This document shows, in pieces, positions 1-64,000 of a DNA stretch of 64,000 nucleotides. The DNA is taken from positions 922,693 through 986,692 of the forward strand of contig NZ_LRFG02000002.1 of NCBI RefSeq assembly GCF_001641755.2. The letters are read 5' to 3'. The notes beneath the pieces were generated by a model. The model was given only the letters and a program-made list of their open reading frames with translations. It ran no database searches and had not been told where the DNA came from. Numbering within the stretch: position 1 is the stretch's first letter; each line of letters opens with the position of its first letter. The position numbers were made by a program, and so were the translations under genes. The stretch is from Microbulbifer flavimaris. Lineage in GTDB: Bacteria > Pseudomonadota > Gammaproteobacteria > Pseudomonadales > Cellvibrionaceae.

Positions 1-143
1 GATAGCAGACATTCCCCACCGCGCAACGCGCGCCAAATCCCTGACGATCAGCCCATAGAACAACTTCCACTGCGACCCGTTCTGCCCAGGGCGTTGCTGA
101 AGACCCCCCTACTTGCTCCGGCAGGGGACTCTGCCGGCAGGCA
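1..143. other. left edge, downstream of trmB, no gene seen
   Basis: No coding region could be supported here. The stretch lies downstream of the trmB stop codon. Its only structure is a short GC-rich hairpin near 118-137. Confidence 0.4.
118..137 (-). terminator. weak hairpin after trmB
   Basis: A 7-bp inverted repeat (CCGGCAG / CTGCCGG) with a 6-nt loop starts 7 bases past the trmB stop. No T-run follows it on the minus strand, so if it ends transcription it does so weakly or with Rho. Confidence 0.3.
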
Positions 144-860
144 CTATTTCAGCTGGTACAGCAGGTCCCAGACGCCGTGGCCCAGCCGCTGGCCGCGGCG
201 CTCGAACTTGGTCTCCGGGCGAAACTCCGGCCGCGAAGCGTACTGGCCGGCACCGGCGGTATTTTCCAGCGCCGGTTCCGCCTCCAGTACTTCCATCATG
301 TGCTCGGCATAATTTTCCCAGTCCGTCGCCAGGTGCATCAGCCCGCCACCTTTCAGCTTGCTGCACAGCAGGCGGATAAATTCCGGCTGCACGATCCGGC
401 GCTTGTGGTGCTTTTTCTTGTGCCAGGGGTCCGGGAAGTAGAGCTGAAAGCGGTCCAGCGAGCCATCGGGGATGCAGTCATTGAGGACATCGACGGCATC
501 GGCCATATAAACCCGCAGGTTCTTCAGGCCGAGCTTGCCGGCATTGTTGATCAGCCGGCCGACACCCGGAGGGTGCACCTCGATGCCGATAAAGTCCTTG
601 TCCGGCTCAGCTTCCGCCATGGCCAGCAAGGAATCGCCCATGCCAAAGCCGATCTCCAGCACCAGCGGCGCCTCGCGCCCGAAAGCGGCAACGGCATCCA
701 GAGGGCCGTCGAACAGGGACAGGCCATAGGTGCCCCAGTAGGTATCGAACGCGCGGCGCTGGCCCTCGGTCATACGACCGGCTCGGATCACATAGCTGCG
801 AATGGATTTTTTTTTGTACTCGGTGCGGTAGGGGAAATCTTCCGCCGACTCGTCTTGCAT
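144..860 (-). CDS. trmB: tRNA (guanine-N7-)-methyltransferase TrmB
   Basis: TrmB transfers a methyl group from S-adenosylmethionine to N7 of guanine 46 in the variable loop of tRNAs, in the cytoplasm. The 238-residue protein has the normal family length. It shows the SAM-binding loop [10 protein letters not shown] at about 68-77, the acidic GIEVH strand end near 92-96, and the family signature PDPW at 143-146 followed by a basic KKKHHKRR patch. The C-terminal TKFERRG motif is also present. A run of nine A residues on the coding strand encodes Lys16-Lys18. The gene is on the minus strand, 60 bp downstream of the DUF423 gene and probably co-transcribed with it. Confidence 0.95.
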
Positions 861-920
861 GGTTGGCGACCTCTGCTTTGCAAGCGGTTCAGGGTTCAGT
901 CTAGGCCCGGCTGGGGGATG

Positions 921-1298
921 TTATTCACCCAGTCGGAGTGCGGCGATACAGAGCGCTGCCCAGCCACCGATCATGGCAAGCCCTCCCAGTGGCGTCACCG
1001 GGCCGAGCCAGCGGGGTCCGCCAAAGGTGAGCCCATAGAGACTGCCCGAAAACAGCAAGACGCCAACAGCAAACAGGGCGCCGGCTGCCACCAGGGAGGT
1101 TTTCTCCCCCCAGTGCTGCATCAGTAGCACGACGCCGAAAAGGGCCAGGGTGTGCAGCATCTGGTACAGCACACCGGTCTTGTAGGCCTCCAGCAGATTC
1201 TCCGCTACCCGCCCGCGCAGGCCGTGGGCACCAAAGGCACCGAGAATCACACCGCTGCCGCCGAGCAGGGCGGCGAGAAACAGATAGAACTTGGTCAT
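921..1298 (-). CDS. DUF423 family inner-membrane protein
   Basis: This 125-residue protein belongs to the DUF423 family (E. coli YgdD type). It is almost entirely hydrophobic, with about four membrane helices and the conserved glycine-rich start GAFGAHGL. The biochemical function is unknown. I chose the ATG at 1298 because it puts the first helix (KFYLFLAALLGG) at the N terminus as in relatives; an upstream ATG at 1373 would add 25 polar residues that overlap the rpoH terminator. It sits between rpoH and trmB, the same neighbourhood as in Pseudomonas. Confidence 0.85.
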   Translation of the reverse strand: MTKFYLFLAALLGGSGVILGAFGAHGLRGRVAENLLEAYKTGVLYQMLHTLALFGVVLLMQHWGEKTSLVAAGALFAVGVLLFSGSLYGLTFGGPRWLGPVTPLGGLAMIGGWAALCIAALRLGE

Positions 1299-1373
1299 AT
1301 CCAACTCGTCGTTGTGGCTGTGTCGTCGCTGAGTGGGCGCGGGAGGATACCGGAAAAGCGCTTTAGCCGACAT

Positions 1374-1399
1374 AAAAAAACCGCGCTGATGCGCGGTTT
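1374..1399 (-). terminator. Rho-independent terminator of rpoH
   Basis: On the minus strand a stem AAACCGCGC / GCGCGGTTT with a 4-nt loop is followed by a run of T residues, about 25 bases past the rpoH stop codon. This is a textbook intrinsic terminator and separates rpoH from the DUF423-trmB genes. Confidence 0.85.
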
Positions 1400-1424
1400 C
1401 TGTAGCTGAAGTCGGTGCTGGTGA

Positions 1425-2279
1425 TCAGGCCTCCATGGCCGCCCGCACTTTCTTCATGGCGTTCTTTTCCAGCTGGCGGATACGCTCGGCGGAAACACCG
1501 TATTTCTCGGCCAGCTCGTGCAGAGTGGCCTTCTGCTCGCTCAGCCAGCGGGACTCGATGATATCGCGGCTGCGCTCGTCGAGACCCTCCATCGCCAGTG
1601 ACAGGCTGTTGATGCTGGTTTCCTGCCAGTTGTCGCGCTCGAGTTGCGCGGCCGGATCGAAACGGCGGTCCTCGAGATAGTGGGCCGGCGCCTGCCAGGC
1701 GGAGTCATCGTCGTCGTCCACTCCCGCGTCGAAGGCCGCATCATGGGCGGAGAGGCGACCCTCCATTTCATAGACGTGGGACACGTCCACATTCAGGTCT
1801 TCGGCCACAGCCTTGGCCTCATCGTGGGTGAGCCACGCCAGCTTCTTCTTCTGGCCACGGAGGTTGAAGAACAACTTGCGCTGCGCCTTGGTGGTGGCGA
1901 TTTTCACGATGCGCCAGTTGCGCAGGATGAACTCGTGGATTTCCGCCTTGATCCAGTGCACGGCGAAAGAGACCAGGCGCACCCCCTTTTCGGGGTTGAA
2001 ACGCTTCACTGCCTTCATCAGGCCGACGTTGCCCTCCTGGATCAGGTCGCCCTGATTGAGGCCGTAGCCGGAGTAGGACTTGGCGATGTGCACCACGAAA
2101 CGCAGGTGCGACATGACCAACTGGCGTGCTGCCTCTAGGTCCTCGCGATAGTAGAGGTCTTCGGCCAGCCGCTTCTCCTCCTCAGCGGAGAGCACCTCGA
2201 AGCTGCTGACCGTCTGGATATAGGCACCCAGGTTGGCGCCCGGAGACAGGGTATGGACTGGCTGTAAGCTGGTTCCCAT
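1425..2279 (-). CDS. rpoH: heat-shock sigma factor RpoH (sigma-32)
   Basis: RpoH directs RNA polymerase to heat-shock promoters (chaperones, proteases). The 284-residue protein has sigma-70 region 2 ([11 protein letters not shown] and the [11 protein letters not shown] stretch near 84-114), the sigma-32-specific RpoH box QRKLFFNLR at 133-141, and a region-4 helix-turn-helix near 250-275. A strong AGGAGG ribosome site precedes the ATG at 2279. Downstream is an intrinsic terminator; upstream, after a 228-bp gap, lies ftsX on the same strand. A perfect DnaA box and a candidate extended -10 are in that gap. In E. coli rpoH synthesis is controlled at translation and by DnaK/FtsH; I do not see a clear RNA thermometer here. 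Confidence 0.97.
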
Positions 2280-2369
2280 TCAGGTCTTTCCTCCTACCTG
2301 TTCTTGTAGCCGGCATGCCGGCCGCCGCTAAACCACCCGGACAGCGGGTGCTGCGGTCTATTGCGGCCC

Positions 2370-2378
2370 AGTGTAGCA
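2370..2378 (-). promoter_or_regulatory. candidate rpoH promoter, extended -10
   Basis: The minus strand reads TGCTACACT, an extended -10 element about 90 bases upstream of the rpoH start. I see no convincing -35 hexamer, as is common for extended -10 promoters. The call is from sequence only. Confidence 0.4.
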
Positions 2379-2448
2379 CTAGCAGGGGCGGCGGCGAAAG
2401 CCCGCCTCATCGATTGGCAAACCGTTGAATTACGGGGCCTTGGAGCGG

Positions 2449-2457
2449 TTATCCACA
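2449..2457 (+). promoter_or_regulatory. DnaA box upstream of rpoH
   Basis: TTATCCACA, a perfect match to the DnaA 9-mer, lies in the ftsX-rpoH gap about 170 bp upstream of the rpoH start. In E. coli DnaA binds the rpoH promoter region and represses two of its promoters, so a regulatory role is plausible. A single 9-mer can also arise by chance. Confidence 0.45.
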
Positions 2458-2507
2458 GGGAAAGTTCCCCACCGTGGCGATATTTTTGATCGATAGCTCA
2501 ATTTGCA

Positions 2508-3563
2508 TCAACGGGGTTCGATCGCCCTCAAATGACGTGCCACGGCAACCCAGGCGCCACAGAGGCCCAGCAGGGCAGCGCCGCCACCGAGGCCGAGCAG
2601 ATAGGCCGGGCCCGGCCCCTGCAGAGCATAGCCGCTACCGTAAGAGGCAGCGAGCCCGGCCACCGGCCCCGCCAGCAGGCCGACACCCACCGCCACCAGC
2701 AGCCAGGCCAGCAAGCCACCAAACAGGCCATACCAGAGACCGCTGTAGAGAAAGGGGCGCCGCACGAAAGCATCGGTGCCCCCCACCAGCTTGACCACCA
2801 GGATCTCATCCCGGCGATTCTCGATATGCAGGCGAATCGTGTTCACCACCACCAGAATCACCCCCAGCGCCAGCAGCAGGCCAAAGCCGAGGGAGAGACG
2901 CTGCCCCAGCTCCGTGAGCCGCGCCAGGCGCTGTACCCAGGCCATGTCGAGCACCACCGAGTCCGTGAGGGCACTCTCCCGCAACTGCGCCGCCAGCTGT
3001 TCCAGCTCGGTCTCGGCCACGTTGGCCGGGCGCACCAGCAACACACCGGGCAGGGGATTGGCACCCAAGTCGACGATGGCATCACCGAGACCGGAGGTCT
3101 GCTGGAATTCCGCCAGCGCTTCCTCGGGGGAGATATAGGTCACCTCGGCCACCGCCGCATTCCCGCGCAGGCTCTCGGTAAAACGCTCCACCGCCGTCGC
3201 CCGCGCCTCACGGCGCAGGAACACGGAGAGCTGCGGCTGACCGTCCCAGCCGGCGACCGCCCGCTGGAAGTTACCCATGCCCAGCTGCAGGGAGGCCGGC
3301 AGGGCCAGGGCGATGGCAATCACCAGCGCTGTCATGGCACTCGCCATCGGCGTGGCAAAGAAGCGCCGCAGGGCTTCCGCGGCCATCTCGCGATGGTGAC
3401 CCAACCAGCTGTGCCAGCGATCGGAAACGCGGGTGCGCGCTGTGACTGCACCCGCAGCCCGCTGGGCGCGAGCATCGGCGGCTGGCGCGCGGGCGGCAGA
3501 GGTGCGCGCGGCGCCTCTCGGGGGATTACGGGTAGGCTGCTTCACGGGCCGGTATTCCGTCAT
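2508..3563 (-). CDS. ftsX: cell-division ABC transporter membrane subunit FtsX
   Basis: FtsX is the integral membrane partner of FtsE; the pair couples septal-ring assembly to activation of peptidoglycan hydrolases in the periplasm. The 351-residue protein has a long basic N-terminal cytoplasmic tail (about 1-70), a first helix near 76-95, a periplasmic loop of about 120 residues, and three further helices near 225-250, 275-300 and 325-345, the standard FtsX topology. The predicted ATG overlaps the end of ftsE by 38 bases, so the two are translationally linked. It belongs to the ftsY-ftsE-ftsX operon, upstream of rpoH. Confidence 0.95.
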   Translation of the reverse strand: MTEYRPVKQPTRNPPRGAARTSAARAPAADARAQRAAGAVTARTRVSDRWHSWLGHHREMAAEALRRFFATPMASAMTALVIAIALALPASLQLGMGNFQRAVAGWDGQPQLSVFLRREARATAVERFTESLRGNAAVAEVTYISPEEALAEFQQTSGLGDAIVDLGANPLPGVLLVRPANVAETELEQLAAQLRESALTDSVVLDMAWVQRLARLTELGQRLSLGFGLLLALGVILVVVNTIRLHIENRRDEILVVKLVGGTDAFVRRPFLYSGLWYGLFGGLLAWLLVAVGVGLLAGPVAGLAASYGSGYALQGPGPAYLLGLGGGAALLGLCGAWVAVARHLRAIEPR

Positions 3564-4212
3564 AAATCAGTTGTCCCGCCTGCAGGGTCAGTACACGCTC
3601 GCGCATGCGGGCGATGAGTTCCAGGTCATGGCTCGCCACCAGCACGGTGACACCCACGGCGTTGAAGTCGGCGAACAGCTGCATGATCTCAGACGACAGT
3701 TGCGGGTCCAGGTTACCGGTTGGCTCGTCCGCCACCAGCACTGCGGGCTTGTTGACCACCGCCCGCGCGATGCCGATGCGCTGCTGCTCACCGCCGGACA
3801 GCACGATGGGATTGTGTCGTTCCTTGTGCAGCAAGCCCACCTTGTCCAGCGCCGCGCGCACCCGCCGACCCACTTCGCGGCGGCTGCAACCGGCGACGGC
3901 CAGTGGCAGGGCCACATTCTCAAACACGCTGCGGTCAAACAGCAGCTGGTGGTTCTGGAAGACAATGCCGAGATTGCGGCGATAATAGGGGATCTGGCCG
4001 TTGCGCAGGCGGCCGATGTTCTGGCCCGCTACCAGGATACTGCCGCGGGTCGGGCGCTCGATGGCGGTGAGCAGCTTGAGCAGGGTGCTCTTGCCGGCAC
4101 CGGAATGACCGGTGAGGAACACCAGTTCACCGCGACCGATCTCGAGACTCACGCGCACCAGCGCATCCTGGCCGGATGCGTAGCGTTTGTTGACGTTGTC
4201 AAAAGTAATCAT
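3526..4212 (-). CDS. ftsE: cell-division ATP-binding protein FtsE
   Basis: FtsE is the ATPase of the FtsEX divisome complex on the cytoplasmic face of the inner membrane. The 228-residue protein carries Walker A GHSGAGKST (35-43), ABC signature LSGGEQQR (138-145), Walker B with catalytic Glu (VLVADEPTG, 158-166) and the switch His in ASHD near 195. The length is normal. It lies 39 bp downstream of ftsY and overlaps ftsX, giving the conserved ftsYEX order. Confidence 0.97.
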   Translation of the reverse strand: MITFDNVNKRYASGQDALVRVSLEIGRGELVFLTGHSGAGKSTLLKLLTAIERPTRGSILVAGQNIGRLRNGQIPYYRRNLGIVFQNHQLLFDRSVFENVALPLAVAGCSRREVGRRVRAALDKVGLLHKERHNPIVLSGGEQQRIGIARAVVNKPAVLVADEPTGNLDPQLSSEIMQLFADFNAVGVTVLVASHDLELIARMRERVLTLQAGQLIYDGIPAREAAYP

Positions 4213-4251
4213 GGTCGGCCGCTGTTATTGTTGTCGTTTGCGGGCGAATCG

Positions 4252-5490
4252 TTAGCCCTGGCCACCGCGGTCGAACAGGGCGGAGACAAAGTCCCGCGCG
4301 CGGAAGGGTTGCAGGTCTTCCGCCTGCTCACCCACACCGATGAAGCGTACCGGAATACCGAAGCGTTGCGCCAGCGCGAAGATAATGCCGCCCTTGGCGG
4401 TGCCATCGAGCTTGGTCAGCACCAGCCCGCTGACACCGGCGGCATCGCGGAACTGGGACGCCTGGCTGATTGCATTCTGGCCGGTGCCTGCATCCAGCAC
4501 CAGCAGCACCTCGTGGGGCGCAGAATCGTCCAGCTTCGCCATCACCCGTCGCACCTTGGAGAGCTCCTCCATCAGGTTGGACTTGGTGTGCAGCCGGCCG
4601 GCGGTATCGGCGATCACCACGTCCACGCCGCGGGACTGGGCGGATTGCACGGCGTCATAGATCACCGAGGCGCTGTCCGCGCCAGTGTGCTGTGCCACCA
4701 CCGGTACCTTGTGGCGCTCACCCCATACCTGCAGCTGCTCCACCGCCGCAGCGCGGAAGGTATCGCCCGCCGCCAGCATCACCGACTTCCCCTCACCGAG
4801 GAAGCGATGGGCGAGCTTGCCGATGGTAGTGGTCTTGCCCACACCGTTGACACCGACCACCAGGATGACAAAGGGCTTCCTGGACGCGTCCACCTCAAGC
4901 GGTGCCTCAACGTTCTGCAGCAAACCGGCCAGTTCGTCCTGCAGGGCCCTGTAGAGGGCCTCGCCGTCATTCAGTTCACGGCGGGATACCCGCGCGGTGA
5001 GGCGATCGACAATCTCAGTGGTGGCCTCCATACCAACGTCCGCCATCAGCAGCTGTGTTTCCAGCTCCTCCAGCAGCTCGTCATCGATTTCCTTCGCGCC
5101 CAGAAACAGATTGCCCATACCCTCGGCAAACTGACTGCTGGTGCGGCTGAGGCCGCGGCGAATACGGGCAAAGAAACCTTCTTTCTTTGCCGGCTGGGGC
5201 TGCGGTTCTGCCGGCGCCCGGTCGGATTCCTCCGCGGCAGCCTGCCGCTTCTCGGCGGTTTCCTCTTCAGCCCTCTCTGGCGCCTCCTCCGCAGTTTCCG
5301 CCTCTGGCAGCCCGGCCTTGGTGGCCGCTGCAGGAGACTGTTCCTCCTCTGAAAGCGCCGGCTCAGCGGATTCTGCCGCAGATTCTTGCCCGGGCTCTTC
5401 GGGGCCGGATTCCGCGGGCACTTTTTCCTCGGGGCTGGCCTCGGCGTCCTCGGGCTTGGGCTTCTTTTTTCGCAGGAAGTCAAAGATCAT
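4252..5490 (-). CDS. ftsY: signal recognition particle receptor FtsY
   Basis: FtsY is the SRP receptor GTPase that delivers ribosome-nascent-chain complexes to the Sec translocon at the inner membrane. From the ATG at 5490 it is 412 residues. An acidic Glu/Ala/Pro-rich A domain occupies about 15-105. The NG domain follows, with P-loop GVNGVGKT (213-220), DTAGR (295-299) and TKLDG (359-363). The start MIFDFLRKKK gives a short basic amphipathic N terminus as in relatives; the open frame extends further upstream but that part overlaps rsmD in antisense and lacks similarity. It is the first gene of ftsYEX and divergent from rsmD. Confidence 0.96.
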   Translation of the reverse strand: MIFDFLRKKKPKPEDAEASPEEKVPAESGPEEPGQESAAESAEPALSEEEQSPAAATKAGLPEAETAEEAPERAEEETAEKRQAAAEESDRAPAEPQPQPAKKEGFFARIRRGLSRTSSQFAEGMGNLFLGAKEIDDELLEELETQLLMADVGMEATTEIVDRLTARVSRRELNDGEALYRALQDELAGLLQNVEAPLEVDASRKPFVILVVGVNGVGKTTTIGKLAHRFLGEGKSVMLAAGDTFRAAAVEQLQVWGERHKVPVVAQHTGADSASVIYDAVQSAQSRGVDVVIADTAGRLHTKSNLMEELSKVRRVMAKLDDSAPHEVLLVLDAGTGQNAISQASQFRDAAGVSGLVLTKLDGTAKGGIIFALAQRFGIPVRFIGVGEQAEDLQPFRARDFVSALFDRGGQG

Positions 5491-5569
5491 GTCTGTGTCC
5501 GGATGTACCGCTGGCGGAAAGGCGCTAATCTTAGCACCGCTCACCAAGCCAGACAGCCAGGAATCCGTT

Positions 5570-6196
5570 TTGTCCCGTAGCCGCGCGCACAAACCCTCTC
5601 GCCGACCCGTCTCTACGCCCTCCCGTGTAACCTCCCAGCTGCGCATCATTGGCGGTGAGTGGCGGGGCCGCAAGCTACAGTTTGCCCCGGTGGAGGGGTT
5701 GCGCCCCACTGGCGACCGGCTGCGGGAAACCCTGTTCAACTGGCTGCAGTTCCGGCTGCCCGGATCCCGCTGCCTGGACTTGTTTGCCGGTTCGGGCGCC
5801 CTCGGACTGGAGGCGCTCTCCCGCGGTGCCGGTGCGGTGGATTTTGTCGAACTCAATCGCCAGGCGTCTCAGACCCTGAGCAACCAGCTACAGCTGCTCG
5901 AGTGCAACCGGGGCCGGGTGCATAACTGCAGCGCCGCCCAGTTCCTGCAGGGCGCCAGCGGTACCCCGGCCCCATACGATATTGCGTTTATCGACCCGCC
6001 GTTTGCCGGCGATTTGTGGACAGAGACACTGTCGGGCCTGGCACCCCTGCTGGCACCCGGCGCGCTCGTCTATGTGGAGAGCCCGCGGGACGCTGTGCTC
6101 ACCGTACCGCCGTCGTGGCAGCTGGAAAAGGAGAAGCGGGCAGGCCAGGTATGCATGCGACTGCTGAAGGTCGGTACCAATGAAAGGGCTGGGTGA
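5570..6196 (+). CDS. rsmD: 16S rRNA (guanine966-N2)-methyltransferase RsmD
   Basis: RsmD methylates N2 of G966 in 16S rRNA during 30S assembly. The protein shows the family start QLRIIGGEWRGRKL, the RPTGDRLRETLFNWL block, SAM loop DLFAGSGALGLEALSRGA, and the N6/N2-methylase catalytic motif DPPF. I chose the TTG at 5570 (208 residues) because AGGA lies about 7 bases upstream and it gives a short basic N terminus like relatives; an in-frame ATG at 5489 would add 27 residues and overlap the ftsY start. The gene is divergent from ftsY and followed after 87 bp by coaD. Confidence 0.9.
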   Translation: MSRSRAHKPSRRPVSTPSRVTSQLRIIGGEWRGRKLQFAPVEGLRPTGDRLRETLFNWLQFRLPGSRCLDLFAGSGALGLEALSRGAGAVDFVELNRQASQTLSNQLQLLECNRGRVHNCSAAQFLQGASGTPAPYDIAFIDPPFAGDLWTETLSGLAPLLAPGALVYVESPRDAVLTVPPSWQLEKEKRAGQVCMRLLKVGTNERAG

Positions 6197-6760
<564 letters not shown>

Positions 6761-6845
6761 GTCGCCGGCCTGGCCGCTCGAGCGCAGGCTCCCCGTCCCG
6801 CTACCTGTTACACTCCGGCAGCTCAGTGAGCTACCGGAGTCCTAC

Positions 6846-8567
6846 GTGCGTTACCTGATCCTCACTCTTGCCCTGCTGTCCGCTACTGCCGGTGCGCAGG
6901 AAGAAATACAGCCCGAAGCGGCCACAGGCCGTTCCGTAGTCAAGGCGGCTACTGCCAGCGAATTCATGGCCGTGACCGCCAACCCCCATGCCACCCGCGC
7001 CGCAGTGGATATACTCGCCCGCGGCGGCACCGCCGTGGACGCCGCCATTGCCGCGCAATTGGTACTGACGCTGGTGGAACCGCAATCGTCCGGGATCGGC
7101 GGCGGCGCCTTTATGCTGAGCTTCCAGGCCGGCGACCAGTCCCTGCACTACTTCGATGGCCGCGAGACAGCGCCGGCGGCGGTCAGCAGTGAACATTTCA
7201 TGCAAGATGGCCAGCCCCGGGGCTTTCTCGAGGCGGTGATCGGCGGCCACTCGGTGGGCGTGCCCGGTGTCATGAGGATGCTGGAACTGGCCCATCAGCG
7301 GCAGGGCAAGCTTCCATGGCCGTCGTTGTTCGAGCCGGCCATCGCGTTGGCAGAAGCCGGCTTCGAAGTGTCACCGCGACTGCACCTGTTACTGGAAAAA
7401 ATGCCGCGCGTCGCGGTGCGCCCGGCGATCCGCGACTATTTCTTTGACGAGGGCGGCGAGCCGCTGCCCGTCGGCCACCGGCTGAAGAATCCGGCTTACG
7501 CAGACACCCTGCGCATCCTGGCGAAAGAGGGGGGCGATGCCTTCTACCGTGGCGCAATCGCCGAGGCGATTGTCGAGGCGGTGCGCAACGACCCGGAAAA
7601 CCCCGGCTTGATGACCCTGCAGGATCTCGCCAAATACCAGGCCGTGGAACGGGAGCCGCTGTGCAGCGTATTCCTGCAATACCGGGTGTGCGGTGCCGAT
7701 GCCCCGTCTTCCGGTGGCAGCACCGTGGGCGCGACTCTGGGGATGCTGGAGCAGTTCCCGCTGCACGAGATGGAGGCCGGCAGCGCAGCCCTCACGCATC
7801 TGTTTATTGAAGCTTCGGAACTGGCCTTTGCCGACCGCAATACCTATCTCGCCGACCCGGATTTTGTCCAGGTACCCACTCGGGCACTGGTGGCCCCGGA
7901 GTATCTGGTGCGCCGGGCCAAGTTGATCTCATCCGGGCAGGCCAGCAAGGCAGTGCCCGGCGTGCCGACACCGGCAACGCCCAAACGCCAGCAGTCCACA
8001 TCGCCGGAGCTGCCCAACACCAGCCACCTGGTGATTGTCGACCGCTACGGCAACGGCGTCAGCATGACCAGCAGTATCGAGACCGGCTTTGGCTCGCGCT
8101 TGCTGGTCAGGGGTTTCCTGCTCAACAACCAGCTTACGGATTTTTCCTTCGTGCCGGAAAAGGCCGACGGCAAGCTGGTGGCCAACCGGATTCAGCCGGG
8201 CAAGCGACCCCGCTCTTCCATGTCTCCCACCATCGTGTTCGATCGCGATGGTGAGATGCGCCTGCTGGTGGGCTCCCCGGGAGGCTCGCGCATCATCAAC
8301 TACACTGCTCGCACCATTCTCTACCACCTGGCACTGGGCATGCCGATCGCCGAGGCCGTTGCGGCCGGCAATATCGGCGCGATCGGCGGGCGCGTCGAGC
8401 TGGAGCCGGACTTTTTCAGCGCGGACACTGTAAGAAATCTGCAGGAACTCGGACATACCGTGATGCAACGCAACCTCAATAGCGGCATTCACGCGATTGC
8501 ACTCACTGATGGCAAGCTGTTTGGCGGCGCGGATCCCCGCCGCGAGGGTAATGCCGCGGGCCGCTGA
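6846..8567 (+). CDS. ggt: gamma-glutamyltranspeptidase
   Basis: This enzyme cleaves the gamma-glutamyl bond of glutathione and related peptides in the periplasm. The 573-residue precursor starts at GTG 6846, behind a GGAG ribosome site, with a signal peptide ending near AGAQ. The autoprocessing site and catalytic nucleophile is Thr392 in NTSH, starting the small subunit. The oxyanion and substrate loop GSPGGSRI is near 475 and the large subunit carries the usual SGIGGGAFML block. The open frame continues upstream of the GTG into coaD, but that part has no signal sequence. It is expected to be self-cleaved into a heterodimer. Confidence 0.95.
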   Translation: MRYLILTLALLSATAGAQEEIQPEAATGRSVVKAATASEFMAVTANPHATRAAVDILARGGTAVDAAIAAQLVLTLVEPQSSGIGGGAFMLSFQAGDQSLHYFDGRETAPAAVSSEHFMQDGQPRGFLEAVIGGHSVGVPGVMRMLELAHQRQGKLPWPSLFEPAIALAEAGFEVSPRLHLLLEKMPRVAVRPAIRDYFFDEGGEPLPVGHRLKNPAYADTLRILAKEGGDAFYRGAIAEAIVEAVRNDPENPGLMTLQDLAKYQAVEREPLCSVFLQYRVCGADAPSSGGSTVGATLGMLEQFPLHEMEAGSAALTHLFIEASELAFADRNTYLADPDFVQVPTRALVAPEYLVRRAKLISSGQASKAVPGVPTPATPKRQQSTSPELPNTSHLVIVDRYGNGVSMTSSIETGFGSRLLVRGFLLNNQLTDFSFVPEKADGKLVANRIQPGKRPRSSMSPTIVFDRDGEMRLLVGSPGGSRIINYTARTILYHLALGMPIAEAVAAGNIGAIGGRVELEPDFFSADTVRNLQELGHTVMQRNLNSGIHAIALTDGKLFGGADPRREGNAAGR

Positions 8568-8596
8568 GCTGCCTCTTTTACGAATGGGAGAAAATC

Positions 8597-9001
8597 ATGC
8601 GCGCCTACACACTGCTGCTGTTACGAATCAGCCTCGGCCTCTTGCTGGTGATCTGGGGGGTCGACAAGCTGGTCAATGTGGATCACGCGATCGCGGTATC
8701 CAAGCGTTTCTATCTCGGCATTATCAGCGCACCACTGGCCTGGAATATCTTCGGTGGCCTGCAGGTATTGCTCGGTACAGCGGTGATTCTCGGTCTGTGG
8801 CGGAAATTCACCTACCCGGTGCAGGCTTTGATCAACGGCGCTACCTTGCTGGGCGTCTGGCAATCGGTGGTCGACCCGTGGGGATGGGTGCTCGAAGGCA
8901 GCAACGTGCTCTTTTACCCATCGCTGATTATCTTTGCCGCCTGTTTGGTCCTGTGGGCATTCCAGTCCGATGACCGGCTGTCACTGGATCGCCGGCGGTA
9001 G
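8597..9001 (+). CDS. DoxX-like small membrane protein
   Basis: This 134-residue protein has four predicted membrane helices and the DoxX-family opening [18 protein letters not shown]. DoxX-type proteins are small quinone-associated or redox-linked membrane proteins of varied and mostly unproven function. It starts 29 bp after ggt behind a GGGAG ribosome site and is followed 13 bp later by the SMR gene, so the three may be one transcript. The specific role is not known. Confidence 0.75.
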
Positions 9002-9014
9002 GCAGGGCCAGCCA

Positions 9015-9341
9015 ATGTCCAATCCCTGGCTACTGCTTTTCATCGCCGGACTGCTGGAGGTAGGCTGGGCGATTGGCCTCAAGTACACAGACGGCTTCAG
9101 CCGCCCGCTGCCCAGCGCACTGACCATTATCACCATGGTTGCCAGTTTTTATTTTCTCGCGCAGGCGCTGAAAGTAATCCCGGTGGGCACAGGCTACGCG
9201 GTATGGACGGGGATAGGCGCCGTCGGTACCGCAATTCTCGGCATCGTGTTGTTCGCCGAATCGACCGCGCTGCCGCGCCTGCTCTGCATCGGGCCGATCA
9301 TCGCGGGCATTATCGGTCTCAAGCTGACATCGCCCGCCTGA
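9015..9341 (+). CDS. gdx: SMR family transporter, guanidinium exporter Gdx (SugE) type
   Basis: Small multidrug-resistance family proteins are dual-topology dimers with four helices per protomer. This 108-residue member has the membrane glutamate in [12 protein letters not shown] (about residue 14) and the signature [16 protein letters not shown], which fits the SugE/Gdx branch that exports guanidinium in exchange for protons rather than the EmrE drug exporters. The start at 9015 gives the usual length; the open frame extends upstream through the doxX-like gene. No guanidine riboswitch was recognised upstream. Confidence 0.85.
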
Positions 9342-9346
9342 CCTCG

Positions 9347-11107
9347 TTACTGCGCCTCCGCCGCATCGTAGACCAGCTCGCCCTTGTAATAGGTACGCAT
9401 TACCCGTGCCTTGTGCAGTTCCTCTGGCGCCAGCTGGAATAGATTCTGATCCAGCACGATCAGGTCACCCCACCTGCCCACTTGGATACTGCCGGTTTCT
9501 TCCTCCAGACGGTTGGCGATCGCACCATTGACGGTGAAGGCTCTGAGCATCCGCGCCAGGGATACGCGCCCGCCGGAAGCGGATTCGCCATTCGCACTTT
9601 CCGCCGGCGCGTCCACAGCACGCCGGGTCAGGGCCACCTGGATAGCGGATAGGGGATTGCCGACGGCCTCGCCGTGACAACCGCTGGCCGCAGCTACGGT
9701 GACCCCCTTCTCAAACAGGCGCAGGATCGGATATTGCCTGTCCGCACGCTCACGGCCAAGATTGGGTACGGCGACCTGGTTGAAAAGATCCTGTCGGGCA
9801 AAGCATGCCGGCTGCATCAGGGCAATAGCCTGCGTTTCGACAAACAGGTTCAGGTCGTCCGGATCCAGCAGCTGAATATGTGCGATGCTGTTGCGGAAAT
9901 CTTCGGGCCCATTGATATCGCGGGAGTGGACAAAGGCGCGCAGTGCCATATGAACGGCGCCGTCACCGATCGCATGAACCTGTGCCTGCAGGTTCTCAGC
10001 GTTGATACGCTTGACCTGCTGATTCAGTTTCTCCTGGCTGATCAGGGACTCGCCCCGGTAGTCCTCGCGATGTGCGTAGGGTTTCTTCAACACCGCTGCC
10101 TCTGTGCCCACCCTGCCATCCGTCCGCAGCTTGACGGACTGCAACCGAAAATCATCATCCTGAAATTTTTTACTGTGCTCGGCCAGCTCCTTGATAATCC
10201 GCTCGGGCATGGTGCCATCGATTTCGAAGGATGCCCTGACGCGAACGGTCAGCTCACCAAGCCCTGCCATTTTCTGAAGAATGCTGAGTTTTCGGGCATC
10301 CGTCCTGGGCTTGAAGCGCGCATCGTGGATCGTGGTGATACCCTGCCGATGCAAGGCCGCCTGCAGTGCCTCGATCTCTGCGCGGTAAGCCTCCTCACTC
10401 TTCTGGGGAATGATGCGCTCCAACAGGGCGATGGCACTCTGTCCCCGCATGACACCGATGGGCAGTCCGTTGGGGTCTCGCTCAATCACACCATCGGGCG
10501 GGTCCGGTGTATCCATATTGATGCCGGCGGCGGCAAGGGCCTCGGAGTTAGCCCAGATGGCCTGGTGATCACTGGAAAACAGCACGATAGGCACCGTATC
10601 ACTCACCTGATCCAGCTGGCCTTTGTGGGGAGCCCCCTCGCCGAAGGCGGTGCCGCTCCAGCCCTTGCCAACAATGACCTGTCGCTCCGGGTTCTGGTCC
10701 AGGAATTTGGCAACAGCCTCGAGGTAGCCCTCAATGGTTTTGGCGCCGTAGAGATCGACAGTCTCTGCCGGCCCGCCAGCTTGCGTATTGGCATCGATGA
10801 AACCCGGCAAGACCATCCTGCCCCCCAGGTCCTCTTCACGAGTGGCCGGACCAACAAATGGCGTGACGCCCTCCTCTCCACCCACAAAAGCGATTCGGCC
10901 ATCACGTATCGCCAATGCCTGGGCGATGCGGGAATCCGCATCGACGGTGTAGATATAGGCATTGCGCAACACCAGGTCCGCTGGTGGCACGGTTTCTTCC
11001 GCCGGTGTTTTCTCTGCCTGGGGTGGGCGCTCAGGGGCACGCTCCGTGTCGCGTCCGCAACCCACCAGCGACAACAAGGTGATGCAAATCAGCAGTATTC
11101 GTCCCAT
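9347..11107 (-). CDS. YtcJ-like amidohydrolase lipoprotein with degenerate metal site
   Basis: The 586-residue protein begins with a lipoprotein signal (LSLVGC, Cys17) and then shows the amidohydrolase-3/YtcJ fold: a beta-sandwich start (DLVLRNAYIYTVD), the PGFID strand, and the C-terminal return RWGDLIVLDQN. The usual metal-binding HxH after PGFID is replaced by Asn-Thr-Gln (residues 107-109). The late GSD aspartate region reads SGCHGEAV near 475-481. Histidines in VHAIGDGAVH and SIAHIQ remain. It may be a non-hydrolytic or altered-chemistry member attached to a membrane. It is transcribed toward the SMR gene and divergently arranged to nothing obvious; no substrate can be assigned. Confidence 0.8.
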   Translation of the reverse strand: MGRILLICITLLSLVGCGRDTERAPERPPQAEKTPAEETVPPADLVLRNAYIYTVDADSRIAQALAIRDGRIAFVGGEEGVTPFVGPATREEDLGGRMVLPGFIDANTQAGGPAETVDLYGAKTIEGYLEAVAKFLDQNPERQVIVGKGWSGTAFGEGAPHKGQLDQVSDTVPIVLFSSDHQAIWANSEALAAAGINMDTPDPPDGVIERDPNGLPIGVMRGQSAIALLERIIPQKSEEAYRAEIEALQAALHRQGITTIHDARFKPRTDARKLSILQKMAGLGELTVRVRASFEIDGTMPERIIKELAEHSKKFQDDDFRLQSVKLRTDGRVGTEAAVLKKPYAHREDYRGESLISQEKLNQQVKRINAENLQAQVHAIGDGAVHMALRAFVHSRDINGPEDFRNSIAHIQLLDPDDLNLFVETQAIALMQPACFARQDLFNQVAVPNLGRERADRQYPILRLFEKGVTVAAASGCHGEAVGNPLSAIQVALTRRAVDAPAESANGESASGGRVSLARMLRAFTVNGAIANRLEEETGSIQVGRWGDLIVLDQNLFQLAPEELHKARVMRTYYKGELVYDAAEAQ

Positions 11108-11190
11108 GGAGTCCTCTTCCCGGTTGAATGCCCCCTTTGTGTGGGCCGTCCGGCCTCACCGGGCACAGTATAGGAGAGAGGTCTGGGACT

Positions 11191-12006
11191 TCAGCGCTGG
11201 CAGCGACGGCAGAAAAACGTGCTGCGCTGGCCCAGCACCTGGTCGCGCACCGGTCGCCCACATCGGCGGCAGGGCTCGCCAGCGCGACCGTAGACGTTCA
11301 GCTGCTGAGCGAAGTAGCCCGGCTGGCCATCACCGCCGACAAAGTCACGCAATGTGGTGCCGCCTTGCTTGATGGCGTTAGCCAGCACCTGCTTGATGGC
11401 ATCGGCCAGGCGCTGGTAGCGGGTGCGGGAGATGCCGCCGGCGGGGCGATCCGGGCGGATACCGGCCAGGAACAGGGCCTCACTGGCGTAGATGTTGCCC
11501 ACGCCGACGACGATGCGGCCATCCATGATGAACGTCTTCACCGACTGGCGCCGGCCGCGGGAAGCGCTGAACAGGTAATCGCCGTTGAAATCCTCGGACA
11601 GGGGCTCGGGCCCGAGGTGCGACAGCAGGTCGTGGGCGGAGGGATCGCCGGTGGTCCACAGCAGGGCGCCAAAACGGCGCGGATCGTGATAGCGCAGGTG
11701 CCAGCCGCTATCCAGAATCCAGTCGATGTGGTCGTGCTTGCGCACCTCCGCACCCGACTCCACCAGCCGCAGGCTACCGGACATGCCCAGGTGCCAGATG
11801 GCACAGCCGCGATCGGTGTGAACCAGCAGGTATTTGGCGCGGCGTTCCAGGCGCAGGATCCTGGCACCGGCGATATGCTGCTCGAAGTCCGCATCCACCG
11901 GCCAGCGCAGGCTGCGCTGGCGCACCACGGCGGAACGCACGACGCGCCCCTGCAGGTGGGGAGCCAGGCCGCGGCGCGTAGTTTCTACTTCGGGGAGTTC
12001 TGGCAT
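11191..12006 (-). CDS. mutM: formamidopyrimidine-DNA glycosylase MutM
   Basis: MutM removes 8-oxoguanine and formamidopyrimidines from DNA by base excision with beta/delta lyase activity. The 271-residue protein starts [13 protein letters not shown] with the catalytic Pro2 and Glu3, contains the helix-two-turn-helix region ([12 protein letters not shown]) and ends in a four-cysteine zinc finger (CRRC ... CRRC) at about 246-270. All catalytic elements are present. It is preceded upstream by the rpmBG terminator, so it needs its own promoter or read-through. Confidence 0.97.
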
Positions 12007-12075
12007 CCGATCTCTTTCCGAACTACTGATTCCTGCAGGTATTGGGGTGGCGGCGCTGCTACCGGGGCCTGAATG

Positions 12076-12105
12076 AAAAAAGCCCGGTAAAAACCGGGCT
12101 TTTTT
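12076..12105 (-). terminator. terminator of the rpmBG operon
   Basis: A perfect 8-bp stem AGCCCGGT / ACCGGGCT with a 4-nt loop is flanked by A and T runs, so it can work in both directions. It begins 17 bp past the rpmG stop. Confidence 0.85.
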
Positions 12106-12121
12106 AGTGCAGGGAGGGCAA

Positions 12122-12277
12122 TTACTTGATCTTGCCTTCCTTGTACATCACATGCTTGCGAACGACGGGATCGTACTTTTTGATCTCCATCTTTTCCGGC
12201 ATGTTGCGCTTGTTCTTGGTGGTGGTGTAGAAGTGACCAGTGCCAGCACTGGAATTCAGACGAATTTTCTCACGCAT
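12122..12277 (-). CDS. rpmG: 50S ribosomal protein L33
   Basis: The 51-residue product starts [19 protein letters not shown] and ends [11 protein letters not shown], matching bacterial L33 of the zinc-independent type (no CxxC pairs). L33 lies near the E site of the large ribosomal subunit. It follows rpmB by 37 bp, the conserved rpmB-rpmG operon, and is followed by an intrinsic terminator. Confidence 0.96.
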
Positions 12278-12314
12278 TGTTCTGTCTCCGATATCTCAGC
12301 AGCTTGCTGCTAAC

Positions 12315-12563
<249 letters not shown>

Positions 12564-12800
12564 TCAAAACTCTCGTGCCCGCATGACAGGGTGTGCGGGG
12601 ACATCTATTCGGGATTCTAATCCGGTTCCTGGGCGGCGGCGGAAACTGTTCAGAATCTGGCCCGGCCGCAAAGAGCGGCGTTTTATACCAGAACAGCCCC
12701 CGGGGGGCAAGTTTTGTACAGCGATCTTCTCGATTTCAGAGAGGCGGGCGTCGATGCCAGCCATTGGCTCGACGGCGGAGCCCCGCGTGAACCGGCCCGC

Positions 12801-13475
12801 CTACAAGAGCCCCTGCTCGGCGAAAGACAGCGCCGCGCCCTCGCCCACGATCATATGGTCGAGGACCTTGATATCCACAAGCTCCAGGGCCTGCGACAGC
12901 CGCTCAGTTATCCACAGGTCCGCCTGACTCGGCTCACTGACGCCGGACGGGTGGTTGTGGGCCAGGATCACCGCCGCCGCACCCCGCTGCAGGGCCGCCT
13001 GCACCACCTCGCGGGGATAGACACTGGCGGCGTTGAGGGTGCCCTCGAACAGCTCTTCAAAGGCGATCACCCGGTGCTGGCTGTCCAGGTAGAGGCAGCA
13101 GAACACCTCCCGCCGCCGGTGGCGCAGCTGGGCAGCGAGGAAATCCCGCACTGCATCGGGGCTGCAGAGGGCGTCCGAGCGCTGGAGTGTCTCCGCCAGG
13201 TGCCGGCGCGCCATCTCCAGTACGGCCTGTAACTGGACATACTTGGCATCCCCCAGGCCCTTACCGCGACAGAAATCCTCCCGCCCGGCTTCCAGCAGCG
13301 GCCGCAGGCCGCCGAAATCGGCCAGTAGCTGGCGAGCCAGGTCCACCGCTGACAGGCCCGGCAGGCCCGTGCGCAGGAAGATCGCCAGTAATTCCGCATC
13401 GGACAGCGCGCTGGCGCCCCGCTGCAGCAGTTTTTCCCGCGGCCGCTCCGCCGCCGGCCAGTCCGTAATGGCCAT
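12801..13475 (-). CDS. radC: RadC family JAMM-domain protein
   Basis: The 224-residue protein has an N-terminal helix-hairpin-helix-like part ([21 protein letters not shown]) and a C-terminal MPN/JAMM metalloprotease-like domain with Glu140/141, HNHPSG at 173-178 and the SQAD aspartate just after. Despite the name, a direct role in radiation repair is unproven. The start at 13475 has a very strong GGGAGGAG ribosome site; an in-frame start 114 bases upstream would run into coaBC. It is divergent from coaBC, the usual arrangement. A TTATCCACA 9-mer lies inside the gene near 12907. Confidence 0.92.
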
Positions 13476-13563
13476 GGTCTCCTCCCTGAGTCCCGCTTGC
13501 CTGATAACATATGGCGCATCAATGCTAATCTTACCCGTTCCTTCAACTCCGGAAACAGCGCCC

Positions 13564-14775
13564 ATGTCGTCTCTGGCCAATAAACGCATCCTGCTGGGTA
13601 TCAGCGGTGGTATTGCCGCCTATAAAAGTGCCGACCTGGTGCGGCGCCTGAAAGAGCGCGGCGCCGACGTGCGCGTGGTCATGACAGCCGGCGCCCAGGA
13701 GTTCATCAAACCGCTCACATTCCAGGCCCTGTCCGGCCACCCGGTGCATACAGACCTGCTGGATCCCGCTGCCGAGGCGGCCATGGGGCACATCGAACTG
13801 GCCAAATGGGCGGAACTGATCCTCATTGCTCCGGCCAGCGCCCAGGTGCTGGCCAAGCTTGCCGGTGGTATGGCCGACGATCTGCTCAGCACCCTGTGCC
13901 TGGCCAGCGAGGCGACCCTGGCTCTGGCGCCGGCCATGAACCAGGCCATGTGGCGCCACCCGGCGACCGCGGCCAATGTGGACACCCTGCAAGCCCGCAA
14001 CACGCTCATCTGGGGTCCCGCGGCCGGCAGCCAGGCCTGCGGCGATGTGGGCCCGGGACGGATGCTGGAGCCGGAAGCGCTGGTGGCGGAGGTCGAGTCC
14101 CTGCTGCAGCCCCGCGCCGACCTGCGCGGCAAGCACTTCGCCATTACCGCCGGACCGACGCGGGAGTCTCTCGACCCGGTGCGCTACCTCACCAACCACA
14201 GCTCAGGCAAAATGGGCTTTGCCCTGGCGGCGGCGGCCCGGCGAGCAGGGGCGGAAGTCACCCTGATCGCCGGACCGGTCAACCTGCCGACCCCAGCCGG
14301 GGTGAAGCGCGTCGATGTGGTGGATGCCCGCGAGATGCAGGAAGCCGCCGAGCGCGCCGCCGACCTCTGCGATGTGTTTATCGCTGCCGCGGCCGTGGCC
14401 GACTTTCGCCCGGAGCGGATAGCGCAGGAGAAGATCAAAAAGAGCGATGGCAGCGATCGCGACACCCTCGCGCTGGTGAAGAATCCCGACATCGTCGCCG
14501 GTATCGCGGCACGCAATGAAAGAAGACCATTTACCGTGGGCTTCGCCGCAGAGACAGAAAAAGTCCTCGAGCACGCCGCGGGCAAGCTGTCACGCAAGAA
14601 GCTGGACATGATCATCGCCAACGATGTGAGCGAGGCAGACAGCGGCTTTAACAGCGAGCGTAACCGGGTGACGGTCCTGGATCCGAGCGGTCGCACCGAG
14701 CTGCCCCAGTCACTGAAGACGGCCCTGGCGGAACAGCTGATCGGGATGATCGCCGCCCAGGCATTCTCACAATAA
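13564..14775 (+). CDS. coaBC: bifunctional phosphopantothenoylcysteine decarboxylase / synthetase CoaBC
   Basis: CoaBC joins cysteine to phosphopantothenate and decarboxylates the product, the second and third steps of coenzyme A synthesis. The 403-residue protein has the FMN-binding CoaC half with [11 protein letters not shown] (12-22), catalytic His76 (GHIELA), the PAMNQAMW motif (123-130) and Cys159 in the substrate clamp [13 protein letters not shown]. The CoaB half starts near 190 ([18 protein letters not shown]) and includes KNPDIV. The length is normal. In Pseudomonas dut follows; here algC follows after 23 bp and dut is absent. Confidence 0.96.
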
Positions 14776-14798
14776 CAACAAGCGTTTCTGGATTTATC

Positions 14799-17096
14799 GT
14801 GGTTTCAAAACTCAATAACGCCCTGTCTTTCCATCGCCGGCTCGCACTGCCGGCGCTGTTGTGCACCGCCGTCTGGCTCGGCGGCGCCGCCCTGCTCGAC
14901 CGCTGGGTGATTAGCCCCTACAACGCAGCCTCGATCGCAGAGGCGGCCTCGGCTAGAGCCGAAAGTGAGGCCGCACAGCTCGCGGCCATACTGGAAAAAC
15001 AGAAACGGCAACTTCAAGCACTCGCCGCAGGTGCCTTTCGCACGGCAAAGGAGAACAGGTTCGATGCGGGGAGCAGGGAGCGCCTGCAGTTCTTCTCGCA
15101 AAGCGAGTTGCGCGTCGGCGCGGGCTCGGCCCCCCAGCTCAATTTCGCCCTGCTGGACCTGATCAAGCGCACCCTGGAAGAGGGGCCGCAACCGGTGGAA
15201 ATATTGCGCACCGGCAGCAACAGCAACTGGCAGCAACACCAGGCGGCCGCAAGTGGTGAAGGTGTGGTGTTGCTGACGCGTTCGTTTGACCACCTGCAAC
15301 CCGCCCTGGAAAGCCTGGCGGACAGCGCCGGCGAGCGGATGCTGCTGCAGCAGTTCCCCGGTGGCCCGGCGCAAACCCTCTGGCAGGCGGGGCAGGGCAG
15401 CGGCCTGACCGCCAGGGCGCCGGTGGCAGGTTCCCATCTGACCCTGGCATTCCAGCCCGGTGCCACCTTTGCCAGCGACAACAGTATTGGTGCCGGCTGG
15501 ATCTACAGTGTGGGGCTGCTCGGCCTGCTGGTTTCCCTCGGCGCCCTGTGGCGATTCGTGCACCGCTATACCCAGGCACCGTGGGAGCAGCGGGGCAAGC
15601 GTCCGCGCCAGGCCGGGGGGGCCAGGGGAGGAAGGGCATCGGTCCCCGCCGGAGCATCGGCACCAGAGTCCGCCACTGTCGAGCCGACTTCGGCTCGTGA
15701 TCAGGTGGGGGATACCATGGAATTCCCCGAAGAAGTGTTTCGCGCTTACGACATCCGTGGCCTTGCCGGTTCGCAGATCAACGAGCCCTTTGCCTATCAG
15801 CTGGGCCGCGCCCTCGGCACGCTGGCGCAACACGCCGGTGAGGAGCTGCTGATGGTGGCCCGCGACGGCCGTAACAGCAGCGAGCTGCTGAGCCGCTGCC
15901 TGGTGGAGGGCATTCTTGACACCGGCTGCAACGCAGTAGACCTGGGACTGGCACCCTCGCCCCTGCTGTACTTCGCCTGCGCCCGGGGCACCAACAGCAG
16001 CAGTGGCGTGATCGTCACCGCCAGCCACAATCCGGCAGAGTACAACGGCTTCAAGATCGTGCTGAAGGGCCGCTCCCTGGCCGAAGACAAGTTGCAGAAA
16101 CTGCGCACCCTGATGCAGAGCGGACCGTTCGACAGCGGCGAGGGCAGTTACCGCGAGCAGGACATCCGCGAGCACTATATTGACGAGATCTTCAATGATG
16201 TGGCGCTGGCCGGGCAGCCGCGACTGGTGATCGACGCCGGTAACGGCGCTACCGCCAATCTGGCACCGCAGCTGTTCGAGCAGCTGGGCTGCAGCGTCAC
16301 TCCGCTCTTCTGCGAGGTGGACGGTAACTTCCCCAATCATCCCCCGGATCCGTCGCGCCCCGAAAACCTGCAGGCCCTGATCGACAAGGTTGCTGAAACC
16401 GGTGCGGAGCTCGGCGTGGCACTGGACGGTGACGGCGACCGGGTGACCCTTGTTTCCGGCTCCGGGCGCATTGCCTGGGCAGATCAGCTGGTGATGCTGC
16501 TGGCCCGCGACGTACTGGCCCGCAATCCCGGTGAAGACATCGTCTTCGATGTGAAGTGCAGCCGCGTGTTGAATGAGCTGGTCAACCAGTACGGTGGTCG
16601 ACCGGTTATGTGGAAGACCGGCCACGCACCCATGAAAAACAAAATGCAGGAGACCGGGGCAATTCTCGGCGGTGAGCTGTCAGGCCATATCTTTATCAAG
16701 GACCGCTGGTTCGGTTTCGATGACGGCATGTATGCCGCGGCCCGGGTTCTCGAAATCATGGCGCTGCGTGAGCAGAGCCTGGATGAATTGCTCGATTCGT
16801 TGCCGCAGATGGCCAGTACGCCGGAAATTCTGCTGCCGGTGGAAGAGAAGGACAAGTTCGCCCTGATCGAAAAGCTCAAAAAGCAGGGGCAGTTCAAGGG
16901 TGCAGATATCAATACCATCGACGGTCTGCGCATCGAGTTCCCGGAGGGCTGGGGGCTGGTAAGGGCCTCCAATACGGGCGCCGCCCTGACGCTGCGCTTT
17001 GAGGCAGAATCCCATGAAGCATTGCAGCGCATCTTTTCCACGGTACGAGAGCAGCTGCAGGCAGTGGCCCCGCAGCTGTCGCTGCCCGACCTCTGA
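14799..17096 (+). CDS. algC: phosphomannomutase/phosphoglucomutase AlgC with membrane N-terminal extension
   Basis: The C-terminal part (about 307-765) is a complete alpha-D-phosphohexomutase that interconverts mannose or glucose 6- and 1-phosphates for exopolysaccharide and LPS synthesis. The catalytic serine is Ser409 in TASHNPAEYNG, the metal loop DGDGDR is at 543-548, and the sugar-binding GELSGH is near 627. It is fused to about 300 residues with one helix near 14-33, a periplasmic-looking region with a coiled-coil start, a second helix near 228-248 and a low-complexity linker. The start is GTG. An internal ATG at 15717 (Met307), behind GGTGGGG, could make a soluble short form. argB follows after 57 bp. 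Confidence 0.93.
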   Translation: MVSKLNNALSFHRRLALPALLCTAVWLGGAALLDRWVISPYNAASIAEAASARAESEAAQLAAILEKQKRQLQALAAGAFRTAKENRFDAGSRERLQFFSQSELRVGAGSAPQLNFALLDLIKRTLEEGPQPVEILRTGSNSNWQQHQAAASGEGVVLLTRSFDHLQPALESLADSAGERMLLQQFPGGPAQTLWQAGQGSGLTARAPVAGSHLTLAFQPGATFASDNSIGAGWIYSVGLLGLLVSLGALWRFVHRYTQAPWEQRGKRPRQAGGARGGRASVPAGASAPESATVEPTSARDQVGDTMEFPEEVFRAYDIRGLAGSQINEPFAYQLGRALGTLAQHAGEELLMVARDGRNSSELLSRCLVEGILDTGCNAVDLGLAPSPLLYFACARGTNSSSGVIVTASHNPAEYNGFKIVLKGRSLAEDKLQKLRTLMQSGPFDSGEGSYREQDIREHYIDEIFNDVALAGQPRLVIDAGNGATANLAPQLFEQLGCSVTPLFCEVDGNFPNHPPDPSRPENLQALIDKVAETGAELGVALDGDGDRVTLVSGSGRIAWADQLVMLLARDVLARNPGEDIVFDVKCSRVLNELVNQYGGRPVMWKTGHAPMKNKMQETGAILGGELSGHIFIKDRWFGFDDGMYAAARVLEIMALREQSLDELLDSLPQMASTPEILLPVEEKDKFALIEKLKKQGQFKGADINTIDGLRIEFPEGWGLVRASNTGAALTLRFEAESHEALQRIFSTVREQLQAVAPQLSLPDL

Positions 17097-17141
17097 GAGC
17101 CCCGCCGGGCAAACAGGCCCGGCCAACTGAATACTGGATAG

Positions 17142-18056
<915 letters not shown>

Positions 18057-18188
18057 TCCGTACAAGCGGCAAGCCAGTAATTGAAGCGACGCCGGCGAAT
18101 CGTTAGGATTCCCGCGCCCGCCCTGTAATTTGCGCGGGGCGATAACAAGAACCGATGTTCCCGGCAGCCGCCGGGTGAAAGGCAGTCA

Positions 18189-18800
18189 ATGAGTAGCGAA
18201 AAAATCAACCGGCGCCAACAGATCCTGCAGGCACTGGCCCATATGCTGGAGGCCAGCCCCGGTGCGCGCATTACTACCGCGGCACTGGCCAAGGAGGTGG
18301 GTTTCTCGGAGGCGGCGCTGTATCGCCACTTCCCCAGCAAATCGAAGATGTTCGAAGGACTGATCGAGTTTATCGAGGAAACCATCTTCAGCCGGGTGTC
18401 CCTGATCCTGCAAGAAGAGCCCTCGGCGCTGGTCCGCTGCCAGAAAGTCCTGCACTTGCTGCTGGCATTCTGCGAGCGCAATCCCGGTATCACCCGACTG
18501 CTGACCGGCGACGCACTGACCGGGGAAACCGAGCGCCTGCACGGGCGCATCCTGCAATTCTTTGACCGTTTGGAAACCCAGATCAAGCAGATCCTGCGTG
18601 AAGCCGAGCTGCGGGAACAACTGCGGCCGGCAATCCCCCTGGGCAGTGCTGCCAACCTGCTGCTGGCCAGCGCTGAGGGCCGTATCGTTCAGTACGTTCG
18701 CAGCGGCTTCAAGCGTAAACCCACCGACAACTGGACGGAGCAGTGGCCGGTGCTGGTGGCAGGGTTCTTCCGCGAGCCGGCCATGGTACCGGCCCGCTGA
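18189..18800 (+). CDS. slmA: nucleoid occlusion factor SlmA
   Basis: SlmA is a TetR-fold DNA-binding protein that blocks FtsZ ring formation over unsegregated DNA. The 203-residue protein has the TetR helix-turn-helix at about 30-60 ([31 protein letters not shown]) and the SlmA-like C-terminal half ([17 protein letters not shown]). The position after argB and before pyrE is the same as in Pseudomonas. It is transcribed convergently with the DUF4124 gene. Confidence 0.95.
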
Positions 18801-18850
18801 TCCGGCGGGACCGGGGCGGACTCAAGAGGGGTAAGAGGGGCGCCGGCTGA

Positions 18851-19465
18851 CTACTTACCGGCGATCTGGGTAAAGCGCTCTGCGGCGCGGTCGAACTCCT
18901 TGTCGACACGGGCCGCCTCCTGTTCACGGTGCTCCATTCGCTCGTGCAGTACCTTCATTTCCTGACGCAAATTGGCTATCCGCTCCAGCAGTTCCGGCGC
19001 CACCTCGTCCCCATGACGCTGGGTACGGGCGGCAACGGCCTCCGCCTGCTCGATTTGCAGCTCGATACTGGACAGGTTGGAGCGCAAAAGCGCCATATCC
19101 TGTTTGACTATTGCCAGTTTGCGGGACCTGGCGCTCTCTATGTCGGCCAGGCTGCTGTAGCGACGCAGCAACTCCATATCCGCCTCGCGCTGGGCCTCTG
19201 ACTGTCGCTTTCGCTTCAGCTCCTCGCCGCTCAGCTGCGGCGGCACCACCTCGAGCACCCGACCAGAGGGGCTCAATACCTCGTAACCGCCGGGGGCATA
19301 GCGTGGTGGCACCACGTCGTCGAGCACCTGGATGCCGTGCTCATTGGTATAACGGAACAGCACCTCTCCCTTTCCGGGCAGGGCACGGCTCTGCTCAGCA
19401 CTGATAGCAGTATTCGAAGCCGAAACTGCCAGGCATCCGGCCAGAATGTAGGGGGCAAACCTCAT
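18851..19465 (-). CDS. secreted DUF4124 protein with coiled coil
   Basis: The 204-residue protein has an N-terminal signal peptide (cleavage probably after SAISA near residue 23), a DUF4124-type segment (VLFRYTNEHGIQVLDDVVPP, about 35-55) and a long charged coiled coil from about 85 to the C terminus. It is probably periplasmic. The function of DUF4124 is not known. It lies between slmA and pyrE, on the same strand as pyrE with a 44-bp gap, and may be co-transcribed with it. Confidence 0.75.
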   Translation of the reverse strand: MRFAPYILAGCLAVSASNTAISAEQSRALPGKGEVLFRYTNEHGIQVLDDVVPPRYAPGGYEVLSPSGRVLEVVPPQLSGEELKRKRQSEAQREADMELLRRYSSLADIESARSRKLAIVKQDMALLRSNLSSIELQIEQAEAVAARTQRHGDEVAPELLERIANLRQEMKVLHERMEHREQEAARVDKEFDRAAERFTQIAGK

Positions 19466-19509
19466 CGCGGTTCTCTTTGATCTCTGACAACGCAGGGGGC
19501 GTCGCCGCG

Positions 19510-20166
19510 CTAGTCCCGGGCGGCCACGCCGTAACGCCGCCGGTAATCCACAATTTTCTCCAGAGTATCACCCTGTCGCGGCGTATCCTCAAGGTAGCTG
19601 ATGATGTCATCCAGCTCCACGATACTGATCACCGGAACCTTGAACTCACTCTCCACCTGCTGGATGGCGGATAGCTCAGTCTCCTCACTGGCCCGCTCCT
19701 GGCGATTCAGGCCGATGACGACGCCGGCGGGCTCAGCACCCTGGGCGCCGATAATATCCATCACTTCGCGCACCGCGGTACCCGCAGTAATCACATCATC
19801 GATAATCAAGACCTTGCCTTCCAGCGGCGCACCCACTAAGGTTCCGCCTTCGCCGTGATCCTTGGCCTCTTTGCGGTTGTAACAGAAAGGCTTATCCACG
19901 CCTTTCTGTGCGAGCGCCACGGCAGTCACCGCCCCGAGCGGAATACCTTTGTAGGCCGGCCCGAAAATGACATCGAACTCTACTCCAGAGGCAAGAATCG
20001 CCTCGGCGTAGGCCTGCCCGAGTGCTGCCAGGGCGGCACCGGAGTGGAAGCGGCCGGCATTGAAAAAATAGGGACTTTGACGACCCGACTTCAGGGTGAA
20101 CTCACCAAAACAAAGCACCTGATGGTCCAGGGCCAGTTGGATAAAATCGCGCTGATACTGCTGCAT
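19510..20166 (-). CDS. pyrE: orotate phosphoribosyltransferase
   Basis: PyrE transfers a phosphoribosyl group from PRPP to orotate to form OMP in pyrimidine synthesis. The 218-residue protein has the family start [13 protein letters not shown], the [18 protein letters not shown] block, and the PRPP-binding loop [14 protein letters not shown] chose the ATG at 20166 because its N terminus matches relatives; the frame stays open for 24 more codons. It is divergent from crc across a 114-bp gap. Confidence 0.96.
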
Positions 20167-20280
20167 GGAAATTTGGAAACTATTGGCTAAGGTGAAGGGA
20201 GACCTCCCCACGGGAAGCTGCGGGAGGGGTATGCACATAATGTTACTAATGATACACAGTCCGCTGGTAAGGGGCTAATA

Positions 20281-21048
20281 ATGCGAATCGTGAGTTTGTC
20301 GGTTGACGGCATTCATCAGGCGGCTCAGCGTGGCCTCTATGACTGGCTAGCGGAACAGGACGCGGACATCATCTGCCTGCAGGACTTGCGCTCGCTGGAA
20401 CCGGAGCTCGATCACCCGGTTTTTCACCCCGACGGTTACTACAGCTACTTCTTCGACTCCGGTACTCCCCACGAGAACGGGGTGGCCATCTACACCCGCA
20501 GCCAGCCCAAGGCCATCATCTTCGGCATGGGTTTCGCCAACGGTGAGGACATGTATGGCCGCTACCTGCAGGCGGACTTCGAGCGCCTCAGCGTGGGGTC
20601 ACTGTTGGCACCTATCGCCAAGGATGAGGGCTCGCTGGAAAAGAAGGTACAGTTCTTCGATGATATGCAGGCACATCTGATCAAGATCAGCCGCAAGCGC
20701 CGGGACTTCATCTTTTGCGGAAACTGGGGCATGGCTCACCGTCGCGCCGATGTGCAGAACTGGCAGGACCACCAGGATACACCCGGTTTCATGCGCCATG
20801 AGCAGCGCTGGCTGGATCAGCTGTTCAACGAAATCGGCTATGTAGATGCCTTCCGCAAGGTGGTGAAGGATGCGGACGAATTCAGCTGGTGGCCCAGTGG
20901 CACGGTGGGCGAGGGCGATGGCTGGCGCACCGATATGCAGGTGGTCTCTGCCACGCTGAAAAACCGCATCGAGTACGGCGCCATCAACAAGAACGTGAAT
21001 TTTTCCAGTCACCTGCCGGTGATCATGGATTACGACCTGGAAGTCTGA
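20281..21048 (+). CDS. crc: catabolite repression control protein Crc
   Basis: Crc acts with Hfq to repress translation of catabolic mRNAs in Pseudomonas relatives. The 255-residue protein has the exonuclease III/EEP fold (MRIVSLSVDGIHQAA, CLQDLRSLEPEL, YGRYLQADF, GWRTDMQV) but the active site is degenerate: the catalytic Glu (LQE) is Asp, the DxN pair is Asn-Trp-Gly (CGNWG), and the terminal SDH is SSH. That is typical of Crc and argues against nuclease activity. It is preceded by an AAGGGG ribosome site and located between pyrE and rph as in Pseudomonas. Confidence 0.92.
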   Translation: MRIVSLSVDGIHQAAQRGLYDWLAEQDADIICLQDLRSLEPELDHPVFHPDGYYSYFFDSGTPHENGVAIYTRSQPKAIIFGMGFANGEDMYGRYLQADFERLSVGSLLAPIAKDEGSLEKKVQFFDDMQAHLIKISRKRRDFIFCGNWGMAHRRADVQNWQDHQDTPGFMRHEQRWLDQLFNEIGYVDAFRKVVKDADEFSWWPSGTVGEGDGWRTDMQVVSATLKNRIEYGAINKNVNFSSHLPVIMDYDLEV

Positions 21049-21058
21049 TCCCGCCTGC

Positions 21059-21082
21059 GGCGGACGGGAAAACCCGCCCGCC
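21059..21082. terminator. hairpin between convergent crc and rph
   Basis: A 10-bp stem (GGCGGACGGG / CCCGCCCGCC, one mismatch) with an AAAA loop fills the 51-bp gap between the two stop codons. No T-run follows on the plus strand, so it is probably a shared barrier rather than a classic terminator. Confidence 0.4.
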
Positions 21083-21099
21083 TCTCGTCACTTGCCCGG

Positions 21100-21819
21100 C
21101 TACTCTTCCAGCGCTTTGCGCTGCATTCCGATCAGTTCGTCGATACCCGACTTAGCCAGCGCCAGCATCTGCGCAAACTGTTTCTCAGTAAAGGGCGCAC
21201 CCTCTGCCGTGCCCTGCACCTCGATCATGCCACCGTCTGCGGCCATCACCAGGTTCATATCCGTGTCGGCGCGGCTGTCCTCGGGGTAATCCAGGTCAAG
21301 CACCGCCTCACCCTCGTAAATGCCCACGGAAACCGCCGCCACCATATTTTTCAGCGGATCGGTGCTGATCAGCTTTTCCCGCTGCATGAAACGCAGCGCA
21401 TCCACCAGTGCCACGCAGGCACCGGTGATCGCCGCGGTGCGAGTGCCACCATCGGCCTGAATCACATCGCAATCCAGGGTGATCTGATTTTCACCCAGCA
21501 GCTCGAGGTCCACCGCCGCCCGCAGGGAGCGGCCGATCAAGCGCTGAATCTCCACGGTGCGGCCTCCCTGTTTGCCGCGGGCCGCCTCGCGCGCCATACG
21601 CGAACCGGTGGAGCGGGGCAGCATGCCGTACTCCGCCGTAATCCAGCCACTGCCCTGACCGCGCAGGAAGCGCGGCACCTCGGCTGCGACCGAGGCGGTG
21701 CAGAGCACCTTGGTATCCCCGAATTCCACCAGCACCGAGCCCTCGGCGTGGCGGGTGTAATTGCGGGTGATACGCACGGGGCGCAATTGCTCTGGTTTCC
21801 GGCCGCTGGGTCGCTGCAT
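21100..21819 (-). CDS. rph: ribonuclease PH
   Basis: RNase PH is a phosphorolytic 3'-to-5' exonuclease that trims tRNA 3' ends. The 239-residue protein starts [17 protein letters not shown] and has the conserved blocks [34 protein letters not shown]-type [34 protein letters not shown] and [15 protein letters not shown]. The start at 21819 has a good GAGGTGA ribosome site. Full length, so it should be active. Divergent from yicC. Confidence 0.97.
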
Positions 21820-21956
21820 GTACTCACCTCGAATTCTTGTGGCTAAAAGTCGACAGTATAACCCCACGGCAGGACACACCCGAGCCCTCGCCCGGGTCCC
21901 CGGAGCGCTGTGCTATGATGCCCGCCCAGCTCCATCCAGCCGCAGGGAAGAATATT

Positions 21957-22832
21957 ATGGCCAGTAAAACTGTGCGCAGCATGACGGCTTTCGGCCGCGC
22001 CGAATCCCCTTACGATACCGGTATCGCCACCTGGGAACTGCGCTCGGTCAATCACCGCTACCTGGAGCCCCACTTCCGCCTGCCGGAGGCGGCCCGCTCC
22101 CTGGAGAGCCAGCTGCGCGAGCGACTGCGCAAACAGCTCGCCCGGGGCAAACTGGAGCTGACGCTCTCACTCAAAAGCAACCCCGGTGAAGAAACCACAT
22201 TGCAGGTGGACGAAGACCTGGCGCGGGCAGTCGTCGACGCCGCCAAACGGGTCTCCCCCGGAATCGACACACTGCCATTGAATCCGCTGCAAGTCCTGCA
22301 GTGGCCCGGCGTGATTGCCGAACCCGAAACCGACACTGAAGCGCAATCCCGGGCCATTCTCGATGCGTTCGACGCCGCGCTGTCACAGCTGAGTGAAAAC
22401 CGCGCTCGCGAGGGCGCCGAACTGCGACGCTTTATCGAACAGCGCCTCGACGCCATCAGCGAACAGGTAGCCAGCGTGCGGGCGCTCTTGCCACAAATCC
22501 TGCAGGCGCAGCGCGAGAAACTGCACAGCCGCCTCGAAGAACTACTTGGCGAACTGGATGCCGAACGCGTGGAGCAGGAAATCGTACTGTTGGCCCAGAA
22601 GGCCGACGTGGATGAAGAACTCGATCGGCTCGACGCCCATGTTACCGAAGCCCGGCGTGTGCTGGCCGGGGGTGGTCCTATCGGCAGGCGCCTGGATTTT
22701 CTGATGCAGGAATTCAACCGCGAGGCCAATACCCTGTCGTCCAAATCGGTGGTCACGGATACCACTCAGGCCGCCGTAGAACTCAAAGTGTTGATTGAGC
22801 AGATGCGGGAGCAGGTGCAGAATATCGAGTAA
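21957..22832 (+). CDS. yicC: YicC family endoribonuclease-like protein
   Basis: YicC-family proteins are cytoplasmic endoribonucleases; the E. coli member affects stability of a small RNA. The 291-residue protein has the YicC N-terminal domain (VRSMTAFGRAE, WELRSVNHRYLEPHFRLPE) and the C-terminal DUF1732 region ending NTLSSKSVVTDTTQAAVELKVLIEQMREQVQNIE. Start ATG 21957; the GGAAG upstream is a fair ribosome site. In Pseudomonas gmk follows directly, but here a block of about 12 kb lies between them. Confidence 0.93.
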   Translation: MASKTVRSMTAFGRAESPYDTGIATWELRSVNHRYLEPHFRLPEAARSLESQLRERLRKQLARGKLELTLSLKSNPGEETTLQVDEDLARAVVDAAKRVSPGIDTLPLNPLQVLQWPGVIAEPETDTEAQSRAILDAFDAALSQLSENRAREGAELRRFIEQRLDAISEQVASVRALLPQILQAQREKLHSRLEELLGELDAERVEQEIVLLAQKADVDEELDRLDAHVTEARRVLAGGGPIGRRLDFLMQEFNREANTLSSKSVVTDTTQAAVELKVLIEQMREQVQNIE

Positions 22833-22851
22833 TAAACGTGCTTGATTTTCG

Positions 22852-22885
22852 AAAAGGGCCGCAACGGATTATGCGGCCCTTTTTT
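22852..22885 (+). terminator. terminator of yicC
   Basis: Stem GGGCCGC / GCGGCCC, extended by A/T pairs, is followed by six T residues. It begins about 20 bp past the yicC stop. Confidence 0.85.
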
Positions 22886-23262
22886 GTGCCCGCGGTTTAA
22901 GTTGATCTGCCACTCCAACAAGTCGCGCTCTACACGCTCTTCGACGCCCAAGCCCTCCGGTATTTTCTGCAAGCATTGAAAATTAATGCTGCGCCACCCT
23001 CCGAGAACCGCTTCCCGAATTTTTTTCATTGCCCTTAAGACATTCGATAAACACTCGATTTTGGCGCGTAATGGAAAGAGTTGTCCCTTTTTACACTGTG
23101 GTAGCCGCGAGTTTTATCGTCAAACCATCACCTCGCAGTAAACCATGCAACACAATTGGGTGGGCTTGCTGCGCGGTGCACCGCCCAGGATCTCCGTGGT
23201 GTTAAAAGCGACGGTCGAAACCAACGCCGTCGATAAAAATAATCAAGGAGCAACTCAAATCC
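22886..23262 (+). other. 377-bp gene-free region upstream of the subtilase
   Basis: No gene is convincing here. A minus-strand open frame reaching from yicC into this stretch has no recognisable features. The region is more AT-rich toward 23020-23150 and must carry the subtilase promoter, although I cannot assign boxes with confidence. The last 20 bases carry AAGGAG, the ribosome site for the subtilase. Confidence 0.5.
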
Positions 23263-25338
23263 ATGAAATTTTCTAATCTCTTCAAGTGTCCATCGCTGGC
23301 GGCACTTGGCACAGTTACGGCTCTGTGCAGCGCACTAATCACGACCAGCACCGCCGTTCATGCCGTTGAACCGGGCCTGTCTTCTGCAACTGTTGCGGCG
23401 CCGGAAGTGGTAACCGATCGCATCATCGTCAAGTACAAAAACAATATGCCGGGCGCCAACGCCGCCGTCATGTCGCAAACTGCCATCGATCGCGTCTCGC
23501 AGATGGCCGGTCATCGCTTCGCGCACGTGCGCAAACTGGCGACAGGAGCACAGGTGCTCAAGGTGGAGAAGCGCACCAGCAAGTTCGAGCTCGATGCCAT
23601 CATCCAGCGACTGCAACAGGACCCGATGGTGGAATATGTCGAACCCGACCGGATCATGCAGCCGATGGCGACACCAAATGATCCCTACTACAACCAGCAA
23701 TGGCACTACTTCGAAAGCACCGGCGGCCTGAACCTGCCTTCTGCCTGGGATGTTACCCAGGGCGCAGGAGTTGTCGTAGGTGTGATCGATACCGGCTACC
23801 GGCCCCACGCAGATCTGAACGCAAATATTCTGCCGGGCTACGACATGATTTCTGACACCACCGTCGCTCAGGACGGTGACGGGCGCGACAGTGATGCCAG
23901 TGATCCTGGCGACTGGTCACCGGCCGGCGCTTGCGGTGCCGGTCAGCCTGCCCGTGATAGCAGCTGGCATGGTACCCACGTGGCAGGCACAGTCGCCGCC
24001 GTCACCAATAATGGCAATGGTGTGGCCGGGGTCGCCTATCAGGCGAAGGTAGTGCCCATTCGCGCGCTGGGCCGCTGTGGTGGTTACACCTCTGATATTG
24101 CCGATAGCATTATCTGGGGGGCCGGTGGCAGCGTCAGCGGCCTGCCATCGAACCCGAATCCCGCCCAGGTGCTGAACCTGAGCTTGGGCGGTGGCGGCAG
24201 CTGTGATTCGACCACCCAGAATGCCATCAACACCGCCCGCAGCCTGGGCACTACCGTGGTGGTGGCTGCCGGTAACTCCAATGCCAACGCAGGCAATTAC
24301 AGTCCCGCCAGCTGCTCGGGGGTAATCACCGTCGCCTCTACCAACCGTGCGGGCGGGCGGGCTTACTATTCCAATTACGGCAGCGTGGTGGATGTGGCGG
24401 CCCCCGGCGGGGAGACTTCCGTTTCCTCCAACGGCGTGCTGTCGACCCTGAATAGTGGCAGCCAGGGACCCGGTGCCGACAATTACGAGTTCTACCAGGG
24501 AACCAGCATGGCGGCACCCCATGTCTCCGGTGCAGCGGCCTTGCTGTATGCCATGGATGGCAGCCTGACGCCCAGCGAAGTGGAGTCGATCTTGACTGAT
24601 ACTGCGCGCAGCTTCCCGGCGGGTTGCAGTGGCTGTGGTGCGGGAATTGTGGATGCGGCTGCTGCGGTCGCAGCTGCAGCCGGGGACCCCGGACCCGAAC
24701 CCGGAAACGGGGAACTGCAGAATGGCGTCGCGGAGACGAACCTCTCAGGTAACAGCGGAACAGAGCTCTTCTTTACCCTGGAGGTACCCGCCGGTGCGAC
24801 CAACTTGAGCTTCCAGATCTCCGGTGGCAGTGGGGATGCAGACCTCTACGTACGATTTGGTTCTGCACCGACCACCAGCAGCTACGACTGTCGGCCCTAC
24901 CTGAACGGCAACAATGAAACCTGCTCCATCAGTAACGTGCAGGCCGGCACCTATCATGTGATGGTGCGCGGTTACACCAGCTTTTCCGCTGTCAGCCTGG
25001 TGGGCAGCTTCGACGAGGGAAGTGGGGGCGGTGGTGCCACCGGCTGGACCGAGAACAATCTGTCCGGTGACGCCGGCTCCTGGCAGCATTTCACCCTGCA
25101 GGTGAATTCCGGTATGGCGGCGCTGGACGTCATCATGTCCGGTGGCAGCGGAGATGCCGATCTCTATGTGCGGTTCGGCTCCCAGCCAACCACCAGCAGC
25201 TACGACTGTCGCCCATACCGCTGGGGCAATAACGAAACCTGCTCAATCAGCAATCCCCAGTCAGGTACCTGGTATATCAGTGTGCGCGGCTATCAGGCCT
25301 ATTCCGGCGTGACGCTGGAGGCACAAGCGGCCCCCTGA
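23263..25338 (+). CDS. secreted S8 subtilisin-like serine protease with two PPC domains
   Basis: The 691-residue protein is an extracellular serine protease. A signal peptide (about 1-35) precedes an inhibitor-I9-like propeptide (about 50-130, ending EYVEPDRIMQ). The catalytic domain (about 140-475) has Asp176 (VIDTGYR), His236 (HGTHVAGT) and Ser415 (GTSMAAPHV). Two bacterial pre-peptidase C-terminal (PPC) domains follow at about 490-580 and 598-690, joined by Gly-rich linkers; they are usually removed during maturation and may help export. The start has an AAGGAG ribosome site. It is first in the accessory block after yicC; a marine polymer degrader would use it for protein nutrition (inference). 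Confidence 0.95.
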   Translation: MKFSNLFKCPSLAALGTVTALCSALITTSTAVHAVEPGLSSATVAAPEVVTDRIIVKYKNNMPGANAAVMSQTAIDRVSQMAGHRFAHVRKLATGAQVLKVEKRTSKFELDAIIQRLQQDPMVEYVEPDRIMQPMATPNDPYYNQQWHYFESTGGLNLPSAWDVTQGAGVVVGVIDTGYRPHADLNANILPGYDMISDTTVAQDGDGRDSDASDPGDWSPAGACGAGQPARDSSWHGTHVAGTVAAVTNNGNGVAGVAYQAKVVPIRALGRCGGYTSDIADSIIWGAGGSVSGLPSNPNPAQVLNLSLGGGGSCDSTTQNAINTARSLGTTVVVAAGNSNANAGNYSPASCSGVITVASTNRAGGRAYYSNYGSVVDVAAPGGETSVSSNGVLSTLNSGSQGPGADNYEFYQGTSMAAPHVSGAAALLYAMDGSLTPSEVESILTDTARSFPAGCSGCGAGIVDAAAAVAAAAGDPGPEPGNGELQNGVAETNLSGNSGTELFFTLEVPAGATNLSFQISGGSGDADLYVRFGSAPTTSSYDCRPYLNGNNETCSISNVQAGTYHVMVRGYTSFSAVSLVGSFDEGSGGGGATGWTENNLSGDAGSWQHFTLQVNSGMAALDVIMSGGSGDADLYVRFGSQPTTSSYDCRPYRWGNNETCSISNPQSGTWYISVRGYQAYSGVTLEAQAAP
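24820..24900 (+). repeat. duplicated PPC-domain segment, copy 1
   Basis: These 81 bases and the 81 bases at 25138-25218 encode nearly the same peptide (GDADLYVRFGS ... TTSSYDCRPY), 318 bases apart. The two PPC domains arose by internal duplication. Third-position differences show it is not recent. Confidence 0.85.
25138..25218 (+). repeat. duplicated PPC-domain segment, copy 2
   Basis: Second copy of the segment described at 24820-24900, in the C-terminal PPC domain of the subtilase. Confidence 0.85.
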
Positions 25339-25354
25339 CGGTCCTCTGACCTTC

Positions 25355-25377
25355 GAGGCCGGCATGCCGCCGGCCTC
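25355..25377 (+). terminator. probable terminator of the subtilase gene
   Basis: Perfect 8-bp stem GAGGCCGG / CCGGCCTC with a 7-nt loop, 17 bp past the stop. The T content after it is low, so termination may be partial. Confidence 0.6.
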
Positions 25378-25584
25378 TTCCTGCATCTCTCATTATTTCA
25401 ATGTCCACGCCGCTGCCTGCTGACGACATTCCCCCGTCCTGCTTTTTCCATCCTTTCATTGGTCAGCAAGACGTTTGTGCCGCCGGTGATCACCAGTGAC
25501 ATCCCTTCTTTTGACCCGCGATCCCACGCAGGCGCGCATTTCCGGCGCAAGCGCGCTATATGTGATGAGACTCGGGAGAAATCT

Positions 25585-26874
25585 ATGCCCTCTACTACGG
25601 TACCGACTTGTCGTCCTGTTGCGGGTCACTGGATTGCTGCACTGCTGTGCACGTTTCTGTATTCACTGGCAGCGTCGACGGCAGCGCAAACGCCGCTGAC
25701 CCTGGTGGAGGCCATTGACCGCACCCTGAATGAGAATCCCCAGTTGGCAGTATTTCGCTTTCGGGATGCGGCTTTGCGTGGTCGCACTCTCTCTGCAGCG
25801 CAACGCCCGCCGCTACGAGTCCGTGGCGAATTGGAAAATCTTGCCGGGAGCAGCGGCGCCCCTGACACAGAATTGACTGTGGCGCTCTCATCGGTAATCG
25901 AATTGGGCGGCCAGCGCCAGGCACGCATTAATGCAGCGCAGGCGAATACCGATCTGCTCAGTATTGAAGAACAGGTTCAGGCGCTCGATTTGTTGGGTGA
26001 AGTCATACGGCGCTATGTAGACGTGTTGGCGGCAGTCGAGCTGGTCGGACTGGCCACCGATTCCGCGGAAATCGCGCGCGAGGCGGTAAGCGCCGTCAAC
26101 CGCCGGGTGAAATCGGCCGCCGCGCCGCAAACGGAGCTGCTGCGCGCCGAGGCCGCCCTGGCAGAGGCGCGGCTGACGCTGCAGGCAGAGGGGCGCAAAC
26201 TGGAGTATCACAAGCGTGCTCTCGCCGCCCTCTGGGGAGCGACGTCACCAGAGTTTAACGTGGATACCCGTGCGCTCTATCGCATAGAGGCCGGGACCGA
26301 CTTTAGTGAACTCTATGCCCGCGCGCAGGAGAATCCGGCCCTTGCCCGCTTCGCCTCCGAGGAGCGCCTGCGCGCGATGGAAGTGCGCATGCGGGAAACC
26401 GAGTCCAATCTCGACGTAGGCTGGGCAGTTGGTGTACGCCGCTTTCAGACCACCGATGAAACGACCTTGGTGGCTGCGATTGAGGTGCCGCTTTTCTCCG
26501 CCCGGCGCAACGCGGGGGCCGTGGCATCGGCGAGGGCCGAACTGGAGCGGATCGCCGCCGACCGCGAGGTGGCCAGGCTGAGAATCTACAGCCATCTTTA
26601 CCGGGCCTACAGCGGCCGCGAGCAGGCAGTCGCGGCAGTCAACAGCTTTGATCAACATGTTATTCCGGCACTTCGCGCGGCGCTGCAGGAGGCGGAGAAG
26701 GGCTACCGGAGGGGACGCTACCCCTATCTGGAACTCGTATCGGCACGGCGGGAATTAATGGTGGCGAAGCGGGCAAAGATCGAATCGGCGGCCGCCGCCT
26801 TGCGCTATGGCGCGGAGATTGAGCAGCTCACTGCCGCACCGCTACTGCCCGCCGCGGGAATGACCAGCAAATAA
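25585..26874 (+). CDS. TolC-like outer-membrane component of a heavy-metal efflux system (CzcC type)
   Basis: This 429-residue protein carries a signal peptide (AALLCTFLYSLAASTAAQ) and the outer-membrane-factor repeats (LTLVEAIDRTLNENPQLA at the start; long alpha-helical hairpins rich in Ala, Glu and Arg). It should form the outer-membrane channel of the adjacent RND pump. The ATG at 25585 has a GGGAGA ribosome site and places the signal peptide at the N terminus; an upstream in-frame start would add 42 polar residues. The czcB- and czcA-like genes follow on the same strand in CBA order. Confidence 0.87.
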   Translation: MPSTTVPTCRPVAGHWIAALLCTFLYSLAASTAAQTPLTLVEAIDRTLNENPQLAVFRFRDAALRGRTLSAAQRPPLRVRGELENLAGSSGAPDTELTVALSSVIELGGQRQARINAAQANTDLLSIEEQVQALDLLGEVIRRYVDVLAAVELVGLATDSAEIAREAVSAVNRRVKSAAAPQTELLRAEAALAEARLTLQAEGRKLEYHKRALAALWGATSPEFNVDTRALYRIEAGTDFSELYARAQENPALARFASEERLRAMEVRMRETESNLDVGWAVGVRRFQTTDETTLVAAIEVPLFSARRNAGAVASARAELERIAADREVARLRIYSHLYRAYSGREQAVAAVNSFDQHVIPALRAALQEAEKGYRRGRYPYLELVSARRELMVAKRAKIESAAAALRYGAEIEQLTAAPLLPAAGMTSK

Positions 26875-26929
26875 ATTCACCTGCCATCACGGACGAGCGG
26901 TGGCGAGAACACCGCAAAGCGAGTGCCGT

Positions 26930-26971
26930 ATTGAGAGTGTCGGATTGAGAATATCGGATTGAGAGTGCCAC
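26930..26971 (+). repeat. three 14-bp tandem repeats before the czcB-like start
   Basis: ATTGAGAGTGTCGG, ATTGAGAATATCGG and ATTGAGAGTGCCAC follow each other without gap and end one base before the ATG at 26973. They fall where the ribosome site would be (GAGAGTG in the third copy) and could tune translation of the adaptor by changing copy number. Confidence 0.8.
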
Positions 26972-26972
26972 T

Positions 26973-28232
26973 ATGAAAGCCGATGTCATTTCGAGTCGCT
27001 TCTTTACGGCACTGGTGTGCAGCGTTGCGCTTTGGGCGGGATCCGCCGGCCCCGCGGCTCCGGCGGATCCCGCCGATGATGCCAATTACATCGACGCTGG
27101 AAGCACAGAGCAGCACAAGGGCCCCCATGGTGGCCGACTGCTGCGGGACAATGATCTCTCGGTGGAGCTCCAGCTGGTAGAGCGGGGCAAGCGTGCCGAA
27201 TTCCACGCCTGGATCACAGCCGATGGCGACCCCCTTGTCGCCGCCGGCGATGCCAACCTGTCGATGGAGCTAATTCGTCTCGGTGGTGAAGTGGAACGCT
27301 TTCGCTTTTCCCCCGCGGGAGAGCACTGGCGGAGCGAGGCCGCCATTCGAGAGCCGCACTCTTTTGACATCCATGTGTTGCTGATCCGGAACGGGGAGCG
27401 CAGTAGCTGGCGCTATCCCTCCCACGAGGGGCGGGTCCAGATTCCCGACACCATGGCCAAGGAAAACCGTATTGAGACAGCAATCGCGGGGCCAGGAGAA
27501 ATTCGACGCTCACTGATACTGTACGGGAGGACCACCGTAGCCCACAAAGATGTCCGCCACGTGCGCGCGCGCTTCCCCGGACCGGTCACCGAGGTATTTG
27601 CGCATCTGGGCGACCGGGTGCGCCGGGGCGAGAGACTGGCAGTGGTCGAATCGAATGACAGCCTGCAGAGTTATCCCCTGACTTCGCCCATCGACGGGCT
27701 GGTTATCGAGCATGAAGTTGGCAGCGGTGAATTCACCGGCGATCGCGTGCTGTTCACCATAGCCAACTACAACACCCTGTGGGCCGAGCTGCATGTTTTT
27801 CCGCGCCAGCAGGCTGAAATCAAAAGGGGCCAGCGCGTCACATTGAGCAGTGACCAGCGCCGTGTAGAAACCGTTATTCACGATGTACTGCCGGGTATGC
27901 ATGGGCAGCCCTTCCTGCTGGCGCGCGCCTCTTTCGACAACTCCGGAAAGAACTGGCCACCTGACCTGCTGGTGGAGGGCAGGGTGACCGTGGAAAAAGT
28001 CCCCGCTTCGGTCGTGGTGGAGAACCGGGCCCTGCAACCTTACCGCGACGGCTTTGCGGTATTCGTGAAAGTCGGCGAGACCTACGAGGCCCGTCCGCTG
28101 CAGCTGGGGGCCCGGGACGACCGCGCAACCGAGGTGCTGGATGGGCTTGAACCGGGCGATCACTACGTCACCGCCAACAGCTTCCTGATCAAGGCGGATA
28201 TTGAAAAGTCTGGTGCGTCTCATGATCATTAA
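26973..28232 (+). CDS. periplasmic adaptor (membrane fusion) protein of a heavy-metal RND efflux system (CzcB type)
   Basis: The 419-residue protein has a signal peptide (VCSVALWAGSAGPAAPA), an N-terminal extension with HKGPHGGRLL near 48-57 that is common in CzcB-like adaptors, then barrel and lipoyl halves (RARFPGPVTEVFAHLGDRVRRGERLAVVES; SPIDGLVIEHEVGSGEF) and the membrane-proximal domain. It lacks an obvious long coiled-coil hairpin, as in some metal adaptors. The C terminus SHDH and the His-rich N terminus may bind metal. It is followed 12 bp later by the RND pump. Confidence 0.9.
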   Translation: MKADVISSRFFTALVCSVALWAGSAGPAAPADPADDANYIDAGSTEQHKGPHGGRLLRDNDLSVELQLVERGKRAEFHAWITADGDPLVAAGDANLSMELIRLGGEVERFRFSPAGEHWRSEAAIREPHSFDIHVLLIRNGERSSWRYPSHEGRVQIPDTMAKENRIETAIAGPGEIRRSLILYGRTTVAHKDVRHVRARFPGPVTEVFAHLGDRVRRGERLAVVESNDSLQSYPLTSPIDGLVIEHEVGSGEFTGDRVLFTIANYNTLWAELHVFPRQQAEIKRGQRVTLSSDQRRVETVIHDVLPGMHGQPFLLARASFDNSGKNWPPDLLVEGRVTVEKVPASVVVENRALQPYRDGFAVFVKVGETYEARPLQLGARDDRATEVLDGLEPGDHYVTANSFLIKADIEKSGASHDH

Positions 28233-31355
<3,123 letters not shown>

Positions 31356-31374
31356 CGAAAAGCCAGCTAGCCGA

Positions 31375-32382
31375 TTATTTGCCCGCCTCCAGCACCACCC
31401 GGTAACGGGCATCGCCCTTTTTCAGATGAGCGATGGCATCGTTGACCTTGCTCATTGGGAACATCTCCACCTGCGGTTCAATCTTGTGGCGGGCGGCAAA
31501 CTCGAGCATCTGAGTGATGGTATCTGGGCTACCCACAGGGGAGCCGGAGACCTGCCGCTGGCCCAAGATCAACTGAAACACGTTGATATCCAGCGGGTCG
31601 GTAGTGGCGCCGACGAAATGCAACCGGCCCTGTGGCTTGAGCGTCGACAGGTACAGGTTCCAGTCCAGTTTGGCGTTGACGGTAGAAAGGATGACATCGA
31701 AGCGCCCGGCAGCCTCGCCCACGGCATCCTCATCACGGGAATTGATCGTGTGGTGTGCACCCAATTCCAGCGCCTCATCACGCTTGGAGTCACTGGAGGT
31801 CAGAGCGGTTACTTCGCAGCCCCAGGCGTTGAGGAACTGCAGTGCCAGGTGGCCCAGACCACCAATGCCGATCACGCCGACCTGACTGTTGGGCTTGATA
31901 TCAAACTGCACCAGTGGATTGAACACGGTGATCCCGGCACAAAAGAGAGGGCCCGCCTTGGACGGGTCGATGGAATCTGGAATGGGGATCACGGCCTCGG
32001 CTTCTGCGCGCACTTTGTCGGCAAAGCCACCGTGGTGGCCGACAATCGTGAAGGTCGCCTCGCCACACAGATTCTGGTTGCCGGAATTACACGAGTGGCA
32101 ATGGTTGCAGTATGCGGAGTGCCAGCCGAGTCCCACCAGCTGGCCCTCCTGCAGGTGGCTGACCTGCTCGCCAACCTGGCCGACGCGACCAACCACCTCG
32201 TGGCCGGGCACCACCGGGTAATCGGACATACCCCACTCATCATCGATGATGCTCACATCACTGTGGCAGAGGCCGCAGTACATGACCTCGATTTCAACTT
32301 CGCGGGGCTGAAGCTTCCCCGGGTCATATTGGTAAGGGGATAACTCTCCACCGGCTTCTTTCGCGGCATAGGCATTGATCAT
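31375..32382 (-). CDS. zinc-dependent alcohol dehydrogenase (cinnamyl-alcohol/YahK type)
   Basis: The 335-residue medium-chain dehydrogenase has catalytic zinc ligands Cys36 and GHE at 60-62, structural zinc cysteines 92, 95, 98 and 106 (YCNHCHSCNSGNQNLC), and the Rossmann motif GIGGLGHLAL near 173-182. The SerAsp-containing GLCHSD and the AGITVFNPL region place it in the NADP-dependent CAD/YahK branch, which reduces a range of aldehydes. It is downstream of the AhpD/CMD gene on the same strand (102-bp gap) and therefore likely controlled by the TetR regulator at 33194. Convergent with the czcA-like gene. Confidence 0.9.
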   Translation of the reverse strand: MINAYAAKEAGGELSPYQYDPGKLQPREVEIEVMYCGLCHSDVSIIDDEWGMSDYPVVPGHEVVGRVGQVGEQVSHLQEGQLVGLGWHSAYCNHCHSCNSGNQNLCGEATFTIVGHHGGFADKVRAEAEAVIPIPDSIDPSKAGPLFCAGITVFNPLVQFDIKPNSQVGVIGIGGLGHLALQFLNAWGCEVTALTSSDSKRDEALELGAHHTINSRDEDAVGEAAGRFDVILSTVNAKLDWNLYLSTLKPQGRLHFVGATTDPLDINVFQLILGQRQVSGSPVGSPDTITQMLEFAARHKIEPQVEMFPMSKVNDAIAHLKKGDARYRVVLEAGK

Positions 32383-32484
32383 CGTCAGCTCCCTCGTTGT
32401 ATGGATTGGGTCGTCACTGCTCAGTCGGGGTGTTACGGCGCCACAGTCCCTTCAGACCTGCGGCGCCGCCGGTGTCATGGAGAA

Positions 32485-33027
32485 TCAGCGCACAAATGAC
32501 TGGAACTGCTCGTCGACCGGTGTCTGGGCGAAGTGGTTGATATAGTTGCTCATCACCTTCTGCGCCACGCCCACAATGATCTCCAGCAGGTTCTGCTGAG
32601 TGTAGCCGGCGTCGTAAAAGCGCTGCAGCACATCGTCGCTGACGACACCGCGCTCACGCACGATGGCGAGGGTGGTGTCCCGCAGTACTTCCAGCTTGTC
32701 ATCACCCAGCGGCTCGCCATCGCGCAAAGCGTCATTGAGCTTTGCGTCTACTTTCATTGCCCTGGCGATCGCGCTGTGCGCCGGCACACAGTAATGGCAG
32801 TCATGCTCCACATTGATGGACTGCCACACCACGGTCTTCTCCTCTGCGGAGAACGAGGTATTCAGGAACTGCTCGTGCAAGTCCTGGTAGGCCGCCAGCG
32901 CTGTCGGCGCCTCCGCCATAATGGCGTGCAGGTTGGGAATGGAGCCGAAGGCGTCGATGGACTTCTGCAGCAGCGGTTTGCTGGCCTCGGGTGCGGACTG
33001 CTGATCGTGAATCTCAAACTCTTTCAT
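32485..33027 (-). CDS. AhpD/carboxymuconolactone decarboxylase family protein
   Basis: This 180-residue protein carries the peroxidase-like motif EHDCHYCVPAH: Glu74, Cys77, Cys80 and His84 match the AhpD catalytic set, so it is probably a disulfide-based alkylhydroperoxidase or thiol reductant. The start at 33027 has a strong GGAGGT ribosome site. It is the first gene of a two-gene minus-strand unit with the alcohol dehydrogenase. A divergent TetR regulator lies across a 166-bp gap holding three 16-bp operators, so the unit is probably induced by a reactive electrophile or aldehyde (inference). Confidence 0.87.
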   Translation of the reverse strand: MKEFEIHDQQSAPEASKPLLQKSIDAFGSIPNLHAIMAEAPTALAAYQDLHEQFLNTSFSAEEKTVVWQSINVEHDCHYCVPAHSAIARAMKVDAKLNDALRDGEPLGDDKLEVLRDTTLAIVRERGVVSDDVLQRFYDAGYTQQNLLEIIVGVAQKVMSNYINHFAQTPVDEQFQSFVR

Positions 33028-33068
33028 GGGGATACCTCCAGTTCTCTCTGGGATCGCAAGCAGCAAAA

Positions 33069-33084
33069 TTGAACGACTGCTCAA
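33069..33084. promoter_or_regulatory. TetR operator copy 1
   Basis: TTGAACGACTGCTCAA: arms TTGAAC and GCTCAA around four bases. It is the copy nearest the AhpD-like gene (42 bp upstream of its start), so binding would block that promoter. Confidence 0.7.
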
Positions 33085-33105
33085 GTACGGGCACATTAAC
33101 CCATC

Positions 33106-33121
33106 TTGAGCACTTGCTCAA
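33106..33121. promoter_or_regulatory. TetR operator copy 2
   Basis: TTGAGCACTTGCTCAA: a perfect 6-bp inverted repeat, TTGAGC / GCTCAA, around four bases. It lies in the middle of the divergent gap. Confidence 0.75.
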
Positions 33122-33162
33122 CAGTGGGCGCATTTGCCCCTGATGAACCGGGGAGATATTAT

Positions 33163-33178
33163 TTGAGCAGCTGTTCAA
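33163..33178. promoter_or_regulatory. TetR operator copy 3
   Basis: TTGAGCAGCTGTTCAA: arms TTGAGC and GTTCAA. It ends 15 bases before the tetR-like ATG and would give autorepression. Confidence 0.7.
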
Positions 33179-33193
33179 GGGGCGGGAATCATC

Positions 33194-33787
33194 ATGGCCA
33201 ACACCGCAAAATTTGATCGCCGCGAGGTGCTGGAAAAAGCCACCCGGCTGTTCTGGCAGAAAGGCTTCCACGCCACTTCCACCCGTGACCTGCAGCAGGC
33301 CATCGATATGCGTCCCGGCAGCATCTATGCTGCTTTTGGCAGCAAGTCTGGCCTTTTTCGCGAAGTTCTCCACTTTTACGCTGATGATATGGCCCGGCGA
33401 CTGCAGGGCTGCATGGACGGTGAAGACGCGACCATCGACGGGCTGCGCGCCTTCTTCCGCCAGATCCTCCTGCAGGGCGGTGACAATGCGCCCAGCGAGC
33501 TCTGCCTGCTGGCCAAGTCCCTTTCCGAGCTGGAGAAGGACGAAGCAGAGCTGCTGCAGGAAACCCGGACCCTGCTGGCCGCCACGGAGGAGAATTTCCG
33601 CCGCCATGTCGAGCGCGCCGTGGCCGCAGGAGAGCTGTCCGAACAGGCCAGCCCGGCCCTGCTGGCACGGCAGCTCCAGGTAGAGCTGATCGGACTACGC
33701 AGCTACCTGCGCGCCACCGGTGACCGGGAGGCGGTTGGCGAGCTGGTGGACAACCTGTTCTGTGGCCTCTTACCCGCCGGCCGCTAG
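33194..33787 (+). CDS. TetR family transcriptional repressor
   Basis: The 197-residue protein has the TetR DNA-binding domain at about 9-55 (DRREVLEKATRLFWQKGFHATSTRDLQQAIDMRPGSIYAAFGSKSGLFREVL). The ligand domain resembles the TetR_C_16/AcrR-like group and includes Cys87-like and other cysteines near 75-105 that might sense electrophiles. It is divergent from the AhpD-like and alcohol dehydrogenase genes, with three matching operators in between; it most likely controls them and itself. The ligand is unknown. Confidence 0.88.
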   Translation: MANTAKFDRREVLEKATRLFWQKGFHATSTRDLQQAIDMRPGSIYAAFGSKSGLFREVLHFYADDMARRLQGCMDGEDATIDGLRAFFRQILLQGGDNAPSELCLLAKSLSELEKDEAELLQETRTLLAATEENFRRHVERAVAAGELSEQASPALLARQLQVELIGLRSYLRATGDREAVGELVDNLFCGLLPAGR

Positions 33788-33927
33788 CCCGGCTGATGTG
33801 CCAGCGGTCTACACGGCGGCCTGAAAGCTAACGGATTTCAAAATCTGCCCCCTGTGGACATATGCCCCGGGCACGGCCTGTGGCATCGTTGATACCATCG
33901 ACGGGACAACAATAAACAGAGGTTGCC

Positions 33928-35172
33928 GTGAATCTCGTTACCCTGGCCATTCCCTTCTTCTTGCTCGCCGTGCTGGTGGAACTGGCGCTGGATCGCCGCT
34001 ATGGCTGGGGCCTGTATCGCCTCAATGACGCCATCGGCAGCCTGGGCGCAGGCATCATGAGCCGCATCACCGGCCTGGTCCGCAAGGGCGTGTTCCTGCT
34101 GATTTACATCCCGCTCTTCGAGCTGCTGCAGCCCTACTACCAGGCCGTAGGCTTCAACTGGTCCATGGAAAACCCCTGGCACCTGCTGCTGGCGGTGGTT
34201 GCCTACGACTTCTGTTACTACTGGAAGCACCGCTTCGCTCATGAGATCAACATCTTCTGGGCCGACCACCTGGTGCATCACCAGAGCGAGGACTACAACC
34301 TCACCACCGCCCTGCGCCAGCCCTGTGGAGGTCTGCCGATCGGCTGGATCTTCTATACGCCGCTGCTGCTGATCGGCCTGCCGTGGGAGCTGCTGGTAAC
34401 TGCCGGCGCCATCGACCTGATCTACCAGTTCTGGGTGCACACGCAGAAGTTCCCCAAGGTGCGCTGGATGGAGTGGATCCTGGTCACGCCCTCCAACCAC
34501 CGGGTCCACCATGCCCAGAACAAGGTGTACGTGGACAGAAATTACGGTGGCGTCTTCATCGTCTGGGACCGGCTGTTCGGCACCTATCAGGAGGAGCTGG
34601 AGACTGAGCCCTGTATCTATGGGGTGCGCAAGGCGCTGAACTCTTTCGACCCCCTGGCTGCCAACCTGCAGCATTACAAGCGCATGGCGCTGGATGCCTG
34701 GCACACCAAAAACTGGTGGGACAAACTGACACTGTGGTTCCGGCGCACCGGTTACCGGCCCGCGGATGCAGAGGCCGCCATGCCGGTGCCGTCCTCCGAC
34801 CTCACCGACTTCCGGCGCTATGACCCCCAGATCAGCGCTGGCCAGCGCTACTACGCGCTCGCACAACACGTCATTTACTCGGCAGCCACCCTGGTCCTGA
34901 TCTGGTATGCCGCAGAACTCAGCTACGGCCAGCTGGTGGCTGCCGTCGGGCTGCTCGGCGCGGGACTGGTGATCAACGGGCGCATCCTCGACAACCATCG
35001 GCTGGCGCGACCGGCAGAGCTGGTGCGTCTGGCGGCTCTCCTCGGCACCACACCGTTGCTGCCGGCGGCGCTTGGACTGGGAGTCGCCATCTATGCCGCC
35101 CTGAGCGCACTGGCCTGGTGGCGGTTGGCATTTGCAGACAAAGGCGCTACAGTCGCCCTCGTTAGCGATTAG
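33928..35172 (+). CDS. sterol desaturase / fatty acid hydroxylase family membrane protein
   Basis: This 414-residue membrane protein carries the three histidine clusters of the family that bind a di-iron centre: HRFAH (101-105), HLVHH (114-118) and HRVHH (191-195). The C-terminal third has further helices of no known family. Such enzymes hydroxylate or desaturate lipids; related proteins act on sterols, ceramides or alkylglycerols, and the substrate here cannot be inferred. The start is GTG at 33928. It is the last gene of the accessory block before gmk. Confidence 0.9.
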   Translation: MNLVTLAIPFFLLAVLVELALDRRYGWGLYRLNDAIGSLGAGIMSRITGLVRKGVFLLIYIPLFELLQPYYQAVGFNWSMENPWHLLLAVVAYDFCYYWKHRFAHEINIFWADHLVHHQSEDYNLTTALRQPCGGLPIGWIFYTPLLLIGLPWELLVTAGAIDLIYQFWVHTQKFPKVRWMEWILVTPSNHRVHHAQNKVYVDRNYGGVFIVWDRLFGTYQEELETEPCIYGVRKALNSFDPLAANLQHYKRMALDAWHTKNWWDKLTLWFRRTGYRPADAEAAMPVPSSDLTDFRRYDPQISAGQRYYALAQHVIYSAATLVLIWYAAELSYGQLVAAVGLLGAGLVINGRILDNHRLARPAELVRLAALLGTTPLLPAALGLGVAIYAALSALAWWRLAFADKGATVALVSD

Positions 35173-36048
<876 letters not shown>

Positions 36049-36203
36049 GCGCCAACCCCGCTTTGAGTGGCGCCGCTGACGTCTGGTCGATTTACGTACA
36101 CCGCCGGCTGGGTTAAGATTGCCGGTCCCGCGCCGGAGGAGCCGCCGGCATCCGCGCGCCCCGAATTCGCCCATCCCGGGCACTGCAATGGAACCGAGAT
36201 TTT

Positions 36204-36470
36204 ATGGCACGTATTACCGTTGAAGATTGCCTCGACAACGTCGACAACCGCTTTGAACTGGTGATCGTGGGCAGCAAGCGCGCCCGCCAGATCGCCACCG
36301 GTGGCAAAGACCCGCTGGTGCCCGAAGAGAACGACAAGCCCACCGTACTCGCGCTGCGCGAGATCGCCGAGGGACTGGTAGACGCCAGCATCCTCGACCA
36401 GGTGGACGAGGAGGAAGCCCCGATGGAGCGTCCGTCCGCTCCGGTCTACCTGTCCGAGCAGGATCTTTAA
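36204..36470 (+). CDS. rpoZ: RNA polymerase omega subunit
   Basis: Omega aids assembly of the beta' subunit and forms part of the ppGpp site on RNA polymerase. The 88-residue protein starts [30 protein letters not shown] and has the acidic C-terminal tail. The N-terminal Ala-Arg residues that contact ppGpp in E. coli are present. It is placed just ahead of spoT, as in most gammaproteobacteria. Confidence 0.97.
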
Positions 36471-36511
36471 TCCCCACTCGCTTGAGTTCTAACCGAGAGG
36501 CGCGCGCGGCT

Positions 36512-38632
36512 TTGCATACCATCGACAGTCTGGCCCACCGCCTCTCCTCGTATCTCCCCCCCGACCAGATCCAGATTGTCCGCCGCGCCTACTTCTACGC
36601 AGAACAGGCCCACGACGGGCAGCAGCGCCGCTCCGGCGAACCGTACATTACCCATCCGCTGGCGGTAGCCACCATCCTCGCCAGCATGCATATGGATCAC
36701 CAGAGCCTGGCTGCCGCCATGCTTCACGACGTGATCGAGGACACCGGTATCCCCAAGGCGGCGCTGGCGGAGCAGTTCGGCGGGGAAGTGGCGGATCTGG
36801 TGGACGGCGTCTCCAAGCTGACCCAGTTCGAGACCGACAGCCCGGCGGAAAAGCAGGCGGAAAACTTCCAGAAAATGGCCCTGGCCATGGCGCGGGATAT
36901 CCGCGTCATCCTGGTCAAGCTGGCCGATCGGCTGCACAACATGCGCACCCTGGGCGCACTGAAACCACAGAAGCGTGTGCGCATCGCCCGCGAAACCCTG
37001 GAGATCTACGCACCTATCGCTCACCGCCTGGGCATGAACGATGTGCGCATCGAATTCGAGGACCGCGCCTTCTTTGCCATCTATCCTCTGCGGGCCAGCC
37101 GCCTGCGTGCGGCACTGGTCGCGGCGCGCGGCAACCGCAAGGAGCTGCTGGAGAAGATTCAGAACGCCATCGAGGTGCGCCTGCAGCGGGAGGGCATCGA
37201 CGCACTGGTGATCGGCCGCGAGAAGCACCTGTTCAGCATCTACCAGAAGATGCGCGCGAAGAAGAAGTCGTTCAAGGAAATCATGGACGTCTACGCCTTC
37301 CGTATCATCGTCGACAGCGTCGACACCAGCTACCGCGCGCTGGGTGTGATGCACAACCTCTACAAGCCGGTGATCTCCGAGTTCAAGGACTACATCGCCA
37401 TTCCCAAGTCGAACGGCTACCAGTCGCTGCACACGGTATTGCTGGGTATGCACGGCGTGCCGATCGAGGTGCAGATCCGTACCAAGGAAATGGACGAGAT
37501 GGCCAATAGCGGTATTGCCGCCCACTGGCTGTACAAGGCTTCCGGCGACGAGGTGATCAATACCGGCGGCACCAGCCAGGTGCGCGCACGGCGCTGGGTG
37601 CAGGGCCTGCTGGAAATGCAGCAGCGCGCCGGCGACTCGCTGGAATTCATTGAGAACGTGAAGATCGACCTCTTCCCCGACGAGGTCTACGTGTTCACGC
37701 CCAAGGGAGAGATTATCGATCTCCCCGCAGGTGCTACCGCGGTCGATTTTGCCTACATGGTGCACACGGACATCGGCAACACCTGCGTTGCGGTGCGCAT
37801 CAACCAGCGCCTCGCACCATTGTCGCAGCCGCTGCAGAGCGGTCAGAAGGTGGAGGTCCTCACCAACAAGAAGGCGCAGCCCAATCCCAACTGGCTCAAC
37901 TTCGTCGTTACCGCGAAGGCGCGCAGTGCCATTCGCCACTTCCTCAAGCACCAGCGCCACCACGATTCCGTGGCCCTGGGCCGCCGGCTGCTGGAAAAGG
38001 CACTGGGCAAGTTCGACACCGCGCTGGACGAACTGAGCGAAGAGCAGATTGAGCGCGGCGTGCGCGAGGCCAAATGTCTCTCGCTGGAGAACCTGCTCGA
38101 GGAGATCGGCCTCGGCAACAAGGTGGCGTTTTCCGCGGCCAAACTGCTTGCGCCACCCGACAAGGAGGAGGCGGGCGCAAGCAACATTTCCTCCCCGCTC
38201 ACCATCGACGAGCAGGAGGGCATGCTGATCAGCTTTGCCCGTTGCTGCCGGCCGATCCCCGGCGACACCATCATCGGCCATATCAGCTCCGGCAAAGGGG
38301 TGGTCGTGCACCGGGAGTCCTGCCGCAATACCGCGGATTTCCGCGAGCATCCGGAAAACATCATGGCGGTCAACTGGTCGCCGGATGTGAAAGGCGAGTT
38401 CCTCGGCGATGTCAGGGTCGAGGTGGAGTCCGAGCGCGGCATCATTGCGCGCTTGGCGACGCGGATCACGGAAGAGGGCGCCAGTATCGAGCAGATTCAC
38501 GTGGACGAGAAAGACGCACGCAACAGTGTCATCTCCCTCACCCTGGAAGTGAGCAACCGCGTGCAACTGGCACGGGTGATGAAACGGCTGCGCAACCTGC
38601 CGGCGGTGATTCGTATCGCGCGACCCGGCTGA
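36512..38632 (+). CDS. spoT: bifunctional (p)ppGpp synthetase / hydrolase SpoT
   Basis: SpoT makes and degrades the alarmone (p)ppGpp. The protein has the HD hydrolase domain with HDVIEDTG, the synthetase domain (RAKKKSFKEIMDVYAFRIIVDS, AIPKSNGYQSLHTVL), a TGS domain (FTPKGEIIDLPAGATAVDFAYMVH), a helical region, and a C-terminal ACT domain. I prefer the TTG at 36512 (706 residues): the protein then begins MHTIDSLAHRLSSYL, which lines up with relatives, and GAGAGG is 11 bases upstream. An alternative TTG at 36482 adds ten residues without a clear ribosome site. It directly follows rpoZ. Confidence 0.95.
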   Translation: MHTIDSLAHRLSSYLPPDQIQIVRRAYFYAEQAHDGQQRRSGEPYITHPLAVATILASMHMDHQSLAAAMLHDVIEDTGIPKAALAEQFGGEVADLVDGVSKLTQFETDSPAEKQAENFQKMALAMARDIRVILVKLADRLHNMRTLGALKPQKRVRIARETLEIYAPIAHRLGMNDVRIEFEDRAFFAIYPLRASRLRAALVAARGNRKELLEKIQNAIEVRLQREGIDALVIGREKHLFSIYQKMRAKKKSFKEIMDVYAFRIIVDSVDTSYRALGVMHNLYKPVISEFKDYIAIPKSNGYQSLHTVLLGMHGVPIEVQIRTKEMDEMANSGIAAHWLYKASGDEVINTGGTSQVRARRWVQGLLEMQQRAGDSLEFIENVKIDLFPDEVYVFTPKGEIIDLPAGATAVDFAYMVHTDIGNTCVAVRINQRLAPLSQPLQSGQKVEVLTNKKAQPNPNWLNFVVTAKARSAIRHFLKHQRHHDSVALGRRLLEKALGKFDTALDELSEEQIERGVREAKCLSLENLLEEIGLGNKVAFSAAKLLAPPDKEEAGASNISSPLTIDEQEGMLISFARCCRPIPGDTIIGHISSGKGVVVHRESCRNTADFREHPENIMAVNWSPDVKGEFLGDVRVEVESERGIIARLATRITEEGASIEQIHVDEKDARNSVISLTLEVSNRVQLARVMKRLRNLPAVIRIARPG

Positions 38633-38775
38633 TTTTGTGATGGCAGCCAGTCATCCGGCAGCCTTGTGACAAAAGTCTCGCTTTCTGTTTAGCCCCGCCC
38701 CGGCCACGCTCCCATTCCCCCGACAGGCGCGCTATATTTGCCCGCTTTCTTTTTCAGCAAGTGGTGGAGTTACCC

Positions 38776-39159
38776 ATGACCAATCGCGCCGTAATAAAAA
38801 CTGACAAGGCGCCCGCCGCCATCGGCAGCTATTCCCAGGCCGTCAAGGTGGACCATACCGTGTACCTCTCCGGCCAGATCCCGCTGGATCCACAGAGCAT
38901 GGAGATTGTCAGCGCCGATTTCACCGAGCAGGCGCGGCAGGTGTTCCGCAATTTGCGCGCAGTCTGCGAAGCAGCCAATGGCAGCCTCGGCCACATCGTC
39001 AAACTGAATCTCTATCTCACCGATCTCAGTGACTTTGCGGCCGTGAACGAGGTAATGGCGGAGTTCTTCGAACAGCCCTATCCCGCACGTGCCGCCGTCG
39101 GCGTCAAAGAGCTGCCGAAGGGAGCACTGTTCGAAGCGGAAGGGGTGATGGTGATCTGA
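38776..39159 (+). CDS. ridA: RidA family reactive intermediate deaminase
   Basis: RidA hydrolyses reactive enamine/imine intermediates such as 2-aminoacrylate made by PLP enzymes. The 127-residue protein has IGSYSQAVKVDHTVYLSGQIP, the catalytic-site Arg in PARAAVGVKELPKGALFEAEGVMV (about 100-123), and the full YjgF fold length. GGAG sits 7 bases upstream of the ATG at 38776. It follows spoT after a 143-bp gap, a conserved neighbour. Confidence 0.95.
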   Translation: MTNRAVIKTDKAPAAIGSYSQAVKVDHTVYLSGQIPLDPQSMEIVSADFTEQARQVFRNLRAVCEAANGSLGHIVKLNLYLTDLSDFAAVNEVMAEFFEQPYPARAAVGVKELPKGALFEAEGVMVI

Positions 39160-39237
39160 CCGACCAGAACGGAGGTCGCGGCAGGGGGTTAGCAGGCCAT
39201 GGGGCAAATCCGGTTAGGGAAGTCGCCATCTGGCCCG

Positions 39238-40116
39238 CTAGTCCAGGTCCAGCAAAGCACTATAGCCGGCCCGGTAATCGGGGTATTTGAGCGTATAACC
39301 GGTGGCGAGCATGCGCCGGTTGCGGAGCTTCTTTGACCGACGCTGGCTGGTAGTGACGTACTCGCGCAGATGCGCCCCGGTATACCCCATGGAGCGTGCC
39401 AGCCATTTCTGCAGGTCGTGCATGGGCACCGGCTCATTGTCCGTACCGATATAGACCCGGTCTGGCGCCCAGCCCGCCTTGTGGCGCTCGATCAGGTGGG
39501 CGATGAATCCCGTGCAGTCATCGACATGGATGCGGTTGCTGTATTGCGGCGGTTCCGGTGGCGCGCAACGGCCCGCGCGAACCTGTGACAGCAGACGATC
39601 GCGACCCGGGCCATAAATTCCCGCAAAACGCAGCACTACCGCCTGGGGCAAGGCGCTGGAGATCACCTCCTCCGCCGCCAGCAGGGTATTGCCCTGAAAG
39701 CCGTTTGGCACCGCGGGAGTCTCCTCATCAATCCACTGGTCCCCGCCCTGGCCGTAGACCCGCGAAGAGGAGACCCAGATCACCAGCCGCGGCGGCTTTT
39801 CCAGCCGGGGCAGAGCTGCCGCCAATGCAGTGGCGGTATCCAGGTAGGCGCGACGATAGCCACTCTCGGTGTATTCATCCGGTGTGAAAGTGGCGAGTAC
39901 GATATCGGCCCCGTCCGCCAGCAGGCGGGAGATGTCTTCCTCGCGCGTGGCGTCACCGCGGCGCCAATTGACCACATCGGCCCGGCGTTTGCGCGCCAGA
40001 GCCACCAGTGGATTCCGGCGCACGCCGTAAACGGTATAGGATTTTTTATCCAGCTGCAGGGCCAGCCGAGCCCCCAGGTCTCCACAACCGAATATCCAGA
40101 GTTTTTCTTTTGGCAT
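39238..40116 (-). CDS. NAD(P)-dependent epimerase/dehydratase-like (extended SDR) protein
   Basis: The 292-residue protein resembles the YeeZ/SDR_a5 group. It begins with a Rossmann motif, FGCGDLGARLA (9-19), then VSSSRVYGQGG near 114-124, where Tyr of YxxxK-like enzymes would lie, and a LRFAGIYGPGRDRL substrate loop near 165-178. It may be a sugar-nucleotide epimerase or a related enzyme; the substrate is unknown. Transcribed away from ridA on the minus strand, with glsB upstream. Confidence 0.75.
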   Translation of the reverse strand: MPKEKLWIFGCGDLGARLALQLDKKSYTVYGVRRNPLVALARKRRADVVNWRRGDATREEDISRLLADGADIVLATFTPDEYTESGYRRAYLDTATALAAALPRLEKPPRLVIWVSSSRVYGQGGDQWIDEETPAVPNGFQGNTLLAAEEVISSALPQAVVLRFAGIYGPGRDRLLSQVRAGRCAPPEPPQYSNRIHVDDCTGFIAHLIERHKAGWAPDRVYIGTDNEPVPMHDLQKWLARSMGYTGAHLREYVTTSQRRSKKLRNRRMLATGYTLKYPDYRAGYSALLDLD

Positions 40117-40184
40117 AAACAGTCCGCGCCAAGTTGCGAGTCAAACCGCACCCCCCACTTGCCGCAATCCCCTCAACAAAACAA

Positions 40185-40220
40185 CCTTGCCCGGCACCGC
40201 GCATGCAGCACCGGGCAAGG
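40185..40220 (-). terminator. terminator of the GlsB-like gene
   Basis: A perfect 10-bp stem CCTTGCCCGG / CCGGGCAAGG with a 16-nt loop is followed on the minus strand by the T-rich TTGTTTTGTTG. It lies about 75 bp past the stop codon of the GlsB-like gene. Confidence 0.7.
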
Positions 40221-40293
40221 CTTGTGGTTTCCACTCCCGGGCACTCACGACCGACCGCTCTCCTTGCGGTGCCGCGCTCCGGGAGACGCGCCC

Positions 40294-40554
40294 TCAGCTG
40301 CCCCGACGGCGAAGAGCGCGAAAGACAAACAGAAAAATCAGCGCACCAATGGTCGCCGTGACAATGTCACCGAAACCGAAACCGGTCACGGGACCACCAA
40401 TACCGACCAGGGAACCGAGCCAACCGCCAATAAAGGCACCGACAATGCCGATGACGATTGTCACGACCCAGCCGCCCGGATCAGGGCCAGGCATGATCCA
40501 CTTTGCCAACGCACCGGCGATCAGTCCGAGAATAATCCAGGAGAAAATGCCCAT
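40294..40554 (-). CDS. GlsB/YeaQ/YmgE family stress-response membrane protein
   Basis: This 86-residue protein has three membrane helices, the family opening GIFSWIILGLIAGALAKWIMPGPDPGG and the Gly-rich second helix (GIVGAFIGGWLGSLVGIG). Family members were once called transglycosylase-associated proteins and are often stress-induced; their activity is not established. It is adjacent to oxyR on the opposite strand. Confidence 0.88.
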   Translation of the reverse strand: MGIFSWIILGLIAGALAKWIMPGPDPGGWVVTIVIGIVGAFIGGWLGSLVGIGGPVTGFGFGDIVTATIGALIFLFVFRALRRRGS

Positions 40555-40692
40555 GGGATTGCTCCGCTCACTTTGTTCCTACACATATAGCAAAATTTTG
40601 CGCCGTGTTCGCTGATAAAGGTCCACAAATAGCAATTTTTACTAACAAACCATTGACGTATCGCCGGTCAGACTTGTCGTTGGCCGCCGGCC

Positions 40693-40708
40693 ATTATTTA
40701 TGAATAAT
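40693..40708. promoter_or_regulatory. palindrome in the oxyR promoter region
   Basis: ATTATT-TATG-AATAAT, flanked by GGCC on both sides, sits 35 bases before the oxyR start and between the divergent oxyR and GlsB-like genes. Its AT-rich dyad fits a LysR-type autoregulatory site. It does not match the ATAG-N7-CTAT spacing of OxyR half-sites well. Confidence 0.45.
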
Positions 40709-40742
40709 AGCTATGGCCACTTAACTGCTGATTGCTTCCCTT

Positions 40743-41662
40743 ATGACGCTCAACGAACTGCGCTACATCGTCACCCTGGCTCAGGAACAGCATTTCGGCC
40801 GCGCTGCCGAGCGCTGCTTCGTCAGCCAGCCGACCCTCTCCATCGCGGTAAAGAAACTGGAGAAGGAGCTGGACGTAGCCCTGTTCGAGCGCTCCAAGAC
40901 CCGGGTGCAGGCCACTCCGCTGGGTGAGCGTATCGTCGCCCAGGCCCAGCTGGTGCTGGAGCAGGCCTCGGCCATCAAGGACATTGCCAGCGCCGGCAAG
41001 GACCAGCTCTCCAGCCCCCTCTCTGTGGGTGCAATTTTTACCATCGGGCCCTACCTGTTTCCCCACTTCATTCCGCAGCTGCAGCGAATGGCACCGGAGA
41101 TGCACCTCTATGTCGAGGAGGGATATACCGCGACCCTGCGCCAGCGCCTGCGCAAGGGGGAACTGGACGCCATCATCATCGCGCTGCCATTCACCGAGCC
41201 GGATGTGGTCACGCAGCCGCTCTACGACGAGCCTTTCGTTGTCCTGATGCCCGCTGGCCACCCGCTGGCGAAGCAGGACAGCATTTCGCCGGATCAGTTA
41301 TCCGAGGACAACGTGCTGCTGCTGGGGGAGGGGCACTGCTTCCGCGACCAGGTGCTGGAAGCCTGCCCGCAGTTGCAGCACTCGATCGAGAAAGAGTCCG
41401 GCAGCGGGCGTATCCGCACTGCGGCCGACGGCAGCTCCCTGGAGACCCTGCGCCATATGGTTGCCTCCGGACTGGGCATTACCGTGCTGCCACTGTCCGC
41501 CGCCACCGCCTCCCAGTACGCCAGCGGCCTGCTGGAGACCCGCCCCTTCTCGGCGCCCGCACCGCAGCGCACCGTGGCTCTCGCCTGGCGCGCCAGTTTC
41601 CCCCGCCACCGGGCCATCGACATCCTGCGCGATGCCATCAGCCAGTGCCAACTGGGGGAGCG

Positions 41663-41666
<4 letters not shown>
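40743..41666 (+). CDS. oxyR: hydrogen peroxide-sensing LysR regulator OxyR
   Basis: OxyR senses hydrogen peroxide by disulfide formation and activates antioxidant genes. The 307-residue protein has the LysR helix-turn-helix (AAERCFVSQPTLSIAVKKLE, 21-40), the effector domain, and both redox cysteines at Cys199 and Cys208 in GHCFRDQVLEAC, the same numbering as E. coli OxyR. It overlaps recG by four bases (GTGA), so the two are translationally coupled, as in Pseudomonas. Confidence 0.97.
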
Positions 41667-43747
<2,081 letters not shown>

Positions 43748-43895
43748 CCGGCCGGACACTTCCCGATACCAAAACTCCTGTTGTGGTCACCAATATTTTT
43801 GCGCTCGACCGCCGGTGGTGGCAGCCTGACCGATAAGCCACATAACAATAAGCGGTCCCAGCCGCAGGCAAAATCGAGAGAGAACGGAGACCACC

Positions 43896-44603
43896 ATGGA
43901 AGACTCACGGAGCGATCGCGCGAGGTCCGGTCCCCTGCGGACACTGCTCGCAATGCTGGGCTCAGCGGCATTGTTGCTGTCCAGCGCGCAGCTCAGTGCG
44001 CAGGACGGTTTTTTCAGTGACGACGGACAAACCCCCAGTGTCACCCTTACCAGCAGCCAAATCCGACTGGATGTCCCCACCCCGGTCAGCGGCAATGACC
44101 TGGCCCTGTTGCTGGCCCAGGCCGGCAGCGGCGGCCTCAGCCAACTGAAAAATGAGGCCGCGGCCCGATTTTCCGCGCACCTCCGACAGGCCATGGCGGA
44201 GCGCCTGCGCGAGCACCTGAGCGACGAGGATGTACCCCTGGTTCAGCAGGGCGGCTTTCTCACGTTGCACACGCACTTCGACGCGGGTATCAGCAAGCAG
44301 CTGACAGACCTGAAGAATTCCGATCGCCATGAAACAGAGCGGGGCACGCTGCTGGTCAGTGGTGAATTCCGCTACTGGCTGTCATCGGTCAGCGGGGAAA
44401 CCCTGCAGGAAAAGCGCATAGACCTTGGGGACCTGCGCCTGGAGAACCGCTACCGGGTGCGAACCAACCACCGCAGCGGTGAGATCGAAGACAGCACGGA
44501 CGAGGCCATCGAGGACATGCTGGAGGAGATGGCGGACCAGTTGCTGGACCGCATCGAAGACCAGCTGGAGGCGGACGAATTGCGGCAGATCGCGCGCCTC
44601 TGA
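43896..44603 (+). CDS. secreted protein of unknown family, paralogue A
   Basis: I do not recognise this 235-residue protein. A signal peptide (about 15-36, ending LSAQ) is followed by an acidic segment with TPSVTLTSSQIRLDVPTPV, then LALLLAQAGSGG, a helical region, a beta-strand region (GGFLTLHTHFDAGISKQLTDL; GTLLVSGEFRYWL) and a Glu/Asp-rich C-terminal helix ending LEADELRQIARL. The next gene (44800) has the same layout, including V-P-x-V-x-x-NDLALLLAQAG-like and TLQE motifs and the LEADELR end, so they are a tandem duplicate. Probably periplasmic. ATG 43896 has a GGAGA ribosome site. Confidence 0.75.
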   Translation: MEDSRSDRARSGPLRTLLAMLGSAALLLSSAQLSAQDGFFSDDGQTPSVTLTSSQIRLDVPTPVSGNDLALLLAQAGSGGLSQLKNEAAARFSAHLRQAMAERLREHLSDEDVPLVQQGGFLTLHTHFDAGISKQLTDLKNSDRHETERGTLLVSGEFRYWLSSVSGETLQEKRIDLGDLRLENRYRVRTNHRSGEIEDSTDEAIEDMLEEMADQLLDRIEDQLEADELRQIARL

Positions 44604-44627
44604 CCGCATCCCCGACCGTGAAACCCT

Positions 44628-44650
44628 CGGCGACATCGGCAATGTCGCCG
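44628..44650. other. perfect hairpin between the two paralogues
   Basis: CGGCGACAT / ATGTCGCCG, a 9-bp perfect stem with a 5-nt loop, 24 bp past the first paralogue's stop. No T-run follows. It may end or stabilise the first transcript. Confidence 0.5.
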
Positions 44651-44799
44651 GCAAAAAGTAGGAGGCGCAACGCTCCATAGACTTTTCAGTCAGGGATTGC
44701 TTTTGCTTCCTTGTCCGCGCAGTGGCAGCCTAGTCACCTGTCCGACCAAATGTTGAGGTCTGGTCAGAATAACAATAGCCACACTTCAGGGAGAGTACA

Positions 44800-45480
44800 G
44801 TGATCAGGTTCGCAGCCCGCAGGCTGGCCATGGCCGGCTTGCTTTTCGTCTCGACCACTTCCGCCCAGGCACAGGGCTTCCTCGGTATGGGCGACGATAC
44901 GCCAACGCCGAGCGTTTCTTTGCAGTCACCCTCCATCAATCTCAATATCCCAATGCCGGTGAACAGTGCCAACCTGACGCTACTCCTGGCCCAGGCCGGT
45001 GACGGCGGCAGCCTGACAGCGCTCAAGGAGGCCAAGCTGCGGCGCTATCGCCAACACCTGCAGGTGGCGCTGGGTAGCGAGTTGCGGCAATTCTTCCTCG
45101 ACGAGGAGGTGCCGCTGGTAGAGGGGCGCGGGCAGCTTTCCCTGGGAACGGATTTCAGGCTTACGGTCGTCAAGCAACTGGGGGATATGCGCAGCGAGGG
45201 TGGGGTCGACCTGGAGCAGGGCAACATGGAAATGTCGGGGACCTTTACCTATCGTCTCATCGATGCAGGAGGGCGCACGCTGCAGGAGGAATCCCTGGAT
45301 ATCGATCGCCTAAGACTACGGGAAAAGTATCTGGTCCGGGTACAGCGCGGCGGCAATCAGGTGGAGGACACCACCGACCAGGCGATCCTGAACCTGCTCT
45401 CGACCCTCTCCGGCAAAGTGCTGGCGCGAATCGACGGCGATCTCGAGGCCGATGAACTGCGGGACCTGGTTCGAGACTGA
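44800..45480 (+). CDS. secreted protein of unknown family, paralogue B
   Basis: This 226-residue protein is the paralogue of the gene at 43896 and is likewise unrecognised. The signal peptide ends near TTSAQAQ. Shared segments include TPSVSLQSPSINLNIPMPV, NLTLLLAQAGDGG, a helix with DEEVPLVEGRGQLSLGTDF, RTLQEESLDIDRLRLREKYLVRV and a C-terminal LEADELRDLVRD. It starts at GTG 44800 behind AGGGAG, with 196 bp between the two genes, so each may have its own promoter. An intrinsic terminator follows. Probably periplasmic; possibly the two form a heteromer (inference). Confidence 0.75.
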   Translation: MIRFAARRLAMAGLLFVSTTSAQAQGFLGMGDDTPTPSVSLQSPSINLNIPMPVNSANLTLLLAQAGDGGSLTALKEAKLRRYRQHLQVALGSELRQFFLDEEVPLVEGRGQLSLGTDFRLTVVKQLGDMRSEGGVDLEQGNMEMSGTFTYRLIDAGGRTLQEESLDIDRLRLREKYLVRVQRGGNQVEDTTDQAILNLLSTLSGKVLARIDGDLEADELRDLVRD

Positions 45481-45510
45481 GCGACACCACTTCTGATTAA
45501 GGCAGAAACG

Positions 45511-45541
45511 AAAAAGGGTCGCTGTTGCGACCCTTGTTGTT
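45511..45541. terminator. terminator between paralogue B and gltP
   Basis: A 9-bp perfect stem AAGGGTCGC / GCGACCCTT with a 4-nt loop has A residues before it and a GT-rich stretch after it. It serves the plus-strand paralogue and possibly the convergent gltP-like gene. Confidence 0.7.
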
Positions 45542-45591
45542 GATACCCCTTCACCGGGGATTCTTCACCGGGGACTCAGGCATCAGCCCCC

Positions 45592-46902
45592 TCAGCCGGG
45601 GGACTGCTCCACACGGCGGCCGTTGGCGGCGCTGTCATAGTTGCGATCGTAGAAGACCTCCTCGGAAAAGGCGCCCTCACTCTTCGCCACGATGGTGCTC
45701 ACCACCGAGTCGCCGGTGATATTCACTGCAGTGCGCACCATATCCAGCAAACGGTCAACGCCCATCACGATGGCAATGCCTTCCAGCGGTAGCCCCACCT
45801 GCTGCAATACCATGGCCAGCATAATCAGGCCGACGCCGGGCACGCCGGCAGTGCCGATAGAGGCCAGGGTGGCGGTAAGCACCACGGTCAGGTACCCGGC
45901 CAGCCCGATATCGATCCCGTACAATTGCGCGATAAAGGCTGTGGCCACGCCCTGCATGATGGCGGTGCCGTCCATATTGATGGTGGCACCCAGCGGTACC
46001 GTGAAGGCCGCCACTTTGTTATCCACCCCCAGGCGTTTCTCAACGGTGGACAGGGTGACGGGAATGGTGGCTGCAGAGGAGGCGGTACTGAATGCGAATA
46101 CCATGGCCGGGCGCATCTTCTTCAGCAGCTCCAGCGGGTTGAGGCCGGAAAGCAGCTTCAGCAGCAGGGAGTAGAATCCCAGTCCGTGCAGTGCCAGCGC
46201 CCCCAGTACCACCAGGAAGTATTTTCCCAGCTGGAAGATGGCGTCGACACCGAGCTGGGCAATCTTATTGGCCAACAGCGCGAAGACACCGTAGGGGGCA
46301 AACACCATCAGCACCCCGACCATACGCATGATCACATCATTGAGGTCATTGAAGAACGAGGCCATCCGCCGGCCCGGTTCGCCGCAGCGGGAAATGGCGT
46401 AGCCCATCAGCAGAGCGAATACGATGATCTGCAACATGTTGCCCTTGGCCATGGCATCCACCGGGTTGGTGGGGAAGATATCCACCAGCACCTCGGACAG
46501 CGGCGGCGACGGCTTGGGCTCGAAAGTGGCATCCGCCTGCAGCCCCTCCATGCCGGCACCGGGCTGGAATACGAAGGCCAGGAACAGCGCCAGGGTGATC
46601 GCCGCAGCAGTCGTGAGCATGTACAGGGCCAGCGTCTTGCCCGCCAGCACCCCGACCCGGCTGCCCTCGGACAGGGCGCAGGCGCCGCAGATCAGAGAAA
46701 CCAGCACCAGCGGCACCACCATCAGTTTCAGCGAGGCGATAAAGATCCGGCCGACGATATCGAACAGGCCCCCGGTCAGATAATTATTGATAAAGCTGGT
46801 AAAGCCACTGCCGAGTATCTGGGTCGAGTCGAGAAAGTTGAACAGTACTCCGACGACAATGCCCAGCAGCATCGCCAGCACAATCTTGGTGGTCAGGCCC
46901 AT
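45592..46902 (-). CDS. dicarboxylate/amino acid:cation symporter (GltP/DctA family)
   Basis: This 436-residue inner-membrane transporter belongs to the DAACS family. It carries the serine-rich re-entrant loop STASSAATIPVTL and the TM7 motif GATINMDGTA, and LASIGTAGVPGVGLIM near the second re-entrant loop. The family imports glutamate, aspartate or C4-dicarboxylates with sodium or protons; the exact substrate is not clear. GGAGAAA precedes the ATG at 46902. It is divergent from ubiC, with a 156-bp gap. Confidence 0.9.
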   Translation of the reverse strand: MGLTTKIVLAMLLGIVVGVLFNFLDSTQILGSGFTSFINNYLTGGLFDIVGRIFIASLKLMVVPLVLVSLICGACALSEGSRVGVLAGKTLALYMLTTAAAITLALFLAFVFQPGAGMEGLQADATFEPKPSPPLSEVLVDIFPTNPVDAMAKGNMLQIIVFALLMGYAISRCGEPGRRMASFFNDLNDVIMRMVGVLMVFAPYGVFALLANKIAQLGVDAIFQLGKYFLVVLGALALHGLGFYSLLLKLLSGLNPLELLKKMRPAMVFAFSTASSAATIPVTLSTVEKRLGVDNKVAAFTVPLGATINMDGTAIMQGVATAFIAQLYGIDIGLAGYLTVVLTATLASIGTAGVPGVGLIMLAMVLQQVGLPLEGIAIVMGVDRLLDMVRTAVNITGDSVVSTIVAKSEGAFSEEVFYDRNYDSAANGRRVEQSPG

Positions 46903-47058
46903 AGGAATTATTTCTCCGGAAGCTTCCGTTATTCTCTTTTGGTAGTGCGCATCATAGAGGAGCCGCCGCCGCCGAGTACAGCCGGGAGCGCCTGACCTCG
47001 CCGCCGCCAGCCGTTACAATGGCGGCTTTGGCCTTTTGATCCTGCTGCGGGGTTCGCG

Positions 47059-47664
47059 TTGTATCACTCTCCATTTCTACCGGCTGCGGACTGGCAAGCC
47101 CAGCCTCTGGAATCCCTGCATGAGTCGCCGCCGGCGGAGCTGCTGCCCTGGCTGCTGCACCCGGGCTCCCTGACGGCGGCACTGAAGCACCTCAGCGGCG
47201 GCGACTTCGCCGTGCGGGTTCTGGACCAGAGCTGGCAGCAACCCACCCTGGAGGAGCGCCGTACCCTGGGACTGCGGGATCGCCAGCGGGCGCTGATCCG
47301 CGAAGTACTGCTGTTTGGACGCGGCCGACCCTGGGTCTATGCCCGCAGTGTGCTGCCAATCCGCAGCCTGCAGGGCAAGTCCCGCTACCTGCGCAGCCTG
47401 GACAGCCGGCCGCTGGGAGAATTGCTGTTCAGCGAGGCGGGCATTCGCCGCGGCCCCATTACCCTGAACCGACTCGAACGCAATCCCCGCAGCGAGCTGG
47501 CGCTACTGGAGGGCGAGTGCGGCAGCGCCTGGGGCCGCCGCTCCACTTTCTGGCTGCGCGACAAGCCATTGCTGGTGGCAGAGACCTTCCTGTCCGCGTT
47601 TGCGGATGAGAACACCGCACTGCCGCGCCCGCAGGAACTGATAACCAGGGAGAAAACCACGTGA
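47059..47664 (+). CDS. ubiC: chorismate lyase UbiC
   Basis: UbiC converts chorismate to 4-hydroxybenzoate and pyruvate, the first committed step of ubiquinone synthesis. The 201-residue protein has W(L)[30 protein letters not shown] (about 81-100) and the terminal WGRRSTFWL block with conserved Arg residues. It begins at TTG 47059 after a modest ribosome site. It overlaps ubiA by four bases. Confidence 0.92.
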
Positions 47665-48542
47665 TCAGCCAAGCCCTTTCCCGCCGCTGGCCCGCCGCGC
47701 TGCCCTACTGGCAACTGGCCCGCCTCGACCGACCCATCGGTTCCCTGCTGCTGCTGTGGCCCACCTGGTGGGCGCTGTGGCTGGCAGCCGGTGGCTGGCC
47801 GGGCCTGCACCTGTTTGCAGTTTTTACCCTCGGAGTACTACTGATGCGCGCGGCCGGCTGCGCCATCAACGATTACGCCGACCGTCACATCGACGGCCAT
47901 GTGAAACGCACCGCTGCGCGACCGCTCGCCACCGGTCGGGCGACCCCCCGTGGGGCACTGCTGCTGTTTACCGGCCTCTGCCTACTGGCTTTCCTGCTGG
48001 TGCTCACCACCAACCGGCTCACCGTACTGCTGTCCCTGCCGGCGGTGGCACTGGCCTTCTGCTACCCCTTCGCCAAGCGCTACACCCACTTGCCTCAGGT
48101 GGTGTTGGGCGCTGCGTTCAGTATGGGCATCCCCATGGCGTTTGCCGCGGCTACCGGCGAAGTGCCCGCGGTGGCCTGGCTGCTGTACACCGCCAACCTG
48201 CTGTGGACGGTGGCTTACGACACCTTCTACGCCATGGTGGACCGGGATGACGATTTGAAAATCGGCGTCAAATCCACCGCAGTACTGTTCGGCGAGATGG
48301 ATCGGACGATGACGGCGGCGCTGCAGCTAATGGTGCTGTTCGCGCTGATGCTGGCCGGCCAGCGCTTCGAACTCGGGACTATCTACTACCTGGGCCTGGC
48401 AGTTGCCGCCTGCCTGTTTGGCTACCAGCAGTGGCTGATCCGCAATCGCGAGCGTGATGCCTGTTTCCGCGCCTTCCTGAATAACAACTGGGTCGGTGCG
48501 GCGGTTTTTGCCGGCATCGCGCTGCACTACCTGTCCGTGTAG
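47661..48542 (+). CDS. ubiA: 4-hydroxybenzoate polyprenyltransferase UbiA
   Basis: UbiA attaches the polyprenyl chain to 4-hydroxybenzoate in the inner membrane. The 293-residue protein has the two Asp-rich motifs: [20 protein letters not shown] (about 71-90) and [21 protein letters not shown] (about 190-210), and the [18 protein letters not shown] start. The start codon is GTG inside the ubiC stop. Upstream of phoB as in Pseudomonas. Confidence 0.96.
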
Positions 48543-48576
48543 CCGCAACACAGTAATGACCGATAGGTCAGCAATG

Positions 48577-48585
48577 TGTGGATAA
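48577..48585 (-). promoter_or_regulatory. DnaA box upstream of phoB
   Basis: TGTGGATAA, the exact complement of the DnaA 9-mer, lies 9 bases before the Pho box and 74 bp before the phoB start. Whether it is used is unknown. Confidence 0.4.
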
Positions 48586-48593
48586 GTTGGCGC

Positions 48594-48611
48594 CGGTCAT
48601 ATATTTGTAAT
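48594..48611 (+). promoter_or_regulatory. Pho box upstream of phoB
   Basis: CGGTCATATATTTGTAAT matches 15 of 18 positions of the Pho box consensus CTGTCATAWAWCTGTCAY. It lies 48 bp upstream of phoB, so PhoB should activate its own operon when phosphate is short. Confidence 0.75.
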
Positions 48612-48658
48612 GGAAATGCCGTTAAATAGCCGCAACCGAAAAAGGGCATGGCAGGCAG

Positions 48659-49363
48659 ATGCAGAGCAAAACTATCCTGATCGTCGACGATGAATCCGCA
48701 GTGCGGGACATGCTGCGGGTAGCGCTGGAAATGGCCGATTACCGTTGCCTTGAGGCGGAGAATGCCCAGGAGGCGCACGCCCTGATCATCGACGAGAAAC
48801 CCGACCTGATCCTGTTGGACTGGATGCTGCCCGACGTATCCGGGGTGGAACTGGCCCGGCGCCTGAAGCGCGATGAACTCACCTCGGCCCTGCCGATCAT
48901 CATGCTCACCGCCAAAGGTGAAGAGGACCACAAGATCAAGGGTCTGGAAACCGGTGCCGATGACTACATCACCAAGCCCTTCTCCCCGCGGGAACTGGTG
49001 GCCCGCCTCAAAGCAGTGCTGCGCCGCGCCGGCCCGTCCACGCCGGAAGAGCCCCTCACCGCCGGCCAGCTGGTGCTGGACCCGATCAGCCACCGCGTCA
49101 CCATCAACGGTAAGTCCGTGGATATGGGCCCGACAGAATTCCGCCTGCTGACTTTTTTCCTTTCCCATCAGGAGCGTGCCTATAGCCGCTCCCAACTGCT
49201 CGACCATGTCTGGGGTGGCAACGTGTATGTGGAAGAGCGCACTGTGGATGTGCACATCCGCCGGCTGCGCAAAGCACTGGCCGTAGGCGGCCACGACCGC
49301 TACATCCAGACAGTGCGCGGGACCGGCTACCGCTTCTCCGTGCAAACCGCGGAAAAAGTGTGA
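48659..49363 (+). CDS. phoB: phosphate regulon response regulator PhoB
   Basis: PhoB is the DNA-binding response regulator for phosphate starvation. The 234-residue protein has a receiver domain with phosphoacceptor Asp54 (LLDWMLPD), acidic pocket DDE at 10-12, and conserved Lys in TKPFSP; the C-terminal winged helix includes ERTVDVHIRRLRKAL. A Pho box is upstream and phoR lies 119 bp downstream. Autoregulation is likely. Confidence 0.97.
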   Translation: MQSKTILIVDDESAVRDMLRVALEMADYRCLEAENAQEAHALIIDEKPDLILLDWMLPDVSGVELARRLKRDELTSALPIIMLTAKGEEDHKIKGLETGADDYITKPFSPRELVARLKAVLRRAGPSTPEEPLTAGQLVLDPISHRVTINGKSVDMGPTEFRLLTFFLSHQERAYSRSQLLDHVWGGNVYVEERTVDVHIRRLRKALAVGGHDRYIQTVRGTGYRFSVQTAEKV

Positions 49364-49482
49364 CAAACTTGCCCGGACTGATTTGAACCACTGTCCGGCG
49401 CGCTTCTGCTGTAGCGTGAATGAAAATTCGGTACGGCAGATACTTAATGCCGCCCGCCTGCACACGGAGACCGCAAGGCACC

Positions 49483-50778
49483 ATGCTGGAACGCAGTATC
49501 GGCGAATTCTCCCGTTTCCTCGTTATCGCCCTCGGCTTCACCGTCTTCGGTTTTGCCACAGGCCTGTGGCTGCTCGGCCTGGCGCTGGCACTGGCCATTT
49601 ACCTGCTCTGGATACTGCTGCAGCAGACCCGGTTTGACCGCTGGCTCAGCAATGGCCGGCAGGGGCCGGCACCCACTAGCTTCGGCATCTGGGGCGAGAT
49701 CAGCGATGACTTTTATCGCATGCAGCGCCGCCACCGACGGGAAAAGCAGAAACTCCACGCCATGCTCCGCCGGGTGCAGGACAGCACCAGTGCCCTGCGC
49801 GAGGGCATTGTTGCGCTCGAGGACGACGGCAACCTGGCCTGGTGGAATCCCGCCGCAGGAGATCTCCTCAAGCTGCGTGCCGACGACGCGGGGCAACCGC
49901 TGATCAATTTCATGCGCGATCCCACGTTTGTGCGTTACGTGCATGATGCCAATATGCAGGGCCCGCTGACATTGCCAGCGCCGGGTAACGATGCCCGTAC
50001 CCTGCAGCTGGAAATCACCCGCTACGGCAGGGACGAGGCGCTGGTGATCGTGCGGGACGTCACCCGGCTGCATAACCTCGAGCAGATGCGGCGGGATTTC
50101 GTCGCCAACGTGTCCCACGAATTGCGCACACCGCTGACCGTGATTGCCGGCTACCTGGAAACCCTGGAGGGCAGCGGTCAGGCCCCCAAACCCTGGCAGC
50201 GACCACTGGCGCAGATGCGCGAGCAAACCACCCGCATGACCTCACTGGTCAACGACCTTCTGTTGCTGGCGCGGCTGGAAACGTCCGAGCGCGATACGGG
50301 CCGGGAGCAGGTGCCCGTGTGCGAGCTGGTAGAGAGGGTGGCGCGTGAGGCACGCAGCTTGAGCGCCGACCGCCACAATATCGTGGTGGATTGTCCGCAG
50401 GACGCTGTGCTGACAGGGGATGCCGGCGAGCTGCACAGTGCTTTCGCCAACCTGGCACTCAATGCGGTCAAGTACAGCCCCGACGGGGGCGATATCCAGC
50501 TGCGCTGGTCGATGGACGAGCGGGGAGGGCACTTCTCGGTGCGCGATAGCGGCATCGGCATCGACCCCATCCATATTCCCCGCCTCACCGAGCGCTTCTA
50601 CCGGGTCGACGCCGGGCGCTCCCGGGAGAGTGGCGGCACCGGCCTTGGGCTCGCCATCGTCAAGCATGTGCTGCTGCGCCACAGCGGCGAATTGAGTGTG
50701 GAAAGCAGGCCGGGCCGGGGCAGTACCTTTGCGTTGCACTTCCCGCCGCACAAGCTCACCTCCACGGCAGAGACCTGA
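49483..50778 (+). CDS. phoR: phosphate regulon sensor histidine kinase PhoR
   Basis: PhoR phosphorylates PhoB when the Pst/PhoU system reports low phosphate. From ATG 49483 it has 431 residues: two N-terminal helices (about 10-55) without a large periplasmic domain, a charged linker, a PAS domain (about 95-190), the H box with His212 (FVANVSHELRTPLT), and ATP-binding N, G1 (DSGIGI) and G2 (GTGLGLAIVKH) boxes. I chose this ATG because it places the first helix like relatives; in-frame ATGs at 49420 and 49447 lie upstream. AAGG precedes it. Confidence 0.94.
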   Translation: MLERSIGEFSRFLVIALGFTVFGFATGLWLLGLALALAIYLLWILLQQTRFDRWLSNGRQGPAPTSFGIWGEISDDFYRMQRRHRREKQKLHAMLRRVQDSTSALREGIVALEDDGNLAWWNPAAGDLLKLRADDAGQPLINFMRDPTFVRYVHDANMQGPLTLPAPGNDARTLQLEITRYGRDEALVIVRDVTRLHNLEQMRRDFVANVSHELRTPLTVIAGYLETLEGSGQAPKPWQRPLAQMREQTTRMTSLVNDLLLLARLETSERDTGREQVPVCELVERVAREARSLSADRHNIVVDCPQDAVLTGDAGELHSAFANLALNAVKYSPDGGDIQLRWSMDERGGHFSVRDSGIGIDPIHIPRLTERFYRVDAGRSRESGGTGLGLAIVKHVLLRHSGELSVESRPGRGSTFALHFPPHKLTSTAET

Positions 50779-50831
50779 CCCCCAGCCCTGGCGAAGAGCG
50801 GGCGCACAGGGTCATGGGCCTGTTCGGGCCG

Positions 50832-51191
50832 CTACTCCAGCTCTTTCACCGGCACTTCTTCACCCCCGCTGGTATATGTGGGGGTTTCACCCTCGCTGAT
50901 GGCGTTGCACTGGCGCCGCAACACGACATGGTGCAGGCGCATGTCGCCGTCGCGCAGCAACAGGTGCTCGCGCCCGTCGTCATCCACCGGCAGAACCTCA
51001 TTGCTCACCAGGGCATCGCGCAGGGTGCGCAGGCGTTTAACATCGCGGTAGCGATTGAGGTCGTTGGACAAGCGCAGCTTCATGCGCTCGCACTCGTGCA
51101 GTGCTGCGGCTTTTTCGCGGTATTTACCAAAGAAAAATACCGCCGCAATGGCGAAGGCTACGCTCACTCCAATCTCTAACCACTCGGGCAT
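50832..51191 (-). CDS. small membrane-anchored protein of unknown function
   Basis: The 119-residue protein has one N-terminal membrane helix (about 5-22, IGVSVAFAIAAVFFFG) and a charged, partly coiled-coil cytoplasmic part with RLRTLRDALVSNE and DDGREHLLLRDGDMRLHHVVL. I do not recognise a family. It is the last gene of the minus-strand series starting with the gene at 53139, 15 bp after DUF938. Convergent with phoR. Confidence 0.6.
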   Translation of the reverse strand: MPEWLEIGVSVAFAIAAVFFFGKYREKAAALHECERMKLRLSNDLNRYRDVKRLRTLRDALVSNEVLPVDDDGREHLLLRDGDMRLHHVVLRRQCNAISEGETPTYTSGGEEVPVKELE

Positions 51192-51206
51192 CTGAGTTCC
51201 CCTCCG

Positions 51207-51836
51207 TTACTCTTCAGTGTCTTGTTGCATTTGTATCGTGGACCGCCGCCAGACGACCAACCGGTTGTTTGCCGGCATGGCGATGGTTTCGCTGCGGACC
51301 ATGCCCACAGCGAGCGCCAGCGCATCGAGCCAGTCGAGATCGCGAATACCGCTGGCGGGATCCCGCTGGCGCAGCCAGGCATCAAATTCCCGGTTGCTCT
51401 CCGCCCCGAAGTCATCCCCATCGCGAAATGGCCCATAGGCAATCAGCCGGCCACCGGGCGCGAGCACATCCGGCAGGGCGCGAAACAGGGACTCCACCGC
51501 AGTCTCTGACAGGATGTGCAGGGTGTTGGCGGTAAATACGGTATCGACCGTCAGCGCTGGCCACTCAGCCTCTACATCCAGCGCCACCGGCGGCGGCAGG
51601 TTGGCGGACGGGCAGGCTTCCAGCCAGCGACGAATACCCGTCAGCTTCCCCGCCAGGTCCGAGGCCTGCCAGTCTAGATGGGGAAACTCGGGAGCAAAAT
51701 AAACGGCGTGCTGGCCGGTGCCGCTGCCGATTTCCAGCAGCTGGCGGCTTTCCGCCAGCAGCCGGCGCAGCGCGGCCAGGATAGGATCGCGGTTGCGCGC
51801 GCAGGCCGGTGCATCGGGCAGGCCGGCGTCGCTCAC
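51207..51836 (-). CDS. DUF938 family SAM-dependent methyltransferase-like protein
   Basis: The 209-residue protein has the class I methyltransferase fold: [15 protein letters not shown], the SAM loop [15 protein letters not shown] (about 34-48), [10 protein letters not shown], and the DUF938 stretch [33 protein letters not shown]. The substrate is unknown. The start is GTG overlapping the yaaA stop by four bases (GTGA), so the two are coupled. Confidence 0.88.
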
Positions 51837-52609
51837 TGTGCCTCGTCGCGGGTGAAGACCCAGTCGTTGCCCTCGGACAGAGAGGCATTGAAGGCGTAGC
51901 CACCGCTGTCGAAGCCCTTCAGCTCCTCGGCTTTTTTCACCCGATTGTCGATGGCCCAGCGGCTCATCATGCCGCGGGCTTTCTTGGCAAAGAAGCTGAT
52001 CATCTTGTACTGGCCGTTTTTCAGGTCCCTGAAATGCGGGGTAATGATATCGGCTTCCAGTGATTTCGGTTTCACCGCCTTGAAGTATTCATTGGAAGCC
52101 AGGTTCACCAGCTCGCGGCTCTTCAGGCTTTTCAGTTGCGCGTTGAGGGCCTCGGTAAGGGTCTCACCCCAGAATTCGTACAGATTCTTGCCGCGGGCAT
52201 TCGCAAATTTGGTGCCCATCTCCAGCCGGTAGGGCTGCATCAGGTCCAGGGGCCGCAACAATCCGTAAAGGCCAGAGAGCATGCGCAGGTGCTTCTGGGC
52301 ATAGGCGAAATCCCGCTTGCCCATGGTCTCGGCTGCCAGCCCGGTATAGACATCGCCCTTGAAGGCCAGCAGTGCCGGGCGGGCATTTTTCCCGGTGAAC
52401 GGGCGCTTCCAGTCCTGGAAGCGGTCATAGTTCAGCACACCCAGTTTGTCGGAAATTTTCATCAGGCTGGATATATCCTGGGGGCTCAGAGCCCGCAGTT
52501 CTTCGATCAATTCGGCAGAGTCATCGAGAAAATCCGGCTGCGTGGTTTCCAGGTCCGGAATATCGCTCTCGTAATCGAGGGTCTTGGCCGGGGAGATCAC
52601 TATCAACAT
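51833..52609 (-). CDS. yaaA: peroxide stress protein YaaA
   Basis: YaaA (DUF328) lowers free iron and DNA damage under peroxide stress in E. coli and binds DNA in some reports. The 258-residue protein has the exact E. coli length and starts [15 protein letters not shown], with [37 protein letters not shown], and [10 protein letters not shown] typical of the family. I chose the ATG at 52609, the canonical start. It overlaps the DUF938 gene. OxyR, encoded at 40.7 kb, controls yaaA in E. coli. Confidence 0.93.
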
Positions 52610-52659
52610 AGGGTTCGACTGTCCTGTACGAGTGGGGTGTGGGTAATTACGGCTCCGGC

Positions 52660-53139
52660 TTACTCCGGCTTGAGGATGTCCTGCCACCAGTTCAGCGGTG
52701 TCTGGCCATCGTTGGGGTCGTAGACATTGCCGTAGTACCAGACACTGTTGGCGCCGTCGCAGGCACTGTTGAGAATCTGTTCGATCTTGTCGAAGCCGCA
52801 GCTCACATGGATGCTGTAAACCAGCAGGCGCGGCGTCTCCATGTCCAGCTCGCCGCCGAGCTTCTCCAGCTGCGGTGTCAGCTGGTCAGAGAGGGCGGTG
52901 CTGTTGCCGCGGCAGAATACGCGGATCGCCAGGTTACCCGAGCGTTTCACCAGCTCGAACTGCTGGTCTTCCTTGTTCACCTTGATGGTATCGCCACTGG
53001 CGATGCCCTTGATAAACGCGGGCGAGCGCACCAGCTGGCAGCTGTTGTCCTCGTTGACGCGCACCTGCAGCCGCTCCACCACCGGCTCGCCGTCCGGATT
53101 GGTACCGGCGAACAATTCAATTATCTGCAGTGCCGTCAT
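52660..53139 (-). CDS. unknown protein, possibly DUF4265-like
   Basis: This 159-residue cytoplasmic protein ([24 protein letters not shown]...) resembles DUF4265-type proteins with its [16 protein letters not shown] motif, but I am not certain of the family. It lacks signal or membrane segments. GAGAGG precedes the ATG at 53139. It heads a minus-strand operon with yaaA and DUF938 and is divergent from the M48 protease gene (65-bp gap). Function unknown. Confidence 0.6.
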
Positions 53140-53204
53140 AACCTCTCTCCCGGGACTGTGTAAAATGAGTCGCATAAAACCGAGCATTATACAGGGAGGC
53201 AACC

Positions 53205-54476
53205 ATGATTCCGCGCCTGATCACCTGCTGTGCCCTCACAGCGTCCCTCCTGGCCGGCTGTGCCGTCAACCCGGTCACCGGAGAGCAACAGCTATCGTTG
53301 ATTTCCCAGGGCCAGGAGGTGGCGCTGGGGGAGCAGCAGTACCCCATCAACCAGCAGCAGCAGGGAGGCGAGTATGTGGTGGACCCGGCCCTGCAGGACT
53401 ATGTCAGTCGCGTGGGCCAGAAGCTCGCCAAAGTATCCGACCAGCCGCAGCTGCCCTATGAGTTCGTGGTGCTCAACAACTCGACGCCCAATGCCTGGGC
53501 GCTGCCCGGGGGCAAGATCGCGGTGAACCGCGGCCTGCTGACCCTGCTCGATGACGAGGCCGAACTGGCCGCCGTGCTCGGTCACGAGATCGTCCACGCA
53601 GCCGCGCGCCACTCCGCCTCCGCCATGTCCCAGCAGCAGGTACTGGGGGCCGGCCTCGCAGTCCTGGGTGCCACCACCCAGAATACCGCCTATGGCGACC
53701 TGGTGGCCCTCGGCGGGCAGCTGGGCGGCTCCGCCTACATCGCCCGTTACGGCCGCAGCAACGAGCTGGAGGCCGACAAGTACGGCATGAAGTATATGGC
53801 CGCCGCCGGCTACGATCCCGAGGGGGCCGTACGGCTGCAGCAGAAGTTCGTCCGGCTGAAGGAAGGGCGCCAGTCCGGCGCGCTGGAAGCACTCTTCGCC
53901 AGCCACCCGCCGTCCCAGGCGCGCGTGAACGCCAATATCGAGTACGCCAAGCAACTGCCGGACGGCACCAGCAACCGTGCCGCCTACCAGCGTGCCATCG
54001 CCCAACTCAAGCGGGATGCCGACGCCTATGATAATTACGACCAGGCCATGAAGGCAGCCGCCAACAAGCAGTACGACCAGGCGCTGGGCCTGGTGCGCCG
54101 TGCCCAGCAGCAACAGCCACGGGAAGCGGCCTTTTTCCAGCTGGAGGGCGACCTGCTGACCCAGAAAGAGCAGTACCAGGCTGCCTACAAGGCCTACGAC
54201 AGCGCCGTGCAGAAAAACCCGGGGCTCTTCTCCCACTGGCTGAAACGCGGGCTGGTTGCCGCCAAGCTGAACAATTACACCGATGCAGAGCGCGACCTGA
54301 CCCGGTCACTGCGCTATCTGGAAACGCCCCACGCCCACTATTACCTGGGCCAGGTGTATGAAAAGCAGGGTGAGGTAAGGAACGCCTACAGCCACTACCA
54401 AACCGCTTCCAAGGCGGGGGGTGAGATCGGATCAGCGGCACAGGCGCGCATGCAGGCACTTTCCAACAAGGGGTAG
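53205..54476 (+). CDS. M48 family metalloprotease lipoprotein with TPR region (BepA-like)
   Basis: The 423-residue protein is a lipoprotein (LLAGC, Cys19) with an M48 peptidase domain: HEIVH at 127-131, third zinc ligand Glu in NELEADKYG near 188, and PNAWALPGGKIAVNRGLL. From about 275 on it has TPR-like helical repeats. BepA (YfgC) in E. coli assists outer-membrane protein and LPS-transport assembly; here the role is probably similar (inference). The ATG follows a strong GGAGG site. Confidence 0.9.
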   Translation: MIPRLITCCALTASLLAGCAVNPVTGEQQLSLISQGQEVALGEQQYPINQQQQGGEYVVDPALQDYVSRVGQKLAKVSDQPQLPYEFVVLNNSTPNAWALPGGKIAVNRGLLTLLDDEAELAAVLGHEIVHAAARHSASAMSQQQVLGAGLAVLGATTQNTAYGDLVALGGQLGGSAYIARYGRSNELEADKYGMKYMAAAGYDPEGAVRLQQKFVRLKEGRQSGALEALFASHPPSQARVNANIEYAKQLPDGTSNRAAYQRAIAQLKRDADAYDNYDQAMKAAANKQYDQALGLVRRAQQQQPREAAFFQLEGDLLTQKEQYQAAYKAYDSAVQKNPGLFSHWLKRGLVAAKLNNYTDAERDLTRSLRYLETPHAHYYLGQVYEKQGEVRNAYSHYQTASKAGGEIGSAAQARMQALSNKG

Positions 54477-54481
54477 AAAAA

Positions 54482-54542
54482 TCTCGCTGTGTGAGCGAGA
54501 AAGCCGGAGTCTGAAACAAGGTCGCTCCAGGCGGCCTTTTTT
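54482..54542 (+). terminator. tandem hairpins ending the M48 gene
   Basis: A perfect 7-bp hairpin TCTCGCT / AGCGAGA (54482-54500) begins 6 bp past the stop, then a 6-bp stem with one wobble pair (GGTCGC / GCGGCC) ends in six T residues at 54537-54542. Confidence 0.6.
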
Positions 54543-54558
54543 CTCCCGGCAGTGGCGG

Positions 54559-54870
54559 TCAATTGCCGGGTTCGACCACCCAATCCGGCTCCTCGAATTC
54601 CCCTATTGGTGTCACCTCCACGAACGGGGCGGCACTGCGGATAATTTCATCGATCTTGGAATCGTGGCTGGCTTCCATCGCATCCCGGTCTGCCTTGCTG
54701 TCCCAACTGGCGATCGCCAGCAGCTTGTCCGGCTCACCGATCTTGCGTCGCAATTCGGTGCCAAGGGCGCCGTGATGCTTTTGGATCAGCTCCGAGGCGC
54801 GAACCCACGCACTCGCATATTCCTCGGCGGTATGGCCTTCCTTGATCCTGACCTCGAACAGATATTTCAT
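54559..54870 (-). CDS. ABM/ferredoxin-like dimeric alpha-beta barrel protein
   Basis: The 103-residue protein fits the antibiotic-biosynthesis-monooxygenase-like (dimeric alpha/beta barrel) fold: MKYLFEVRIKEGHTAEEYASAWVRASELIQ, then a beta strand LLAIASWDSKADRDAMEAS. Many such small proteins are monooxygenases or isomerases; no specific activity can be assigned. It stands alone between the M48 gene (convergent) and the phoU terminator. Confidence 0.65.
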   Translation of the reverse strand: MKYLFEVRIKEGHTAEEYASAWVRASELIQKHHGALGTELRRKIGEPDKLLAIASWDSKADRDAMEASHDSKIDEIIRSAAPFVEVTPIGEFEEPDWVVEPGN

Positions 54871-54888
54871 CTTTCAGGCTCCTCCATT

Positions 54889-54915
54889 AAAAAAGGCCGC
54901 TTAAGCGGCCTTTTT
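54889..54915 (-). terminator. terminator of the pst-phoU operon
   Basis: A perfect stem AAGGCCGCTT / AAGCGGCCTT, flanked by further A and T runs, begins about 20 bp past the phoU stop and is followed by T residues on the minus strand. Confidence 0.85.
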
Positions 54916-54936
54916 CTTCTTCGTCATTGCACGCAA

Positions 54937-55638
54937 TCAGGCATTCTTCAGGTTGCTTTCGTGCCCGTGGCGGATATCCGCACCTTCCACCAGGTACACC
55001 ACCTGCTCGCAGATATTCTTGGCATGATCTCCGATGCGTTCCAGTGAACGCAGAGTCCACAGCACGTTCATGACACGGGAAATACTGCGCGGGTCTTCCA
55101 TCATATAGGTGACCATCTCACGCACGGCGCTGCGGTAATCCATGTCCACCTGCTCGTCCTCGGCCAGGGTGCTCATCGCCGCTCTTACGTCAAAGCGGGT
55201 ATAGGCATCCAGAGCGTCATTCAGCATCTTGCGCACGGCGTTGGCGATATGGCGAATCTCGGTATAGCCGCGGGGAGCAGTCCCTTCGTCGGTCAGGGCG
55301 ATGGCCATCTTGGCGACCTTGCTGGCCTCGTCGCCGACACGCTCAAGATCGCGGGCGATGCGGATGATGGACATGACCATGCGCAGGTCAGAGGCAGCCG
55401 GCTGGCGCTTGGCAATGATCAGCGTGGCGTGCTCGTCAATGGCCATTTCCCGCCGGTCGATCTCCTCTTCGATGCGCAGCACTTTTTCTGCCAGCTCGCT
55501 GTCAGCGTTGGCCAGGGCCTCCACCGCGTCGGCAACCTGGCGGGTAACCATACCGCCCATCTCCAGCATCTCGGTTTTGATGCTCTCGAGATCTTCGTTG
55601 AACTGGCGGGATATATGTTGATCGAAATGCATTTCCAT
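54937..55638 (-). CDS. phoU: phosphate signalling protein PhoU
   Basis: PhoU links the Pst transporter to PhoR and keeps the Pho regulon off in phosphate-rich cells. The 233-residue protein has two similar three-helix halves with the metal-binding E/DxxxD motifs (MEMHFDQHISRQFNEDLESIKTEM; RDLERVGDEASKVAKMA; RSLERIGDHAKNICEQVVYL). It is the last gene of pstSCAB-phoU, 40 bp after pstB, and is followed by an intrinsic terminator. Confidence 0.96.
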   Translation of the reverse strand: MEMHFDQHISRQFNEDLESIKTEMLEMGGMVTRQVADAVEALANADSELAEKVLRIEEEIDRREMAIDEHATLIIAKRQPAASDLRMVMSIIRIARDLERVGDEASKVAKMAIALTDEGTAPRGYTEIRHIANAVRKMLNDALDAYTRFDVRAAMSTLAEDEQVDMDYRSAVREMVTYMMEDPRSISRVMNVLWTLRSLERIGDHAKNICEQVVYLVEGADIRHGHESNLKNA

Positions 55639-55678
55639 AATTTGTTCGCTTCTGTTAGCGCAATACTAGTCCAACGGA

Positions 55679-56560
55679 TCAGCCGAAGCGGCCAGTGATG
55701 TAGGCCTCGGTCAGCTCATGCTGCGGGTTGGTAAAGACCGTCTCTGTATCGTTCACTTCCACCAGGTGACCCAAGTGGAAATAGGCAGTGCGCTGACTGA
55801 CCCGGGCTGCCTGTTGCATGGAGTGGGTGACGATGGCGATGGTGTAGTTCTCTCGCAGCTCGTCGATCAGCTCCTCGATGCGGGCGGTGGCGATCGGGTC
55901 CAGGGCAGAGCAGGGCTCGTCCATCAGGATCACTTCCGGGCTGACAGCAATTGCACGGGCGATACACAGGCGCTGCTGCTGACCGCCAGACAGTCCGGTG
56001 CCGGGCTTGTCCAGCCGGTCTTTTACTTCATTCCACAGGCCCGCACGGCGCAGGCTGTTCTCGACGATCTCATCCAGCTCGGCGCGACGGCTGGCGATAC
56101 CGTGAATCTTCGGGCCGTACGCGACATTCTCGTAAATGGACTTGGGAAAGGGGTTGGGCTTCTGGAATACCATGCCCACCCGCGCGCGCAGCGGCACCAC
56201 GTCGACTTTCGGGCCGTAGATGGGATCGCCATCGAGAGTGAAGTCACCCTCAACGCGACAGCCGTCGATGGTGTCATTCATACGATTCAGGCAACGCAGG
56301 AAGGTTGACTTACCACAGCCGGAGGGACCGATCATGGCAACCACTTCATTGCGGCCAATATCCAGGCTTACATCGTGAATGGCCTGGGTCTCGCTGTAGA
56401 AGACGTTGACGTTGCGCATCTTCAACTTTGCATTGTCGCAGAAGGGTGCGCCGACGGTTTCGCCCACTTTGGTCTGGCTATCCACAGTCTTTTTTTCCAC
56501 GGTTTGGGGGTTAGCCGGCTCGCTGTAGCCGGTGGCATCCAGGGTCATGGTGTTCATCAA
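55679..56560 (-). CDS. pstB: phosphate ABC transporter ATP-binding protein PstB
   Basis: PstB powers phosphate import. The 293-residue protein has Walker [10 protein letters not shown] (78-86), signature [14 protein letters not shown], Walker [14 protein letters not shown] and switch His in VTHSMQQA. A 45-residue N-terminal extension precedes the ABC domain ([24 protein letters not shown]). It follows pstA by 22 bp. Confidence 0.97.
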
Positions 56561-56582
56561 GTTGATCCCAGTCTATCAGCCG

Positions 56583-57869
56583 CTACCAGCGGCGCTCGAG
56601 TTTTTTGCGCAGCAGTACTGCACTGGTGTTCATCACGATCAGGAAGCTCAGCAGCACCATGATCGCGGCGGAAGTGCGCTCGACGAAGGCGCGCTCCGGG
56701 CTGTCAGCCCACAGGAAAATCTGTACCGGCAGTACCGTAGCCGGATCAGTGATGCCGGCCGGTACGTCGACAATAAAGGCCACCATACCGATCATCAGCA
56801 GCGGTGCGGTCTCACCCAGGGCCTGCGCCATGCCGATAATGGCGCCGGTGAGCATGCCCGGCATCGCCAGTGGCAGCACGTGGTGCAGGACCACCTGCAT
56901 GCGCGAGGCCCCCATGCCCATGGCCGCCTCGCGGATGGACGGCGGTACGGACTTCAGGGCGGCGCGGCTCGAAATAATGATGGTGGGCAGCGTCATCAGG
57001 GTCAGCACCAAACCACCGACGAGTGGCGCCGAACGGGGCAACTCGAAGAAGTTGATGAAAATGGCCAGACCCAGCAGGCCGAACACGATGGACGGTACCG
57101 CGGCGAGGTTATTGATGTTCACCTCGATCAGGTCGGTCCAGCGGTTCTTCGGTGCGTACTCTTCCAGATAAATAGCCGCAGCCACACCGATGGGGAAGGA
57201 CAGCGCCAGTGTCACCAGCAGGGTCAGCAGGGAGCCCACCAGAGCCGCGCGGATACCCGCCTGCTCCGGCTCACGGGAGTCACCGTTGGTGAAGAAGGTG
57301 GTATTGAAGCGCTTTTTCAGCTCTCCACTGTCCCACAGGGTCTGCACCCAGGCGGCCATCTCGTCGGAAGTACGGCCGCGGAAACCCTCAGCGGAATCGT
57401 CGAGACTCTTGAGGAAAGTATCCACGTCATCATCCGCAGCAAACCATACCTTCTCGGTCTGCCCGAGCAGGGCCGGATTTGCCTGCAGTCGGTCGCGCAG
57501 GGTGAAGGGCGCCCCGGTAGAGACCAGGGAATAGAGCTCGCGCTTCTCGCTGCGGCCGCTGACCCCGGGAAAACGCTCGCGCAGGGATTGGCGAATGACA
57601 CCGGTAAAGTTGGCCCAGGTGAGACTCTCTTCGTTTACCTCCTCGATCCCCAGCACCGCAGGGTCGTAGGTGACTTCCAGCTGTACCGCAGTCTGTACGA
57701 ACGCGCCGCTGCCCTTGCTGATAATGTCAGTGAAGAGCAACAGTACGGCAAAGACACCGAAGGCGATGCTGGCAATACCAAGGCCACGAAACAGTTTTTC
57801 CTTGCGGTGCCGACCGGCGAGATTCTGCTCGATCCGCTCGCGCACCTGTGCTTGTGTCAGATCAGTCAT
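56583..57869 (-). CDS. pstA: phosphate ABC transporter permease PstA (long form)
   Basis: PstA forms the inner-membrane channel with PstC. The 428-residue protein is longer than the about 296 residues of E. coli PstA: after the first helix (about 32-54) it has a periplasmic insert of about 150 residues before the BPD-type permease helices (about 205-425). The permease EAA loop is near EAAMGMGASRMQVVLHHVLP. It overlaps pstC by eight bases. Confidence 0.95.
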   Translation of the reverse strand: MTDLTQAQVRERIEQNLAGRHRKEKLFRGLGIASIAFGVFAVLLLFTDIISKGSGAFVQTAVQLEVTYDPAVLGIEEVNEESLTWANFTGVIRQSLRERFPGVSGRSEKRELYSLVSTGAPFTLRDRLQANPALLGQTEKVWFAADDDVDTFLKSLDDSAEGFRGRTSDEMAAWVQTLWDSGELKKRFNTTFFTNGDSREPEQAGIRAALVGSLLTLLVTLALSFPIGVAAAIYLEEYAPKNRWTDLIEVNINNLAAVPSIVFGLLGLAIFINFFELPRSAPLVGGLVLTLMTLPTIIISSRAALKSVPPSIREAAMGMGASRMQVVLHHVLPLAMPGMLTGAIIGMAQALGETAPLLMIGMVAFIVDVPAGITDPATVLPVQIFLWADSPERAFVERTSAAIMVLLSFLIVMNTSAVLLRKKLERRW

Positions 57870-59241
57870 ACTGTTCCCGATATTTTTTCACGACATGCAG
57901 GGCGATAAAATTAAGAATCAGGGTGGACACGAACAGCATCAGGCCCAGGGCGAAGGCCGCCAGGGTTTTCGGGCTGTCGAATTCCTGGTCACCCACCAGT
58001 AGGGTCACAATTTGCACCGTAACGGTAGTGACGGAGTCCAGCGGGTTGGCGGTCAGGTTCGCGGCCAGGCCCGCGGCCATCACTACGATCATGGTTTCGC
58101 CAATGGCCCGGGAAACCGCCAGCAGTACACCGCCTACAATGCCCGGCAGCGCCGCCGGAATCACGACCTTGCGCACGGTTTCCGAATGGGTGGAGCCAAG
58201 GCCCAGTGCGCCGTCGCGCATGGACTGTGGTACCGCATTGATCACATCATCTGATAGCGACGAAACGAACGGAATAATCATCACCCCCATCACCAGGCCA
58301 GCGGCCAGGGCACTTTCACTGGAGGCCTGCAGGCCAACCGCTGCCGCCGCTTCACGGACGAAGGGTGCAACCGTGAGGGCGGCAAAAAAGCCGTAAACCA
58401 CCGTTGGTACACCGGCCAGCACCTCAAGTACCGGCTTGGCGACCGCGCGCAGACGCTTGCCGGCATATTCGGCCAGATAAATCGCGGACATCAGGCCCAC
58501 TGGCACCGCCACGAACATGGCAATCGCAGAGACCATCAGGGTACCGGTGAACAGAGGCACCGCACCGAAGGCGCCGCTGGAGCCCACCTGGTCGGCGCGC
58601 AGGGCCATCTGCGGACTCCACTGCAGGCCAAACAGGAACTCTGTGACCGGTACCGACTGGAAGAAACGCAGGGATTCAAACAGCACCGACAGCAGAATGC
58701 CGACTGTGGTCAGGATGGCAGCCGAGGCACAGCCAATCAGAATAACGCGGAAAACCTTTTCCACTTTCTCCCTTGCACGCAGCTTGGGAGAAAAGCGCAA
58801 CATGGCAAAAGCACCAAGACCCAGCGACAGGATCAGGACCATCGCGGTTTGCAGGAGCTGGGCACCGCCACGCAAATGGGTAAGCCGCTCAGCAGCCTCC
58901 TTTACCTGGGGAGTTGCCTCTCCAAAGAAGTTACCGGCGGCCTGGTTCTGTATCTGGGCGTAGAGCAGGTCGCGACCGGCCATGGTATCCGGCATATCGG
59001 CGATGCCGTTCATCACCAGCGCGCGGATAATTGGCTCATCGAACATCAGCCACACCGCCAGCAACAGCAGTGCGGGTAGTCCACACCACAGTGCGGTATG
59101 AGTGCCGTAATAACTGGGCAGAGCCGCCAGCTTGCGCATCCCGCCACGCCCCCGGGCAGCGGCAGCCGCGCGACTGAAACCGGTGCCGTAGGCGATCAGG
59201 ACCAGCAGCAGCAACAGGGCAAATAAAGTAGGAGTCTGCAT
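57862..59241 (-). CDS. pstC: phosphate ABC transporter permease PstC (long form)
   Basis: The partner permease has 459 residues; E. coli PstC is about 319. It has two helices in the first 65 residues, a region with AGNFFGEATPQVKEAAERLTH, then permease helices with the EAA loop GALGLGSTHSETVRKVVIPAALPGIVGG. The long form with extra N-terminal helices is found in Pseudomonas relatives. It lies 160 bp downstream of pstS, separated by a hairpin. Confidence 0.95.
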   Translation of the reverse strand: MQTPTLFALLLLLVLIAYGTGFSRAAAAARGRGGMRKLAALPSYYGTHTALWCGLPALLLLAVWLMFDEPIIRALVMNGIADMPDTMAGRDLLYAQIQNQAAGNFFGEATPQVKEAAERLTHLRGGAQLLQTAMVLILSLGLGAFAMLRFSPKLRAREKVEKVFRVILIGCASAAILTTVGILLSVLFESLRFFQSVPVTEFLFGLQWSPQMALRADQVGSSGAFGAVPLFTGTLMVSAIAMFVAVPVGLMSAIYLAEYAGKRLRAVAKPVLEVLAGVPTVVYGFFAALTVAPFVREAAAAVGLQASSESALAAGLVMGVMIIPFVSSLSDDVINAVPQSMRDGALGLGSTHSETVRKVVIPAALPGIVGGVLLAVSRAIGETMIVVMAAGLAANLTANPLDSVTTVTVQIVTLLVGDQEFDSPKTLAAFALGLMLFVSTLILNFIALHVVKKYREQYD

Positions 59242-59330
59242 TTAAATTCCGTGCGTTCGGTATTACAGGCCGCGGATTATCCCGGCTTTTTAAGTCTTTT
59301 AAACGACCGCGAATTGCGGCCCCTCAACTA

Positions 59331-59361
59331 CAAGAAAAGCCAAGCCCTCGCGGGCTTGGCT
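59331..59361 (-). terminator. attenuating terminator between pstS and pstC
   Basis: A perfect 10-bp stem AGCCAAGCCC / GGGCTTGGCT with a 4-nt loop is followed on the minus strand by TTTTCTT. It lies about 40 bp past the pstS stop and probably lets only part of the transcripts continue into pstCAB-phoU, which would keep PstS more abundant than the permease. Confidence 0.75.
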
Positions 59362-59401
59362 GGTAAATCCATCTACCTGTTTTTTTACTGCCTAATCGAT
59401 C

Positions 59402-60454
59402 TTATTTTTTGGCCAGGTTGCTCAGGGCGTTCAACTGACGCACATTCTTGGCAACTTGCTGACGCTTGGAAGTCGGCAGCGGGATCATGCCCTTGTCGGC
59501 CAGGTAGCCGTCCTCACCCCAGGCGCGCTCGCTGGTGATCTCGGCCAGGAATTGCTTCATGCCCGGGATCACATTCGCGTGCGCTTTTTTCACGTAGATG
59601 AACAGCGGGCGGGAAACCGGGTAGCTCTGCTCGGCGATGCTATCAAATGTCGGCTGCTCACCTTCGATGGTGGAACCGTGCACCTTGTCCGCATTCTGAT
59701 CGAGGAAGCTGAAGCCGAAGATGCCCAAAGCATTCGGATTGGCCACCAGCTTGTTGACGATCAGGTTGTCGTTCTCGCCGGCTTCCACGTAAGCGCCGTC
59801 TTCACGGACGGTGTGGCAGATGGCCTTGTAAGCATTCTTGTCTTCTTTCTTCTTGGCGGCGATCCAGTCGAACTTCTTGCAGCCCCCTTCCATTGCCAGC
59901 TCGGCAAACGCATCGCGGGTACCGGAAGTGGGGGGCGGGCCGAGGACCTCGATCTTCACATTCGGCAGCGCCGGGTTTACGTCCTTCCAGGTCTTGTAGG
60001 GGTTCTCGACCAGGGTCTCGGAGCCGTCCGGGTTCGGCACTTCCTTGGCCAGGGCCAGGAAGATGTCTTTACGGGTCAGGTCAAAAGTCTCGGCGCTCTT
60101 GGCGTTGGCCAGCACGATACCGTCATAGCCCACCTGAACTTCCACCACGTCGACGCCGTTCTCTTTACACATATCCAGTTCGGACTGCTTGATACGGCGG
60201 GAAGCGCCGGTGATGTCGGCAGTGCTCTCGCCAACGCCCTGGCAGAACAGCTTCATGCCGCCGCCGGTACCGGTGGATTCAACGACCGGGGTCTTGAACT
60301 GGGTCGCACGGCTGAAACGCTCGGCCACGGTGGTGGTGAACGGGTAGACGGTGGAAGAACCGACGATGCTGATATGATCACGGGCTGCGGTGGCCGCCTG
60401 AGATGCGGCGATGGTCAGAGCCGCCAGGGATGAGGCCAGGATTCGCTTGTTCAT
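59402..60454 (-). CDS. pstS: phosphate-binding protein PstS
   Basis: PstS is the periplasmic phosphate receptor of the Pst transporter. From ATG 60454 it has 350 residues: a signal peptide (MNKRILASSLAALTIAASQAATA), the phosphate-binding loop IVGSSTVYPFTTTVAERF, TGTGGG, and GTRDAFAELAMEGGC. The start has GGAG upstream. It heads the operon and is preceded by Pho box-like repeats. Confidence 0.95.
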   Translation of the reverse strand: MNKRILASSLAALTIAASQAATAARDHISIVGSSTVYPFTTTVAERFSRATQFKTPVVESTGTGGGMKLFCQGVGESTADITGASRRIKQSELDMCKENGVDVVEVQVGYDGIVLANAKSAETFDLTRKDIFLALAKEVPNPDGSETLVENPYKTWKDVNPALPNVKIEVLGPPPTSGTRDAFAELAMEGGCKKFDWIAAKKKEDKNAYKAICHTVREDGAYVEAGENDNLIVNKLVANPNALGIFGFSFLDQNADKVHGSTIEGEQPTFDSIAEQSYPVSRPLFIYVKKAHANVIPGMKQFLAEITSERAWGEDGYLADKGMIPLPTSKRQQVAKNVRQLNALSNLAKK

Positions 60455-60516
60455 GGAGAACTCCAATGTGTGCTTTTGTTTCAGCGGCGATGCTAGGAAC
60501 AACGGGTGACGATTCT

Positions 60517-60552
60517 ATGAATGAAATGTGACAAAAAGGTTACATGACACTG
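60517..60552 (-). promoter_or_regulatory. Pho box region upstream of pstS
   Basis: On the minus strand TTGTCACATTTCATTCAT (60534-60517) matches 13 of 18 positions of the Pho box consensus. Just before it GTGTCATGTAAC (60551-60540) contains another TGTCAT half. They lie 63-98 bp upstream of the pstS start. Confidence 0.6.
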
Positions 60553-60642
60553 ATCGGGGCGCTGGGACCAGTACTGGCGCCAGATTCGCGCCGGCGTTAG
60601 TCTTTGCAAACAGAACAATAAGATGTAGAGAGAGACTTCCCC

Positions 60643-61221
60643 ATGCCCCCCCTGGTCCGCCTCGCCCGGCAAATTGACCGTCTGGCCACAGCCACTGGCA
60701 GCCTGCTCGGCTGGTTCACCCTCGCCATGGTGCTGCTGCAAAGCGCCGTTGTGCTCCTGCGCTACGGCTTCGACGGCGGCTCTGTAGCCCTGCAGGACGC
60801 AGTGCTGTATCTGCACGGTGCCGTCCTGATGCTGGGCCTGGCCTATGCACTGCATACCGACGCCCACGTACGGGTGGATGTCTTTTACCGGCGGATGTCC
60901 GCCCGGTCACGGGCCTGGGTCAACGCCGTAGGCACCCTGGTATTCCTGTTGCCTCTCTGTGCATTCATCATTCTCGGTAGCTGGCATTTCACCACCGCCA
61001 GCTGGGCGGTGCGCGAATCCAGTTCCAGCGCCGGAGGCCTGCCCGGCATTTTCCTGCTCAAGACCCTCATCCCCCTGTCGGCGCTGACCCTCGGTCTGCA
61101 GGGTATCGCCCAGCTGTGCCGCAGCCTGACGGAGCTGATGCTGGTGGAAACAACCCCGCCAGCACCCCGCGCCCCCACTGATGAACCGCGGGCCAGGGCG
61201 GTCGAGGAGGTGAGCGCATGA
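60643..61221 (+). CDS. TRAP transporter small permease (DctQ family)
   Basis: The 192-residue protein is the small membrane subunit of a tripartite ATP-independent periplasmic transporter. It has four helices (about 20-40, 55-72, 93-113, 133-155) with the conserved GWFTLAMVLLQSAVVLLRYGFDGGSVALQDAVLYLHG block. AGAGAGAG upstream is a good ribosome site. It overlaps the large permease gene by four bases (ATGA). No periplasmic binding protein gene is adjacent in this window. Confidence 0.9.
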   Translation: MPPLVRLARQIDRLATATGSLLGWFTLAMVLLQSAVVLLRYGFDGGSVALQDAVLYLHGAVLMLGLAYALHTDAHVRVDVFYRRMSARSRAWVNAVGTLVFLLPLCAFIILGSWHFTTASWAVRESSSSAGGLPGIFLLKTLIPLSALTLGLQGIAQLCRSLTELMLVETTPPAPRAPTDEPRARAVEEVSA

Positions 61222-62579
61222 TGGAGCTGGTTCCCCTGCTGATGTTTATCGCCGTCTGCGCGGCGCTGATGTTCGGTTACCCTGTGGCCTTCACCCTCGG
61301 CGGCACGGCGCTGCTGGCCGCCGGACTGGGTATCGTGGCCGGTGTATTCGATGCCGAACTGCTGCGGGCTTTCCCTGACCGGCTGTTCGGCATCATGCAG
61401 AACGGCACCCTGATGGCGGTGCCGCTGTTCGTGTTGATGGGCGTGATGCTGGAGCGGGCGCGCATCGCCGAGGAATTGCTGGTCAACCTGGCCCGGGTTT
61501 TCTCCCGCGTGCCCGCGGGAATGGCGGTGTCGGTGGTGGTGGTGGGTGCGCTGCTGGCAGCGAGCACCGGTATTGTCGGCGCCACCGTGGTGACCATGGG
61601 CCTGATGTCCCTGCCCACCATGCTGAACCGGGGCTATTCGCCGCGGCTGGCCACCGGCACCATCTGTGCAACCGGCACGCTCGGCCAGATCATTCCGCCG
61701 TCCATCGCCCTGGTGCTGCTGGGAGACACGCTCTCCAATGCCTACCAGCAGGCCCAGCTCTCGGCCGGTATCTTCAACCCCAAGCCGGTCAGCGTCGGCG
61801 ACCTGTTTGTGGGCGCCATTATCCCGGGGCTGCTGCTGGTGGCGGCTTACATCATCTACCTGCTGTTCGTGGCCCGGCGCGAGCCGGCGGTAGCGAAGCC
61901 GACTGCGGAGAGTATCGACCTGGCAGAGACCCTGAAAAGCCTGGTGCCGCCCATCGGCCTGATGGTGCTGGTACTGGGCTCCATCATCACCGGTGCCGCC
62001 ACCCCCACCGAAGCTGCTGCCGTTGGCGCCCTGGGGGCGGGGATTCTGGCAGTGAGCCGCGGCGCCCTGAACTGGGACCGTGCCGGCGAGGTAGGGCAGA
62101 GCACGCTCAAGGTCACCGCCATGGTATTTGCGATCCTGATCGGCGCGTCGCTGTTCTCGCTGGTATTCCGCGGTTACGACGGCGAGGAGCTGGTCACCCA
62201 TTTCTTCAATAGCCTGCCCGGCGGCGTCATCGGTGCCACGCTGCTGGTAATGGTGGTGATCTTCCTGCTGGGCTTTATCCTCGACTTCATCGAGATCACC
62301 TTCGTGGTGGTGCCGATTGTCGGGCCGGTGCTGCTGGCCATGGGCGTCGACCCCATCTGGCTGGGCATCATGATTGCCATCAACCTGCAGACCTCGTTCC
62401 TGACCCCGCCGTTTGGCTTTGCGCTGTTCTACCTGCGCGGCGTGGCCCCGGAATCCGTGGCCACCGGCGCCATCTACCGCGGCGTGGTGCCGTTCATCAT
62501 GATCCAGCTGCTGGTGATGGCGCTGCTGGCGCTGTGGCCGTCGCTGGCGACCTGGCTGCCGGGGTATCTGGCGAATTGA
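61218..62579 (+). CDS. TRAP transporter large permease (DctM family)
   Basis: The 453-residue protein is the channel subunit with about twelve helices and the DctM motifs ASTGIVGATVVTMGLMSLPTML and GTLGQIIPPSIALVLLGD, ending LGFILDFIEITFVVVPIVGP and TSFLTPPFGFALFYLRGV. The ending fits TRAP systems of the mannitol/chloroaromatic (TAXI-like excluded) type; the substrate is unknown because the binding protein is missing here. It is followed by the cassette region. Confidence 0.92.
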   Translation: MMELVPLLMFIAVCAALMFGYPVAFTLGGTALLAAGLGIVAGVFDAELLRAFPDRLFGIMQNGTLMAVPLFVLMGVMLERARIAEELLVNLARVFSRVPAGMAVSVVVVGALLAASTGIVGATVVTMGLMSLPTMLNRGYSPRLATGTICATGTLGQIIPPSIALVLLGDTLSNAYQQAQLSAGIFNPKPVSVGDLFVGAIIPGLLLVAAYIIYLLFVARREPAVAKPTAESIDLAETLKSLVPPIGLMVLVLGSIITGAATPTEAAAVGALGAGILAVSRGALNWDRAGEVGQSTLKVTAMVFAILIGASLFSLVFRGYDGEELVTHFFNSLPGGVIGATLLVMVVIFLLGFILDFIEITFVVVPIVGPVLLAMGVDPIWLGIMIAINLQTSFLTPPFGFALFYLRGVAPESVATGAIYRGVVPFIMIQLLVMALLALWPSLATWLPGYLAN

Positions 62580-62689
62580 GGGGGATGCCCGAACTTAAAA
62601 GCCCTGGCCGGGTGATGGGGATTGTTTAAAGGCGATGAGCGTGGCCAACAAGCGCCCAAGCCCGGTGATCGTGAGCAAACAATATGGCG
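62580..62689. other. gap between the TRAP operon and the cassette region
   Basis: I see no gene. A 7-bp inverted repeat, ATTGTTT (62621-62627) and AAACAAT (62677-62683), spans the stretch but lacks other attC features. Confidence 0.4.
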
Positions 62690-62809
62690 TGGTAACGCCG
62701 CGTTCAGGAGCGGCCGAAGCAGCGGACTATCTTGTGCGATGTCTGCGCATTCTGAACCGCATAGCGAAGGTGCACCGCTCGGCAAGCTCCCTGAACGCTT
62801 TGTTCCGCG
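62690..62809 (-). repeat. attC-like recombination site, cassette 1
   Basis: This imperfect palindrome starts 1 base past the stop codon of the HTH cassette gene. GCGTTCAGGAGC (62700-62711) pairs with GCTCCCTGAACGC (62786-62798) leaving one extrahelical base. Inside, GCCGA pairs with TCGGC and GCGG with CCGC. On the minus strand it begins GGAACAAAGCG and ends GGCGTTACC. The stem layout and length (about 120 bases) fit an integron attC; the outer core sites are only partly conserved (AAC and GTT kept). Confidence 0.65.
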
Positions 62810-63280
62810 CTACCAGACTTCGTAACGGTCGGCCGCCCTGATGACATTCGCCATGCCGTAGGCGACGACGATCATCCACAAGGGGCCCATGAACGCTTCC
62901 AGCCTGAACTCGCCCCGTACAACCATTGCTGCCAGAAGGCCTAGCGCAAATATCACGGAAAAGATCACGACCTGCTTCTCGCCCTTAACCCAGTCTTCCC
63001 GCTTGGACATACCGAGCCATCCAAACTCGGACCCGATAAAGTTGATACGAAATAACAGCGGTAGCTTCTTCCACTCGTCTGATGACTTATCGATCACACC
63101 GATCTCCTGTTCCAATGTCGAAATTTCAACCTCTAACACTGACGCAAGGGATTTCAGGGACTCCAGACCAGGTTTTTTGCCACTCTCAATGCGCTGAATA
63201 GTACGGACGTTCAGGCCACTGAGCTCCGCGAGCTGCTCTTGAGTCCACTTACGGCGTTTCCTTACTTTTTTAAGATACAC
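62810..63280 (-). CDS. XRE-type HTH protein with two membrane helices (cassette gene)
   Basis: The 156-residue protein has a Cro/C1-type helix-turn-helix at about 5-58 (RKRRKWTQEQLAELSGLNVRTIQRIESGKKPGLESLKSLASVL), a linker with EWKKLPLLFRINFIGSEFGWLGM, and two membrane helices at about 105-122 and 128-146. This HTH-plus-2TM architecture is often seen in integron cassettes. It starts at GTG 63280. The stop codon touches an attC-like site. It is more AT-rich than its chromosomal neighbours. The function is unknown. Confidence 0.8.
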   Translation of the reverse strand: MYLKKVRKRRKWTQEQLAELSGLNVRTIQRIESGKKPGLESLKSLASVLEVEISTLEQEIGVIDKSSDEWKKLPLLFRINFIGSEFGWLGMSKREDWVKGEKQVVIFSVIFALGLLAAMVVRGEFRLEAFMGPLWMIVVAYGMANVIRAADRYEVW

Positions 63281-63349
63281 AGTTCTATCTCTTGCTATCA
63301 GTCGAACAGGATTTTGATCTCACGTCCCAACTGTCGGCCACGAAATTCA

Positions 63350-63389
63350 CCCGAAATGGACCCGACATGGGCCCGAAATCGACCCGACA
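63350..63389. repeat. 22-bp direct repeat in the cassette 1 leader
   Basis: CCCGAAATGGACCCGACATG (from 63350) and CCCGAAATCGACCCGACA (from 63372) repeat with a period of 22 bases, within the leader between attC site 2 and the HTH gene. A role in promoter or regulator binding is possible. Confidence 0.6.
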
Positions 63390-63437
63390 GCAGCATTTTT
63401 GAGCCAGGGGGTCTACTAAACGTGGGTATGTCTTATT

Positions 63438-63529
63438 CCTAACGACCGGCTTTGGGGCAGACTTGGAGCCGCGCAGCGGCGGAAAGGATGTCCCAGCCCC
63501 GCAGGGGCGATAACAGCCGTTTGTTAGAG
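63438..63529 (-). repeat. attC-like recombination site, cassette 2
   Basis: The outer arms CTAACGACCGGCT (63439-63451) and AGCCGTTTGTTAG (63515-63527) pair with two mismatches. Inner pairs are GGGGC (63454) with GCCCC (63496), GAC with GTC, and a GCCGC-GCA-GCGGC apical stem. The core sites CTCTAAC and GTTAGGA fit RYYYAAC and GTTRRRY at six of seven positions each. The site lies 10 bases past the stop of the gene at 63540-63890, the normal position of an attC in a cassette. Confidence 0.8.
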
Positions 63530-63539
63530 GGTTGTCCGT

Positions 63540-63890
63540 TTAGCACTCCAACTCTCCGAAAACTAGGATGTCATCGACCTCTAATGGATAATCTAAGTCT
63601 TGTTTTATGCAAACGAACGAGCCGTCAGGTTTCACAATATGGATATCCACGACAGTTTGTCTTTTCTTACTGTGATAGAAAAAATATTTTGGAGGGTCGA
63701 AAAATCCTATTTCTTCGACACTTCCATCATAGGGATAAACCTCGACGCCATATTCAGCCGAATAGGCACGAATTGCATCCATAACATTATCGGCATCGAT
63801 ATGAAATCCCTGCCCATCATATAGTTTGGGATAATCACGAAATAGATACTGAAGCTTTTCATCGTTATCTGGGCCAATTATTTGAATCAT
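63540..63890 (-). CDS. unknown protein in a gene cassette
   Basis: This 116-residue soluble protein (MIQIIGPDNDEKLQYLF...) is not recognised. It is acidic and rich in Tyr, Phe and Asp, with repeated short beta-type segments (DGSFVCIKQDLDYPLEVDDILVFGELEC at the end), perhaps an immunity or binding protein (guess). It is much more AT-rich than the rest of the window. I chose the ATG at 63890 with AAGGG upstream; a GTG at 63914 falls in the neighbouring IS end. An attC-like site follows. Confidence 0.65.
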   Translation of the reverse strand: MIQIIGPDNDEKLQYLFRDYPKLYDGQGFHIDADNVMDAIRAYSAEYGVEVYPYDGSVEEIGFFDPPKYFFYHSKKRQTVVDIHIVKPDGSFVCIKQDLDYPLEVDDILVFGELEC

Positions 63891-63901
63891 TCCTATACCC
63901 T

Positions 63902-64000
63902 TGGTCTTACCCACAAAAAGTAGACACCATAACTATGCGCATCTGCGCTCATACTCTGCTGGACTTATGTAACCCAGTGTAGAGTGCCTACGTACCCTGT
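63902..64000 (-). mobile_element. IS3-family insertion sequence, 3' end, cut by the window edge
   Basis: The last 100 bases contain the end of an IS3-family transposase and, past its stop, a probable terminal inverted repeat (CCCACAAAAAGTAGACACC on the plus strand at 63910-63928). The outer boundary near 63902 is an estimate, about 12 bases before the start of the cassette gene. Confidence 0.7.
63933..64000 (-). CDS. IS3-family transposase (OrfB), C-terminal end only
   Basis: Minus-strand translation gives RVRRHSTLGYISPAEYERRC followed by Ala and a stop, which is the standard end of the IS3-family integrase-type transposase (the HSxLGY and SPxxYE motifs). The N-terminal part lies beyond the window. 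Whether the gene is intact cannot be seen. Confidence 0.85.
   Translation of the reverse strand, partial: RVRRHSTLGYISPAEYERRCA

What the first reader, a model, noticed from the sequence alone, without database searches (positions are those of the whole stretch)
62690..63890. Two integron-type cassettes with attC-like sites
Two minus-strand AT-rich genes are each followed at the stop by an imperfect cruciform with nested stems. Site 2 keeps both core sites at 6 of 7 positions, and site 1 has a long stem with an extrahelical base. This looks like the end of a chromosomal integron, or an attC cluster without integrase, next to the TRAP operon. Further novel cassettes may lie beyond the right edge.
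Basis: partly seen in the sequence, partly recalled or inferred. Interest (0 to 1): 0.85.

Follow-up and report, generated by a model that had tools for sequence, protein, structure and literature searches.

The report
Integron cassettes with attC-homing insertion element
At the end of a contig of a bacterium that is likely a Microbulbifer, two genes each carry an integron attC recombination site and recur with it elsewhere in the genus, so they are likely mobile gene cassettes; beside them lie the ends of an IS3-family jumping element whose copies, in this genus and five others, mostly sit at one fixed position just after an attC site or its GTTA core, so it likely homes to integrons.

Summary
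Both genes recur with their attC as a unit at unrelated loci: the HTH gene in G038 (79% identical DNA), the 116-aa gene in G040 (96%), there inside a longer array. The genome (likely Microbulbifer) has two intact integron integrases and at least about 22 attC sites, but the contig ends at the window edge and no integrase is seen beside the array. This part is a new member of a known kind. The less expected part is the insertion sequence beside the cassettes. It is an IS3-family (DDE) element. In 22 genomes of the genus 49 of 65 left ends lie exactly 9 nt after the G of GTTA, and 40 of 65 follow an attC model match by exactly 2 nt. G040 even shows the empty target of the window's copy, at the same 9 nt, with a 4-base duplication. 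Five other genera show the same. Known attC-targeting elements that I saw in print are IS1111-attC (IS110 family) and group IIC-attC introns.

The parts
63437..63529 (-). attC site 2 (of the 116-aa cassette); R'' CTCTAAC, R' GTTAGGA
   Evidence: covariance model R1, 50.0 bits, E 8.5e-11 in the window; the same gene in G040 has a 49.2-bit attC at the same offset
62690..62808 (-). attC site 1 (of the HTH cassette), degenerate cores GCGGAAC / GTTACCA
   Evidence: R1 21.5 bits, E 0.0027; the homologous gene in G038 has a 42.1-bit attC at the same offset
62810..63280 (-). cassette gene: 156-aa XRE-type HTH protein
   Evidence: PF01381 54 bits; 1200 homologs, best named one 81% in Microbulbifer agarilyticus
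63540..63890 (-). cassette gene: 116-aa orphan protein
   Evidence: one cluster only in the 5.8 billion protein search; in 2 of 48 genus genomes, own and G040; no Pfam, NCBIfam or PHROG family
62696..63442 (-). predicted extent of the HTH cassette, from crossover point to crossover point (G/TT of the two R' cores)
   Evidence: inferred from the two R' positions; 62810 to 63368 plus an attC recur as one unit in G038
63440..63901 (-). 116-aa cassette as it recurs in G040: from the IS edge to the R' core of site 2
   Evidence: 462 bp, 96.1% identical, ends on one side at the IS edge and on the other inside R'
63405..63434 (-). remnant of the left end of an IS3-family element, starting 2 nt after the 7-nt R' of site 2
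   Evidence: 90-93% to the left end over 30 nt; distance 2
63902..64000 (-). right end of an IS3-family element with the last codons of its transposase
   Evidence: 99 of 99 bases identical to the full copy at G000:C2:794148-795420
63898..63901 (-). likely target duplication AGGG of that IS copy
   Evidence: empty site GTTAGAGGG/TATAGG in G040, window IS/AGGG/TATAGG; the left copy lies beyond the contig end
60643..62579 (+). flanking TRAP genes dctQ and dctM (not part of the array)
   Evidence: PF04290, PF06808; DctM in 36 of 38 genomes searched

Best explanation
The two minus-strand genes at 62810-63890 each carry an attC site and are likely the last two cassettes of a chromosomal integron-type cassette array, which an integrase encoded elsewhere in this genome would recombine and which an IS3-family element that likely homes to attC sites has invaded. 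How it would work: the integron integrase acts on the folded bottom strand of each attC and crosses over at G/TT of the R' core, so a gene plus its attC can leave as a circle and re-enter at an attI or attC site (established for integrons, recalled; not tested here). Shown here: both genes occur with their attC as units at unrelated loci in other genomes of the genus. The IS3 element lies 9 nt after the G of R' (GTTANNNNN|IS), in all 40 attC-linked cases in the direction of the cassettes. That leaves the attC core intact and places the IS in the leader of the next cassette, where it would do little harm and could travel with the cassette (inferred). In the window the 30-base IS left end after site 2 and the IS right end in front of the 116-aa gene are the traces of this.
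For: attC: a model trained without the window finds exactly these two sites in 64 kb; the training stem has changes on both sides in all 8 pairs of the L helix, covariation 0.512 against 0.136 in shuffles; 0 hits in 32 stretches around dctM. Cassette units: HTH gene in G038, 79% over 564 columns from 63368 to the stop, attC at the same offset, other flanks; 116-aa gene in G040, 96.1% over 462 bp from the IS edge to the R' core, between other attC-bearing genes of one array. Locus: sister genome G021 has a row of same-strand genes with six model matches directly after dctM. Integrases: C1:323251-324186 418 bits and C5:179994-180935 407.5 bits, cut-off 265. IS: NF033516 IS3 transposase 315 bits over a cut-off of 160; 49 of 65 left ends with GTTA at exactly -9, in 21 of 22 genomes; 40 of 65 with a same-strand model attC ending exactly 2 nt before, and for the other 25 none from -20 to 150 nt; exact 4-base target duplication in 7 of 16 full copies; empty site of the window's own copy in G040 at the predicted 9 nt; other genera: GTTA at -9 in 8 of 9 readable loci, model attC 2 nt before in 5 of these 9.
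Against: Site 1 scores only E 0.15 on the scale of the whole genome and its cores are degenerate, so it may no longer recombine. No integrase or attI is seen on this contig; use of the C1 or C5 integrase is not shown. For the IS, 25 of 65 left ends have no model attC upstream, 15 of these also lack GTTA at -9; L205 has only 53 bases upstream and could not show one. One of the 65 (L202 +) is probably the inverted repeat of a right end and one (L253) is doubtful; both are counted as misses. Full copies also lie outside attC, as L189 in a gene. One copy (L191) has the mirrored signal, TAAC 6-9 nt after its right end, so the direction may not be absolute (1 of 24 right ends, not counting L202 +). 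Three of the 65 (window, L009, L010) were found through the window itself.
Confidence: 0.9

Rival explanations
1. The hairpins are ordinary intrinsic terminators or REP-like repeats of two unrelated single genes, not attC sites.
For: Folding alone is weak for site 1 (z -1.5), and a simple core-plus-stem scan ranked site 2 only fourth on the + and eighth on the - strand of the window.
Against: Covariance model, 2 of 2 hits at the right places; gene-plus-attC units shared with G038 and G040 at other loci; an array at the same locus in G021.
Confidence: 0.02
2. The IS3 element is itself carried as a cassette by the integrase, so its fixed distance to attC reflects IntI recombination and not choice by the transposase.
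For: All 40 attC matches lie at the same distance; the IS lies inside a cassette leader.
Against: The 8 bases between the crossover point and the IS differ from copy to copy, so they are target and not element; 7 of 16 full copies have an exact 4-base duplication; the empty site in G040 keeps these bases; full copies occur away from model attC (L189, L191).
Confidence: 0.05
3. The IS only prefers a short sequence such as GGCGTTA, and selection against insertions in genes makes attC look like the target.
For: 10 left ends have GTTA at -9 without a model attC, and the copy L189 follows GGCGTTT in a gene. GGCGTTA occurs 5 times in the window, only one of them in an attC, site 1.
Against: With a generous guess that a quarter of the usable GGCGTTA sites are attC, 38 of 57 (the count) would have a chance near 1e-11. 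The guess rests on 5 sites of one window, so this is rough.
Confidence: 0.25

Closest known systems
Sedentary chromosomal integrons and CALINs (IntegronFinder 2.0, PMC9024848, passages read)
   Same: attC with R and L boxes, small genes mostly of unknown function on one strand, integrase in the genome, clusters without a neighbouring integrase
   Different: Nothing basic; the locus after dctM and the two cassettes are new. Of 2 papers with Microbulbifer and integron one describes an integron of 40 genes in Saccharophagus degradans, formerly Microbulbifer degradans (PMC2386152, passages); the other was seen as a listing only.
IS1111-attC insertion sequences (Tetu and Holmes 2008; Post and Hall 2009; seen only as cited in PMC11187229, PMC12444791 and PMC11089894, passages read)
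   Same: An insertion sequence whose copies sit at a fixed place at attC sites
   Different: IS1111 elements have a DEDD transposase of the IS110 kind and an RNA guide (PMC11187229); this one has IS3-family OrfA/OrfB with a DDE (rve) domain, makes 4-base target duplications, and lies 9 nt after the G of R', outside the core.
Group IIC-attC introns (PMC7923331, passages read)
   Same: Mobile element that recognises attC, also in clusters without integrase
   Different: Retroelement inserted at R'' of the bottom strand, opposite to the cassettes; here a DNA transposon after R', in cassette direction.
IS3-family copies in the Vibrio cholerae superintegron (PMC11023631, passages read)
   Same: IS3-family element of 1261 bp inside cassettes, two copies
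   Different: There one copy lies in a cassette coding sequence and one in the last cassette; no attC homing is described in the passages read.

Membership tests
integron gene cassette (gene + attC) | R''/R' cores and paired R and L boxes with covariation | tested here: met
   site 2 6/7 and 6/7, site 1 degenerate
integron gene cassette (gene + attC) | gene and attC occur as one unit at unrelated loci | tested here: met
   HTH gene in G038; 116-aa gene in G040
integron gene cassette (gene + attC) | recombined by an integron integrase | not testable with these tools
   needs a bench assay
complete integron | intI and attI adjacent to the array | tested here: inconclusive
   none in the window; contig ends at 64000; intI over cut-off only on C1 and C5
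CALIN | at least two attC without a neighbouring integrase | tested here: inconclusive
   met in this assembly, but the contig break may hide an integrase; in the one-contig genome G040 the array with the 116-aa gene lies about 420 kb from the nearest integrase
IS3 family (for the IS whose ends lie in the window) | OrfA/OrfB with DDE transposase | tested here: met
   NF033516 315 bits over cut-off 160, PF00665 rve, on the full copy L008
IS3 family (for the IS whose ends lie in the window) | inverted ends and short target duplication | tested here: met
   4-base duplication exact in 7 of 16 full copies; empty site in G040
IS1111-attC group | IS110-type DEDD transposase | tested here: not met
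   transposase matches IS3/rve models; no IS110 model among the Pfam and NCBIfam matches
group IIC-attC intron | group II intron RNA and reverse transcriptase | tested here: not met
   no Rfam match at gathering threshold in window 55000-64000 (the full IS copy was not scanned); the element encodes a DDE transposase

The most novel reading that the evidence does not exclude
An IS3-family lineage in Microbulbifer and other genera of its order has evolved homing to integron attC sites: its transposase recognises the 3' half of attC (possibly the folded single strand) and inserts 9 nt beyond the crossover G, in cassette direction. That makes integron arrays a safe harbour and cassettes its vehicle, and its left end may stay behind as a leader of cassette genes.
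Probability: 0.68. Interest if true: 0.68.

Novelty: new variant of a known kind. Interest (0 to 1): 0.55.

Why it matters
The cassettes add a likely Microbulbifer genome to the hosts of dispersed chromosomal cassette arrays and show an orphan gene and an HTH regulator as cassette cargo found in more than one species of the genus. The IS matters more. Elements that read attC were known to me from the IS110 family and from group II introns; an IS3-type DDE transposase doing so would be another, independent invention. It could be tested for recognition of folded single-stranded DNA, and it would explain why integron arrays gather IS remnants and break assemblies.

Tried and rejected
A simple scan with core consensus plus arm pairing was not specific: site 2 ranked fourth on the + and eighth on the - strand of the window; it was replaced by the covariance model. 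Rfam gave nothing at gathering and one chance match to PhrS at E 6.4. The orphan protein gave no relative in genome contigs (near-own records may be left out there) and an unusable single-sequence structure (pLDDT 39.9), so no fold search was made. A weak PADLOC match of the orphan (LmuA, E 0.0052) was not followed. I asked whether the C5 integrase, the C1-end array and the TRAP array were once one array. The C5 integrase shares its neighbours with the G021 integrase, but the ORF that flanks the C1-end array (it reads like acnB, by eye) is not next to dctM in 11 relatives' stretches, and contig breaks prevent an answer. The idea that IS remnants end at a core-like GTTAGG inside the IS (a sign of IntI use) rests on two cases (L009, L256) among 26 loci and was dropped.

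Full report
Setting. The window is G000:C2:922693-986692 of a 3.64 Mb draft in 30 contigs, and contig C2 ends at the window's last base. So what lies beyond the right edge cannot be read. The genus is Microbulbifer by inference: the best named DctM relatives are M. yueqingensis and other Microbulbifer, and the contig of G038, a genome of the same genus, has the length (758591) of the contig that holds an M. agarilyticus protein. The left neighbour is a TRAP pair, dctQ and dctM.

The two sites. I built a covariance model from 21 attC sites of G000 (contigs C1 and C6), G021, G018 and G011, leaving the window out. The sites were picked by a scan for AACAA ... GTTA with paired arms, so the model leans towards sites of that look. 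On this alignment the outer R helix pairs in 78% and the L helix in 94% of cells; all 8 pairs of the L helix change on both sides in some sequences, and the covariation score is 0.512 against 0.136 in shuffles. In the window the model finds two sites and nothing else up to E 10: 63437-63529 (50.0 bits) and 62690-62808 (21.5 bits), both on the minus strand, each just after a stop codon. In 32 stretches around dctM from relatives (244 kb, partly overlapping) it finds none at E 0.1. In the whole genome it lists 25 matches at E up to 1; without opposite-strand doubles and one partial match these are 22 sites, in clusters on C1 (two), C2 (three with the window), C3, C5 and C6. Only 150 of 1305 candidates were scored there, so this is a lower bound; site 1 is near the bottom of the list (E 0.15).

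Both genes recur with their attC. Of 48 genomes of the genus, 6 have the HTH gene at E 1e-15, the own one included. The closest, G038 (80% protein identity), has an attC of 42.1 bits at the same offset behind the stop. The DNA is 79% identical from 63368 to the stop codon, the attC follows, the rest differs. In G038 the unit lies beside ORF fragments that read like pieces of an integron integrase (by eye; no profile was run on them). The 116-aa gene occurs in 2 of 48, the own genome and G040. In G040 462 bp are 96.1% identical, from window 63901, the base next to the IS, to 63440, inside the R' core; the attC there scores 49.2 bits, and the gene sits in an array with six other model matches on the same strand within 3.3 kb. 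G040 is one contig; its two integrases over the cut-off lie about 420 kb and more away.

The locus. DctM is present in 36 of 38 genomes searched. Against 23 same-genus loci, homology to the window stops at 62555-62600. In G021, the closest (97% DctM), the region after dctM up to its own contig end holds a row of minus-strand genes with six minus-strand attC matches and a full copy of the IS. The 22 other same-genus loci have no attC match in the roughly 1.5 kb held on each side. In G018 an efflux-type gene follows dctM (by eye). Integron integrase over the curated cut-off occurs in 28 of 38 genomes. In G000 there are two: on C1 with a short array, and on C5 with one attC match. The C5 one shares its neighbours with the G021 integrase, whose array runs off a contig end.

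Cargo. The 156-aa protein is an XRE-type HTH protein with 1200 homologs. The 116-aa protein has one 99% identical cluster and no other relative.

The insertion sequence. The last 99 bases of the window are identical to the right end of a 1.26 kb element whose full copy is at C2:794148-795420. Its OrfB matches the IS3-family model at 315 bits. A 30-base remnant of its left end follows site 2 at 63434. Matches occur in 26 of 48 genomes of the genus; only 8 candidates per genome were scored, so copy numbers are lower bounds. I examined the hits that hold a left end, by my reading of its list, together with L010 and the window: 65 left ends with 65 different 30-base flanks in 22 genomes. 49 of 65 have GTTA at exactly -9 to -6. 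40 of 65 have a same-strand attC model match ending exactly 2 nt before the IS; the other 25 have none between -20 and 150 nt. Of 16 full copies, 7 show an exact 4-base duplication: L189, L191, L195, L196, L202, L203, L216 (one search also lists L009 as full, which is two remnants 1.3 kb apart and is left out).

The empty site. In G040 the 116-aa cassette follows an attC whose end reads GTTAGAGGG and then TATAGG. In the window the IS right end is followed by AGGG and TATAGG. So this copy most likely went in 9 nt after the G of GTTA and doubled AGGG; its left side lies beyond the contig end and was not seen.

Other genera. Of 293 genomes of the order, 10 have a transposase match at E 1e-90, the own one and one more genome of the same genus (G041) included. 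I read 13 loci beyond the own copy, 12 from other genera. In 9 of these 12 the left end is visible; 8 of 9 have GTTA at -9, from five genera, and 5 of 9 have a model attC ending 2 nt before. In the G041 locus the base pattern is GTTG.

Meaning. The bases between the crossover point and the IS vary, target duplications exist and an empty site is known, so transposition most likely placed the IS there, not the integrase. Whether the transposase reads the folded attC or a sequence around GGCGTTA is open. Counter-cases are plain: 25 of 65 without a model attC, 15 of which also lack GTTA, and one copy, L191, that has the mirrored signal after its right end.

Literature. Searches for attC with IS3 or target terms and for Microbulbifer with integron found IS1111-attC and group IIC-attC introns as attC-targeting elements and no IS3-family one. 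The library holds open-licence papers only; of the two original IS1111-attC papers one was tried and is not held. I read passages only, of PMC2386152, PMC11187229, PMC11023631, PMC9024848, PMC12444791, PMC8876359, PMC11089894 and PMC7923331. The integrase mechanism is recalled; the core rule is recalled too (PMC7923331 prints GTTRRRY for R').

Noticed in passing
L277 (G000:C1:1084000-1091832), C3:234216-236989, C2:476626-480345, C2:851115-853280, C6 end (L010): Several further attC clusters with no integrase match nearby; those at the ends of C1 and C6 run off the contig, so the breaks may be caused by near-identical attC sites.
   Followed up: partly
L017 1947-3709 (G000:C5) against L082 (G021:C3): Integrase loci with the same neighbours: one attC match in G000, an array of several cassettes in G021.
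   Followed up: partly
L207, L208, L209, L247, L249, L250 and others: Left ends of the IS occur as 30-120 base pieces in front of other sequence; in the list short left-end matches outnumber short right-end ones, though many lie at contig ends. Some keep the IS leader with GGAGGTG and may serve as leaders of cassette genes.
   Followed up: partly
L077:4470-4660: A small element with inverted ends (GCTGTAGAAAAACTCC) seems to sit at an attC of the sister array.
   Followed up: no
L258:2353-2753 (G038): Two ORF fragments that read like a decayed integron integrase beside the HTH cassette.
   Followed up: no
L009:2142-3449: An IS left-end remnant and an IS right-end remnant enclose two passenger ORFs where the transposase would be.
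   Followed up: partly
IS left end, bases 35-52 of the element (L008 copy): A palindrome GTTAGG-TTTCGG-CCTAAC that resembles facing integron cores; two remnants (L009, L256) end exactly at GTTAGG.
   Followed up: partly
L191 (G042), right flank: A full IS copy with an exact duplication whose right end precedes CTAACAA, the mirror of the usual target; possibly an insertion from the R'' side of an attC.
   Followed up: no
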